A DNA stretch of 64,000 nt from positions 27,479,355 to 27,543,354 of the forward strand of contig NC_088883.1 of the NCBI RefSeq assembly GCF_032884065.1, given 5' to 3'. The DNA is from Artemia franciscana (Eukaryota; Arthropoda; Branchiopoda; Anostraca; Artemiidae). The notes below the pieces were generated by a model, which was given only the letters and a program-made list of their open reading frames with translations, was not told the origin of the DNA and searched no databases. A program made the translations under genes and the position numbers. Each line of letters starts with the position of its first letter. Position 1 is the stretch's first letter. Shown here in pieces: positions 1 to 64,000 of the stretch.

Positions 1-560
1 AAAAATAATTTGAAGAAGACTAAATCACTAAGGCCAGGAATAAGTAAAGATGAAAAAGTGACGTTGGGTAACGAAAAGATTGATCAGGTTGGCAGCTTCA
101 CTTACTTTGGTAGTATTATTAGTAAAGACGGTGGGAGCAGTGAAGATGTTAAAAGTAGAATAGCTAAGGCTTAGGGTGTTTTGCCTACGGATTGTTCTGG
201 GTACCCGGCTGACTGACCGTATTTCAAACAGTAGGCTGGAGGAAAAATGTGGTTCAATCCCACTTTCTAGGGCTATAATGAAAGAAAGGTTGAGATGGCT
301 AGGCCACGTTCTGCGGATGCAGGATGACGGATAGCCAAAGATTGTTCTTTTTGGCCAACCGTCTGGGGCTACATGGAAAGCGGGTCGTCCTTGTCAGGTT
401 TGGGAGGATGTCATAAATAAAGATATAAAGGAAATGGGAACTTCCTGGGAAGGTGTAAATAGGCAGGCCTTGAATAGATTAGGTTGGAGGAGGAGCGTGC
501 GTAGCTGTGTTGGCCTCAGATGGCTTGGTGCTGCAGTGAGTTATTAGTAGCGGTAGTAGT
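1..560 (+). mobile_element. RTE-type LINE, 3' end of ORF2 (decayed, cut by window edge)
   Basis: In translation this shows the conserved stretch after the reverse transcriptase, including VGSFTYFGSIISKDGGSSED, then the terminal part with ERLRWLGHVLRMQDD and IVLFGQPSG, and it ends in a short run of agt triplets after the stop. An internal deletion near position 178 joins the 'SRIAKA' segment directly to the 'RIVLGTRLTD' segment. There is an in-frame stop at the deletion joint and another in the 'RMQDDG*' region, so the copy is dead. The same family recurs at 8240, 9425, 21815 and 56818. It is cut by the left edge of the window. Confidence 0.85.
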
Positions 561-1715
561 AGTAACATTCTTAAAAACGCTCTGAAATATGACTGTTATT
601 GATAAACTCGTATTTAAATAAAAAATTCAATCTTAAGAATGGAATAATAACCTTTGGAATTGGAATGTATATGTTTGAAATATTAGAACAGAAACCATTA
701 CCATCTTAGCAATCATTGTTCAAATCCAGTTTCACCACACCAAAGATACCAAGTATTACTTAAAGTATATCAAAGCTAATTAAGGTACACAAATAAGAAT
801 GGATCTCCTTCTCAGACCCTTAAACTCTTTGGGTACTATGACAATTTTTTTATTTATTTGATCATTTGATTTTTTATTTATTCACTTTTTTTATTGCGGC
901 CCTATATTTGGTGCTGTTGGATTATAGAGCCTAAAAAGATAACTTATATTTTTGAAATATATGACTGATAAAAATCAGCACGTATCACCTGGTGCACATC
1001 ATTCCTCAAAGTGGGCTATCCTTTTGTAGTTTTTCCTGGAGATTTAATGCAATAATCCAGGTTTTTTCGTTTTTAAGCTGTTAAAACCCCAAAATTTTCG
1101 CTGTGCTACATTCAAAAAATTTTATTTATTAAAGCTAAACATAATTTTTTAGTTTTGTAGTATTTTTGAATAGCCGCATTAATCAGTAAACTAGAGAAAG
1201 TTTTAAGCTCCCCATTAAAAAAAAGTCATTTTTATTAAAGGAAAATACAATTGTGGTACTTAAAGTAAAAATTGTGCTTGCGGTGTTTTTCTCCCTCTTT
1301 GAATTTTCTGTCTTTGAGCCAGTTCCTTTAATAGCATTTTTCTTCTGCTTCAATTAGTAAATTTGGATTCAAACAGTTTATAATAGCCTTGACTTTGTCA
1401 TTATTTTGTAGCTATGCTCCCCCTGACCTTCTTGGCCATCAATTTTCTTTGACATTTTCAAAGAAGACAATATGTTTAATCTTTCTTAAACTTCAACTAA
1501 GCCTCACTGATCTTAATTTTCGCGCAAATTAACTTTAAGTAACCAAATATTGACTTAACCTCCTTTGGGGAGCTCAAACTTTTGTTCGGAACGTCACTTC
1601 TTCCTCTTTCTCGAGTATGTAAAAGCCTTTAGGATATTTCGATCCCCCCCAACTATCTATTTGGGCATGACCTCACTCTGTAGTAATTACTAAAAGGACC
1701 TATAATGATTTTTAT
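561..1715. other. No gene seen
   Basis: AT-rich sequence with several A and T runs. I see no coding region, RNA gene or clear repeat family here. Confidence 0.5.
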
Positions 1716-1719
1716 CTTC

Positions 1720-1930
1720 TGCAATAGACAAGGCCGTGCCCAGAGGGGTGGCTTAGGAGGTTTGAAACCCCTTGCCGCCACCCCCCAAAAAAATTAAATA
1801 TTGTCCGACTCGTGAAACGTAACAAAACCAAATACAAACAAATTTTCATGCTATGTTAAAAGCTTGTCGTAACCCCACCCTAAAAAATCTTTTCGCAGCC
1901 CCCCTCCCATAATTCTGGATACAACCTTTG
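1720..1930 (+). repeat. Dispersed repeat, C-rich centre
   Basis: The order of motifs (an 'aaggcc' start, a G-rich run, a 'cgtgaaacgtaacaaaa' core, then 'gtaacccc' and a C-rich tail ending near 'ggatac') is repeated with divergence at about 52770-52935, where the core reads 'cgtaaaaacgtaacaaaa'. It has no coding potential. Confidence 0.4.
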
Positions 1931-2061
1931 AAATAGATAATTGAATGTCCCTTCCAACTAAGAATCCTATTGAATGGCCTATTGTCCCATTCTTCAGTCA
2001 TCATTCTTTATTCTAAAGTCATTTTGATTTATAGAAATTCTTGTTCCTTGGTTTCAGTGGA

Positions 2062-2449
2062 TACTATCTTTGTTTATAATTTCTTAGACCACACTGCTTT
2101 TCCATTTACGAAACAAATAATTGAAGAAAAAACGGGTTTAATTTTTTTAAATAAAGCAGTGACAACAAAATAAAATAAAAACTACACTTTAACTAACCAA
2201 AAATAAAAATACTCCGAATATTTCGGCCCCACCTCCGGGAGCCTTTCTCAACGGAAAAAAAACAAAAACAAAAAGGGAGAAAGTTTTTTTTTCCGTTGAG
2301 AAAGGCTCCCGGAGGTGGGGCCGAAATATTCGGAGTATTTTTATTTTTTGTTAGTTAAAGTGTAGTTTTTATTTTATTTTGTTGTCACTGCTTTATTTCA
2401 AAAAATTAAACCCGTTTTTTCTTCAATTATTTGTTACTATCTTTGTTTA
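2062..2449. mobile_element. Penelope-like terminal repeat, inverted pair, with target-site duplication
   Basis: Two long arms (about 2100-2264 and 2290-2434) are inverted copies of each other around a short A-rich spacer. The right arm reads 'gttgagaaaggctcccgg', then a GC-rich complement and 'ggccgaaatattcgg'. The pair is flanked by the 15-bp direct repeat 'tactatctttgttta' (2062-2076 and 2435-2449), a likely target-site duplication. The same terminus occurs once, in single orientation, at 54715-54905, and a related one sits in unit U2 at 28825-29217. Inverted pairs of ends and hairpins of this shape are known from Penelope-like elements; the family assignment is inference. Confidence 0.6.
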
Positions 2450-2632
2450 AATAATTTCTAACTGTTTTTCTAACCGTACTATGAAATAACCGTTCCCCCT
2501 GTTTTAAGTATCTCATTGAATATCAATCCGGAAAATTTTATCTCCATGGAATATTCTCTCTGTGGAAAATTCCATACCGAAGAAAAATCCCCCTCAAAAA
2601 TTTACCCAAGAGGTAAAGGGGCTGGGTAACCC

Positions 2633-3062
2633 CGATCTTTCGACTATGTTGAACCAAATGGCTGTTTCAAAAATTTGATAGGAATTCTTTTGTAAAAATG
2701 GAGCTTCAAGGGGTGGGTAGCTGTCCTTTAATCTTTTGGTCACTTAAATTAATATTTGGATGGCCCCCCTTCCGGTCTTCTAATACCATTATTTTAATAC
2801 AATCCCTCGCCGGAAAAAAAACGGATAAACTTGCATCTGAAAGATCCTCACATCGGATCATTCGACGATGCTGAACTAATTGGCTGTTTTAAAAATTTGA
2901 TAGGAATTCTTTGGTAAAAATGAAGCTTCAAGGGGTGGGTAATTGTCCTTTAATCTTTTGGTCACTTAAATAAATATTTGGATGGCCCCTTTCCGGTCTT
3001 ATAGTTCTAATCCCATTATTTCAGTACGATCACTCGCCGGAAAAAACGGATAAACTCGCATC
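2633..3062 (+). repeat. Tandem duplication of about 215 bp
   Basis: Two adjacent diverged copies share the order 'aatttgataggaattctt', 'gcttcaaggggtgggta', 'cctttaatcttttggtcac', 'atatttggatggcccc' and 'cgccggaaaaaacggataaa'. Copy one runs about 2633-2845 and copy two about 2852-3062. No coding signal. Confidence 0.7.
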
Positions 3063-4599
3063 CGTCATATTTTTGTGGGACAAAAAATGCAGCATTACTT
3101 AACCTCATTACGTGATTTTCATGAAGATCACGGGACTTTTCGAGATTTGGGAATGCTTCCCTCTTTTTGAAAATCAGGTTCATTTTCACAGGCCTCTAGA
3201 TTTTATTGGGTAATATTAAACCTTCTGAATTTTAAATATTTGGAAACAGCATCATAAACTAATTCATTTGAGGTATTCTTTGCGATTAAATATTTCTTAT
3301 TGTTGTTCTAGTTTATAAATATATTATTCTTTCAGGAATGAATGACGATGCAAAGATGTTTTGGAAGGCTCATCTGCTGTCAAATACGACTTTTCTAGTC
3401 TTTTTTCTGTTAAACTATAGGTTGGTCTTTTGGTACCCGAGTCGAGCCGGGTGGGTATTTGCCACCCCTGTCCCCCCAAATGGCGCCTCTGCACATAATT
3501 TGATGTTGCATGACACAATGACATATGCAGTCTGAAAGATGACACAATCAAAGAAAATGACACATTTTTCAGTAGAAATGACTCATTTTGTTCATCTAGT
3601 TTTGTTTTTATATGGTAATAAAAGAAAAAGTAAAATTTCAGTTTTCTACCTTCAGAAAAGTTACAAATTAACGGGAGGGAATAGCCCTAACTAATCGTGG
3701 CAGTAGTACACAGACAGTAGGGAATATAGGGTGCAGATGCTGCTACCATATTTAAAATTTAAACGACGCAATGAAAACGGCCAAAAGCGGAAATTGAAAA
3801 TCAAAATGCATGCTGAATCTCTGAGCTTATGAGCCGAGCCTTCTTGATTGAGTATTTGATGCCAACTGGTATGTACTTAATAGTAAAAAGTAAACAATGC
3901 AGTTTACCAAAGCTGTATGGATAAACAGCAACTCCCATTTTCGGGAGTAGGCCTACAGGAGGGGTAGATTACAAATTTCCAGAGAATTCTTTCCTTCAGA
4001 ATAACCCATCTGGCTTAAAAATGCACCAATAAATATGACAAGAATACTAGATTGAAGCTGGTTGAATGATTTGAATATTGAATAAATAAATATAGCTTCA
4101 ATATTTCTAATTGAACATATTTTTATTTTCAAACAATATTACTTAATTCTAACCTTACCTTGTTTCACTAAAAAATGATGAAAAAGGAAGAGTTAAGAAA
4201 GTCAATAGCCAGAAAACAGCTTTTTGAAACATCAAATAAATTAGAAAATGCACAGAATTTTAATATCTTTGTGCAGATGACTTTGAGAAAAGTCACTGAC
4301 ACAGGGACCTTAGTAGTCAAGAAGCGTTGTTAATTCTTAAATAATAAATTGAGAAAAGTCATATTTTGCCCCTGGACTGTCAGGACATTTTGTACATTTC
4401 ATTTTAACATTTTTATGGCAGAAATTGAGGTAGTGAAAAAAGGAGGTCAGGTACCCCTCCTGTAGATTAGGGATAAGCTTATTATGGTTATTTAGGTACT
4501 TAGTTAGGCTACTTAGATTTGAACACTGTTTTTTGTCTAAATAGTAGAATAAAGATCCAAAATGTCTATTCAAGGGTGCTCAGGGGTTTCAATTTTCAT
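3063..4599. other. No convincing gene; a SINE tail fragment near 4290
   Basis: Two short ORFs overlap on opposite strands at 3324-3563 but show no recognisable motif. At about 4295-4330 'cacagggaccttagtagtcaagaagcgttgttaat' resembles the tail of the SINE family seen at 7768, 26275 and 30100. Confidence 0.4.
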
Positions 4600-4694
4600 A
4601 TTACCTGAACAATTGTTTAGGGTCATGAAACTATTGTTAATAGTAGTGTACTGACGTCATTTTTGTCAACTGTTGACTGACATCATGTTTGTTG

Positions 4695-4746
4695 ACTGTA
4701 TATGATGTTATTATAAGTAGCCTATATAAGAAGGCCTTTCAACAAG
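4695..4746 (+). promoter_or_regulatory. Promoter-like segment, copy 1 (TATA-box region)
   Basis: 'tgtatatgatgttattataa' is followed by 'tatataagaaggc' and a 'tttcaa' run. The segment ends about 35 bp before the basic repeat ORF. The same segment is repeated at about 5266-5318. The placement suggests a core promoter, but this is inference from position and the TATA-like string alone. Confidence 0.35.
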
Positions 4747-4780
4747 AAATTTTTAATATACATAAAAATAAGTTGTTTGT

Positions 4781-5011
4781 GTGGTGAGAGCTAATGCCAA
4801 AAGGCTTGCAGCTAATAGAGAAAGTGAAAAAAGAAAGTATGCTGAGGAATCACACCAACAGCATCAAAACAGGTTTGCAGCTAATAGAGAAAGTATAAAA
4901 AGAAAGCATGCCAAGGAATCACAACAACAGTGTGAAAACAGGCTTGCATCTCAAAGAGAAATCACCAAAAGAAAGCATGCCAAGGAATCTTGCCTACCAG
5001 ATTTCAGTTAA
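4781..5011 (+). pseudogene. Helitron protein N-terminal fragment with basic 26-residue repeats
   Basis: This 76-residue frame has three repeats of about 26 residues built on ANRES-KRK-A-ES-QQ (for example 'RLAANRESEKRKYAEES', 'RFAANRESIKRKHAKES', 'RLASQREITKRKHAKES'). Charged repeats of this kind are common at the start of Helitron-encoded replicase-helicases, and helicase pieces follow within 400 bp, so I assign it to the same protein. The frame stops at 5009-5011 in an A-rich stretch. No Rep domain (HUH motif) is visible, so the replicase part is lost. Confidence 0.55.
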
Positions 5012-5265
5012 AAAAAAAAGGTTCAGCAATATGTATTTCATAGTGACAAAAGACAAGTCAAGGTAAAACAAACCAAACAACTTGAAAGTGATACTGATGA
5101 TAAAAAAAAAAAAACAACATTGAAAGGACCATTGTTTCCCAGTTGCAACATCTTTTCCACATAAATAATAATTTACTGCTTCTGTTCAAAACAGCAATCA
5201 AATTGATGCCTACTGATATGCAACTATCAACAAAGTGGCAATTGTTTTGGTCTGTGATTTGTATA

Positions 5266-5318
5266 TGATGTCACAGGCTTTGTATATGACATCATTATAA
5301 GTATATAAGAAGGCATTT
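5266..5318 (+). promoter_or_regulatory. Promoter-like segment, copy 2
   Basis: This is a diverged direct copy of 4695-4746: 'tttgtatatgacatcattat', then 'aagtatataagaaggc' and 'atttcaa'. It lies about 70 bp before the helicase fragment at 5388. Its presence twice shows a partial internal duplication of the element's leader. Confidence 0.35.
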
Positions 5319-5387
5319 CAAAGAGAAGTTTTTATTAAACTTGGATACATCAGCTTTTACATCCTGGACAATTGCCGGTTCATAGAC

Positions 5388-5810
5388 ATGACATTACAGC
5401 CCTGGTCTTCCAGCAAAAGTTGCTCTCCTTCATCTCTTACAGAGTTATGGGAGAAATACAAATCACAAATGGCCAAGAATATACTCCACCAAATACAGCT
5501 AGAAAGGTCAGATATGACCTTGGACTTTACAACAGAAATTTATAACTGCACTTTAGTTATGATTGAAGATTTGTGCTTATCTATTGCAAACAAACTACTC
5601 AAGCATTTGGGAATGCCTTCACCTAATTGTACTGCTTCTATTTCTACATGTGTAGAATGGGATTGTGAACAAAGTTACAACACAATTGATCTATTGTTGT
5701 ATGTTACAGACCAGGACACAAGGAATATAAATGACAATGGGGACACTCAAAGAGAAATTACAGACTGGGACACCAGGACGCAAATGACAAGTGGGATACA
5801 GGGAATATAA
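5388..5810 (+). pseudogene. Helitron helicase (Pif1-like) internal fragment
   Basis: Residues 18-108 of this 140-residue frame match the linker region of Helitron helicases: 'ELWEKYKSQMAKNILHQI', then 'TTEIYNCTLVMIEDLCLS', 'IANKLLKHLGMPSPN' and 'YNTIDLLLYV'. That region normally lies just upstream of the helicase Walker A loop in Helitron proteins. After residue 108 the frame runs into the minisatellite and has no family meaning. No Walker A or B motif follows, so the ATPase core is deleted. It is a relic, not a working gene. The assignment rests on recalled family sequence. Confidence 0.65.
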
Positions 5811-5935
5811 ATGACAACCAGGACACTCAAAGAGAAATTACAGACCAAGACACCAGGACACAAATGACAACTGGGACACAGGGAATATAAATGACAACCG
5901 GGAAACAGGGACACAACTACAATAGGGATGCTGGA
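5708..5935 (+). repeat. Minisatellite, period about 80 bp, inside the Helitron relic
   Basis: 'ggaatataaatgacaa' recurs at about 5723, 5802 and 5882, together with 'cactcaaagagaaattacag' and many 'gggacac' / 'ggacacc' words. It interrupts the helicase sequence between the internal and C-terminal fragments, and 'gggacacagggacac' recurs once more at about 6203. Confidence 0.75.
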
Positions 5936-5969
5936 AGGGCACATGGGGGATATATAAATGACAACAGGG

Positions 5970-6169
5970 AATATTCAATTAGCAATTACCATCAACAAAG
6001 CCCAAGGGCAATCATTAGAAAAATGCAGTATAGATCTGAATACAGATTGTTTTCCCATGGACAATTATATGTTGCATGTTCAAGAGTCAGTAAACCTGAC
6101 AATCTATTTATATGCACAGACAATGGGACAGTGAAGAATATTGTATATTTGCAAGTTTTACGTAGTTAA
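5970..6169 (+). pseudogene. Helitron helicase C-terminal end
   Basis: The frame ends with 'FSHGQLYVACSRVSKPDN' followed by 'LFICTDNGTVKNIVY' and a stop. This is the last conserved block of Pif1-like helicases in Helitrons; 'GQLYVA-SRV' is motif VI, with Cys at a position often Leu. It is separated from the internal fragment by the minisatellite, and the frame is preceded by non-family sequence. The stop lies about 160 bp before the Helitron 3' hairpin, the expected order. Confidence 0.7.
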
Positions 6170-6298
6170 AAATATATATATATCTATCTATATTCACAGG
6201 TGGGACACAGGGACACAACTACAATAGCGCATAACTAATATGGCATGTAATAACTTATGCGTGCAGGGGGGGGGTGCAAAGCGCCCCCTCCAACTAGG

Positions 6299-6334
6299 TG
6301 TTGGTGTGGTGTGAAGTGCCACACCAACAGCTAG
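6299..6334 (+). other. Helitron 3' terminus: hairpin followed by CTAG
   Basis: A perfect 11-bp stem ('tgttggtgtgg' at 6299-6309 and 'ccacaccaaca' at 6319-6329) encloses a 9-nt loop. One base later comes CTAG (6331-6334), then T. Helitrons characteristically end in a short GC-rich hairpin a few bases before CTRR, inserted before a host T. Position after the helicase C-terminus supports this reading. Confidence 0.75.
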
Positions 6335-6526
6335 TATTAAATATGTAAACTAACCATTGCTGTATTTAATATATGCTATGCTTTACCCCCCCCCCTAATG
6401 TGCAAATATATAATAACTCCCTAATGGTGAGTTTGTAGTAGTTTTGCAAGAGAAAAAAGATGTTCCAAAAGTCAAAATGCATCTATTAACAATAGTTTCA
6501 TGACCCAAAACAATTGTTCAGGTAAT

Positions 6527-7767
6527 AGGAACATGGACCAGGGGTTTTTCTTGCTACTTTCAGGGGTTTTCCTTGCTATGCTACTTTTTTGCTACTTTGG
6601 CTAACTTATAATTGACTTTTGTTAGGGCAGCCACATAAACACCTAGTGGCACAAATTGTTGATTTTTTTGTTGTAGAAGCATGAATTGCTGTGAATTTTG
6701 CTTTTCAGTTTTACATGTCTAAAACATTTCTAAAAATATTTTAAAAATACCATTGCATTCAGAAAATTGTTTGTTTTATAAGGCCATATTCCCCTAACCT
6801 AGTTATTTAATATTATTTCTTACTTTTCAACATAAATTTAGATGGAAAAAAAGCAACTGAGCTTCTCTACAAAAATGTACTGATACTAAGAGGAAAAGTC
6901 AGCAGTCTATTGCAGTAATAGGTCCATTGGACTATAACCTTGATGATCGTATTAACACTTTCCCATCTAACTCACTTACTGGGGTTCCCCATGCACCCAA
7001 ACTAGCTCAAAACCTCCCAGATTCATATAATTTTATTGACGTACATAGTTCCAATTTGGCTACTAGATGGACACAGGCATTTCCTTCTGTAAAATATTGT
7101 TTTCTTAAAAGATATAGAATGTTTAGAAGCAAGATAGAGATATGATTTTGGCCTCAAATCAAAGTTTAATTATAGGAGAACTATATTCTGGTCTTCTAAA
7201 GCTCAGGTTTAATCCACCCTTCTTTTGTCACAACAAGTACAGTAAATTAATACTTTTCTAAAGAAAAGTATTAATTTAGTGTTAACAAACATTCAAATAA
7301 GAAATACCTCTAATGTACTCATCAAAACAGGTCACTAAACCCTGTTTGAAGTTCTGGGGAGGAGGGTCTGTGTGTTAGAGGTTTCCAAGTTGTTCAGTAC
7401 TTGTGTATCTGATATTCATCTATGATTTTTAGTACAAATATGCAATTTAATTTTGGCTTAGATTTTTCCTCTGCCTCTAGGTCCATTGAAAATACAATTG
7501 TAACCATTAAGAGAGGAAGACAGCTTAGTAGTATTGTTAGTTCAAGCTAAGTTTCAATGAGGGCATAATGAACCCTGGACAAGATAGTTGGAATTGTTTT
7601 GTCTGGGAACTAAGTTCCAATTACCAAGTCAAAGTGACATACTGTACAAAAGAAGGAAAGTAGACCCAAAGCATGTAAAAACAAAAAGAAGCATGTTCAG
7701 GCATTGTATTTTATTTTTACAAGTTTCTTCTCAACTGAATCCAGGCCTCAGACAAGTCATTTGCTTG
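6527..7767. other. No gene seen; one 36-bp palindrome
   Basis: Ordinary AT-rich sequence. The only structured part is a palindrome at 7243-7278. The ORF at 6927-7145 has no motif I recognise and no splice or homology support. Confidence 0.5.
7243..7278. repeat. 36-bp perfect palindrome
   Basis: Arms of 17 bp ('taaattaatacttttct' and its exact complement) are separated by two A residues. It is isolated and has no obvious parent element. Confidence 0.9.
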
Positions 7768-7895
7768 CAAAGTCCTGTGGTGGCGCAGTGGGTTTGACCT
7801 TAGCTTGGTAATATAGGACCCAGAGATCAAATCATGCTGCAGTAATGCACTGCAGGGTCGTCGTTAGCGTCGTTAATCTGATACAATACAATACA
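7768..7895 (+). mobile_element. tRNA-derived SINE
   Basis: 'gtggtggcgcagtgggtttg' resembles a tRNA 5' end with an A box (tggcgcagtggg), and about 40 bp later 'agatcaaatcatg' resembles a B box. A tail with 'gcagggtcgtcgttagcgtc' and 'gttaatctgatac' follows, then an 'aatac' repeat. The same tail closes related remnants at 26275-26410 and 30100-30215. It lacks a foldable complete cloverleaf, so it is a SINE and not a tRNA gene. Confidence 0.6.
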
Positions 7896-8234
7896 AATTT
7901 GCTTGCAAACTCATAAGCTCAAATGCATACTGTGGTCTTGTATTTTTTCCATTTTCAAAGGTGTCAACTAAAGCTTAGCCAATAAAGCCAATTACATAAA
8001 TTTGTGACATCATACAAGAAGTTTATTTTCAATTTACTGTTCTAATTGATTGTCCCTAGAACTTTTGCAAATGTAAACTTGCCTTGTTGGATGCACAGAC
8101 GCAAAATCATAGTGTATAACATTAATTTAGTCAAATGTTCCTATTTCTTTCATGACATCATAAACACATCATGACCCAAGATAATAGGATAAGGTTATGT
8201 TTACTCCTTTTTTAACTGATTTGGAAAAGATTAT
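7896..8234. other. No gene seen
   Basis: AT-rich spacer between the SINE and the RTE fragment. Nothing recognised. Confidence 0.5.
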
Positions 8235-8888
8235 ATACTGTATTCAAAACTTTAAACAAAGATCTGGAAGATGTGGCTAGACAGCATAATAGTAAAATAT
8301 TATACTGGCATGTTAATAAATTGAAAGGGAGTAGTCAATCTGGGCTAGTCCCAGTTAAAGATAGAAATGGGGCCACAATTAGTGATAAGGACAAAGTTAA
8401 AGAAAGATGAGTGGAACATTTTGAGAATGTGCTAAACCAAGATACAGTTGCAGGAAAAGATATAGATGAAAATGAAAAAGTTTGTGATACCTTAGATGTG
8501 AAGGAAGATTTGTTTAGTGAAGAAGAATTAGCAACAGTACTAAAAGGATAAAAAAATACTAAGGCTCCAGGTGCTGATAGTGTGATAAATGAGTTTCTTA
8601 AATATGGTGGCTCTGAGGTTAGGAATTATGAACATGATTTTTGAAAAAGGGTAAGTACCTAATGATTTTAGGAAAACCTTAATTAAACCACTGTATAAGA
8701 AAGGTGACAAGAGTGTGTGTTGTAATTATCAAGGCATTAGTCTGGTCTCTGTAGGTAGCAAATTACTCAGTAATATGATACTTTTTAAACTAAGAGATGC
8801 TGTAGACAAGTTTTAAGGGAAGAACAGTGTAGTTTTAGAAAAGGCAGAGGATGTGTTGACCAAGTTTTTACTCTTAGGTTAATTAAAC
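8235..8888 (+). pseudogene. RTE-type LINE, start of reverse transcriptase (decayed)
   Basis: Read with frame changes, the translation contains 'GLVPVKDRNGATISDKDKVK', 'RWVEHFENVLNQD', 'NTKAPGADSVINEFLKYG', 'FRKTLIKPLYKKGDKS' and 'NYQGISLVSVGSKLLSNMI'. These are the N-terminal reverse-transcriptase blocks of RTE elements (pre-finger WxEHF, the PG-D block, PLYKKGD and NYRGISL). Stops and frame breaks occur throughout. The copy is interrupted at about 8889 by a foldback element. The central RT domain with the YADD box is missing before the C-terminal part resumes at 9425. Confidence 0.8.
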
Positions 8889-9118
8889 AAAAAAAGACAA
8901 GTTTTTTTAAATGACAGTAAGGAGCAACATTAAAACTTAAAACAAACAGAAATTACTCCAACTCTTTTTCTTAACTCTACATTTTAAAACAGTAAAAAAC
9001 TTTAGCATAAAGAGCGGGGCGTTGAGGAGGAAAAGCCTGTTTCAAATACGCGAGTAATTTCTGTTCGTTTTAAGTTTTAATGTTGCTCCTTACTTCCATT
9101 TAAAAAAACTTTTTTTTT
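8889..9118. mobile_element. Foldback element (family FB1)
   Basis: Left arm 8889-8957 and right arm 9048-9118 are inverted copies carrying 'aaggagcaacattaaaactt' and 'cagaaattactc'. The centre has 'tttagcataaagagcggggc' and 'gttgaggaggaaaagcc'. The same family forms the palindromes at 17846-18118, 51428-51757 and 62505-62800, and the arm sequence also starts at 17390 and 63910. No coding capacity; a non-autonomous inverted-repeat element. Confidence 0.8.
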
Positions 9119-9415
9119 TCTGGACGTTTTTGAATTAATGCATGGTTTGATCTTGGCTCTCCACACATAAATAATTAAAACAAAATTTGCATATAAATTT
9201 TTGGGGCTAAGTGGCTTTCTCATAGTTTTAATTGGAAGATCTTGAGAAAAAAGGAGCAAGGGAGGAGGCCTAGCTGCCCTCCAATTTTTTGATTACTTAA
9301 AAAGGCAACTATAACATATAATTTTTTACGAATGTTTTCATAAGTAAAAAATATACATAACTTACAAATTAAATTATGTAGCGAACTTCTATATTCGTAT
9401 GTCTTTGTCAAGATT
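9119..9415 (-). repeat. Foldback-associated repeat (inverse of 17620-17830)
   Basis: The words 'ctggacgtttttgaattaatgcat', 'ggctctccacacataaat', 'ggagggcaactag' (here as complement) and 'gaagttcgctac' occur in the opposite order and strand at 17620-17830. It is part of a larger composite repeat associated with FB1. Confidence 0.7.
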
Positions 9416-9424
9416 AGAAAATCA

Positions 9425-9895
9425 GAAGCTACAGTGATGACATTGATCAAATATGGCTCTGAAGCATGGGCGCTCCAAAAAGCAGAGGAAAAATTACTAC
9501 ATGTTTTCCAGAGAAATTGCCTATTGATTGTTCTGGGTACCTGGCTGACTGAACATATTTCAAACAGTAGGCTGTACGAAAAATGTGGTTCAATACTGCT
9601 TTGTAGGGCTGTAATGAAAGAAAGGTTGAGATGGCTAGGCAACATTCTGTAGATGAAGGATGACAGATTGCCAAAGATTGTCCTTTTTGGCCAACCGTCT
9701 GGGGTTACACAGAAAGCAGGTCGTCCTTGTCTGGGTTGGGAGGATGTCATAAATAAAGATTTAAAGGAAATGGGAACTTCCTGGGAGGGTGTGAAGAGGG
9801 AGGCCTTGAATAGATTAGGTTGGAGGAGGAGCGTGCGTAGCTGTGTTGGCCTCAGGCAGCTTGGTGCTGCAGTGAATTATTATTAGTAGTATTAG
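9425..9895 (+). pseudogene. RTE-type LINE, C-terminal region and 3' tail
   Basis: The frame at 9434-9652 gives 'LIKYGSEAWALQKAEEKLL', 'VFQRNCLLIVLGTWL' and 'ERLRWLGNIL'. After a stop, another stretch from 9653 gives 'DRLPKIVLFGQPSG', 'LGWEDVINKDLKEMGTSWE' and 'LGWRRSVRSCVGLRQLGAA'. The sequence ends with stops and att/agt triplets. This is the end of ORF2 of the same family as 1-560, with one internal stop. Its 5' half lies beyond the foldback insertion at 8235-8888. Confidence 0.85.
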
Positions 9896-10740
9896 ATAGA
9901 AACAGTGAAAATTCAAGTTGTAGTCTAAGCCTATCTTGTCATTGTTACCTATTCAGTACTTATCCCAATAAGAACTTCCCTTTTTTGTACCCCCCCCCCT
10001 TATTTAGCTGGTTCTAGCCTGAAAGGTTAGGCCTATATTTGCCCATATTTTTCCACATGAAATAATGATTAAGTGGTAATTTTGCAGTTATCAACATAAT
10101 TTGGTTAGGACTAAGTGAATTCATCATTTGATGCCCTTTCTCATGTTTTTTCATAGCTTAATAATCATTTCTAGGGGAAATTCAATTTTGAGCCCTTAAT
10201 GAGGTTTTAAAAGGTAAAACAGCCAACAACAGGCCTAATCAATAGTTTCAAAATTTTGGAAGATGTGATAAATTTATAGGTATAGAGGTAAATTTTTTGC
10301 AATTCATATAATTGACTTACTGAGAAAGTGAACAAACCACTTAATGCCTTTTTTTTAATAATCACTTCTACTGCAAGTTCAAATTCAAACGCTTTTTGAC
10401 CTAACCTAAACTAACCTTATTTTAAATAATTTGGCACTGAGTAAATGTAATATTATTTTGTCAAAAATGACCAAGAAAATAGCACTGAGAAAACATATTA
10501 TTATTTTGTTGAAAATGATCAATAACTGATACTTTAATTGAAAATTCATCATTTTAAGAGCTCAAAGAGTGCTTAAACTTGGATTTGCAGTGGAAGCGAT
10601 TTTTATATTCTTAAAGAATATACAAGAAGACATTGAGTAGTATGTTCACTTTATTTGTAAGTCAATTATAAAACTGCAAAAAATTTACCAGTATAGATGT
10701 ATGAGCAGTCCACCACATAAGGAGACATGTTAAGAAAACA
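9896..10740. other. No gene seen
   Basis: AT-rich sequence with a C run at about 9990. Nothing recognised. Confidence 0.5.
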
Positions 10741-10953
10741 ATTCTTAATGATATACTATAATAATACTTCATAATATTCACAATAATCCTAGTTAATATA
10801 TTTTGCAATGGGAGAACCTTTATCTTCACTTCTTTCCTTGTTTTTCCAGTTTTTTTTAGAAAATTCATGAATTTCTTAGAATATATATATTAACATAGTA
10901 GCCTATATACCCACATTCCTAATGTGCAAATATATAACCTTCATTTGCATCAC

Positions 10954-11036
10954 AAATGAACTTTACCCCCACCCCCTTGATGTGTAAACATACACTTTGA
11001 TTTGGATATATCTAGCAGTGGGGGTAAAGTTCATTT
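10954..11036. repeat. Hairpin in LINE 3' end, copy 1
   Basis: 19-bp arms 'aaatgaactttacccccac' (10954-10972) and its complement (11018-11036), perfectly paired around a 45-nt loop. The same hairpin is at 11585-11667 and 12215-12297. Confidence 0.9.
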
Positions 11037-11584
11037 GGGTAAATTGCCTTAAATTGCAGCTTTGAGCAATCTAAGGATTTTTCCTTGTAGAAAATCCAGA
11101 GTTGATAATACATGACACATACTTCAATATGTACACTTGACTAGTGGTTTGATGTTGCTGATTCAAGTGCTTCCTAGTTATACTTCCATTCTTTTGTTGA
11201 CCGTTTGTTGTCAAGAGGGCTTTTAAAACTGTTTGTGGTTTGGGCAGCAATGGTATATGGCTGTAATTTGTTCCAGAGGTTGGCAACATGGTTGGTAAGA
11301 AAATGGGCGCATTGCCACCCATTTTGCTATAAAATATGCTATAATAATACTATATGCTATAATAATACTTCATAATATTCACAATAATCCTAGTTAATAT
11401 ATTTTGCAATGGGAGAACGTTTATCTTCACTTCTTTCCTTGTTTTTCCAGTTTTTTTTTAGAAAATTCATGAATTTCTTAGAACATATATATTAACATAG
11501 TAGCCTATATACCCACATTCCTAATGTGCAAATATATACCCAGAATTACATTCTGAATCTAAATATAACCTTCATTTGCATCAC

Positions 11585-11667
11585 AAATGAACTTTACCCC
11601 CACCCCCTTGATGTGTAAACATACACTTTGATTTGGATATATCTAGCAGTGGGGGTAAAGTTCATTT
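11585..11667. repeat. Hairpin in LINE 3' end, copy 2
   Basis: Same 19-bp perfect arms as copy 1 (11585-11603 and 11649-11667). Confidence 0.9.
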
Positions 11668-12214
11668 GGGTAAATTACCTTAAATTGCAGCTTTGAGCAA
11701 TCTAAGGATTTTTCCTTGTAGAAAATCCAGAGTTGATAATACATGACACATACTTCAATATGTACACTTGACTAGTGGTTTGATGTTGCTGATTCAAGTA
11801 CTTCCCAGTTATACTTCCATTCTTTTGTTGACCGTTTGTTGTCAAGAGAGTTTTTAAAACTGTTTGTGGTTTGGGCAGCAATGGTATATGGCTGTAATTT
11901 GTTCCAGAGGTTGGCAACATGGTTGGTCAGAAAATGGGAGCATTGCCACCCATTTTGCTATAAAATATGCTATAATGATACTATATGCTATAATAATACT
12001 TCATAATATTCACAATAATCCTAGTTAATATATTTTGCAATGGGAGAACCTTTATCTTCACTTCTTTCCTTGTTTTTCCAGTTTTTCTAAACAAATTCAT
12101 GAATTTCTTAGAACATATATATTAACATAGTAGCCTGTATACCCACCTTCCTAATTTGCAAATGTGTACCCAGAATTACATTCTGAATCTAAATATAACC
12201 TTCATTTGCATCAC

Positions 12215-12297
12215 AAATGAACTTTACCCCCACCCCCATGATGTGTAAATATACACTCTGATTTGGATATATCTAGCAGTGGGGGTAAAGTTCATTT
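12215..12297. repeat. Hairpin in LINE 3' end, copy 3
   Basis: Same 19-bp perfect arms (12215-12233 and 12279-12297). This copy is in the position directly after the ORF2 stop of the LINE. Confidence 0.9.
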
Positions 12298-12331
12298 GGG
12301 TAAATTACCTTAAATTACAGCTTGGAGCAAT

Positions 12332-14865
12332 CTAAGGATTTTTCCTTGTAGAAACTCCAGAGTTGATAATACATGACACATACTTGAATATGTACACTTG
12401 ACTAGTGGTTTGATGTTGCTGAAGTGCTTCCCAGTTATACTTCCATTCTTTTATTGACCATTTGTTGTCAAGATGGTTCTTAAAACTGTTTGTGGTTTGG
12501 GTAGCAATGGTATCTGGCAGTAATTTGTTCCAGAGGTTGGCAACATGGTTGGTCAGAAAATGGGCGCGTTGCTGCTTTGAGGAGAAATGCCTGGATAACT
12601 ACAAGTTATGTCCCCTTGTATGAGAGTCCTGAGATGCCTGAGGCCAGGGAGTGCCTTTGGATTAATAAGCTTATGAACCAGAATGGCATCACCCCTACTT
12701 CTATAAACCAGAGCTGGGAGTTTCAGCTTGCATAGCCTTGTAGGGTAAGGGAGTTCATGTAGTCCACTCACCATCTTAGTGGCTCTTCTCTGGACATCTT
12801 CAAGAATTTTAACATCTTTTTTGAAAAAGGGAGATGCAAGGACCATACCTGTCTTCAGCCTTTGCTGAACAAGTCCTTTGTACAAAAGGCTCTGAATTTT
12901 AGGAGAACTGGAGGAAATTATTCTTTTTATGAGCCCTAGTGATGAACTAGCTGATGCTGCTGTCTTCTTTGCCTGAGTGCTAAATTTAAGATGCTCATCA
13001 AAAATTACTCCTAGGTCATGTTCTTCCAACACAGGAGAAAGGGGCTGACCATAAAGAGAGTAATTTCTATTGATATTCTTGTGTCCAATGTGTAAAACAT
13101 GGTATTTTGACACATTGAAAGTGAGTAGCCAAGATTTCTCCCACATGCTAAGGAGATCAAAGTCTTTCTGAAGTTGGGAAGTATCCTCAAGAGTGCTAGC
13201 TGGACCAGTTACCTTGGAATCATCAGTATATACCATCATCTTGCTTTTAAGCGCTAGATGAGCATTGTTTATAAAAATATTGAACATGGTGGGGCCAAGC
13301 ACACTACCCTCTGGAACTTCACTGATAACAAGCTGAGAGGAGGAGAGGACAGGATTGCTATCTGCATTAAATAGTCTTACATGCTGAACATGATTCCTCA
13401 AGAAATTCAGAATCCATTTAAGAATTTTTTCCTCCTAACCAATAGATTGTAGCTTAAGCTCATGACTCCTATGACAGACTTTGTCAAATGCTTTTGAAAA
13501 ATCAAGAAGGATCGTGTCAACAGGGATTCCCAACTCCAGTAGTTTTGTAATATAGTCATATGACTCGAGTAGATTAGTATCAACTGATCTGTTGCTTCAG
13601 AAACCATGTTGAGAGCTGTTGAGAAGATGATTCTGATCAAGATGCTCAATAACTGGTTTGTTGACAATACGTTCTAGAAGCTTAACAACAACTGAGAATA
13701 CTAATAGGCCAGTAGTTTTCTGCAGAATATTTCCTTGCCTTTTTGTGAATGGGGGTGATATGTGCCACTTTCCACTCTTCAGGAAGCTTTGAGCTATCAA
13801 GAGATAGTCTGATGAGCTCTGAGAGTGGGTATGCTATTTCTGTTCTGCACTCATGCAAAAGACAGGGATGGAGGCCATCTGGCCTTGCAGATTTATTTAC
13901 ATTCAACAAAGCAAGCTGTTTCAAAACTGACTCCTTGGTTAGCTCTAGAGGTGGCATTGGTTGAGTAACAGCATATGAGGGAGGAGCTGGGAGCTGACTT
14001 GCAGTTTCTGATGTGAAAGCTGATGCAAACTGGTTATTTATAATCTTGGATTTAATAGCCGGGTCTGAAACTCTCTGATCATGATGGGTCAGACCAGGTA
14101 TGGAGTGTTTATTTTGACATTTAACAGAAGCATACTGCCAAAACAGCATGGGATTATTTTTTATATTTTCAGCTAACCTTTCTTCATGACTCTTCTTCAG
14201 TTGTTTGATGGAATTGGTGGCCTCATTCAATGCCTTTTGATACTTCTGATAGTTTGCAGCTGTTTTTTTTTTTTTTATTTTTTCCAGGTTCTATTCTTCC
14301 TGTTCAGAATTTTGCTAGTTAGATGAGTCATGAAGGGTAGTGTTTTTGCCTGTTTCCTCCAAAATGTTCTAGTGTGAGCTTTTTCAAAAACTAGCAAAAC
14401 AGCTTTGAATTTCTGCCAAGATTCTTCAGTGTCTGAAGTGACTATGGTATCCCAATCAAAGTCAGCAAGTCTCAGAGATATGCTTATTATCAATAATTTT
14501 GTGTTGTTTAGGAAGAGGTTGAGCAGTAGCAGCCAAGCGCAATTCTGTGAGAATAGCAGCATGATCACTGTTGCCAATAGGGGCAAGAAATCCAGTTTTA
14601 GTCCACAAATCTAGATTATTAAGAATAACTAGGTCCAGTATGTTAGATGTTTGACCATCTCTGTACTGTGTAGGTTGGTCAACAGTTTGGAACAGCAAAT
14701 GTTCAGACAGGCAAGTAAGAAATGGAGATTCCAGTTCTTTGGCTGAGAAACCAGAACCATCAACCCAATCATAATAAAGAATATTGAAGTCACCAAGAAT
14801 CACCACATGTTGGTTACAAGAGTCCTTGATAATATCAGAAATAATATTAGCAAGATACTGATTAG
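12332..14865 (-). pseudogene. CR1/Jockey-like LINE ORF2 (endonuclease end plus reverse transcriptase), frameshifted
   Basis: From the upstream end: the apurinic-type endonuclease C-terminus ('VVILGDFNILYYDW', then 'TSNILDLVILNN' and 'IGNSDHAAILTEL', the last giving the catalytic SDH), a linker, then RT blocks 'KVAHITPIHKKARK', 'ENYWPISILSCC', 'SEVPEGSVLGPTMFNIFIN' and 'MMVYTDDSKVTG'. The active-site box is YTDD; YADD is usual. The C-terminal region has 'EEHDLGVIFDEHLKFS' and 'VQRRATKMVSGL', then (after another frameshift near 12555) 'HVANLWNKLLPDTIATQTTN' to the stop at 12332. At least five frame breaks and a poly-T run at 14263 show it is not active. The 5' half, including the start of the endonuclease, is missing. 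Confidence 0.9.
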
Positions 14866-14936
14866 TTTTGTTGAATATAACTAAAACATTTAGTTTTATT
14901 CAACAAAACTGAATGTTTAGTTTTGTTCCAAATGCT

Positions 14937-14981
14937 CTAAACTGGAAACTATGGTGCAAAGCAGCATAGTTTCCAGTTTAG
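14937..14981. repeat. Hairpin 'aaactggaaactatg'
   Basis: 'taaactggaaactatg' pairs exactly with 'catagtttccagttta' around a short loop. It lies between the truncated LINE 5' end and the foldback element at 15045. Confidence 0.8.
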
Positions 14982-15044
14982 ATCATTTAAAAATGCTAAT
15001 TCTAGAAGAGCATCCATTTCTGGTTGACCCTCCTCCATGGGGCA

Positions 15045-15310
15045 AACTAAAAAAGTGTAAAGTGGGCTTGCTTACATGTAACATTACCTATAGAGCAAAG
15101 CATATTAGTCCATGAGCCTCATGGGCATGCAGGGTGAGGTCTATATTCTATATTTATTTAATAAACCTTGTTTAAGGTTTTTTTTTAGTTTTATCACTCT
15201 TTGTTTAATACAGACCTTGCCCTGCTGCCTGCATGGCTCATGGACTAATACACTTTGCTCTATAGGTAATGTTACCTGTAAGCAAGCCCACTTTACGCAT
15301 TTTTAGTCTC
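15045..15310. mobile_element. Foldback element, arms about 105 bp
   Basis: Left arm 15045-15150 ('gtaaagtgggcttgcttaca', 'acctatagagcaaag', 'attagtccatgagcc') pairs with right arm 15205-15305 with few mismatches. The spacer of about 55 bp is AT-rich. It is a different family from FB1. Its insertion site or target duplication is not clear. Confidence 0.75.
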
Positions 15311-16520
15311 ATTGAAGGGGATTTTAGAAAGCTAAAAAATAGATGTGCTTAACTAATAGTGGCAAAGAAACAATGTACAATCATCAGAATCTTGCTATAT
15401 GCAGTAATACGCACTTTACATCACTTGGAACAAAACTAAACATCTACCTTCATTTGTATGCATGCAAGCTATATAGGATGTATGAGATACATTTTGGAAA
15501 CAGTGTAAAGAACTAAGTTGGAACTATCAGGTTATGAGGAGGGTATGTTCTGCTAGACCAAAAACACACTTAAAAAAGCCCATAGACTAGGGTATAAAGT
15601 AGAAACTTTCATGAAAACTTTAGGGCTACTATTATTGCTTCTTCTGCTCTTACAATTGAACCAAATGAATAGCATAGATACAATTTTCTGTGAAGTTTAT
15701 TAAGTTTCTTTTGCAGGAAAACTTGAGCATATGTAAAACTAAATTAAACAGTACTGTCTGCATCCAGATTTTTTAATTGATGTATGTTATCTGAAATTGT
15801 TGAAACTTTTCTTCAACATATAAAAAGTAAGCCAAACTAGATTCTTAAAAAAAATTAAAATATTTGCAATTCCTTTGCAATGAAAATAGCTATGTCAATA
15901 AAAAAACAACATGAATAAATTAAAACAAAATTCCATAAAACGAGTTTTTAAAGAAAAGTAGAGAGCTACATGAAGCCAAAAATAAGCAGAAATAAAGTAC
16001 AATAATTTTCCAACCATAAATCTACCAAAAAATAACCATAAATAAATAAATGAAACCCAAAACAAGCAGAAATTACTACTATTAACTGAGAAAATAATTT
16101 TTACTTTGCTCAAAACAGAATAATATAAATCTTTTAACTTTATTAACATTAATTCACCCAAAGCTATTAAGACTAATGAGGAAATATCAGTATATGTATA
16201 TTAAATTGGAAATGCGCATTCATTTGTTGTTTTGTTCAATAATCCAGGTTATGATGTTGTTTATAAATCTTTTAATTTGATATTATGGGAAATATGAACA
16301 ATCAGCTAGTAATAATAATTTTTTTCAGTAAAGTGCAAATTATGTTCTGGTTTTATTAGTTTAGCATTAGTATTAAAGTATTTTATTAGTTAATTAATCA
16401 ATAGTTACATTAAATTGAAAGCCTTACAGTAGGAATATCAATATATAGAATGTTCAAATGCATAATGTTTCTTGCAAAAATTGAAACAACTGTGGACATA
16501 TCAAGATGGTTTATGAGGGA
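15311..16520. other. No gene seen
   Basis: AT-rich sequence. The minus ORF at 15895-16161 is low-complexity hydrophobic and has no recognisable motif. Confidence 0.5.
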
Positions 16521-16523
16521 TCA

Positions 16524-17410
16524 AACAGTTCGTGGTAACAAACTGTAGTAAGGAGCAACCCGGCTCAATAGTAACCGAAACTCTAAAAAACAGAATTTTG
16601 ATACCAATAGTTACATCAAAAGAATCACATTTTAATGGTGATTTTAAATATATAACTTTCATCAAGATTAGTCTTACTCATCAAAAGTTACGAGCCTGAG
16701 AAAATTTGCCTTGTTTTAGAACATAGGGGGAAACACCCTCTAAAAGTCATACGATCTTAACGAAAATCACACCATCGGATTCAGCGTATCAGAGAACCTA
16801 ATTGTAGATGTTTCAAGCCCCTATCTACAAAAATGTGGAATTTCGCATTTTTTGCCAGAAGACAGATCAGGGATGCGTGTTAATTTTTTTTTTTTTTAAT
16901 TGTTTTTTCCCCAGGGTGATCGTATCGACTCAGTGGTCCTAGATTGTCGTGAAAGGGCTCATTCTAATGGAAATTAAAAGTTCTAGTGCCCTTTTTAGGC
17001 TACCAAAAAAATTGGAGGGCACCTAGGGCCCTTCCCACGCTCATTTTTTCCCCAAAGTCACCAGATCAAAATTCAGAGATAACTATTTTATTCACCATAG
17101 TGAAAAACCTAATAAATATGTCTTTGGGGACGACTTCCTCCCCCGCAGTCCCCGTGGGAGGGGCTGCAAGTTACAAACTTTGACCTGTGTTTACATATAG
17201 TAATGGTTACTGGAAAGTGTACATACGTTTTCAGGGAGATTTTTTGGTTTGGGGGGGGGGGTATTTGGGGGGATCTTTCCATAGAGGAACTTCTCATGAG
17301 GGAAGAGACTTTCAATAGAGGGGGCGCAGGATTTTCTAGCATTATTAAAAGAAAACAATGAACAAATAAATATGAAAAGTTTTTTCTACTTAAAGTGAGA
17401 AGCAGCATTA
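16524..17410 (+). repeat. Dispersed repeat family R1
   Basis: It begins 'caaacagttcgtggtaac', continues with 'gagcaacccggctcaatagt', 'ttgccagaagacag', 'attggagggcacctagg', and ends near 'ggcgcaggattttctagcat'. An almost full second copy is at 63130-63870 and the 5' third is inverted at 27290-27600. Any reading frame is broken. Possibly a non-autonomous DNA transposon; unclassified. Confidence 0.75.
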
Positions 17411-18118
17411 AAACTTAAAACGAACAGAAATTATTACGCATAAGAGGGGTTTACCTCCTCGTAATACCTCGCTCTTTACGCTGAAGTATTTTTAGTAATT
17501 TCAACTATTTATTCTACGGCCTTTGTGATTCAGGGGTCATTCTTAAGGAATTGGGACAAAATCTAAGCTTTACTGTAAAGAGCAAGGTATCGACGAGGGG
17601 TGAGCCTCCTCATATATGCAATAAAAACATACGAATATAGAAGTTCGCTACGTAATTTAAAAAACTTGGAGGGCAACTAGGCCTCCTCCCTCGCTCCTAT
17701 TTTCTCAAAATCTTCCGATTAAAACTATGAAAAAGCCATTTAGCCCAAAAAATTAACATGCAAATTTCGTTTTAATTATTCATCTGCGGAGAGCCAAGAT
17801 CAAAACATGCATTAATTCAAAAACGTCCAGAAATTAAACATAAAAAACAAGTTTTTTTAAATGAAAGCAATGAGCAACATTAAAACTTAAAACGAACAGA
17901 AATTACTCAGTATATGAAAGGGGCTTTTCCTCCTCAACGCCCCGCTCTTTACGCTAAAGTTTTGTACTGTTTTAAAATGTAGATTTAAGAGGAAGAGTCA
18001 AACTTTAGCGTAAAGAGCGGGGCGTTGAGGAGGAAAAGCCCCTTTCATATACTGAGTAATTTTTGTTCGTTTTAAGTTTTAATGTTGCTCCTTGCTTTCA
18101 TTTAAAAAAACTGTTTTT
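17384..18118. mobile_element. Composite foldback region (FB1), including a 270-bp palindrome
   Basis: Arm sequence 'cattaaaacttaaaacgaac' starts at about 17408. The best-preserved structure is 17846-18118, where arms of about 130 bp ('aatgagcaacattaaaac', 'gaaaggggcttttcctcctc', 'ctctttacgctaaag') pair almost perfectly around about 30 bp. 17620-17830 is the inverse of 9119-9415. Confidence 0.8.
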
Positions 18119-19475
18119 TTTATATTTAATTTCAAGTAAGAGCTGGGCTGTTGAAACACTGTAAAACATCTTCCAGTTTCTTAGGTTAAACCTAAGTTTT
18201 ATTGTTAACCTTTATTGTACCTTAAAATTAATTAAAATGTCTTATTAAAATAGCAGAACTATTAAAATAATTAGCTATTAAAAATACTATTAAAATAAAA
18301 TAATTATTAAAAATAATTAAAATAGAAAAATTAGTAAAACATCTTAAAATTTTTTGACTGCTGAAGGAGTAGAACATGTTTTTGACTGTAATAAAAAAAT
18401 TTGGCTAAGCATTGCTTGAAACGATTGTTTTAGTTTTTGTATTTATAGGTACTTTGTTTTTCTACTCTGCAGTTTAAAACTAGAGTACTGTATCCAAGTG
18501 GTGTTGACAGTGTCTTGTCATATGTTTCTTGAGAGGTATTCAGCCAATTCTGAGAGGTAACTATGAACTAAGATCAAGTTTCAAATATGGCTGAGCCTGT
18601 TAACTTTTTTGAGACTTGTGCTGTTAAAAATGGTAAGTTTTACAATTAAATACTTGGTAACTGAATAAAAGGAAAGCTATGTTGCTTTGGTATTTTTCTC
18701 TTTTTTCCAGAAATGATTTTCTGAACAATTCCAGGAAAATTGTAACAATCACCATCAAGCTTGAATAGTGCATAATATGTTTGGAGCTCCAGCTTGATAA
18801 TGTTGCATTTTTTATAAAAGAGTTTTGGACAGTAATGTGTCCCCTATCATGTTCTAATCTAGAGCTAGTAAAGTAAATTGAGTATTCTTGGAAAAAAGTT
18901 GTTGAAAACCAAATGAAACAGTGTTTTTTTTTAAATAATGTTTATTATCTTGTTTTAAATTATTAATAGAAATTGAGAAGTGAAAGCCCATTAGATTCAA
19001 CGAATATAAAACTGAACCTGAAAACTTACTTAACCAAATTTAAATCCATGGAAACACAACTGTGCAAAACTCAATTTCAAATCTGGAATGATGCATCCAA
19101 GTTGGGTGGGTGAGTTGCGTGGAATTGCACCCAACTCACTACAAATATTCAGCTTCTGTAGAATCAAGCCCTAATGATACTAGACCTGTAATGATAGATA
19201 TGTAATGATACTAGATATGTAATGTAATGATATGTAATGATACTAGATTCAGTAATAATACTGAAGAGAAACAATTAGCAGACGAAAATAGTCTTTAAAA
19301 AAAAGATACAACAGACACTACAGAAAAAAAGATACAAAGACACTACAGCTACTTAAAGCTACTTAAAAAGATACAAAGACACTACATAAAACAGATGTAA
19401 GATCAATGCCTTATATACCTTTTAAGAACCAGAAACATATTGGTGCTTTGGTGTAAATAATTTTTAATTATTTAC
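18119..19475. other. No gene seen
   Basis: AT-rich. Short direct repeats around 19180-19250 ('gtaatgatactaga') and 19310-19390 ('agatacaaagacactac'). No coding region is supported. Confidence 0.5.
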
Positions 19476-21785
19476 ATTTTTATGGCACTTGGTATTTACC
19501 AAGTGACATATAGCAATTGTAAATTCTTTCGGTCTGTCTGTCAGTCTGTCTGTCCTGGTTTTGCTAGTTTAGGCACTTCCAGATAAGCTAGGACGATAAA
19601 ATTTGGCAGGCGTATCAGGGACCAGACCATATTAAATTAGCATTAGTCGTTTCCCCGGTCCAACCATTTGGGGGGGGGGCGGTTAATTTGGAAAAATTAG
19701 AAAATATGAGGTATTTTTAACTTACGAACGGGTAATCGGATCTTAATGAAATTTGATATATAGAAGAATATAGTGTCTCAGAGCTCTTATTTTAAATCCC
19801 GATCGGATCCTGTGGCATTGGGGGAGTTGGAGGGGGAAACCTAAAATCTTGGAAAACGCTTAGAGTAGAGGGATCGGGATGAAGCTAGGTGTGAAAAATA
19901 AGCAAAAGTCCTAGATACGTTATTAACATAGCCGTAACGGATCCGCTCTCTCTGGGGGAGTTGGGAGGGGGGGTTAATTCTGAAGAACTAGAAAAAATGA
20001 GGTATTTTTAACTTACGAACGGGTGATCAGATCTTAATGAAATTTGATATTTAGAAGGATATCGTGTCTCAGAGCTTTTATTTTTAATTCTGACCGTATC
20101 TGGTGACATTAGGGGGAGTTGGAGGGGGAAACCTAAAATCTTGGGAAACGCTTAGAATGGAGAGGTCAGGATGAAACTTGGTGGGAATAATAAGCACAAG
20201 TCTTAGAAACGTGATTGACATACCCGTACCGGATCCGCTCTCTTTTGGGGAGTTGTGGGGGGGGGGGTAAAAATGAGAAAAAATGAGGTATTTATATCTT
20301 GTGAACGGGTGATCAGATCTTAATGAAAGAGCTCTTATTTTAAATCCCGATCAGACCCGGTGACATTGGGGGGAATTGGAGGGGGGGGACCGAAAATCTT
20401 AGAAAACGTTAAAATTGAGGTAGCTTTATCTTACGAATGGGTGATCGGATGTTAATGAAACTTGATATATAGAAAGATCTTATATCTCAGCTGCTCTATT
20501 TTCAATTCAAATCGGATCTGGGGACATAGGGGGCTGGAGAGGGGAAACAGAAATCTTGGAAACCGGAAATCTTGGAAAATGCTTAGATTGGAGAGATCGG
20601 GATGAAACTTGATGGGAAAAATCAGCACAAGTTTTAGATATGTGATTAACATAATTGGAACGGATCCGCTCTCTTTGGGAGAGTTAGGGGGGATTTTCAG
20701 TGCTTTGGCGAGTTTAGTGCTTCTGGACGTGCTAGGACGATTAAAATTGGTAGACGTTTCAGGGACCTGCACAAATTGACTTGATAACAGTCGTTTCCCC
20801 GATTCGACCTCCTGGACGGCTGGAGGGAGAGGAAAAATTGAAAAAATGAGGTATTTTTAACTTACAAATCGGTGATCGGATCTGAATGAAATTTGATATT
20901 TAGAAGGATCTTGTGCTTCAAAGCTATTATTTTAAACCCCGCCCAGATCCGGTGGCATTGGAGGGGGAAACGGGAAATCTTGGAAAACGCTTAGAGTTGA
21001 GAGATCGGGATGAAACTTGGTGGGAAGGATAAAAAAAAGTCCTAGATACGTGATTGACATAACCAGGCTGAATCTACTCTCTTTGGGGGATTGGCGGGGG
21101 TGTAAATTCGGACAAATTAGAAAAATTAGAAAAATTGAGGTATTTTTAACTTAAGAACAGGTGACTGGATCTTAATGAAATTTGATATTTAGATGGAACT
21201 CATGTTTCAGAGCTCTTATTTCGAATCCCGACCAGAACTGGTGACATTGAAGGGAGTCGGAGGGGAAGCCGGAAATCTTGGAAAACGCTTAGAGTGGAGA
21301 GATCGGGATGAAACTTGGTTGGTAGAATAAGCAAATGTCGTAGATACGTGACTGATGTAACCGTACAGGATTCGCTCTCTTTGGGGGAGTTAGGGGGGTC
21401 CAGTGCTTTGGCTAGTTTGATGCTTCTGGACATGCTAGGACAATGAAAATTGGTAGGCGTGTCAAAAACCTTCACAAATTGACTTGGTAAAGTCGTTTTC
21501 CCCTTTTAACCATCTGGGGGCTGAAGGGAGAGGAAATATTAGAAAAAATGAGGTATTTTTAACTTACGAGTGGGTGATCGGATCTTAATGAATTTTGATA
21601 TTTAGAAGGACCTCGTGTCTCAGAGCTCTTATTTTAAATCCCGACTGACATTAAGCCTCTGATTTTCCTTTTAAATCAATCCTTTGATTCTTAGAATTTT
21701 GCTAGAGCTCATGCCATATAGCTCTTGGCTCTTCAGACCTCGTCACAAGTGCCATATGAGCTCTTAGCTCTTGTTATTGGTTATT
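19476..21785 (+). repeat. Element with internal ~290-bp tandem repeat, copy A
   Basis: The monomer contains 'ggtatttttaacttacgaac', 'cggatcttaatgaaatttga', 'cgtgtctcagagctcttatt', 'aaatcttggaaaacgctta' and 'gggatgaaacttggtggga'. Copies start near 19720, 20010, 20290, 20850, 21140 and 21550. The left end is 'atggcacttggtatttacca' and the right end 'cacaagtgccatatgagctc'. The short inverted words 'atggcacttg' and 'caagtgccat' suggest element boundaries. Copy B is at 39950-42770. Confidence 0.8.
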
Positions 21786-21814
21786 TTGTTTGATTTTTAG
21801 TCCTCAGTTTTATA

Positions 21815-22768
21815 AATTATGAGTAAGAGTTCGATTCTATTGATAGAAGAGCTACAGCAAAAGTCTTATCCTTATATGGTATACCAGACAAATACATTAA
21901 AGTGATTAGTGCTATGTAAGGGAATAACACTGCTGCAGTTAACATAGGAAATGAGTTTAGCAGCTGGTTTTGCATTAAATCAGGAGTTAAGCAGGGCTGT
22001 GCTCTATCCCCCTTTATATGGATCATTTTGATGGACTTTTTCTAAAGGAGAACAGGAAAGGCAATGGGAGACCATGAATCAAATAAGGAGGAAAAACTCT
22101 CCTGGACTTTGATTATGCTTGCATCCTAGATGAAAGTGTGAGCAAAATAGATGAACTTTTATAGGTTTTCCAAGTGAAGGGTGCTAGAATAGGTTTGAAA
22201 ATTAATGTTAAGAAGACTAAGTCACTAAGGCTAGGAACATGTGAAGATGAAAACATGACATTGTGTAACATAAATATTGATCAGGTGGGCAGCTTCACTT
22301 ACCTTGGTAGTATTATTAGTAAAGACAGTGGGAGCAGTGAAGACGTTAAAAGTAGAATAGCCAAGACTAAGGGTGTTTTTGCAAAGTTGAAAAAAAAGTT
22401 TTGAAGAATGGAAGATAAGTCTGCAAACCTAGAATAGAATATTGGAAGGTACAGTAATGACAATGGTCAAATATGGCTCTGAAGCATGGGCGCTCCAAAA
22501 AGTGGATGAAGATTTACTAGACATTTTCCAGAGAAATTGCCTTCCGATTATTCTGGGTACCCGACTGACTGTATTGACTTGACTGAGGGCAAGGAAACGT
22601 TCTGGTGATGAAGGATTACAGATTGGCCAAGATTGTTGTTTTCGGCCAACCATCTAGGGCTAAACGAAAAGCAGGTGGTCATCTTCTGGGGTTGAAGGAT
22701 ATCATAAAGATAGATTTAAAGGAAATGGGAACTTCCTGGAAGGGTGTAAAGACAGAGGCTTTGAATAA
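21815..22768 (+). pseudogene. RTE-type LINE fragment (reverse transcriptase to 3' region)
   Basis: The translation contains 'AKVLSLYGIPDKYIKVISAM', 'SSWFCIKSGVKQGC' with 'ALSPFIWIILMDF', then 'GARIGLKINVKKTKSL' and 'QVGSFTYLGSIISKDSGSSE'. The YADD box is lost ('DFDYACILDES' stands where it is expected). Stop codons and a deletion near 22585 break the frame. It ends within 'EMGTSWKGVKTEALNK', where it is joined directly to a second LINE. Confidence 0.85.
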
Positions 22769-23057
22769 ATACCAAACAAACCCATTCAGAAGACCTCCAT
22801 GTTACGTTCCCGCTCCTTCCCATTTCAATTGCCGAATCTCCTCAGTCTCGTTATTTGCATCAAATGAACACAAGAATCTTCAACAAGTATCCAATAGCAA
22901 ATCCAGAAACCCTGGTATGATAAATCACTCATCCTCCTACTCATTTCCAAGAATCCTTCCTGCAAATATAAGGTCACTGGTAAATAAAATGGAAGAACTA
23001 CAAATTATTATTGACAAAATGATTGATATTGCTTGCCTAAACGTGGTCTGCCTCTAA
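22605..23057 (+). pseudogene. Chimeric ORF: RTE tail fused in frame to start of a CR1-like ORF2
   Basis: This 150-residue frame starts as RTE ('LAKIVVFGQPSRAKRKAGG', 'DIIKIDLKEMGTSWKGVK') and at about codon 55 (near 22768) changes without a stop into another protein. The later part has 'SSYSFPRILPANIRSLVNK' and 'MEELQIIIDKMIDIACLN', the opening of an AP-type endonuclease domain, where 'N-RSL-NK' is the first conserved block. It is almost certainly an insertion or template-switch joint, not a functional fusion. Confidence 0.7.
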
Positions 23058-25258
23058 AGAATTTGCTTGATTCCTAATTATGACACCCATTTTAAGCCCA
23101 GATTGGACAAAGATGGTATTCCTCTATCTCATGTTAGAGGAGTGGCCCTCCCAAATCGGATTCTTTCATTTTCTGAAATAGAGAACAACTCCAAAACTGA
23201 AGTTCTATGGCTCTGGACCACACCCAAAAACCTCTCAAAAGAAGTATCTTGCATGATTTTTTGTATTATTTATTACCCTCCTCGTAGTGGATTTAAGAAG
23301 GAGCTGACGGCATATCTGCAACTTTATACTGACAGAATTCGCCGCAAGTACCCTTAGGCTGCAATTACATTATATGGTGATTTTGATGAGCTAGACCAAA
23401 AGTGGCTTAGCTCTGCTCTTAGTCTTGATCAGGTAGTCTAGTCGCCTACACGCAATGATAAAATCCTAGACTTGATTTTTACCAACATTGAAGATTACTA
23501 CTTTACCCCAAAAATAGCCCCTCCATTAGGGGCAAGCCATCCATACCATCTATGCATCTTTTGGACCCCTTTATCATCCTTTCCCCCAAAACCATTGATC
23601 AGTTATTCATATAGACCCATTACTGACGAGGAGATTGCCCATTTCAAAGTAAAACTCAGCTCCAAATCTTGGGCCAATATCCTATATCTTACCAATGGTG
23701 ATGAAATGGCTTCTAAATTTTCCGCAGAACTTTTCCAGTTATACTGTGATACCTTTCCAGTGAAAAAAGTTAATCGCAAATCTACTTGTAAACCATGGAT
23801 AAACCATGGAAACATTGTTATTAGCGAAATCCGTAAAGCAAGAAAGAAGCATTGTGCTCACGTGCTCAATAAGTTACTGTGTTCTAACCCTAAGAATTTC
23901 CACAAATGTATCCAAGATCTCATGGGAAAGATCTCTTCAAAGTTTTTCTTACTGGATAGTAATGGTGACCCAGTGAGTGCGGATATCATCAATAATTATT
24001 TTGCTTCAATTTGTAAAACCTACCCGCCACTCAAAAATATGCCGGCCAACAGTGCAGTGAGTGACATTCCCGTGGTTGAAATGCATCAGACCCTGCTTAA
24101 ACTCAAAAATCTTGACATAAATAAGTCACCATATCCAGGTGATATCCCCACCAAATTGATTGTGAAATGTGCCCGATATTTAAGTGTACCTCTAACTGCA
24201 ATTTTTAACCAATCTTTTGTAGATGGTATTTTTCCAGTATGTTTTAAACGAGCTATTGTATCACCTATACCGAAAAAAAAAGACCCCAAAAGTTCTCTCT
24301 GACTTAAGACCAATATCGAAAACCTCTACTTTCTCCAAAATTTTTGAAAGTTTTATTTGCAATTTCCTCTTTGACGATATTCAATATAAAATTAACTTAA
24401 ATCAGTTTGGCTTTAGGCCAAATTATAGCACCACGCATTGCTTAATTTATATACTTGATACTGCATTCAAACATCTTGACTTAAATAGTTCCTATGTTGA
24501 GGCTGTTTTTGCTGATATTAGCAAAGCCTTTGACAACTTGGCTCATCAGACAGTCATTGATAATGCAAGGGCTTTAGGTGTCAGAGATTTTGTTTTACGT
24601 ATGATACGTTTTGTTTTACGTTTTGATACGTTTGATATTACGTTTTTACGATATTACGTTTGATACGTTTGATATTACGTTTTGATACGTATGATACGTT
24701 TTGTTTTGTTTTACGTTTGTACGTATGATAGCCAGGTTTTTGTCTGGTCGTGAGTAATGTGTAGTCCTCCCTAACGGAGATTTATCAGGTTCTACCTCGA
24801 TTTCCTCTGGAGCATCTCAAGGGACTAAATTAGGTCCTTTAGCATTTTTAATTGTTTTTAACAATGGTTACCGAATTTTGACAACAGTTTTGAATTTGCG
24901 GATGATTTGACATTACTTAACCTTTGTTAAACCTCTAATACTTCCGTCATTAAACTTGACTCGCTCACTAACAACTTAAAGAATGATCTTGACAATGCTA
25001 AACTCAACCTATGCATACCTAAAAGCAGTTTAATGCTATTTGCCTTTTTAGAAAATATACCCCCAATCAATAATTACCCTTGCGTACCAAATTTAGATAC
25101 TGTTAAACTGTTTGGTGTGCAGTTGGACAATGACCTTAAATGGAAGTCCCACACTTTTCACTTATTTAAATCTGGTAGTTTCCTCCTTAAATCTTTCTCC
25201 CTTCTCAAATGGTTCTCCATAACAATCCAGAACCTTAAAATAGTCTATTGTTCTTGAA
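22769..25258 (+). pseudogene. CR1/Jockey-like LINE ORF2, nearly continuous but broken
   Basis: In order: endonuclease opening ('ILPANIRSLVNKMEEL'), 'CMIFCIIYYPPRSGFKKEL', 'DKILDLIFTNIEDYYF', the pre-RT region ('CKPWINHGNIVISEIRKARK'), RT blocks 'NLDINKSPYPGDIPTKLIVK', 'FKRAIVSPIPKKKDPKS', 'SDLRPISKTSTFSKIFESFI', 'NQFGFRPNYSTTHCLIYILD' and 'EAVFADISKAFDNLAHQ' (the catalytic Asp block), then 'VKLFGVQLDNDLKWKSH'. The frame is broken at 23045, 23357, 24302 and in the 24600-24725 repeat. The region that should hold the YxDD box (about 24880-24930, 'EFADDLTLL') is still readable with stops around it. It is dead but relatively young. Confidence 0.85.
24598..24727 (+). repeat. Local 'tacgtttgata' repeat expansion inside the RT
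   Basis: Words 'gatacgttt', 'gatattacgttt' and 'cgttttgttttacg' are repeated about a dozen times. The related LINE piece at 29568-29727 lacks it: there 'gattt cgttttacgtattatagcc' runs straight through. So this is a slippage expansion of a single 'gttttacgtatgata' site. Confidence 0.85.
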
Positions 25259-25259
25259 T

Positions 25260-25735
25260 AAGTGTGTTTTCATTTAGCTCAACATCCCCCTCAACATCTT
25301 CTTCAACTCATATCCTTATAATCACAGTGCTATTAGCTGTAGCATCGGTATCATACGCCTTTTTGACGACCTGGATGCAGACAGTGGGTTTCAACATCCA
25401 CTTCAACATTCTCTGAAGTTTACCCCTATAAATTTAGAATTAGTAGTAGTAGTAGTAGTAGTAGTAGTAGCATTTTGGATATATTCCACTTTGGTTTGTT
25501 CAACAACCCCCTCAACATGCTCTGAAAGTCTCACCTTAATATCCTGAACCTTAGAAGGAGTGGTAGTTGCAGTACTACTAATGGTGGTGGTTGCAGTAGC
25601 AGTATTGTAAGTGGCAGTAGCAGTGCGTTCATAGTGCCCTTTGTTCTTTCTGCATCTCCCCCAACATGCTGTGAAAGTTTCAACTCAATACTCAAAGCTG
25701 CTCCTGAGATATTAGGTATACGTAGACAACTTAAT
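25260..25735 (+). repeat. TAG-rich dispersed repeat
   Basis: It contains (tag)n at 25442-25471, 'cctcaacat', 'caccttaatatcct' and 'gtggttgcagtagcagta'. A second copy lies at 39660-39935. Sub-repeats of about 150-230 bp are recognisable. Confidence 0.6.
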
Positions 25736-25774
25736 TTGTTTCACGTCTCTTTTATTTACATTTTTTTTTTTTAG

Positions 25775-25945
25775 AAGCTGAAGATGCTTTTCCAGGTGAC
25801 AGTCAGAAGCTCTTTGATTTTCCAAATCTTTTTTTGTCTCCCAAACCCGAATATACACCTCTGGTGGCATTGGCTGGCATTTCGGGAATTTGTAAACTTG
25901 AACCTGACACCCAGGAATTGGTAGCCAAATGTTCAGACTTTAAAG
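25775..25945 (+). CDS. Unit U1: 171-bp exon of a small gene (exon 2 equivalent)
   Basis: A pyrimidine-rich tract ending in TTAG precedes position 25775 and a GT follows 25945. The exon begins with two bases of a split codon and ends with one, so it is symmetric (phase 1-1). It encodes 56 complete codons with no stop, starting 'EDAFPGDSQKLFDFPNLFLS' and holding 'TPLVALAGISGICKLE' and 'TQELVAKC'. It is the same length and phase as the U3 exon at 37336-37506, with 34 of 56 residues identical and about 38 of 171 bases different. I do not recognise the family. No first exon is found upstream; that side is replaced by the TAG-rich repeat, so this copy may be partial. Confidence 0.5.
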
Positions 25946-26274
25946 GTATATTTCAAACGTTTTGGGTTTTATAAGACCAAATGCAATAAAAGTTTATTGG
26001 AAAGACAGTAGGGAAAATGGTTGGCTTAGTAGGACTGCAGCTAATTTTACGATGGGACTTATCTAAATCCGTAGGTTTTTACTAAACCGTTTTGTATTGT
26101 AACAGGAGCGTTTTCAAGTTGTCAGCCGAAAGAGGATTGGCAAATGTTTTTTTTTTCTAAAAGCCAGCCAATAAAGCTTAAAGCGAAATCAATAATTTTT
26201 TTCATACTTAACATATAAACACCTTTATTACTATCCTGAATTCAATATGACGGATTATGACTTATGAACGAAAA
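25946..26274 (+). other. U1 downstream flank, homologous to U2 and U3
   Basis: It holds 'ttgggttttataagaccaaatg', 'ggaaagacagtaggg' and 'cgatgggacttatctaa', matching 29801-30010 (U2) and 37507-37600 (U3). No coding support. Confidence 0.6.
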
Positions 26275-26410
26275 GCCTGGTAATACCAGATACCAGAAAT
26301 AGAACCCGGAAATAGTACCAGAAATTGAACCTGGCCGTAGCAATACAATGCAGGGTACACACAGTGACCTTACTTGTCAAGAAGCGTTGTTAAATTGATT
26401 ACTTACTTAA
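26275..26410 (+). mobile_element. SINE remnant in U1
   Basis: 'agcctggtaatacc', 'gcagggtacacacagtgacc' and 'cttgtcaagaagcgttgtta' match the SINE tail at 7768-7895. An equivalent remnant is in the same place in U2 (30100-30215), so it was inserted before the units duplicated. Confidence 0.5.
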
Positions 26411-26546
26411 ATGAGCAGAACATGGGATATTATGATTTTGACTGACTCCCAGAATTTTTTGTGTAGAATATTAATTTATTCGAAGCTGTAGACTAAAACA
26501 AAAATACCAAAATAATTTTGTGCTACCAAAGGGAAGTGTTTTTTAA

Positions 26547-26551
<5 letters not shown>

Positions 26552-26619
<68 letters not shown>
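26552..26619 (+). repeat. Poly-T run, about 68 bases
   Basis: Uninterrupted T from about 26552 to 26619. It could be the tail of a retroposed copy on the minus strand or a slippage tract. Length may be unreliable in assembly. Confidence 0.9.
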
Positions 26620-26623
<4 letters not shown>

Positions 26624-27289
26624 GATCAATTTTACTTGTAATATAAAACTAGAGCTACATATCAAGTCAAAAAAAGTCTCAATAAAGAAGAAGAAAGTCA
26701 GGTTTGAAATTCTAGTGAGACATACGAGGGTATAAACCTCTAGACTCAAAAAATACATCCTTTGGTGTAACTTCATTGAAAATTTAACTTTTATGATATT
26801 TTTTACTGTGAAAATTTATATTCGATAAAGGTATTACTTTTCGTGAAAAGAGGAGGGGAAATCAATGAAAGGATGTAAAAATATAATGACTATATATTTG
26901 AACAAAGTCAACTCTATAGTTGATTATTTTAACTATCCAACCAGTTGAACTAAGATGAGATGCGATTTATTACTGGAAAACGGCTATCACAAGCCCTGAT
27001 GGGCCGAATTCGCAGTTTAGCTCCAATAAACAAAAAAGAACCAAAAACAAACAAGAAAAAAAATATTATAAGGGTAATGCCAAATATACAGTAATGTCAA
27101 AAACAATTAAAACTCTTAAAGTTAAAGGTCAATGCCGAATCAGCAAAATGTCAAAACAATGATAACTCGTAATACTAAAAAGATATAAAATAATTAAAAC
27201 AAAAACAATTTAGTTACGGGATCAAAAATTAGAAAGATCGAAATTTGCAAAACTAAAGTTAAAATTATAAGGTAAAAAAGGAGTAAGGG
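26620..27289. other. No gene; probable LINE 3' debris
   Basis: The complement of 'gggccgaattcgcagtttag' with 'ctccaataaacaaa' near 27001-27035 resembles 3' tails of CR1-like LINEs in my memory. Nothing firm. Confidence 0.3.
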
Positions 27290-27600
27290 TGGGGGGACTC
27301 ACTGATTGAAATGTCAACTATATAAGGGATGAAATTTTCTCGGTATCTTCCAGTGACTATGACTTTTAGGGGGTGTTTCCCCCTATTTTCTAAAAGGACG
27401 CAAATTTTCTCAGGCTCGTAACTTTTGATGCGTAAGACTAAGCTTGATGAAACTTATATATTTAAAATCAGCATTAAAATGCGATTCTTTTGATGTAGCT
27501 ATTGGTATCAAAATTCCATTTTTTAGAGTTTTGGTTTCTATTGAGCCGGGTCGCTCCTTACTACAGTTCGTTACCACGAACTGTTTGAAAACTTTTATTG
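27290..27600 (-). repeat. R1 repeat fragment, inverted
   Basis: The complement of the first 310 bp of the R1 family at 16524: it ends with 'gttaccacgaactgtttg' and contains 'gagccgggtcgctccttact'. Confidence 0.75.
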
Positions 27601-27670
27601 GGCAAAAAGGGGTACTTTTGCTGAAGGTGAATGCAGGAGGTGAGGTCGAAGGGGTGAATATTGACTAGGG

Positions 27671-27722
27671 AAAAGGGTAATTGTCCGAGGGTTATGAATA
27701 ACCCTCGGACAATTACCCTTTT
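27671..27722. repeat. 24-bp perfect inverted repeat
   Basis: Arms 27671-27694 and 27699-27722 (starting 'aaaagggtaattgtccgagg') with a 4-base centre, perfectly complementary. No parent element identified. Confidence 0.9.
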
Positions 27723-28100
27723 GCGTTAGAACGCAAGGGATTTTTGCTCTCCTTTACTTAAGGGTGACTAGATTGGCTTTCCAAAGAAGGAAAATTCTTA
27801 ATCACCTTTTTGACTGTCTCTATTCTGTCTGACAATTCAATGGAGATGCCAATATGCCAAACAGGAAAGACCTACTCCAGGTTTGGGTCTAGAAATGAGA
27901 GGAAAATCTTCAGAGAATCCCAGTTAGGACTTGTAAATTATTTAACTACTATGTTTGCCAGTCCCCTGTTGTCCCTGCTAACGATGGAATAAAAAACAAC
28001 TTAAAAAATATATATTGACTTTTTAATCAGTTTAACTAACTATAAAGCCAGTTCTTAATTGTTAATATCATGACAGATTCAAACTTATAATCTTATAGAT
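27723..28100. other. No certain gene; possible LINE C-terminal scrap
   Basis: The plus frame 27810-27992 has 'YSRFGSRNERKIFRES' and reads like the end of a LINE ORF2 only loosely. I cannot support more. Confidence 0.25.
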
Positions 28101-28398
28101 TCTATTTAGTACTAACAAAATAATTGCGAAACTGTGGCAATGGGATGGATTTTTAATTATAATCGCTACACAACACCTTTGAGACAAATTTCCTTACCCT
28201 CAAATGTATGATAAATAAAGAAAATATTGGGAAATTATTTGTCTGAGTCTAAAATGCATATCAGGAATCACTAGTTAATGCCTTAATTAGGGCTAGTTAT
28301 GAGATATCATTGACAAAGATAACCGCGGTTTAAAGTTAATCCCATTTCTTGTGATTAAATAAAAGGTACTATAATTTGTCTAATTTTTTAGCCTCTTA

Positions 28399-28516
28399 AT
28401 GAAGACGATTGTACTCTTTCACCCCATTCTTAGTTTCATGCGCCTCTCCTTAGCGGAAATGAAACCAAAGTTTCTGTACCTTCAAACGCATTGGAAGCAA
28501 CTAATAAGTATACCAG
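28399..28516 (+). pseudogene. U2 exon 1 equivalent (signal-peptide exon)
   Basis: ATG at 28399 opens 39 codons collinear with U3 exon 1 without gaps: 'MKTIVLFHPILSFMRLSLA' against 'MKMIELLPFILSFVCLSLA', then 'EMKPKFLYLQTHWKQLISIP'. A His and an Arg now sit in the hydrophobic core, weakening it as a signal peptide. The splice donor GT of U3 is GC here (28517-28518), a rare but possible donor. Exon 2 of this unit is broken, so I treat it as a pseudogene. Confidence 0.45.
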
Positions 28517-28812
28517 GCAGCAAATGATGCCAACCCCTCATTGTGAACACGATCTTGTGTAGATTTAACAGCCAATTGTTAGTTACTGGTCTTCTCTTGT
28601 CAAATATTTTGAAGCAGAATTTTTTATTTTCTCCGCAGCACTAAGTTAGCCAAATCTGGAAATTTCTGAAATTCTAAATTAAAAAGATTAGTATGAAACC
28701 AATTATGCATATATTTGGAACAGTTCATCAAAGACTGGATCAATGTTGACAAAATCAACCCTGTCTTGGTCCTGAAGTTGGTATCTTTGCCGCAGGTCAT
28801 ATATCTAATATC

Positions 28813-29229
28813 ACTACTTTGAAAATAGCGACGAAGACCACACTGCCTTTCCATAACAAACAAATACAAAGTAGAGACAATAGGGAAAATCTTTTCAAGA
28901 CAGTGGAAATTAATTCTGTGGATATTTCGGCCCTATGTCCAAGGGCCGTCTTCAGCACAATACAAGAATAAGAGAGAAACTATATATATATATAAATGAA
29001 CTTACATCAAATTGTGAGAATTAAAACTAAATAATTAAAAACACTTTTTAAAACTTTTTTTAAAATAGCCCTAGCATTCTTACTTCAACGAAGTTCAACC
29101 AGGACTGGCGAAAAGAATGAAATGGGAATATAAGCTCATTCAAACCGAAATATCCACATAATTAATTTCCACTGTCTTGAAAAGATTTTCGCTATTGTCT
29201 CTACTTTGTATTTGTTTACTACTTTGAAA
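28813..29229. mobile_element. Penelope-like insertion in U2 with 12-bp target duplication
   Basis: The repeat 'actactttgaaa' flanks the insertion (28813-28824 and 29218-29229), and U3 has the single uninterrupted site at about 37240. The 393-bp insert has inverted arms (about 28850-28932 and 29142-29217) containing 'aagacagtggaaattaatt'. The left arm on the minus strand shows 'gtgctgaagacggccct', a loop, then 'agggccgaaatatccac', a hammerhead-like layout. The centre has a short (ta)n. The start 'gaagaccacactgcctttcc' also resembles the element at 2077. Confidence 0.75.
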
Positions 29230-29343
29230 GGAGCAGATGAAAAGTTTAATTATATTTAGTTAAGCCTTACCTTTGAATTCGTTTTATGTCTCGCCTTACC
29301 TTTGAATTCGTTTTATGTCTCTTTTTTGTGTATTTTGATTTAA

Positions 29344-29800
29344 AAGTTGAAGATGTATTACCAGATTACAATTAGGAGCTCTTTGATGTTCTAAATCGTT
29401 TTTTGTCATCCGAAACCTAAGATACTCCTCTGATTGCTTTGCCCGGTATTTCGGTAAGCTGTGAAACGTAAAATACAAAATCGACAACCATGCTGTGGGA
29501 GAAATTTTTAACATAAACTCATTTAATGAGTCATTAAGTCCATACTTATTAAGTATTTTTGAAACTCATTAAGTTCCTACGTTGAGGCTGTTTTTCTGAT
29601 ATTAGCAAAGCCTTTGACAACTTGGATCATCAGACAGTCATTGATAATGCAAGGGCTTTAGGTGTCAGAGATTTCGTTTTACGTATTATAGCCAGTTTTT
29701 TGTCTGTTCGTGAGTAATGTGTAGTCCTGGGACAACTTGGGACTTGTGAATTTAAACATGATGCACAAGAATTTGGAGCCAAATGTTTTGGACACTTAAG
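29344..29800 (+). pseudogene. U2 exon 2 equivalent, split and broken
   Basis: 29344-29457 and 29735-29800 align to the 171-bp exon of U1 and U3. The acceptor AG has become AA, an in-frame TAG follows 'PDYN', and a 277-bp insertion lies after 'PLIALPGIS'. The part after the insertion ('EFKHDAQEFGAKCF') keeps the donor GT at 29801-29802. This copy cannot make the protein. Confidence 0.7.
29458..29734 (+). mobile_element. LINE-derived insertion in U2 exon 2
   Basis: 29568-29727 is a near copy of 24495-24600 plus 24727-24760 (CR1-like RT, 'ISKAFDNLDHQTVIDNARAL'), without the 24600-24725 expansion. 29464-29520 resembles 38778-38830 ('gcaaccatgctgtg', 'gagaaatttttaacataaa'). Confidence 0.7.
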
Positions 29801-30099
29801 GTACATCTCAAACCTTTGGGTTTTATAGAATCAAATGCATCCAGAAAACTTTTGCTGGAAAGACAATAGGGCGAATGGACTATCTACTAGGACTTTAGCT
29901 AATCTCACGATTGGACTTATCTCAATGCATAGGTTTTTACCAAACCCTTTTGTAGTCTAACAGGAACCTTTTCAAGTCACCTGAAAGAAGATTAGCTGAA
30001 TGCTTATTATTTTTTTGTGTCTTAATTAACATATAAGCCCCTTTATTATTATTATTATTATTCTGATTTCAAAATGACAGATTATGCTTTAAAAACGTA

Positions 30100-30215
30100 C
30101 AGAAGATGACAGCTTGGTAATACGGATCGCGGAGATTGAGGGAGGCTCTGGCATCACAGTACAGGTCGACGCAGGGACCTTACTAGTCGAGAAACGTCAT
30201 TAATCTGATTACTTA
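30100..30215 (+). mobile_element. SINE remnant in U2
   Basis: 'agcttggtaatacggatc' and 'cgcagggaccttactagtcg' with 'gtcattaatctgattac', the same family and position as the U1 remnant. Confidence 0.5.
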
Positions 30216-30739
30216 CTAAACAAGCAGAAGATGGGCTTTTATAGTCGTTTTATGGTGTATTATGGTGCTATAGAGTATTTATTTGCTTCAGGTCAGATTT
30301 CTAAAATTACTTCTTTAAAAGGAGCAAAGGAAAAGCTTAAATCTCTTTGGTGGTGGAGCTAGGTAAACGTCACATATTTTTAAGCATTTTTCTATTCAAC
30401 CTTCATTTAAAAGTGGGCCCTGCCAGTATTTTTTGCCGAAACAGTGCTTTCAAGTCAGAAGTTGAAACATGACTCGATGGAATAAAAACTCGGCTAATTT
30501 TAAAGTAGTAAAACAAGATAATGCTTAGTGGATTCAAACCACTCATTCTCAGTTGGGTCATAAGAAGCTGCATTTAATAGCGTATTATTAGGTATTTTGC
30601 TTAAAGTACCCATTTTCCGACAATCCTTAAGCAGAGACGCATAGACAAAGATATGACCCGTGCACAAAACGCAATCAGAACAAAGTGCTAACGAATGAAG
30701 AACAATAAAAACGGCGGCTTCTTGAAAAACTACACTGTA

Positions 30740-33700
30740 TATATACTGCAAAACTCAAATCGAAATCGAATATTTAGCTTTAACACAATTATTTGCGAAA
30801 ACCATCTTTGTTGGCCCCTGGCAAGAATTGTAAGTAGCTGTAAGCTAAACAAACAAACAAACCAAAAAGTAAATTATACCTAGTGCCAACATCATTCTTT
30901 ACTTGCAAAACTCAAATCGAGATCGAATATGTAGCTTTAACACAATTACTTGCAAAAACCATCTTTGTTGGCCCCAGGCAAGAATTGTAAGTAGCAGTAA
31001 GCTAAACAAACAAACAAACCAAAAAGTAAATTATACATTGTGCCAACATCGTTCTTTAATTGCAAAACTCAAATCGAAATCGAACATGTAGCTTTAGCAC
31101 AATTACTTGCGAAAACCATCTTTGTTGGCCCCAGGCAAGAATTGTTGGTAGCTGTAAGCTAAACAAACAAACAAACCAAAAAGTAAATTATACATTGTGC
31201 CAACATCGTCCTTTAATTGCAAAACTCAAATCGAAATCGAACATGTAGCTTTAACACAATTACTTGCGAAAACCATCTTTGTTGGCCCCTGGCAAGAATT
31301 GTTGGTAGCTGTAAGCTAAACAAACAAACAAACCAAAAAGTAAATTATACATTGTGCCAACATCGTTCTTTAATTGCAAAACTCAAATCGAAATCGAACA
31401 TGTAGCTTTAACACAATTACTTGCGAAAACCATCTTTGTTGGCCCCAGGCAAGAATTGTTGGTAGCTGTAAGCTAAACAAACAAACAAACCAAAAAGTAA
31501 ATTATACATTGTGCCAACATCGTTCTTTAATTGCAAAACTCAAATCGAAATCGAACATGTAGCTTTAACACAATTACTTGCGAAAACCATCTGTTGGCCC
31601 AGGCAAGAATTGTTGGTAGCTGTAAGCTAAACAAACAAACAAACCAAAAAATAAGTTACACATTGTGCCAACATCGTTCTTTAATTACAAAACTCAAATC
31701 GAAATCGAATATGTAGCTTTAACACAATTACTTGCGAAAACCATCTGTTGGCCCCAGGCAAGAATTGTAAGTAGCTGTAAGCTAAACAAACAAACAAACC
31801 AAAAAAAAATTATACATTGTGCCAACATCATTGTTTACTTGCGAAACTCAAATCGAGATCGAATATGTAGCTTTAACACAATTACTTGCGAAAACCATCT
31901 TTGTTGGCCCCAGGCAAGAATTGTAAGTAGCTGTAAGCTAAACAAACAAACAAACCAAAAAGTAAATTATACATTGTGCCAACATCGTTCTTTAATTGCA
32001 AAACTCAAATCGAAATCGAACATGTAGCTTTAGCACAATTACTTGCGAAAACCATCTTTGTTGGCCCCAGGCAAGAATTGTTGGTAGCTGTAAGCTAAAC
32101 AAACAAACAAACCAAAAAGTAAATTATACATTGTGCCAACATCGTTCTTTAATTGCAAAACTCAAATCGAAATCGAACATGTAGCTTTAACACAATTACT
32201 TGCGAAAACCATCTTTGTTGGCCCCTGGCAAGAATTGTTGGTAGCTGTAAGCTAAACAAACAAACAAACCAAAAAGTAAATTATACATTGTGCCAACATC
32301 GTTCTTTAATTGCAAAACTCAAATCGAAATCGAACATGTAGCTTTAACACAATTACTTGCGAAAACCATCTTTGTTGGCCCCAGGCAAGAATTGTTGGTA
32401 GCTGTATGCTAAACAAACAAACAAACCTAAAAGTAAATTATACATTGTGCCAACATCTTTCTTTAATTGCAAAACTCAAATCGAAATCGAACATGTAGCT
32501 TTAACACAATTACTTGCGAAAACCATCTGTTGGCCCCAGGCAAGAATTGTTGGTAGCTGTAAGCTAAACAAACAAACAAACCAAAAAATAAGTTACACAT
32601 TGTGCCAACATCGTTCTTTAATTACAAAACTCAAATCGAAATCGAATATGTAGCTTTAACACAATTACTTGCGAAAACCATCTGTTGGCCCCAGGCAAGA
32701 ATTGTAAGTAGCTGTAAGCTAAACAAACAAACAAACCAAAAAGTAAATTATACATTGTGCCAACATCGTTCTTTAATTGCAAAACTCAAATCGAAATCGA
32801 ACATGTAGCTTTAACACAATTACTTGCGAAAACCATCTTTGTTGGCCCCAGGCAAGAATTGTTGGTAGCTGTAAGCTAAACAAACAAACAAACCAAAAAG
32901 TAAATTATACATTGTGCCAACATCGTTCTTTAATTGCAAAACTCAAATCGAAATCGAACATGTAGCTTTAACACAATTACTTGCGAAAACCATCTTTGTT
33001 GGCCCCAGGCAAGAATTGTTGGTAGCTGTAAGCTAAACAAACAAACAAACCAAAAAGTAAATTATACATTGTGCCAACATCGTTCTTTAATTGCAAAACT
33101 CAAATCGAAATCGAACATGTAGCTTTAACACAATTACTTGCGAAAACCATCTTTGTTGGCCCCTGGCAAGAATTGTTGGTAGCTGTAAGCTAAACAAACA
33201 AACAAACCAAAAAATAAATTACACATTGTGCCAACATCGTTCTTTAATTGCAAAACTCAAATCGAAATCGAACATGTAGCTTTAACACAATTACTTGCGA
33301 AAACCATCTTTGTTGGCCCCAGGCAAGAATTGTTGGTAGCTGTAAGCTAAACAAACAAACAAACCAAAAAGTAAATTATACATTGTGCCAACATCGTTCT
33401 TTAATTGCAATCGAAATCGAACATGTAGCTTTAGCACAATTACTTGCGAAAACCATCTTTGTTGGCCCCAGGCAAGAATTGTTGGTAGCTGTAAGCTAAA
33501 CAAACAAACAAACCAAAAAGTAAATTATATATTGTGCCAACATCGTTCTTTAATTGCAAAACTCAAATCGAAATCGAACATGTAAGCTTTAACACAATTA
33601 CTTGCGAAAACCATCTTTGTTGGCCCCTGGCAAGAATTGTTGGTAGCTGTAAGCTAAACAAACAAACAAACCAAAAAGTAAATTATACATTGTGCCAACA

Positions 33701-36392
33701 TCGTTCTTTAATTGCAAAACTCAAATCGAAATCGAACATGTAGCTTTAACACAATTACTTGCGAAAACCATCTGTTGGCCCCTGGCAAGAATTGTTGGTA
33801 GCTGTAAGCTAAACAAACAAACAAACCAAAAAATAAATTACACATTGTGCCAACATCGTTCTTTAATTGCAAAACTCAAATCGAAATCGAACATGTAGCT
33901 TTAACACAATTACTTGCGAAAACCATCTTTGTTGGCCCCAGGCAAGAATTGTGGTAGCTGTAAGCTAAACAAACAAACAAACCAAAAAGTAAATTATACA
34001 TGTGCCAACATCGTTCTTTAATTGCAAAACTCAAATCGAAATCGAACATGTAGCTTTAACACAATTACTTGCGAAAACCATCTTTGTTGGCCCCAGGCAA
34101 GAATTGTTGGTAGCTGTAAGCTAAACAAACAAACAAACCAAAAAGTAAATTATACATTGTGCCAACATCGTTCTTTAATTGCAAAACTCAAATCGAAATC
34201 GAACATGTAGCTTTAACACAATTACTTGCGAAAACCATCTGTTGGCCCCAGGCAAGAATTGTTGGTAGCTGTAAGCTAAACAAACAAACAAACCAAAAAG
34301 TAAATTATACATTGTGCCAACATCGTTCTTTAATTGCAAAACTCAAATCGAAATCGAATATGTAGCTTTAACACAATTACTTGCAAAAACCATCTGTTGG
34401 CCCCAGGCAAGAATTGTTGGTAGCTGTAAGCTAAACAAACAAACAAACCAAAAATAAGTTACACATTGTGCCAACATCGTTCTTTAATACAAAACTCAAA
34501 TCGAAATCGAATATGTAGCTTTAACACAATTACTTGCGAAAACCATCTGTTGGCCCCAGGCAAGAATTGTAAGTAGCTGTAAGCTAAACAAACAAACACA
34601 CCAAAAAGTAAATTATACATTGTGCCAACATCGTTCTTTAATTGCAAAACTCAAATCGAAATCGAACATGTAGCTTTAACACAATTACTTGCGAAAACCA
34701 TCTTTGTTGGCCCCAGGCAAGAATTGTTGGTAGCTGTAAGCTAAACAAACAAACAAACCAAAAAGTAAATATACATTGTGCCAACATCGTTCTTTAATTG
34801 CAAAACTCAAATCGAAATCGAACATGTAGCTTTAACACAATTACTTGCGAAAACCATCTGTTGGCCCCAGGCAAGAATTGTTGGTAGCTGTAAGCTAAAC
34901 AAACAAACAAACCAAAAAATAAGTTACACATTGTGCCAACATCGTTCTTTAATTACAAAACTCAAATCGAAATCGAATATGTAGCTTTAACACAATTACT
35001 TGCGAAAACCATCTGTTGGCCCCAGGCAAGAATTGTAAGTAGCTGTAAGCTAAACAAACAAACAAACCAAAAAGTAAATTATACATTGTGCCAACATCGT
35101 TCTTTAATTGCAAAACTCAAATCGAAATCGAACATGTAGCTTTAACACAATTACTTGCGAAAACCATCTTTGTTGGCCCCAGGCAAGAATTGTTGGTAGC
35201 TGTAAGCTAAACAAACAAACAAACCAAAAAGTAAATTATACATTGTGCCAACATCGTTCTTTAATTGCAAAACTCAAATCGAAATCGAACATGTAGCTTT
35301 AACACAATTACTTGCGAAAACCATCTTTGTTGGCCCCAGGCAAGAATTGTTGGTAGCTGTAAGCTAAACAAACAAACAAACCAAAAAGTAAATTATACAT
35401 TGTGCCAATATCGTTCTTTAATTGCAAAACTCAAATCGAAATCGAACATGTAGCTTTAACACAATTACTTGCGAGAACCATCTGTTGGCCCCAGGCAAGA
35501 ATTGTTGGTAGCTGTAAGCTAAACAAACAAACAAACCAAAAAATAAGTTACACATTGTGCCAACATCGTTCTTTAATTACAAAACTCAAATCGAAATCGA
35601 ATATGTAGCTTTAACACAATTACTTGCGAAAACCATCTGTTGGCCCCAGGCAAGAATTGTAAGTAGCTGTAAGCTAAACAAACAAACAAACCAAAAAGTA
35701 AATTATACATTGTGCCAACATTGTTCTTTAATTGCAAAACTCAAATCGAAATCGAACATGTAGCTTTAACACAATTACTTGCAAAAACCATCTTTGTTGG
35801 CCCCAGGCAAGAATTGTTGGTAGCTGTAAGCTAAACAAACAAACAAACCAAAAAGTAAATTATACATTGTGCCAACATCGTTCTTTAATTGCAAAACTCA
35901 AATCGAAATCGAACATGTAGCTTTAACACAATTACTTGCGAAAACCATCTTTGTTGGCCCCAGGCAAGAATTGTTGGTAGCTGTAAGCTAAACAAACAAA
36001 CAAACCAAAAAGTAAATTATACATTGTGCCAACATTGTTCTTTAATTGCAAAACTCAAATCGAAATCGAACATGTAGCTTTAACACAATTACTTGCGAAA
36101 ACCATCTTTGTTGGCCCCAGGCAAGAATTGTTGGTAGCTGTAAGCTAAACAAACAAACAAACCAAAAAGTAAATTATACATTGTGCCAACATCGTTCTTT
36201 AATTGCAAAACTCAAATCGAGATCGAACATGTAGCTTTAACACAATTACTTGCGAAAACCATCTGTTGGCCCCAGGCAAGAATTGTTGGTAGCTGTAAGC
36301 TAAACAAACAAACAAACCAAAAAATAAGTTACACATTGTGCCAACATCGTTCTTTAATTACAAAACTCAAATCGAAATCGAATATGTTTCGA
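30740..36392 (+). repeat. Satellite array, 157/155-bp monomer, about 36 copies
   Basis: Direct head-to-tail monomers begin with 'gcaaaactcaaatcgaaatc' at 30748, 30905, 31062 and so on to 36360 (36 full and one partial). The commonest length is 157 bp; a 155-bp form has 'catctgttggcc' in place of 'catctttgttggcc'. Marker variants ('gtaagtag' versus 'gttggtag', 'ataagttacac' versus 'gtaaattatac', 'gaatatgtag' versus 'gaacatgtag') recur together in adjacent pairs at about monomers 6-7, 12-13, 24-25, 27-28, 31-32 and 36-37, which shows a higher-order repeat of about 4-6 monomers. Monomer length is not a multiple of three, so the short open frames in it are not a gene. Confidence 0.97.
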
Positions 36393-36805
36393 TTGTGCTA
36401 CCTATGATAATTACGAAACTGTGGCGGTGGGATGTATATTTAATTAAAATCGCTACATAACTCCGTTGACACAAACTTTGTTGCCCTGAGAAGTACAAGA
36501 AACAAAGGAATCTAGGCAAATTATTTATTTTGGCCTAAAATGTATTTCAAGAATCAGTAGAATATGCAAAAACAGTTATATAATTATAATAGTCATATAG
36601 TTATACTATTATAATATAGTTATAACTTATAAAGCTATAGAGTTATAATGTATTTCAGGAATCATTAGTAGATGTGCAAATAGTTATGTAGTTGTTGCAA
36701 TAGTTATAATTTATCATCGCCAAAGATGACCACGGTTTAAAGAAAACCTCATTTCTTTTGATCAAATAAAAGGTAAACTAATTTGTCGAATAGTTTACCC
36801 TCTTA

Positions 36806-36923
36806 ATGAAGATGATCGAACTCTTGCCATTTATTCTTAGTTTCGTGTGCCTCTCCTTAGCGGAAATGAAACAAAAGTTTCCGCACCTTCAAATGTATTG
36901 GAAGCAACTAATAAGTATACCAG
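36806..36923 (+). CDS. U3 exon 1: start codon and signal peptide of a predicted secreted protein
   Basis: ATG at 36806 begins 'MKMIELLPFILSFVCLSLA', a textbook signal peptide with a likely cut before E20. The mature start is 'EMKQKFPHLQMYWKQLISIP'. Reading into G40 crosses a donor 'CAG|GTAGCA' at 36923/36924, which leaves one base (phase 1). That fits exactly with exon 2, which begins with two bases of a split codon; the joined codon is GAA. U2 carries a gap-free homologue. The function is unknown. An alternative is that the frame simply runs on to a stop at 37097, but no homology supports that part. No promoter was identified. Confidence 0.5.
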
Positions 36924-37335
36924 GTAGCAAAAGATGCCGACCCCTCAGTATGAAGACACTCATGGCTAAACAACCAATTGTTAACTATAGGTATTTTCTT
37001 GTCATGTATTTTGCAGCAGAATTTTTTGTTTGCTCCACAGCACTAAATTTGGCAACACTCTTGAAATTTCAAAATTTTGCATGGAACATATTCGTATGAA
37101 ATCAATTATGCATATATTTTGAACAGCTCATCAAAGACGGGATCAATGTTGACAAAATCAACCCTTTCTTGGTCCTAAGGTCCTAGGGTCCTAAGTCCTA
37201 ACGTTGATCTCCTTGCTGCAGGTCAAATTTATAATGTCAGTACTTTGAGAAGGTCAAAGGAAAAGCTTTTTTTTTTTTAGTTAAGCCTCACCTTTGAATT
37301 GGGTTTATGTCTCTATTATTTATACTTTGTTTTAG

Positions 37336-37506
37336 AACTTGAAGACGCTTTACCAGATGACAATAAAGAGCTCGTTGATGTTCCAAATATTCTTTTGTCT
37401 CCCAAACGCCAAGATACTCCTTTGGTTGCTCTACCCGATATTTCCGGAAGTTGTAAACTTGAACACTACACACAGGAATTGGGAGCCACATGTTTGGACA
37501 ATAAAG
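37336..37506 (+). CDS. U3 exon 2: 171-bp symmetric exon
   Basis: Acceptor 'tactttgttttag' ends at 37335 and donor GT is at 37507-37508. It is phase 1-1 like its U1 counterpart. It encodes 'LEDALPDDNKELVDVPNILL', then 'SPKRQDTPLVALPDISGS', 'CKLEHYTQELGATCLDNK'. There are two Cys and many acidic residues, and no known domain that I recognise. Compared with U1, about 29 of 38 base differences change an amino acid, so the ratio of replacement to silent change is near one: either fast evolution or recent loss of constraint. The following exon is uncertain. Confidence 0.5.
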
Positions 37507-37599
37507 GTATATCTCACACGGTTGGGTTTTATAGAATCAAATGCATTCAATAAAATTTTGTTGGAAAGACAATATGGCCAATGAACTACCAACTAGGAA

Positions 37600-38840
37600 A
37601 TTTCTAATTGACCATAATATCCTTGTAAATAAACTGTTGATTGAGTATCAAGTGAGTCCCTGTTTAGTTAAAATTGTTGCCTCGTTTTTTACAAATAGTT
37701 CTCAAGTGCTTAAATATGAAAATGTTTATTCTGATCCCCTTCCTATCTTCCTGTTTCCCCCAGGGAACCCTGATGGGTCCCATTTTATTCCTTATAATGG
37801 TTAATAGATTTATGACTGACCACACAGTGCGATGGAAGTATGTGGATGACCTGTCTGCACTTGAGGTTTGTCGACAAAATATTAAAAACTCAACTATGAC
37901 ATTACTTGACGATGTCACAGAGGCGGCTTCTTCGTCGAATATGAAAGTTAAGGCTAATAAATCGTCGGTTATGATAATTAATTTTTTAAATCATCCCCTT
38001 CTTTCACAAACTCCACTCCTCCCAAAATCCCTGTCACATCCATTAAACTACTTGGGGTGACAATCACTGCTGACTTGATGTGGGATGCCCATGTTCAAAA
38101 TATACTAAAGCAAGCTTCCCCTTCGGTTTCCCTTCTAAAACTTTTGTTAAAGTTTTCTTGCCCCCTTAAGGATCTTCTCCAACTTTATTGTTCTTTTATT
38201 CGGCCAATTAGTTTGCTCATCCAGTGTGGCATTTCGGTCTTTCTTCAGAGCATATTTATAAGATTGAAAATGTCCAAAAACGAGCACTTAGAATCATAAA
38301 TGGTGAAGGGAAGTTTCCATATCATTATCTACTTGGTAAGTTCAAGCTCACCACATTGGCCGAGAGAAGGCACCTCCTATGCCTTTGTTCCAGTACCAAG
38401 ACCCTGGTTGTTTCTCGATTATGTTCCATTATCCCCGAACTCTACCTTCCCGCCCGCAACAGACCATCCCGTATACAATCCCCAAACTGACTCCCATCCC
38501 CGCTAAACATGAAAGATATCGGAAGAGTTTTGTTCCAAGTTTTGGTGAGTTATATAATAGCCAGGAAAATTAGTCATTAATTTTATTGTTTTCTATTTAT
38601 TTTTTTCTTTTTGACTTTTTAACTAAGTTTTAACTCGTCATATTTTTTATGTATTTTCATTAATTTTATTGTTACCTATTTATTTTTCATTTTTGACTTT
38701 TTTATTAAGTGTTGACTCTTTTATGTTTATGCAAGTTTTTTCGATGTTATATATATCTATATTTGCTAGCGCTTGTTTTACGTAAAATTCAAATTCGGCA
38801 ACCATGCTGTGAGAGAAATTTTTAACATAAAATAATATTC
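37600..38840 (+). pseudogene. LINE reverse-transcriptase fragment inserted in U3
   Basis: Plus-strand frames give 'IDHNILVNKLLIEYQVSPCL', 'FFTNSSQVLKYE', 'FPQGTLMGPILFLIMVN', 'WKYVDDLSALEVCRQN' (YVDD active site), 'NMKVKANKSSVMIINF', 'GVTITADLMWDAHVQNIL' and 'IENVQKRALRII'. It starts abruptly within the RT, has several frame changes, and ends with AT-rich 3' sequence to about 38840, where U-unit homology resumes ('aggactttagctaat'). It is a 5'-truncated copy, probably of the Jockey/I-like group. Confidence 0.8.
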
Positions 38841-39051
38841 TATTCTAGGACTTTAGCTAATGAACTAGGACCTATTTACTTAAAGGAGCAGAATATGGGC
38901 TGTTATGGTCAGGTTATGGTTTATTTCTTTGCTTCAGGTCAAATTTCTAATTTTAGTACTTTGAAAGGAGCAAAAGAAAAGCATAAATTTCTTTTATGGC
39001 TGTGCTCGATAATTGCCACGTATCTTTAAGCATTTTTCTGTTTTGGTCCAG

Positions 39052-39179
39052 TCTTGATTTATAACCGGTGCCTGTCAGTATTTCTTCCAGAACGGAGCTT
39101 TCAAATCCAAAGCAGAAGTATGACTCGATGGAATAAAAGTTTGGCTTCTTTTAAAGCAGTTAAATTCGAAAATGCTTAG
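39052..39179 (+). CDS. U3 possible terminal exon (weak)
   Basis: After 'ttctgttttggtccag' a frame in the right phase (two bases, then 41 codons) runs to TAG at 39177. It includes 'CLSVFLPERSFQIQSRSMTR'. The homologous U2 sequence (about 30410-30526) is frame-shifted and lacks this acceptor, so conservation does not support it. 'gatggaataaaa', conserved in both units, could instead be a polyadenylation signal. Confidence 0.2.
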
Positions 39180-39329
39180 TGGATATAAACCACTCATCCT
39201 CAGTTGGGTCATAAGAAGCAGCATATAATAGGTTATTATTAGGTATAAACAAAGTAATGACCCGCATACGAAACGCAATCAGAACAAGTGCTTAAGCAGG
39301 AAGAACAATCAAACGGTGGCTTTAAAAAC

Positions 39330-39470
39330 TTCAAATACTTTAACAAATACTGCAGAAGGCTTTAACAAATACTGAAGAAGGCTTTAACAAATACTTGCAG
39401 GCTTTAAAAAATACTTGCAGGCTTTAACAAATACTGCAGAAGAAAGAATTGTAAGTAGCTTTCATACTAC
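39330..39470 (+). repeat. Minisatellite 'ggctttaacaaatacttgca', satellite-related
   Basis: Five short units of about 20-28 bp, then 'aagaattgtaagtagct', which is identical to a 17-base block of the 157-bp satellite. 'gctttaacaaatacttgca' resembles the satellite's 'gctttaacacaattacttgc'. It occupies the same place after U3 as the satellite occupies after U2. Confidence 0.7.
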
Positions 39471-39659
39471 TTTCATGATGAACCATATTCATCAATCCAG
39501 ATTTTTTTTTCAAAACTTCTTAAAGAATTGGGACAAAAAACAAATCAAACTTTAGCGTAAAGTTTGAGGTGAGTCCTCCCTCATACACCTAATAATTTCT
39601 TTTCAATACACATATTGCCAAAAAAAGTAGTAGTAGTAGCAGTATTAATATGCACATAT

Positions 39660-39935
39660 TGCCTTAAGGTCAGTTGAACACCCCCTCGCCCTCATCTTGC
39701 TCTTTATGCTTCAAGTTTGTAAGCTTAGCTGTTCCTAAGATATTGCTTATGCGCCCCTTTGATAACTGGTATACACGTAGTGTGTTTTGATTTAGTTCAA
39801 CTTTCTCCTCAACATTTTCTATAATTTTTGCCTTAATATCCTCAGGCCTAGTAGTAGTCACCTTAGAAATAGTAGTTGCAATAGTAGGAGTGGTTGTGGT
39901 GGAAGTAGTAATAGTAGTATCCTGCATAGATTGCC
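39660..39935 (+). repeat. TAG-rich dispersed repeat, second copy
   Basis: Related to 25260-25735 ('cctcaacat', 'gccttaatatcctcaggc', 'gtggttgtggtgg'). The minus ORF through it is Thr-rich low complexity, and I do not accept it as a gene. Confidence 0.6.
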
Positions 39936-39949
39936 TTTTGCCAGATGAT

Positions 39950-42770
39950 CATTCCCTTCGTCATTACTGGAAATTTTTAAGGTGATGGGATCTTAATGAA
40001 ATTTGATATTTTGAAGGATATTGTGTCTCAGAGTTCTTATTTTAAATCCCGACCAGATCTGGTGACATTGGGGGGAGCTGGAGGGGAGAACCTAAAATCT
40101 TGAAAAACGGTTAGAGTGGAGGGATCGGGATGAAACTTGGTGGGAAAAATAAGCAGAAGTCCTAGATACGTTATTGACATAACCGGAATGGATCTGCTCT
40201 GTTTGGGGTAGTTGGGAAGGGGGGGGGGGGGTTAATTCTGAAAAATTAGTAAAAATGAGGTATTTTTAATTTACGAAGGAGTGATCGGATCTCAATGAAA
40301 TTTGAATTTTGGAAGGATATCGTGTCTCAGAGCTCTTATTTAAAATCTCGACTGGATCCGGTGACATTGGGGGGAATTGAGGGCGGGGGGACCTAAAATC
40401 TTGGAAAACGCTTAGAGTGGAGGGATCGGGATGAAACTTGGTGGGGAAAATAATCAGAAGTCCTAGATACGTTATTGACATAACTGGAATGGATTTTCTC
40501 TGTTTAGGGGAGTTAGGGGGAGGGGTTAATTCTGAAAAATTAGAAAAAAATTAGGTATTTTTAACTTACGAAGGAGTGATTAGATCTCAATGAAATTTGA
40601 AGTTTGGAAGGATATCGTGTCTCAGAGCTCTTATTTAAAATCTTGACTGGATCCGGTGACATTGAGGGGAATTGAGGGCGGGGGGGACCTAAAATCTTGG
40701 AAAACGCTTAGAGTGGAGGGGTCGGGATGAAACTTGGTGGGAAAAATAAGCACAAGTCCTAGATACGTGACTGACATAACCGCAACGGATCTGTTCTCTT
40801 TGGAAGAGTTGGGGGAGGGGGGTTAGTTCTGAACAAATTAGAAAAATGAGGTATTTTTAACTTACGAAGGAGTGATCGGATCTTAATGAAATTTGAAGTT
40901 TGGATCTATATCGTGTCTCAGAGCTCTTATTTTTAATCCTGACTGGATCCGGGGACATTGGGGAGGAATTGAGGGGGGGGGGCTAAAATCTTGGAAAACG
41001 CTTAGAGTGGAGGGATTGGGATGAAACTTGGCTGGAAAAATAAGCACAAGTCCTAGATACATGATTGACACAACCGGGACGGATCCGCTCTCTTTGGGGG
41101 AGTGGGGGTGAGGGTTAATTCTGAAACATTTGAAAAATGAGGTATTTTTAACTTACGAAGGAGTGATCGGATCTTAATGAAATTTGATGCTTGGAAGGAT
41201 ATCATGTTTCAGAGCTCTTATATTAAATCTTGACCTTATCCGGTGAAGGGGAAGTTGGGGGGTAACCTAAAATCTTGGAAAATGCTTAGAGTGGAGGGAT
41301 CGGGATGAAACTTGGTGGGAAAAATAAGCACAAGTCCTAGATACGGGATTGATATAACCAGAACGGATCTGCTCTCTTTGGGGGAGTTGGGGGGGGGAGG
41401 GTTAATTCTAAAAAATTAGAAAAAATGAGGTATTTTAAACTTGTGAAAGAGTGATCGTATATTAATGAAATTTCATATTTAGAAGGACCTCAAAACTCAG
41501 ATCTCTTATTTTTTATCCCGACCGGATCCAGTGTCATTAGGAGGGGGGGGGCGAAAATCTTGGAAAACTCTTAAAGCGGAGATATCAGGATGAATCTTGG
41601 TGGACAGAATAAGCACAAGTCCAAGATAGGTGTCTGACATAACCGGACCAGATGTGCTCTCTTTGGTGGAGTTGAGGCGGGGGGGGGGAGTAATTTGGAA
41701 AAATTATAAAAAATGAGGTATTTGTAACTTACGAGCGGGTGATCAGATCTCGATGAAATTTGATATCTAGAAGGATCTTGTGCTTTAAAACTCTCATTTA
41801 AATCCCGACCAGATCCGGTGACATTGAAGGGAGTTGGAGGGGGAAGCCGGAATTCTTGGAAAACGTGAAAATCGAGGTATCTTACGAATGGGAGATCGGA
41901 TCTCAATGAAACTTGATATATAGAAGAATCTTGTGTCTCAGGTACTCCATTTTCAATTCGAATCAGATCCGGGGACATAGAGGGTTGGAGGTGGGAAACA
42001 GAAATCTTGGAAACCGGAAATCTTGGAAAACGCTTAGAGTGGAGATATCGGGATGAAACTTGATGGGAAGAATAAGCACAAGTTATAGATACGAGATTGA
42101 CATAATTGGTACGGATCCGTTCTCTTTGGGGGAGCTGGGGGTTGTTAATTTAGAAAAATTGAGGTATTTTTAACTTAAGAACGGGTGACCGGATCTTAAT
42201 GAAATTTGATATTTAGAAGGAACTCATGTCTCAGAGCTCTTATTTCAAATCCCGACCAGATCTGTTGCCATTGGGGGGAGTTTTAGGGGGAAACCAGAAA
42301 TCTTGGAAAATGCTTATAAATGTCGTAGATACGTGATTGACGTAACCTGACTGGATCCGCTCTCTTTGGGGGAATTAGGTGGTGGGGTTCAGTGCTTTGG
42401 CGAGTTTGGTGCTTCTGTACGTTCTAGGAAGATGAAAATTGGTAGGTGTGTCAGGGAGCTGTACAAATTGACTTGATAAAGTTGTTTTCCCTGATTCGAA
42501 CATCGGGGGGCTAAAGGGAGAGGAAACATTAGAAAAATTGTGGTATTTTTAACTTGCGAGTGGGTGATCGGATCTTAATGAATTTTCATATTTAGAAGGG
42601 TCTCGTGACTAAGAGCTCTTATTTTAAATCCCGACCGGCATTAAGCCTCTGATTTTCCTTTTAAAGCAATCTATTGTTTCTTAGAATTTTGCTAGAGCTC
42701 ATACCATATGAGCTCTTGGCTCTTCCGACCTCGTCACAAGTGCCATAGGAGCTCTTAGCTCTTGTTGTTT
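39950..42770 (+). repeat. Element with internal ~290-bp tandem repeat, copy B
   Basis: Same monomer as copy A (19476-21785). Starts near 39980, 40260, 40557, 40853, 41145, 41427, 41717, 42165 and 42540. The right end is the same as in copy A: 'aatcccgaccggcattaagc', then 'gtcacaagtgccatagga'. The left inverted end is missing, so it is truncated by the TAG-rich repeat. Confidence 0.8.
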
Positions 42771-43252
42771 AGTGCAGCAGTCCTCCAAAATTTCCCTGAA
42801 TGCTTCACCCGGGTGGCTTTTATCTATTTGGGAAAAAAGTTCAAATTCACAATAACAAAAATAAAAAATAACATAATAATACACAATAGCAAAAAATTCC
42901 TTTTCGCAATAACAAAACAATTTGACAGTAGCTTTTCTAATAAAATTTTGATCGACTTTCTTAGAAGAAACGGTGTGTGGGTTGGTGGCTAGTTGCCCTT
43001 CAATCACTTATGACTGTTAAACTTTCACTAGAACTTTCAATCTCTAGTGATCCCCTTCCGAAGTTTCTACTTCTGCTGTTATTACCACTATTACTAAGGC
43101 TAAGGGTATAAAAGAAAACTTTCATGGATTGTTTAGGGTATTTTTAACTGAATCTACATATGAAATATTTTAGGTTACTAGGATTTATTTTTCTTATTTT
43201 CACAGCGCCTGGTACTTAAAGGTATCTGATGACCTCGTTTGGTACTTAAAGG
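42771..43252. other. No gene seen
   Basis: AT-rich, 'aataacaaaa' repeats near 42850-42920. The two overlapping ORFs on opposite strands are unsupported. Confidence 0.5.
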
Positions 43253-43916
43253 CTATTCAATGACCTCGTTTTGAAAATTCGAGGTTTTAAATGTCTTGAA
43301 TCTTCTTTTGAAGGAGTCAACAAATGGGATTTGCAGGAATAACATTAAAGGAAGATCGTCCCAGATAGAAGTGTAAGGCCGAATGAAGCTCTTCCTCAAG
43401 AACTCGATTCTAGGCTTTTCCACCTTAGATAGTTCGATTGAGCTATGTGCCGTCACGTTCGCCTTGACGGTTGGACAAAGGGGGAAACAACGCGAGAAAG
43501 CTCGTTTGAGGGAGGTGAATTTATGTACTTGTAGAAAACAGTCATCGATGCTACATCAAACTTTTCATTTGGAGTCTGGAGTGAGTCATATGTAGATGTG
43601 CAGCCCGGCCTGTTTGCCCTATTCAGGATCTTCTGGAGTGGTGCTAATAGTGTTTTGGGGTGCCAGCATAGAGCGAGCATCCAGATTCAGCTGTGGGTTT
43701 GATACAGGATTTGTAAGTGGGATAATCGATCTAGATGGAAGAAGGTTTTTGCATCGAAGAGTAACTCCGAGCTTTCTTGCAAAGAAAGGTTCTCACCCGA
43801 TCAAGGTGGTTATTCCAAGAGAGATCGGTGGAGAAATGAATCCTCGGTAGACGAATCTCGTCGACCCTCTTTACAGTTTTATTTTTGAAAATGAAACTGG
43901 GGTGTTCACGTGGCAC
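43253..43916 (-). pseudogene. LINE ORF2 C-terminal fragment
   Basis: Minus-strand frames in order: 'IFKNKTVKRVDEIRLPRIHF' with 'STDLSWNNHLDRVRTFLCKK', then 'WHPKTLLAPLQKILNRANR' (compare 'QKIQNRALR' of LINE tails), 'FDVASMTVFYKYINSPPSNE' and 'RKSFIRPYTSIWDDLPLML' with 'SFKRRFKTF'. This order is typical of the region downstream of the RT in CR1/Jockey-like LINEs. Two frameshifts; no RT core. Confidence 0.75.
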
Positions 43917-44627
43917 CTTTCATTGAGTTTGAACTTTTTTTTCTTTTATTTTTACATTTGTACCTGTCAGAATTTTATACGGTAATTCTGGGATTGCGTT
44001 AACCATGTATAGAATCAAATTAATTTGAAAAGTAAAAAGGGAGCAATAAAAAAAAATAGATATTAATATTATATATCTTGTAACTTGATGTTGCAAGATA
44101 TTGCATTTGGTCAAAAATTTTTTGACAAGACTCAGCTGAATGGAATATTGCTTTCTTATACTAGTTGAACAAAATAAAATGAAAAGAAACAAATATCAAG
44201 AAGATAATGATATAAGAAAGCAATAAGAATGACTGATATATTTTCAGACAAGTGACAATTCTATTTGGAAAGGGTATTTAAAAGGACTTTAATTATAATT
44301 CTTTCATTTTGTCAACTTATTTAATTTATATATTACCTTTTTATTATTCCACTAACCAAAAAACTTTTTTTGAAAGGCCAATGTTGCTTCCTTTACAATC
44401 GAATCACTGCCCCACAGTCTAGCTCTTGATGACAAATTTTTAGTTTAAAAACAATAATAGATAGTTTAAGCAGTATAATTGATAGAATTAGGATAGTAAT
44501 AAGGGCTTGATCTCAGTTCCCAACAAAAACCATTACAAAGCTTGAACAACGCCATGTGCCGCCAGTCACTGTATGGCGTTGATAGTTATTTCCACTCTTA
44601 TAAGTTTCCTTTATTCTCTCTATAAGT

Positions 44628-44632
<5 letters not shown>
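43917..44632. other. No gene seen
   Basis: AT-rich spacer before the TA microsatellite. Nothing recognised. Confidence 0.5.

Positions 44633-44709
<77 letters not shown>
44633..44709 (+). repeat. (TA)n microsatellite, about 75 bp
   Basis: Uninterrupted at/ta dinucleotides. Confidence 0.97.
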
Positions 44710-44713
<4 letters not shown>

Positions 44714-44842
44714 TTAAAAAACAGCCGTATCTTAAAAAAAAGGAGAGTCACCGAAAACTCGTCATCCTCCATTGGCAGGAATGGCTATATCCTCAGAATC
44801 GGTATTAGCAACGACACTTCTTTCTCCAGCTTAATAAAATAA

Positions 44843-45325
44843 ATTATTAATAAAAGATATTTAGATGATATTTTGGTCTTAAATTGTAAGGATTTCATTG
44901 ATATTTCTAAAAATATATATCCATCAGAGCTTATTCTTGAGCCTAGTCATGGCGCTGGTCATGAAGATCATTTCTTAGATTTAAATATTAATATTTGTGA
45001 TAATAATAAATTGAGTTTTAAAATGTATAATAAAACGGATGATTTTGATTTTGAAGTGATTAGTTTCCCATTCCCTGAAAGTAATATACACTCTAATATC
45101 ACATATTCAGCGTTTTTCTCACAGTTACTTCGCTATACAAGGATTTGTAGTAATTATATTGATTTTAAAAATAGATGTAAAATCTTAAGCCAAAAATTGA
45201 TATCAAGAGGTTTTTCTGCAAATAAATTAACTTGGCATTTTAAAAAATTTAGTTTTCATTATAACGAACTTTTAAATAAATATCAAAAGAATTATCTAGA
45301 AATACTTAAAGAAATTTTCAACTAA
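44843..45325 (+). pseudogene. Reverse-transcriptase fragment with RYLDDIL box
   Basis: The open frame begins after a stop at 44840 and reads 'KRYLDDILVLNCKDFIDISK', giving the YxDD active-site motif. It continues with 'YPSELILEP', 'DHFLDLNINICDNNKLSFKM', 'YNKTDDFDFEVISFPFPESN', 'FFSQLLRYTRICSNYIDF' and 'LISRGFSANKL'. The block 'YNKxDDFDFxxxxFPF-SN' with 'SQLLRYxRxC' belongs to an invertebrate RT family I have seen but cannot place firmly; a Penelope-like lineage is possible. The N-terminal RT half is absent, just after the TA microsatellite. The frame ends at a stop in 45323-45325. Confidence 0.65.
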
Positions 45326-45775
45326 TTTCGGAGGTTCGAGAAATGTTGTCGCAGCGCCATTAATTTTGAATTGTGTTTCTAATTGAGCGGATTTTCTTAA
45401 AAATTAGCCACATGGTAAAGATGAATTCTATAATTGTTTAGTTCATTCAGGTTTTTTGCAATGTGTTAATATTTGTGATTTGGTAAAATTTATAATATTT
45501 AGTTTACCTATTGTTGCTAAAGGGTGGGATATAGTAACAGGATAAGCTTGTTTTGGTTTTACTTGGTTGTTTTACATTTGCTGTTTTTTTTTCTTTCATA
45601 GGCATGTATTTTGGGGGTGATACCTGACGCGGGGATGCCATGGATATTCTGTGGTAGCCACAACACTGTGCTGGGTAGAGAATTTAGAGTGGCGAAACCC
45701 TATATAGGCCAGTGTATTCTCCTGATGAGCCCTTATGTTGGGTGTTGCCTCTGAATTATTTGTCTATATTATTTT
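45326..45775 (+). other. Likely 3' flank of the RYLDDIL element
   Basis: No frame. Contains 'gatacctgacgcggggatgc' and 'tattctgtggtagccacaac'. Probably the tail of the same element; inference from adjacency only. Confidence 0.3.
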
Positions 45776-45973
45776 TTCTATTGTTTGGTAAATGACGACT
45801 TATACTTATTGACGACATGACTGCCTGTCCATGGATTATTCTTTATGGTTGATTGTGTGTGGCTATGCTGTTTGACCTATGTGATTGTATGGATGAGTAG
45901 GGTTGAGGCCTCATTCAAGTGCTGGTCTATATTAATGACTAATTTAGGAAAACAGTCTTCCTTTTCTCCTTCT

Positions 45974-46008
<35 letters not shown>

Positions 46009-46925
46009 GTGTGTTTGTGCTGTTGCATTGGTGTTTTCTCTTTTCATGATATATATATATATTCCCTCTATAAGTTACCCATTCTCTCTGGCTTGGGCCG
46101 TATCCAGGCATTAGATCCTCACAAGACGGCAACAATTTTGAATTTGGAGAGAATGATTAAAGGCAAATCGATGAGCATTTTACATTTTAGCATGCTAATT
46201 CCAGATTTTACCTGAAATACTAAATAAACCTTAAATGATTGAATATAAGAGTCATTCAATCTGATTTCAAAAGCTGATTTCATCATTATAATTTTTTTCT
46301 AAACTACATTTTAATTACTTTTCTAGAAGTAGAAAAAATTAATGAAAAAGAAATATTCAAATTCGTTAAACAACTTTGAAAAAATGTCACCTGAAAAATA
46401 GTACCCCCTCTTGTTCTGTAAACAAAATACCTTGATTTGAATTTTCAAGTTTTAATAAAACAAAATAAATGTAAATAGCCTTCTCTCCTTCGTGTTAGTT
46501 TTCCATGATCAAGTTATATAGTGTTGCGATAAAATTATTTTTTGAAGTACATTTTTTCAGTTTTACGTTTGCTCTTTACTTTCAGTTCAAAGAAATTGTT
46601 TTTTCAATAAAATTTTGATACATAAACGAGACCTCTTGCCTCCCACCCCCACTAATTCTAGCATACATCCTCGGGGTATTTTTATGTTTTTTCAAAGTTC
46701 CAATTTCGTTCTTTGCTTGAATGTTTCTAAAAAGTATTAAAGTAGAACCAAGAAGAAATTATCGATTAGAAACCGATCAAAATTTTATTGTGTTTTATTA
46801 TGTTCCTATAATTTTCGTAGTTCTTAAGATTTAAGCCTGAAATACGATTTTCCATCATTTTAGTTCTAATTATTCTATTGTGTGAAATATCACTCAATTA
46901 AATTAAATGAATCATTATATAGATA
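45776..46925. other. No gene seen
   Basis: Contains a poly-T run (about 45978-46006) and a short (at)n at about 46049. The ORFs crossing the poly-T are artefacts of the tract. Confidence 0.5.
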
Positions 46926-47376
46926 GATAATTTTTTATTTGCAAGAATTACATAAATAAATATGACAAACCAGTGCACATGCCTGGTGGCATACTGACAG
47001 CACTGACAATATTACAATGTTACTTACACTACAAAAATAAAAACTAGCACTGACTGTGTTACATACTTTAGCTCTGATACAATAAAAATAAATCCAGCCA
47101 AAGCAAATACAAGCCTACAGCATCAACATAAATATGCAAAAAAAAAAAAAATTCCCCACAATGGATTAAACGCAAATCACCTAATTATTTGTTATTTATT
47201 TAAATAGTTGAAAACCTGTCATAACTTACATATAAATCCGTCATACCTCTAATCTTCGCACCCAATAATTTTGACAAATTTCAACTAAAAAGAAGAAATA
47301 AAACAGGCCCAAGGACAGAGCCCTGAGGTACTCCGTAGTTAATCTGGAAAGTATCTGAACGAAGATCAAGGGATTT
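46926..47376 (-). mobile_element. CR1-like LINE scrap: RT box and 3' end
   Basis: 47376-47290 on the minus strand reads 'QINYGVPQGSVLGPVLFLLF', the RT block before YADD. 47160-46926 is an AT-rich tail ending in 'atgtaattcttgcaaataaa' (minus). Everything between is lost, so this is an internally deleted copy. Confidence 0.65.
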
Positions 47377-47554
47377 TATATGAACGTTAAGTATCTATCT
47401 TTTATATATGCACACTTCACGAGTGGTAGACACTGCGGATGCTAATGATACAATATTTATTGAAGGCACCTTTCATTCATACCTGTGGTAATGCTACTTT
47501 TTTAAATTTTCTTCATTTTTTTTTTGCTTTTAATGAAACTTTTCTTTACTATAG

Positions 47555-48393
47555 AAAAAATGCCTTCTACTATGTCCAGTTCTGATGGCGTAATTCAACC
47601 GAAATTCCTAGGCCCAAACCCAGCTGCTGTGGTTAAAACGCCAATTTCACAGTATCTGCCTACAAGTGGTTTTTCAGGTTCATTTGAACTGAAGTCTGAA
47701 GTAAAAAGCGTAGATAATCAGAAAACAGATCTGAATAGTCACATCTACAGTAAAAAGCACAGAAAATTGGGAATGCATAAAAAAATAGATAGAGCCAAAA
47801 AATATAAATGTGATGAATGTGAAAAATCTTTTACGCGGAAGGACAGCTTGAATAACCACCTACGAATACATACTGGTGAGAAACCGTTAAAGTGTGATAT
47901 ATGTCAGAAGAGGTTTTCTCGGTCGAGCAACTTGAATGCGCATCAAAGAATACATAATGGTGAGAAACCATATAAATGTGATGTATGTAAGAAATGCTTT
48001 TCTTATTTGAGCCACTTCAGTACCCATCAAAGAATACATACTGGTGAGAAACCATATAAATGCGATGTATGTCAGGAGACCTTTTCCCAATCGAGCACCT
48101 TGAATACGCATCAAAGAATAAATTCTGGTGAAAAACCATATAAATGTGATATATGTGAAAAATCTTTTTCTGATTTAAGCCACCTTTATAGGCATCAAAG
48201 AATACACACTGGTGAGAAACCGTTTAGATGTGATATATGTCAGAAGAGGTTTTCTCAATCGAGCAGCTTGAATGCGCATCAAAGAATACATTCTGGTGAA
48301 AAACCATATAAATGCAATGTATGTAAGAAATGCTTTTCTTCATTAAGCAACTTAAATAGGCATCGAAGAATTCATACCGGTGAGAAACTTTAA
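47555..48393 (+). CDS. C2H2 zinc-finger protein, seven fingers
   Basis: The protein from ATG 47560 has a finger-free start ('[20 protein letters not shown]'), then from about residue 82 seven Krüppel-type fingers of 28 residues: '[20 protein letters not shown]', then '[20 protein letters not shown]' and so on, with HTGEKP-type linkers (some HNGEKP, NSGEKP). One finger ends H-RIN, so its last His is replaced by Asn. Pairs of fingers are near repeats of each other. Such proteins bind DNA in the nucleus; the target is unknown. 'ttttctttactatag' just before 47555 is a good splice acceptor, so this is probably the last exon and an upstream exon may supply the true start. ATG 47533 would read through the acceptor. 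The frame ends at TAA 48391 because of a frameshift. Confidence 0.85.
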
Positions 48394-48580
48394 ATGCGAT
48401 ATATGTCTAAAGTATTTTTTTTTTCAATTAGACCATTTGAATGGGTACCAAGGGGTGTATATAGATAAAGAACCCTTTAAACTTGATGTATGTTTGAAGA
48501 ACTTTTCTCTTGAAGACAATTTGAACAGGAACCAAGTACTGCGTACAGGAACTGAAGCTGATTTTAACAACAATAGCTAG
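48380..48580 (+). pseudogene. Frameshifted, degenerate zinc fingers 8 and 9
   Basis: In the other frame, '[20 protein letters not shown]' and 'FKLDVCLKNFSLEDNLNRNQ' continue the 28-residue spacing. The first has its Cys pair but its histidines are lost; the second has lost its first Cys and both final His. A two-base loss at 'gagaaac|tttaaatgc' (about 48387) puts a stop in front of them. They look decayed after the truncation. Confidence 0.75.
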
Positions 48581-50185
48581 ATCCTCATTGATTTTTTTCT
48601 TTATTTTCGCAAGTAATTAAAAATAATTAACAAAGAATACAATTTCGCTGTTTAATAATTTTTTGTGTTTTTTTAGTTTCTTAAGTAATTTTATCATCCT
48701 ATTTTAAAAAGTAATGATACAAATTTGCCTATATAAAGACTAAAAGAAATTTATTTCAGGATGAATATGGTTTACTTTTCCTGAATAACAATATCCTTAT
48801 TAAATAAATATACAAAGTCAGAATTGTTTGTTTATAATGATTCTCTATTGTATTGCTTGATCAGGCTTACTATTTGAGTGTTCTTTTTTTATTTATTATT
48901 TTTTTTATAGTGCTTTATGAGTTTAGATAGCAGAAATTGATCCACAAAAACAGAAATAAAATCCCAGCCTCGACAATAAAAGAATAAAATAAACATTAAT
49001 TAGAATATATAACAATATACTTGATTCGGATAATTAACTTGGCTAATGAATTTCTGATCCAAGGTTTTGTCTATGTAAAAATATTTGAAAGCCACAAAAT
49101 TGTGTAAATTAACAAAATATTCGCATCAAAGCCGTTCCATAGCTGTAGTTAAAAATCAAATTTAAGTGCCTGAAATGGGAAACAATTTCGAAAGACTTTC
49201 ACTCTTAAAAACAGCAAAATTGGTTTTTTTTTTCCCTAAGTATATAAGACAAAATCTATAATTATGAAATCTATAAATTATAATTTATAAATCAAAGTGT
49301 ATAGGTTAGAGACCAGCATATTTCAGGAAATTTGGATTACAAAAATTCCCAGGGTTTTTCACTAGCTTTTGAAGTCTTCAAACTCTTCAAACAACTTTTC
49401 CTCTCATCATACCGTCGGATTTTTGCTCGTAGCATAATAGATTTCCTCGCATGCTAGCAATAGAGTCATCTTGAGATGCTTATTGCAAGGAAATTTAAAA
49501 AAAGAAGAAATTTTCACTAACTTGAATATATTCAAGATTTGTAATTTGTATTTTTTTTGTTTTACTTAATTGTTCTGTTAAAGTTCAGACCATTCCGCTT
49601 AGTAATTTCTATAATTTTCTTATTTGTTTGTGTTTTTTTCTTGTTTTTTGTAATAACATGTCATTGCTATTTTTAGAGATGAATAAATATACATATTTGC
49701 AAATATGTTCATTTAATAAGACTTCTTTATATGTCAATTTTTCGTAATACCCGTAATGGTTTTACTTTATGCAGCGAATGAAATACAAAGAAAATAAATC
49801 CGTTTTTTTTAAAGAGATTAAAAAAAACTTTTTTACTCAGAGTAGCTATGTCCCCTATCACTAACTTCTGACATAAGGCAAAAAGGTTTGATGAATTTAC
49901 CTACAAAACTGCAGATTCTGTTTTGGTTACGAATGACAGTACGTCACCCTGGCCCTAAAATTCCGGCCGAAAGTAGAGCCCATTGCTGACTGAGTTCAAC
50001 TGAAGTAGGTTCATGGAAGAAGGAAATAATTATTCTAATCCTATTCAACTGTCATATGCAATTTTTTATGGTCCACATCTCCCAATTCCCGGCAGCGAAT
50101 TCGTTCTTTTGGCCATGTATATATGGTAACTAAAAATCAACTTTTCCGTAAATAGAATTTTAAAAAGAAAGTTAGAATTAAAAAG
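48581..50185. other. No gene seen
   Basis: AT-rich 3' flank of the zinc-finger gene. A possible polyadenylation signal 'aataaa' lies at several places from about 48799. Nothing else recognised. Confidence 0.5.
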
Positions 50186-50771
50186 TACAGGGCGACCCAA
50201 AAAGATGCGTACCCATATTCTATTTGATAAAAAATCAATTTTTTTACGAATGTTTTTTCTGTTGCAGGACTTGAAAGGTGAACCTATGGATGATCTTTTG
50301 CAGCTATAGTTGCCCAAAAATGTCTTGGACGAATCAGCAGAAGATATTTTCCCTGGAGACCTTTTTTGCGACAATATCATACCAGCGTACATTCAATTTC
50401 GAAAACGTTTCCGTTGTCACAACTTTCAACCAAAATCAACGATTAATAGTTGGGTTACATAGTTCAGAGACCATGGGACTGTAGTGGATTTGTGTTCTAA
50501 AGCCACAGGAGGCACTTAATCCGGCAGGAAAAACGTTTTCGTTTTTCGAAACGTTTTCGAAATTGAATCTGTACATTCTGGCATGATTTTGTCGCAAAAT
50601 AGGTCTCCATGGAGAATATCTTCTGCTGATTTGTTGAAGACATTTTTTGGGGCGACCATAGGTTCATCCATAGGTTCGCCTTTCACGTCCTGCAACAGAA
50701 AAGACATTCGTTAAAAAATTGACTTTTTGTCATAAAAAATATGAGTACGCATCTTTTTGGGTCACCCTGTA
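50186..50771. mobile_element. Mariner-type foldback MITE with exon-like arms
   Basis: Ends 'tacagggcgacccaaaaaga' and, inverted, 'tctttttgggtcaccctgta', typical Tc1/mariner-class termini with TA. Arms of about 225 bp (50186-50412 and 50528-50771) pair with moderate divergence around about 115 bp. Each arm carries a polypyrimidine tract with 'tctgttgcag' and then a coding-looking segment (see 50516-50689). Confidence 0.8.
50516..50689 (-). pseudogene. Captured exon-like segment in the MITE (open copy)
   Basis: After 'cttttctgttgcag' the minus strand reads in phase 0 'DVKGEPMDEPMVAPKNVFNK', 'SAEDILHGDLFCDKIMPECT', 'DSISKTFRKTKTFFLPD' and a stop. The inverted copy on the plus strand from 50268 ('DLKGEPMDDLLQL', then stop) is degenerate. 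I do not recognise the protein. The splice-site-plus-frame layout suggests a host exon fragment picked up by the element before the inverted duplication. Confidence 0.45.
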
Positions 50772-50869
50772 CACAAAAAAAAAGAGCTAAGATAAGTCAG
50801 AAAAAATTAATCAGATGTCAAAAATTATGGAAATTCCCAAATTCAACGGGAATAAACTTAATTATACAG

Positions 50870-52292
50870 GGACAATTTAGTCTTATGGCTAAAACCCACA
50901 GAACACAATTTAGCCAAAACGAAACCAACTGAAAAGAAAGTTCTAAATCTGCAGAATACATGAAACAGTGGTAAGGTAAAAAAAGAGGGGGTTCACTTAT
51001 TTAAGGTGTTGTAGATGGGACAAAAGTTTTTCTATATCTTTCACAGGATATCTTTATTGGGTTAAGAATGGGAATATTTCTTAAAGCAGAACAAGAGAGG
51101 TGCGTTCGAAGAGACAGAAATTTAATAAGTAAAAATAATTTGTCCTGTGGCTATGGAGTGCATTGTTGGCGAGACACGGGGTAATTTGTATCTTCATTTC
51201 CTTGAGAGTGATCAGACTGTAACATCATCTGGTTGCTAGGGCGTCATGGCATGCGCAAAGCTCCCACTACTGAGGATACAACTGTCTGGGGGGAACTTGA
51301 CGGGGGTTGGGTGTACTTTACGTTGGATGAAGTTTTCACGGAGGAGTTTCCCGTCAGGGGAGGGGTGTATTTGGTGGAGGGTGATCCAGATTTACCTGCA
51401 TTTTTTGATAAACGAACGGAAATTAAATAAAAAAAAAACAAGTTTATTTAACTGAAAGTAAGGAGCAACATTAAAACTCAAAACGAACAGAAATTATTCT
51501 GTATACGAAGGGTTGCCCTCTCCTCAATACCTTGCACTTTACGCTGAAGTTTGATTGTTTGTCCCATTTTTTTAAGAACAGCAACTGAAACACAGAGGAT
51601 GTTTAATAAGAATAGGAAGCCTTTTTAAAAGTGCTATTAGCTTTAGCGTAAAGAGTAATGTATTGAGGAGGGGCAACCCTTCATATACAGAGTAATTTCT
51701 GTTCGATTTGAGTTTTAATGTTGCTCCTCACTTACAGTTGAAAAAACTTTTTTTTTAATTCAATCACAATAAATATCCAATGTAAATATTAATCTTTATC
51801 TACGTGATAAAGGAATGAATAAGCCACCTCTACAACTGAGAAGCTCAATATACAGTTTTATGATATTTTTAAATCGATTGGCTACCTCCGAATTTTCGAT
51901 TGACAGCAACCTGGTTCTCTTTGGGGCGAAATAACAGTTTTGTGCCTCAAATTAAACGCCACTTTCTCGTGCCACAACCTTTTTTTTAAATTGGGTCAAG
52001 TTTTTCAGGCTCGTAGCTTTCGATGAGCAACATTAAAATTGAGGAATTTCTTTATCTCAAGTCAGCATAAAAAGCTAATTCTTTTAATGTATTAATTGCA
52101 TAAAATTCATTTTTTTTTTTTGGTTACTTTTGGTCCGAGTAGATCCTTACTTTCAGTTCGTTAACAGGAACTGCTTGAAATCTTCAGAATCACAGAGACT
52201 GAGCTTGCATGACACCCATCTACCCGTAGAACTTTCTTTTCAGTTGGTTTCGTTTTGGCTAAATTGCGTTCTGTAGGTTTTAGCCAATAAAA
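50870..52292. repeat. Inverted repeat, 74-bp arms 1.3 kb apart
   Basis: 50870-50943 ('gacaatttagtcttatggct', 'ttagccaaaacgaaacc', 'gaaaagaaagttct') matches 52218-52292 on the opposite strand. They may bound a larger element containing the FB1 palindrome at 51428. The ORFs at 51233-51455 on both strands within it are unsupported. Confidence 0.65.
51428..51757. mobile_element. Foldback element FB1
   Basis: Arms 51428-51545 and 51640-51757 ('gtaaggagcaacattaaaac', 'cagaaattattctgtat') pair well, with the usual 'tttagcgtaaagag' centre. Confidence 0.8.
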
Positions 52293-52490
52293 CTAAATTG
52301 TCCTTATCTCGAGTCAGCATAAAAAACCCTTGGCATAAAAACATTAATTGTATATAATTCCTTTTTTTTGGTTACTTTTGGTCCGAGTAGATCCTTATTC
52401 TTAGATCGTTCACAGGAACTGCTTGAAATCTTCAGAATCACAAAGACTGAGCTTGCCTGACAACCATCTATCCATAAGTACATAGCAAGC
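52035..52490 (+). repeat. Tandem duplication of about 255 bp
   Basis: 'ggttacttttggtccgagta', 'gcttgaaatcttcagaatca' and 'gagcttgc-tgaca' occur twice, at about 52120-52230 and 52370-52480, with 'gtcagcataaaaa' before each. Confidence 0.8.
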
Positions 52491-53264
52491 CGATCAATGC
52501 AGTGGTCACCCAACTTCTACTCCCTTAGCATTTTCACCAGCTAATAGGAGATGCCAGAGAGGGGACTGAAACAAAGTATGAAGAGCCACCATGGATGGCT
52601 TTTTCCAGGTATGGATGGAATCCCGTGAACAATAAATACAAAATTAATTGACCCCCTCTTGCCAGTTCTGCTCACTTTGTTTATTTGCGGTTCTAGTTTC
52701 CTATAAAGTCAATTATAGTGCCGTTATTGAAGAGCTCTGACCATACATAATGATTATAGTCCTAATAATCTAGCGCAAGGCCTTATCTAGGGGGGAGGCG
52801 GAGTTGGGATCCTTCCCCTGAAATCATTGGCCGATTCGTAAAAACGTAACAAAATGCGTGTAAACAAAACTTTCACGAGTGTTTCATAAGAAAATTGTAA
52901 CCTCCCTCCCCCACCCAAAAAAATATTAGATACGCCATTGACTTAGTGCCAACAATTAATTAGTTTTTGGTAAAAGTTTTACATGTTAGAGTAGGATGCT
53001 GAAAATATTGTCAGTAAGATACAAGGAGGATGCTGAAAGGGGTACTCAGCTACATACCGTGTATCTATACTCTAGGCCTTTATTGGAAACCTTTTGCAGG
53101 GGAATAGGTAAGCTTTATATCGCTTTTCTAGACACTAAATAACAATATGATAGTATTGATAGGTCCCTTTTATTTTGTGACCTCATTAAAAAGGACAACC
53201 CAGATTTTTTTTTTCATTTTGTTAATTAAAATATTAAAAATGACTTTATTTTTTGCTATTATTT
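52491..53264. other. No gene; dispersed repeat copy near 52770-52935
   Basis: The C-rich dispersed repeat described at 1720-1930 recurs here. Nothing else recognised. Confidence 0.4.
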
Positions 53265-53385
53265 TTTTTCAAAAAATGGGCTTCTATGCCATTCAGAGAA
53301 CCGTAGAAGGATCCATTAGGGATGGGCGTCGTCACCAAAACTTTTTACTCTTTATATTAATGATATAGATGAGTTTCTTTGAAAG
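53265..53385 (+). mobile_element. LINE reverse-transcriptase scrap
   Basis: 'SPKLFTLYINDIDEFL' then a stop at 53380 is the RT block between the PQG and YADD boxes. Upstream 'EGSIRDGRR' is in another frame. Confidence 0.5.
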
Positions 53386-54714
53386 ATGGGCCTAGTTGTG
53401 TCACTAGCGAATACCCAGTTTTCTTATGAAAAGTTTGGTGAAAACCACGCGCGTAGCTACAGTATTTTTGTTGTTGCGGGGGGGGGGGGGGCAAGAGGGG
53501 TTACTATTGAAGTAGGTGCTATTCAAGCGTTAGTGAAGAAAAGTTACCATTTAACAAACACACTACTTGGCGAGTTTAAAAACAATACACAACACATCAT
53601 AAAAAATAAAATCACATTAAGCAGTCATAAATATATAGTGCCGGTATTTGACTTTTACTAAAAATGTCAGCAATGAGCTGCCGCAAACGACAGCTGTAAA
53701 AGTGAAACAGTAAAACTGTTGAAACAGTAACAGTAAAAACAAACAGTAACCACAGTAAAAGTGAAAGTGTAAACAAACTTTCGGGTGAGCGAAGGTAAAT
53801 GCCGTATACACTCGGCCTTTTTCAGCCATATTCACAACTATTGCTACAGTACATTCTCCCAACCCCCACGCCCAGCATAGGATGCTTAATCTAATAATTG
53901 AACCTAGCTCTATTCTAATAGCCCCGGGTAACCGCTATTAATTTGCTCGTAATTTTGAATGGATTTTGACTCTGTAAGTTTTTATTTGTTGCAGTAGACC
54001 TTTAATATACGTGATTTATTGAAATATTCTGTATAGTTGTTTATTAAATTGATTTGTTTGTAAGTTTACCCATTTATAGTAATAAATAGCATTGATATCA
54101 GCAGGCCACATAAAGCCAAACAAAGATGATAGGCAGTACAACAGCGCTGTCTAAATAAAGATACAGGGTAAGTTAAAGCATTGTCACAGATCGTGAAACA
54201 TTATTTTGTGATTATTTTCCACATTTAGTTAGCGACCTTATTTCAAATTTGATACAATTCGAAAAAGTTAAAGTTATGATTATTAACTTATCCATTCGAA
54301 AGTCAAAGCAAGGTCAATACTGTAAGAAGTCAACGGACGGCAGCTAAAATAGCAAATGGAAAAATCCATTCAATTTATAATTCATAACTTTTTTTTCATT
54401 AACCTGTAAGATTTTAATTGGATTTGGGGTTGGGTGACCTGCTTTTGTTTTGTTGCAAGTATTTATAATTTTCATTTTTAATAGATTCCCATTTATACAC
54501 CGAATATGGCAGAGGAAAGTTTCATTATATACAATTGCTTTAGTTTTATTCTAAAGTTATTACCGTCAGTGCAGGAGTTTTGTTTTATAATGTGAGTTTG
54601 TTTCTTATTTATTTTATTGTTTATATTTTTTTGTGGTGTTTTATTTGTTGTGGCATTTTATTTATGATGTCTTAAAAAAAAGTCTTAAATTGTCGGTTTT
54701 TTTTTTTTCTTTTT
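53386..54714. other. No gene seen; 'acagtaaa' rich tract
   Basis: 53693-53775 is built from degenerate 'aaacagtaa' words. The rest is AT-rich and unrecognised. Confidence 0.5.
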
Positions 54715-54905
54715 TTCCGCTGAGAAAGGCTCCCGGACGTGGGGCCGAAATATTTGGAGTATTTTTATTTTTTTTTTATTTTTTAGTTAAAGTGCAGTTT
54801 ATACATTTTATTTTTGTTCACTGCTTTATAGAAATTAAACCCGTTTTTTCTTCAATCAATTTTTCGCAAATGGAAAAGCAATGTGGTCTAAGAAATTATT
54901 AACAA
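54715..54905 (+). mobile_element. Penelope-like terminus, single copy
   Basis: 'cgctgagaaaggctcccgga', 'gtggggccgaaatattt', 'gttaaagtgcagttt', 'gaaattaaacccgttttttc' and 'ggaaaagcaatgtggtctaa' match one arm of 2062-2449. There is no inverted partner here. Confidence 0.65.
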
Positions 54906-55239
54906 GATAATCTAGTCTTGAACTTGTAGATTTTAGGAAGTAAAAGCACTTAAATATCAGGGAAAGAATTAATCTGAGCAAATACGGCGAAACACGAAAC
55001 ATAGAACATTTTTCAATTTTGCAAATCAATAGGCTTACATTTTTACTTGATGATAAGGTTTCAAAGACACTATAGTTGGAAAAATATTTATGTGTAATGG
55101 AACCCCTATTTTTGCCGTTTTCCTTGTGTTAAAAACGAACGTGAATTAATTTAAAAAAAATTGTCTGCTCAAAGTAAAGAGGAAATTTTAACACTTAAAA
55201 CGAACAAAACTTTTAAAGCTGCTTAATAAGATATAGTTT
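54906..55239. other. No gene seen
   Basis: AT-rich spacer. The phrase 'cacttaaaacgaac' near 55192 is FB1-like. Confidence 0.4.
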
Positions 55240-55480
55240 TTTTTCAAATTATTGGGGGGGGCAACTGCCCTCTTGCTCCCTCTCAACGACACCACTGGTG
55301 AAGACACAGCTTATGTGACCAGAACAACTGAGGAGTTCCAATCTCTCTTAAACGTAACTGAAGCTTACCTAGCATCGAAGAAGTTGAAGCTGAACCCATC
55401 TAAGACCGAGGTTGTAGAGAAACCAACGGTTTCGAGGTCCAAAGTAGGAAACCAAACGGACTATGAGATTATTTTTAACC
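55240..55480 (+). mobile_element. LINE reverse-transcriptase scrap, just after the active site
   Basis: 'DTAYVTRTTEEFQSLLNV' and 'TEAYLASKKLKLNPSKTEVV' match the helix-rich region that follows YADDT in LINE RTs ('GEDTAY' is where 'YADDTA' is expected). It is short, open and without neighbours of the same element. Confidence 0.6.
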
Positions 55481-56013
55481 TATAATAAAGTCAATGAAAA
55501 AATGGCCCCCATGTATAAATTATTTTTGATTCACCGCAACTGCAGATAGGAATAAAAAAGGGCATATTAAATTGATGACTTTACGAGGTAAGCCAGTTTC
55601 TTCTGTTCTAGTTCAACAAAAACTCATCATGGGACGTCAAAATATGAAGCTGCACAAAAACTTATGTGGCCCATAACGATTGCAAGACGTGGGGGACTAC
55701 TATGATGAAACAACCAGAATCCCTAAGTTTATGAATCTACTATTGTAAAACTATTATCGATTTTTTGGCAAAATTTTTATCTAGGGATAAATTGTAAGTC
55801 GATATCTTAATTATTGAGTAGATAGTTGGAAAACAATAGCTTTAAAAACGCTCCTGTCATTAGCTAATAAAATAATTAAATACGAACAGAAATTAACTAG
55901 AAAAACTCTTTTAAAAAAAACAATAATAGAACAAAAACCGTAATTGAGAAAAATATACACAATTATATTCCATCACTTCATATAACACAAACACAGTCAC
56001 GTAACTATTCAAT
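55481..56013. other. No gene seen; 3' flank of the minus-strand gene
   Basis: On the minus strand this is downstream of the stop at 56014. 'aataaa'-type signals (plus 'tttatt') occur, for example near 55870 and 55510. No other feature. Confidence 0.4.
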
Positions 56014-56135
56014 TTAAACACAGTTCTTGTAGTTCACAGGAGGTAGTAATAGACTCCTGACCTTGGTTAACAGTGTTTGAATTTCAGGGTCTTCTTTACC
56101 AACGGAAGAGGCCAATTGTAGAAATTGTGACGTCC
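56014..56135 (-). CDS. Terminal exon of a host gene (unknown helical protein)
   Basis: On the minus strand 'gcattattatttcag' precedes 56135. The exon starts with two bases of a split codon, then 39 codons and TAA at 56014-56016: 'TSQFLQLASSVGKEDPEIQT', then 'LLTKVRSLLLPPVNYKNCV'. The phase fits the donor at 58232 (one base left, joined codon GGG, Gly). It has the look of the end of an alpha-helical repeat protein. I do not recognise the gene. The intron to the next exon is about 2.1 kb and holds an RTE tail and a tandem repeat. Confidence 0.65.
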
Positions 56136-56817
56136 CTGAAATAATAATGCAACAATAGAAGCATATTGTTGCCATTATAGGTACTTTTGCATTATTAGGT
56201 ACACAGTCGAGAATGTGGATCTACAGATAAGACAGTAACCAGTTTTTGGCCGGCAGTATCCGAAGAAAATTAGCTTAGGCTCAGTTGAACTCTACGTTTT
56301 AGGTATATTTTCATTATTAAATATTTAATATATAGCGATGCTATTTTGATTGGATTAGGTTAGGTATTTAATATAATGCGTCTTGTGCGCCCCCCACCAT
56401 AATTCTTTGTTGCAGCTTTCATAATTTCGTTGCTACCCCATTATCATTTCATAAATGAGTTCTGAAACCAAACTGACATTTTTTTCTTAATACAAGCAAT
56501 ACTTTAAAACAGGCAACATTAAAAAAAAAAAAAAAAAAAAAAAATCGAAACACTTTCGAAAAAAAAAAATCGTTCCGTATTTCGTAATTTGAATTTATAT
56601 CCAAAAATCTTTCAATGAAAAATAAATAAATAAGAAAAATTAAGATCTACAAGACACGAAACAAAGTTAGACATATAGAAAAGGAAAAATATATTTTCTT
56701 TCTGTACATAGTTCAGTCAATCATTCTTCATTTTCTATCAACATTAATCGGATCTACTTCTATTAATGTTAACAAATGTTATTAATAATCACTAAAATTT
56801 ATGTAAATTTCAACAGA
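56136..56817. other. Intron sequence with poly-A tract
   Basis: A-rich tract at about 56519-56570. Nothing else recognised. Confidence 0.4.
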
Positions 56818-57062
56818 TTAAGGGTGACAGATTGCCGAAGATTGTCCTTTTTGGCCAAACGTCTAGGGCTAAGTGGAAAGCAGGTCGTCTTCGTCAAGGA
56901 TGGGAGAATGTCATAAAGAAAGATTTAAAGGAAATGGAAACTTCTTGGGAGGGTGTGAAGAGGGGGAGGCTTTAAATAGACTGGGATGGAAGAGGAGTGC
57001 CTGTAGCTATGTTGGCATCAGGCGGCTTGGTGTTGCGGTGAGTTTTTAGTAGCAGCAGTAGT
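56818..57062 (+). mobile_element. RTE-type LINE 3' end inside the intron
   Basis: 'DRLPKIVLFGQTSRAKWKAG', 'GWENVIKKDLKEMETSWE' and the end 'GGLALRLG'-like region, followed by agc/agt triplets. Inserted opposite to the host gene direction. One base is extra in 'gagggggaggc', which shifts the frame. Confidence 0.8.
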
Positions 57063-57124
57063 AAATTATAACAAATTTATAACAGTAAATTAAAACAGTA
57101 AATTTTATAACAAAAATTCATCAA

Positions 57125-58200
57125 TTAAAAATAAATCAACAGATTAATCGAATCAAAAATTGATTAATTGAGCTTCTAGAAATGGCTTAAGCACGTATTC
57201 ATGTATAAATGACTTAAGCATGCTAGCATGTATTCAGCCTAATTTCTAGAAAAATAGAAAAAGAATTAAAAAAAATTAAAAAAACAACAGATTAATCGAA
57301 TCAAAAATTGATTGATTGAGCTTCTAGAAATGGCTTAAGCACGTATTCATGTATAATGACTTATGTATGTTAGCATGTATTCATCCTAATTTCGAGAAAA
57401 ACAGAAAAAGAATAAAAAAAAAAATAAAAAATCAATTAAAAAAAAACAACAGATTAATCGAATCAAAAATTGATTGATTGAGTTTCTAGAAATGATTTAA
57501 GCACGTATTCATGTATAAATGACTTAAGCATGTTAGCATGTATTCAGCCTAATTTCTAGAAAAATAGGAAAAGAATTAAAAAATCAATTTAAAAAAACCA
57601 ACAGATTAATCGAATTTTAAAATTGATTGATTGAGCTTCTAGAAATGGCTTAAGCAAGTATTCATGCATAAATGACTTAAGCATGTTAGCATGTATTCAG
57701 CCTAACCAGTTAACTATTTCTTGAAAAATAGAAAAAGAATAAAAAAATAAATAAAAAATCAATTAAAAAAAAAAAAACAGATTAATCGAATCAAAAATTG
57801 ATTGATTGAGTTTCTAGAAATGATTTAAGCACGTATTCATGTATAAATGACTTAAGCATGTTAGCATGTATTCAGCCTAATTTCTAGAAAAATAGGAAAA
57901 GAATTAAAAAATCAATTTAAAAAAACCAACAGATTAATCGAATTTTAAAATTGATTGATTGAGCTTCTAGAAATGGCTTAAGCATGTATTCATGCATAAA
58001 TGACTCAAGCATGTTAGCATGTATTCAGCCTAATTTCTTGAAAAATAGAAAAAGAATTAAAAAAAAAAAATTAATTTAAAAAACAACAACAGATTAATCG
58101 AATCAAAAATTGATTGATTGAGCTTCTAGAAATGGCTTAAGCACGTATTCATGTATAAATGACTTAGGCAAGTTAGCATGTATTCAGCCTAACCAGTTAA
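57125..58200 (+). repeat. Tandem repeat, seven copies of about 150-177 bp
   Basis: 'acagattaatcgaat' marks starts at about 57139, 57289, 57448, 57601, 57778, 57930 and 58090. Each has 'gagcttctagaaatggctta', 'agcacgtattcatgtataaa', 'catgttagcatgtattcagc' and an A-rich end of variable length. The piece 'agcttctagaaatggctta...cacgtattca' matches 31 bases of the next exon (58283-58330) with four differences. Confidence 0.9.
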
Positions 58201-58231
58201 TTACTTCGAGAAAAACAGAAAAAGAAAAGAC

Positions 58232-58393
58232 CTTCTGAATCGCCAGGAAAATCATGTCTTCTTAGTATTTCCATTTGAAGGGCTACAGCTTCTGGAAATG
58301 ACTTTAGCATGTATTCAAACATATCAGCTTCTATATTTCTCTGCCTCAGTTGTGCATGGCTTTCAAGGCAAGCAACCATATCCAAAAGAACAG
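58232..58393 (-). CDS. Internal exon of the same host gene
   Basis: Minus strand: acceptor 'atatgtctctttcag' before 58393, then 162 bases in phase 1-1 encoding 'VLLDMVACLESHAQLRQRNI', 'EADMFEYMLKSFPEAVALQM' and 'EILRRHDFPGDSE'. Donor is 'GAAG|GTCTTT', which is weak. The segment is strongly helical, and no catalytic motif is visible. Phase agrees with both neighbours (56135 downstream, 59313 upstream). The tandem repeat array lies directly downstream in the intron and carries a copied part of this exon. Confidence 0.65.
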
Positions 58394-59312
58394 CTGAAAG
58401 AGACATATTTGATTTGTTTTTACCAATCTTGAAGAGTTAAAGAACAGACAGAAGGGGTCTTTAAGTTTAATCTATCATATTAAATAAAACGGAAAAAATG
58501 GCCGTCACTCATTTTACACAAACAAACAAACGAAATATAAGAAACAGGAAAGAAGAAGAGAAATTGGCGAAGATAGAAGATAGTAGGAAAGGCAGTGTAG
58601 TTTTCGTCATTATTTACATCACTAATTTGTTAAATTTGGTTGCTAAATAAGGTTGGCAGTCAATTATGTTAGTGAAGTCACTTTCATTTATTTCATTATT
58701 ACCTCATGTCCTACATTTTGTTTTGCGACGATTGCGGTCAGAATTTTTTTTTTTATATGACAAGTACTGTTCTCAACCTTAATTGCATAAAAAAATTGTA
58801 ACAATAACAGCGAAAATACATACGAACGTTATTGTAGCAAGTGGATCTTTGAATAAGTAATAAGGAATCTGTTTCCTGAAACACAGAACTGAAACACAAT
58901 TTTTAAGAAGTAGAATATAAATTGATGCATGCAATATTTTGGCTTTTTTTATTTTACTTTTTATTATGTTATTTTGTAGGACCCTTGGTTAGGGGTAAAT
59001 GCATAAGCTTCACCCATCTATCAGCAAAACTTTGCTTGAACTTCTCTTAATTATAGGAGGTATTTATGCCTCCAAATATTGTTCCAATATTTTCAAAACA
59101 TTTATTCAAGAAAACCAGCCGATTCCAGATATATCACAACAGTTCAGCATTTTCTAAAAAACCAGCATAGGTAATGCTATCTTGCAACCTTAAGAGGAAA
59201 TCTCCAAAGTCTATATGTTAAGTAGAGTATTCGTATTCTTGATCTATTGTCGATTCTAAATTCTAATTCTAAAATCAAATTGGTCAAAAATTGGTAAAAT
59301 CAAGTGGTCAAC
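58394..59312. other. Intron sequence
   Basis: AT-rich, no repeat family recognised. Confidence 0.4.
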
Positions 59313-59402
59313 CTGCCTGAGACTCTAGATGGCCTTGCCTTTCTAAAAGCTGGCAAACAAGTATTGGTCCAATTAGAGAGTCATACTTACTCCCGCCGTT
59401 TA
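59313..59402 (-). CDS. Upstream exon of the same host gene (likely)
   Basis: Minus strand: 'aagtggtaccag' before 59402, two bases of a split codon, 29 codons 'NGGSKYDSLIGPILVCQLLE' and 'RQGHLESQA', one base left, donor 'GCAG|GTTGAC'. Stops bound the frame on both sides, as expected of an exon. The joined codon with the next exon is GCT (Ala). Its 90-bp length is divisible by three and it is phase 1-1, like the next exon. The acceptor has a poor pyrimidine tract, so the left boundary is less sure. Confidence 0.5.
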
Positions 59403-59943
59403 CTGGTACCACTTAACAAAACACTTGGAAAACTATAGTTTCTACGTCTATCTTAGTTCTATGACCAACTACCTTAGTTCTGCCCTAAGAAAAACACATG
59501 GAAGAATGATATAAAGACTTATCTATTAAAAAAGGAAATGAAATCATTTTTATACAGTCCTAATAAGGGCTTATGCCAGATTTCCCTCTAATTCAATCGG
59601 ACTTTCTGTCTTGGAATTTTCTACATTAGCCATGGCTTGATGCCCACAACTACTTGATTTTAATAAAAATCATTGATTTAGTTCAAAATTGTATAAAAAT
59701 GATGTCAGTTCATTTGTTAATAAATAAGTCTATCTATCATCCGTCCATGTATCATTCCTAGAGCACAACTAAGGAGTTATTAATGACAAAATTTTTGGCT
59801 ATTCAATCAGTTCCTTCTTTTTAATTGTTTTTATTGGTCTTTGGTATTCAGTTTTATATGCACAATTACCTTAATTTGCACTTTGGAGCAAAATTAAGCA
59901 CAACTGGATTTGTTGTGCTCCGTGTCGAATTTTCATTACTGTG
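59403..59943. other. No gene seen
   Basis: AT-rich, perhaps LINE 3' debris near 59560-59740. Any further upstream exon of the host gene was not found in the window. Confidence 0.4.
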
Positions 59944-60549
59944 TTAGGGCCCAGTGAATACACCGTAATAGAGGTCTGCTGGAGAGATGCAATTTAAGCC
60001 CACTTGGTAACGGTGACCGCAAAGTAGGCGTGGCCTATGATGACCATTATCCAATAATTCGAAGCTAACACTGTCACAAAACAGCACCAGTATGCGAGAT
60101 GTTTGTAATAAAATGTTTGTAGCTTTCTGTTTACCCAGAGTGACCCCTTCTAGGGCCTGGTTTTTAGGAAATAATTTTCTTAGGAGAGGAAACAAACTGT
60201 CTGCAAGAATCAATGGCAGATTATGTTCTGCCCAAAATAGACAGATGCGCTGTTCAATTTCTTTGGAATTGCTGTCTACAGTCAGAAGTTTTTCAATGCT
60301 GCCACTGCCAACCTTTGTCTCAATTTCATTGCTTGCTTTTACATGCTGCTTGGTCAGAGCATGTCTAGTCAACTCTGATTTCCCGCTATATTCATACTTC
60401 AAACAGAGCCTACAGTGTGGTACATAAGTAATTTTCTTTGACTTGTTTAATACTCTTTTCTCTATCCAATTTTTTATACATTGGTAACTTGAGCCACTTA
60501 TCAACAATCTTTTGGTCAGATTTTTTCTTTGGGAATTACTTAAAATCAT
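59944..60549 (-). pseudogene. hAT-like transposase, N-terminal fragment
   Basis: The 201-residue frame has a zinc-finger-like start ('HCRLCLKYEYSGKSELTRHA', ending 'LTKQH': C-x2-C-x12-H-x5-H), then 'EIEQRICLFWAEHNLPLILA' and 'DSLFPLLRKLFPKNQALEGV', 'TLGKQKATNIL'. Finger plus 'AEHNLPF--ADHL--L---FP' with 'KAT-I' is the usual opening of a group of hAT-like transposases. From about residue 145 the frame runs into unrelated repeat sequence (59987-60092), so the catalytic DDE part is deleted. No intact inverted ends are visible. Confidence 0.55.
59987..60092 (-). repeat. Direct repeat A of the hAT-like locus
   Basis: 'ggtaacggtgaccgcaaagt', 'attatccaataattcgaagc' and 'gtcacaaaacagcacc' recur at 60675-60781 in the same orientation. 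Both are followed by 'agtatgcgagatgttt'. Confidence 0.9.
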
Positions 60550-60674
60550 TACTCTACCCCAGATTTCCCTGAAAATCGTTACTTTTCCCCAGATTTCCCT
60601 TTCTCCCTAGGTTCAAAATAAGTATCCCTACAAGAAGTGATTTCTCCCTAAAATAGGGTAATCTCCCTAGAAGT

Positions 60675-60781
60675 GGAAGCTCTGAATTTAACCCCACTCG
60701 GTAACGGTGACCGCAAAGTAGGCGCGGCCTATGATGACAATTATCCAATAATTCGAAGCTAACATTGTCACAAAACAGCAC
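60675..60781 (-). repeat. Direct repeat B of the hAT-like locus
   Basis: Second copy, about 93 percent alike by eye, with a 6-7 base insertion ('tttggatag') before 'agtatgcgagatg'. The repeats are about 690 bp apart and enclose the transposase fragment. Confidence 0.9.
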
Positions 60782-60864
60782 CTTTGGATAGAGTATGCGA
60801 GATGTTTGGGTATGACAAGCAGCATCAGCCTCCCAACTCGTATGATGAGGTAGGCATCATTGGT

Positions 60865-61015
60865 TAATTAAATGGGATGCACGGTCCCATTAATATTTCT
60901 ATGACTTGTGATTCCTTTCCTTGTCAAGTCTGGACTTAAAGGACTTATCAGCATTTCAGCTTGAAGACTATTATAATCGTTGACAGCACACAAGGAGAAG
61001 AAATCTTGCCGCGTT
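60865..61015 (-). mobile_element. LINE ORF2 tail scrap
   Basis: Minus strand 'PVNIRTRQDFFSLCAVNDYN' resembles the 'RK-FFS-RVIN-WNSL' block at the end of many LINE proteins, and continues to a stop after 'GTVHPI'. Confidence 0.45.
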
Positions 61016-61119
61016 CGTATATTAACTGGAGGCTTTGAAAGCTTTTATGACTGGCCTCTTCTATGTTGCTAGCTTGAATGTTTGATAAAAATGGGGTTAT
61101 TTGGATGTGCATCATACTT

Positions 61120-61491
61120 CTAGGCCAGCATCATATTACCATGGCTTCGTTTGAAAACAAGTGTGGGTAACTGCATGCACTCTCGTCTCTTGTTATAAGG
61201 GGGATCATGCATGCCAGCAATGGACTTCGTGGCGTGCATATTGACTCCCTCGATTAGGCAAGCATCATTCTTATAGTAAGGAGAGGTGAGACATGTACCT
61301 AAATCCAAAACATGCCGTTACTGTAGCGTTCCCTCTTGGGAAGTGACTGCTGCTTCCCTTGTTTTGCCCTTATGAAAAAGCCAAAGAAGTTTTCTTCCCC
61401 CCTTGGAAGAACACAAATAATACCATGGAGCAGCGTCAACCAGCTTGTAAGTCACAAGACCTCCAAAGGATGCAAGTCGAAGTGCTGTTTG
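61120..61491 (-). pseudogene. Unknown ORF of 124 codons with one internal stop
   Basis: After an excellent acceptor ('gctttttcttcttcag' before 61491) the minus strand reads 'QTALRLASFGGLVTYKLVDA', 'APWYYLCSSKGGRKLLWLFH' and 'KGKTREAAVTSQEGTLQ', then TAA (61318-61320), and in the same frame 'RHVLDLGTCLTSPYYKNDAC', 'LIEGVNMHATKSIAGMHDPP', 'YNKRRECMQLPTLVF' to a TAG at 61120. Base composition is less AT-rich than the surroundings. I recognise no family. It may be a decaying exon, a transposon gene with one stop, or chance; phase 0 at its start means it does not join the gene at 56-59 kb. Confidence 0.3.
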
Positions 61492-62504
61492 CTGAAGAAG
61501 AAAAAGCAGAAACTTTGAACAGGGTTGAATGAAGGGAAAGTGTTTATAAGTTTGCGGTTTTTTATACAGGTTGAAATGACCATCAGCTTGCAGTAATTGA
61601 CTAATTGGTTTACTTTGTTTGATAAATTGTATTTCAAATTTTGTTCGGGTAAACATACTTTCATAAAAACTAAATAAAAAAAATAAAAAAAACTCATATA
61701 AGAAAAGCTCAAGTTCAAAGTTGAAAAAGTATAACCAATGGCATCTATCTTAGGTAGTAGGTTATGAAAACTGAATCCAAATATTAGCTATTTCTGGTTA
61801 TATAAACTTTTGCATTGCAAGTATACTTGTGTTCATGGTCACCCATAAGCTGATTTTTTGGGGGCTTACCTGGTCTAATTGGCACTTCTAATGCTGTATA
61901 ATAGAGACCTAAAAAATATATATAGAAATAAAAGAAAGCATCATTCAGGCAGGGGACCCTCCCCCTTATGGGCGCCCAAGCTTGTGCTGGCCAAAAATGT
62001 GTTCACTTAATTTTCTTATGAGTGTAGATTTCTTTGGCTCTATGTTTTCAATGGTGACCTTTAGTGATTTGTCTAATGCTTGAGGTCAAATATGGATTTT
62101 TTTTCAAAAAGAGTAGAGTACACATTTTTATAAAATCACTTTATAGTTCAGGAAATAAAGCTATGAGGCTGAAAATACTTCCACTGGTTTTTATTTGTGG
62201 GTAATATTTTAGTTGGTTTTAATTTTTTCATTCGTGCGCGTGTGCTGTAATTTCAGTTATGGTCAGAACCTCAAGAAAATGTTGCACCTTATTTGCACTA
62301 TTTATGTCACATTCCACCCTTGCATAGCTGATTAATGCTCCGTTGATAAAGGGGATGCAGAGGCAATCTATCAGCCTATATACAATTACCTCACGCATCC
62401 AATGCTTGAAATCAGCAGCATTTCAAAGAATAATTTGTGCCTTTGAGTTATTAAACAAAAAAGTTATTAATGTTGAGTTATTAATGATAAAAGGTGCTGT
62501 TCGC
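61492..62504. other. No gene seen
   Basis: AT-rich with a G-run near 61860 and a C-rich patch near 61960. Nothing recognised. Confidence 0.5.
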
Positions 62505-62800
62505 TCCTCAACGCCTCACTCCTCAACGCCTCACTCTTTAAACGAACAAAAATTATTCCGCAGATAAAAGGTGCTGTTCGCTCCTCAACGCCTCACTCTT
62601 TACACTTAAGTTTGATTCTTTGTCACAACTCTACTTTTTAAAACAATAAAAACTTTAGCATAAAACATGCATTGAGGAGGGGACAACCCCTTTTCAGGGA
62701 AAAGGGGCTATCCCCTCCATATACATGAAAATATTTCTGTTTCCTTTAAGTTTTAATGTTGCTCCTTACTTGCAGTTTAAAAAAACTTGTTTTTTGTATT
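62505..62800. mobile_element. Foldback element FB1, rearranged
   Basis: 'cgctcctcaacgcctcactc' is repeated at 62500-62535 and 62579-62600, then the centre 'aactttagcataaaacatgc', 'attgaggaggggacaacccc' and the right arm 'ttaagttttaatgttgctcc'. The left arm is partly duplicated. Confidence 0.7.
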
Positions 62801-63124
62801 TAATTTCTGAACGTTCAAGAATTCCGAGACTTTAATCTCTAATTGGTTTCTGGAACACTCCAGAAATGCCCCTTCCGTGAAAATGATTTCCCAGAAATTA
62901 AAACATGTGGATAATAGCTCCAAGATAATTGGGGGATCTGGTTATGCTCCAAGATAAAACCAGAACATTTTTCCATAAAAAAATTGGCAGAAACCTGAAC
63001 GTACATGAAAATTTAAAACAAAATTTGCATATTAATTTTGGGAAACATATTCCGTATATGAAGAGTTGCCCCCTCCTTATTAACTTGTTCTTTACGTTAA
63101 AGCTGTTAGTCCTTTTAAAAAAGG
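62801..63124. other. No gene; foldback-associated sequence
   Basis: 'gaacgttcaagaattcc' and 'caaaatttgcatattaattt' resemble parts of 9119-9415. No coding support. Confidence 0.4.
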
Positions 63125-64000
63125 TTCCTATCAAACAGTTCGTGGTAACGAACTGTAGTAAGGAGCGACCCGGCTCAATAGTAAACGAAACTCTAAAAAA
63201 CGTTATGAGCCTGAAAAAATTTGCCTTATTTTAGAAAATAGGGGAAAATACCCCTTAAAGGTTACAGAATCTTAACGAAAATCACACCATCGCATTTGGC
63301 GTATCAGAGAACCCTACAGCAAAATTTCCAAGCTCCTATCTACAAAAATGTGGAATTTCGTATTTTTTGCCAGAAGACAAATCACGGGTGCGTGTTTATT
63401 TGTTTGTTTGTTTTTTTCCAAAGGGACATCGTATCGACCAAGTGGTCCTAGAATGTCGCGAAAGGGCTCATTCTAACGGAATTTAAAAGTTCTAGTGCCC
63501 TTTTTAAGTGACCAAAAAAATTGGAGGGCACCTAGGCCCCCTCCCACGCTCAATTTTTTCTCCAAAGTCAACAGATCAAAATTTTGAGATAGCCATTTTG
63601 TTTCGCATAGTCGAAAAACTATAATAACTATGTCTTTGGGAATGACTTACTCCCCCACAGTCCTTGGGGGAGGGGCTGCAAGGTACAAAGTTCGACCAGT
63701 GTTTACATATAATAATGGTGAAGTGTACAGTCGTTTTCAGGATTTTTTTTTGGTTTTGGGGGTGGGGTTGAGGGGAGGGGGCTATGTGGAAGGATCTTTC
63801 CTTGTAGAAATATGTCATGGGGGAACAGAAATTCAATGAAAAAGGCGCAGGATTTTCTAACATTACTATAAAAAACAAAGAAAAGATAAACGTGGAAAAG
63901 TTTTTTCAATTGAAAGTAAAGAGTAGCAGTGAAACTTAAAACGAACAGAGATTATTACGCATATGAGGGGTTCTAAAAATAATTTAGCATAAAGAGCGAG
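63125..64000 (+). repeat. R1 repeat, second near-full copy, running into FB1 arm
   Basis: Collinear with 16524-17410 ('caaacagttcgtggtaacga', 'gagcgacccggctcaatagt', 'ttgccagaagacaa', 'ttggagggcacctaggcccc'), with an internal deletion around 63200. From about 63905 it continues into 'gaaacttaaaacgaacag', the FB1 arm, as at 17400. Cut by the window end. Confidence 0.75.

Follow-up and report, generated by a model that had tools for sequence, protein, structure and literature searches.

A 171-bp exon repeated at an Artemia franciscana locus very probably belongs to a large family of C2H2 zinc-finger genes

A stretch of 64,000 nucleotides of the Artemia franciscana genome (the window: positions 27,479,355 to 27,543,354 of contig NC_088883.1, assembly GCF_032884065.1) contains three diverged copies, U1, U2 and U3, of an exon 171 bp long. 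To what kind of gene do they belong? A preliminary description, made from the window sequence by itself, joined the U3 exon to a short upstream frame resembling a signal peptide, and proposed either a fast-evolving family of secreted proteins or a family losing its function. Comparison with the rest of the genome points elsewhere. The 171-bp exon is very probably a 5' coding exon in a large family of C2H2 zinc-finger genes, and U1, U2 and U3, to judge from their sequences, are tandem copies of the exon. The features on which the argument turns are these, numbered from the first letter of the window:

25775..25945, + strand: U1 exon, the second copy; open, with AG/GT borders
28399..28516, + strand: stretch of U2 matching the 'signal peptide exon' of U3; open, donor GC; a copy of the repeat in tandem, judged not to be part of the gene
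29344..29799 (approximate limits), + strand: U2 exon, a dead copy with stops and acceptor AA, split by an insertion
36806..36923, + strand: 'signal peptide exon' of U3; judged a chance open frame in a dispersed repeat and not part of the gene
37336..37506, + strand: U3 exon, 171 bp, phase 1-1, encoding a 56-residue acidic module; open frame, AG acceptor, GT donor
47555..48390, + strand: zinc-finger exon that most likely belongs with U3 in one gene; seven C2H2 fingers preceded by a linker; phase 1, with its acceptor AG at 47553-47554

Much of what was said of the 171-bp exon itself stands. In U3 it is open between AG and GT and in phase 1 at both ends; U1 retains it with both splice signals and free of stops; and U2 is broken, as reported: AA occupies the position aligned with the U3 acceptor AG, stops interrupt the frame, and an insertion at 29473-29738, with a LINE-like fragment inside it, splits the exon. 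LINE fragments and satellite sequence lie around all three copies. U1 and U3 differ at 38 of 171 bases, the number originally counted, and by no insertion or deletion. The accompanying count of about 29 replacement changes was too high, however: the Nei-Gojobori method assigns 24 of the 38 to replacement and 14 to silent change, with the residue altered in 22 codons, and returns a dN/dS of 0.41 (Fisher p 0.024). The three codon positions share the changes almost equally (14/11/13); in simulations of neutrality, run 20,000 times under each of three transition biases, 4-16% of runs stayed free of stops with as few replaced residues as this pair; and identity in the exon (78%, 133/171) does not exceed that in the adjoining aligned intron (82%, 92/112). 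For these reasons, U1 and U3 are compatible with neutral drift.

The supposed first exon of U3 fares less well. The frame at 36806-36923 does run open from an ATG to a GT donor; it starts with a hydrophobic stretch, its phase fits that of the 171-bp exon, which is open too, and U2 keeps the matching frame open, as had been observed, although with GC at the donor. Such are the points in favor of a two-exon gene for a secreted peptide, 36806-36923 spliced to 37336-37506. That the frame is an exon of this gene is nonetheless not supported. It sits in a dispersed repeat with 37 DNA matches in the genome, two of them being U3 and U2 themselves, and among 29 copies compared with U3 only U2 combines an ATG, the right frame and freedom from stops; L062 and L063 stay open in the right frame but have no ATG. 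By eye, the start-codon position reads AAG in 15 of the 29, codon 7 is a stop in 15, and the donor position reads CT in 19. Nor does the repeat keep company with the 171-bp exon: of its 35 copies beyond the window, not one comes within 50 kb of a listed relative of that exon, 150 in all. Over this stretch U2 and U3 have a dN/dS of ~1.3, which also speaks against the secreted peptide, as does the GC donor of U2. In the other copies fetched, the repeat is not accompanied by the LINE fragments that stand beside U3.

No conserved signal-peptide exon linked to a second exon thus emerges from the 29 copies compared, or from the 35 set against the 150 modules listed, and we reject the secreted-protein reading on both grounds. 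Relatives of the 171-bp exon are tied instead, as set out below, to zinc-finger arrays, and no copy of the repeat holding the signal-peptide frame was found near those listed. The frame is best explained, from its other copies, as a chance one in an old dispersed repeat, and we regard a secreted peptide as a very improbable product of this locus.

The 171-bp exon is one of many. When the genome (1,270,528,402 bases in 6468 contigs) was searched with the U3 exon, 28 matches were found at the DNA level and at least 150 relatives at the protein level (150 scored from 223 candidates), a number that puts the exon beyond chance. Only 6 of the 150 scored contain an internal stop, and 144 do not. At 30 fetched loci, which represent 26 distinct modules and whose borders were extrapolated, the expected AG is kept in 28 (the exceptions are L020 and L023) and the expected GT in 27 (the exceptions are L014, L027 and L028). 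Paralogue pairs with alignable upstream introns number 80; in 54 of the 55 with intron identity below 92%—pairs that are not independent of one another—the exon is more alike than the intron. A comparison of dN/dS over several copies had been proposed as a check, and its median is 0.52 among the 376 of 406 pairs with 0.1 < pS < 0.6, in a set of 29 sequences that includes U3 (as L009) and some near-identical entries (L013 is U1, and L020 and L021 are nearly the same). Because exon identity exceeds intron identity and the median dN/dS is this low, the module can be taken to be under purifying selection in the family as a whole, a constraint that U1 and U3 by themselves do not clearly show. The idea of a family losing its function survives in part: the locus may be losing function, given one dead copy, two near-neutral ones and defects among its fingers, but the family-wide exon is constrained.

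The 171-bp unit occurs in many copies over many chromosomes, as a mobile element would. Its borders are splice sites, however, its frame is kept, it is oriented towards finger arrays, and many copies have homologous introns upstream, as segmental duplication would leave them; that the unit is a mobile element and no gene exon is, to us, scarcely credible. Among the matches listed by blastn, upstream homology runs through the introns of close relatives, while distant ones share only short stretches adjacent to the exon, and in the 1.5 kb preceding the module no shared first exon was recognized.

The tie between exon and fingers is one of position and strand. Relatives of the linker that begins the finger exon in the window number 42, the window included. 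A relative of the 171-bp exon precedes 22 of them by 15 kb or less in the same orientation; 3 are followed by one in the same orientation, 0 have one in the opposite orientation, and 19 are without any. With a linker query taken from L087, 144 matches were listed. The exon precedes 58 of these by 15 kb or less in the same orientation, compared to a mean of 31 and a maximum of 42 in 500 strand shuffles; it follows 4 in the same orientation, lies near 3 in the opposite one, and is missing from the surroundings of 82. Finger matches alone behave similarly: the exon lies upstream on the same strand in 34 of the 102 arrays listed (mean 18.4 and maximum 27 in 1000 strand shuffles), downstream on the same strand in 4 and on the opposite strand in 1, with none in 66. 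All of these counts include the window locus and draw on lists of at most 150 scored candidates each, and the L087-linker list overlaps that of the window linker.

Two exons lie upstream in 9 of the 144 L087-linker matches listed, and at L088 two modules and a finger exon follow one another inside 2.4 kb. Decayed modules occur in other genes, too, because the first module of L088 has an abnormal 3' end and L087 has an interrupted module upstream. At one locus (L031/L071, C14:41.3 Mb) module and finger array form a single open frame, and the join falls precisely at the donor/acceptor position of the other copies. We read this fusion as a precise loss of the intron, an event that would need a spliced intermediate; RNA apart, it is the strongest evidence for splicing. 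Clustered genes with open arrays lie at C6 4.0-4.4 Mb, C2 6.285 Mb and C14 3.7-4.7 Mb. Many modules and arrays stand apart. Among the matches listed, 86 of the 144 finger exons are not preceded by a module on their own strand at 15 kb or less, and for 84 of the 150 modules the 15 kb that follow contain no finger exon. Three 8-kb stretches were fetched at modules, and two of these (L069 and L070) contain no finger array; a same-strand finger lies just past L069 (C21:1336554), and another some 15 kb from the L070 module (C14:4182835). Long introns and the limited length of the lists may explain some of the unpaired modules and finger exons, and isolated or dead modules may well exist also, as U2 shows.

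Do U1, U2 and U3 themselves belong with the finger exon of the window? The exon at 47555-48390 encodes tandem C2H2 fingers with TGEKP-type linkers and matches Pfam zf-C2H2 (PF00096, E 2.8e-46) and PF13465 (E 1.6e-57). Six fingers are canonical, and one is missing its final histidine. The frame closes in the linker that follows finger seven; finger-like letters, by eye, continue beyond that point. The exon lies on the same strand as U3, 10.2 kb downstream, and its phase is compatible with that of U3, a match expected by chance 1 time in 3. The start of the exon resembles a different exon type (L078), and this weighs against the link.

U1, U2 and U3 might instead be dead copies that are not spliced to the exon at 47555, and perhaps never were, a reading that concerns this locus only and is compatible with our proposal for the family. 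U2 is dead, the changes between U1 and U3 are evenly placed and compatible with neutrality, their exons are no better preserved than the intron, and LINE fragments and satellite surround them. Yet U1 and U3 are both open, with both splice signals and without an indel between them, and U3 is followed on its own strand, at a distance within the range seen in other genes, by a finger exon whose linker family and phase are the right ones. We consider it possible that the copies are all dead and unconnected, but rather doubt it; that they belong to a gene with the finger exon at 47555-48390 seems to us, from this arrangement, probable. One dead and two near-neutral modules, a finger that has lost a histidine, and a frame that closes within a linker suggest that this gene is on its way out, or else is an old, relaxed member of the family.

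What the module does can be approached only from its sequence. It is acidic, with a mean of 20% D+E, as raw composition, over 24 members, and in those members one cysteine is invariant and 14 positions are nearly so. Neither the module nor the 24-member alignment found a convincing relative in Pfam or the PDB. The weak matches, VWA_CoxE (Pfam E 0.046, in one member, below the model cut-off) and 2ocz (PDB search, E 0.098), were rejected as relatives. A fold of the U3 module predicted from the single sequence, without an alignment, has a mean pLDDT of 56.6 and no secondary structure, which is weakly compatible with disorder. In the fingers (90 distinct, from 21 sources), positions -1, 2, 3 and 6 have a mean entropy of 2.88 bits, compared to 1.39 bits for the other eight positions, or ~1.86 bits without the two fixed by the filter. 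This is the pattern that diverse targets would produce, although C2H2 fingers generally would look alike in this respect.

Families of comparable design occur in other animals. The KRAB zinc-finger genes of tetrapods have one or more separate effector exons 5' of the finger-array exon, lie in clusters and are diverse in their DNA-contact residues; the genes described here share with them a separate, putatively effector, exon in that position, the clusters and the diversity of contact residues. With the ZAD zinc-finger genes of insects, an arthropod expansion with an N-terminal module, they share both traits. Pfam includes both KRAB and ZAD models, and in a Pfam scan none of the 24 modules matched any KRAB model (E 0.1) or any ZAD model. 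ZAD, moreover, binds zinc through four cysteines, whereas the 24 modules have the single invariant one. Similar in layout are the FiNZ zinc-finger genes of cyprinid fish, a large clustered family like this one (PMC10547256). The FiNZ arrangement, a conserved module exon upstream of a finger-array exon, is found in Artemia in genomic position and in one fused copy. The likeness is one of layout. The FiNZ module has 28 residues to the 56-57 here, and unlike FiNZ the Artemia family has one or two module copies per gene and phase 1-1 exons, and belongs to a crustacean, not a fish.

The mRNA of such a gene would run from a first exon through one or more 171-bp module exons to the finger exon. Since the module exon is in phase 1 at both of its ends, additional copies can be spliced in and the frame preserved, and some genes of the family carry two of them upstream of the finger exon. 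The product would be a nuclear DNA-binding protein, its target chosen by the fingers, with the acidic module most likely, by analogy with the KRAB and FiNZ genes, an effector or linker segment. The targets are perhaps transposable elements, as for KRAB and FiNZ genes, and silencing of these elements by the family is what that analogy would suggest. At the present locus constraint would have been relaxed and the gene would be decaying. A fuller proposal, which we offer tentatively and rate as somewhat short of probable, is that a zinc-finger-associated module, new with respect to the papers searched and in at least 150 copies in A. franciscana, arose in parallel to KRAB, ZAD and FiNZ, that it recruits a silencing cofactor to transposable elements, and that the genes grow by duplication of the symmetric exon.

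Among the titles and abstract openings listed in searches for zinc-finger families or associated domains in Artemia or crustaceans, none deals with a family of this sort in Artemia, and two genome papers on A. franciscana (PMC11492255, PMC10827361) do not use the term 'zinc finger' in their main text. Repeats make up ~65% of this genome (PMC11492255), and large zinc-finger families whose N-terminal modules are particular to a lineage are believed to track transposable elements (PMC10547256). Besides correcting a false lead, in that the secreted-protein reading of the locus is unsupported, the analysis offers a candidate new family in a repeat-rich branchiopod, which would be an independent case of module-bearing zinc-finger expansion, and in the module itself a concrete handle for seeking a partner protein.

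Each of U1, U2 and U3, the three copies of the 171-bp exon, is adjoined by one piece that resembles a LINE reverse transcriptase, a label assigned by eye, and the pieces of U1 and U2 are similar to each other. The repeats of the window are as follows:

19673-21388 and 39982-42020, tandem repeats at two sites, unit about 291-298 bp
24223-25254, LINE reverse transcriptase-like fragment (labelled by eye), at U1
28858-28930 and 29145-29217, 73-nt arms of an inverted repeat, 97% complementary, within the U2 block
29590-29740, LINE reverse transcriptase-like fragment (by eye), at U2
30747-36387, satellite array between U2 and U3, 157-bp unit, about 36 copies
37668-38296, LINE reverse transcriptase-like fragment (by eye), at U3
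57120-58192, tandem repeat, 328-bp unit, 3.4 copies

The inverted repeat within the U2 block has the appearance of a foldback element, and the units of the tandem repeats at 19673-21388 and 39982-42020 are related in sequence.

When the host genome was searched for single C2H2 fingers, a first look gave 6345 candidates; the matches among the 150 of these that were scored were clustered, at 4.0-4.4 Mb on C6, on C14, at 6.33 Mb on C16 and in other places. In its first part (47555-47640), the window's own finger exon is similar to the beginning of another kind of finger-gene exon, found at another locus of the genome, L078. There, that exon beginning and a linker share one open frame, and the linker is similar to the one that follows the 171-bp exon at other loci. 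Exon shuffling is a possible origin of the likeness between 47555-47640 and L078.
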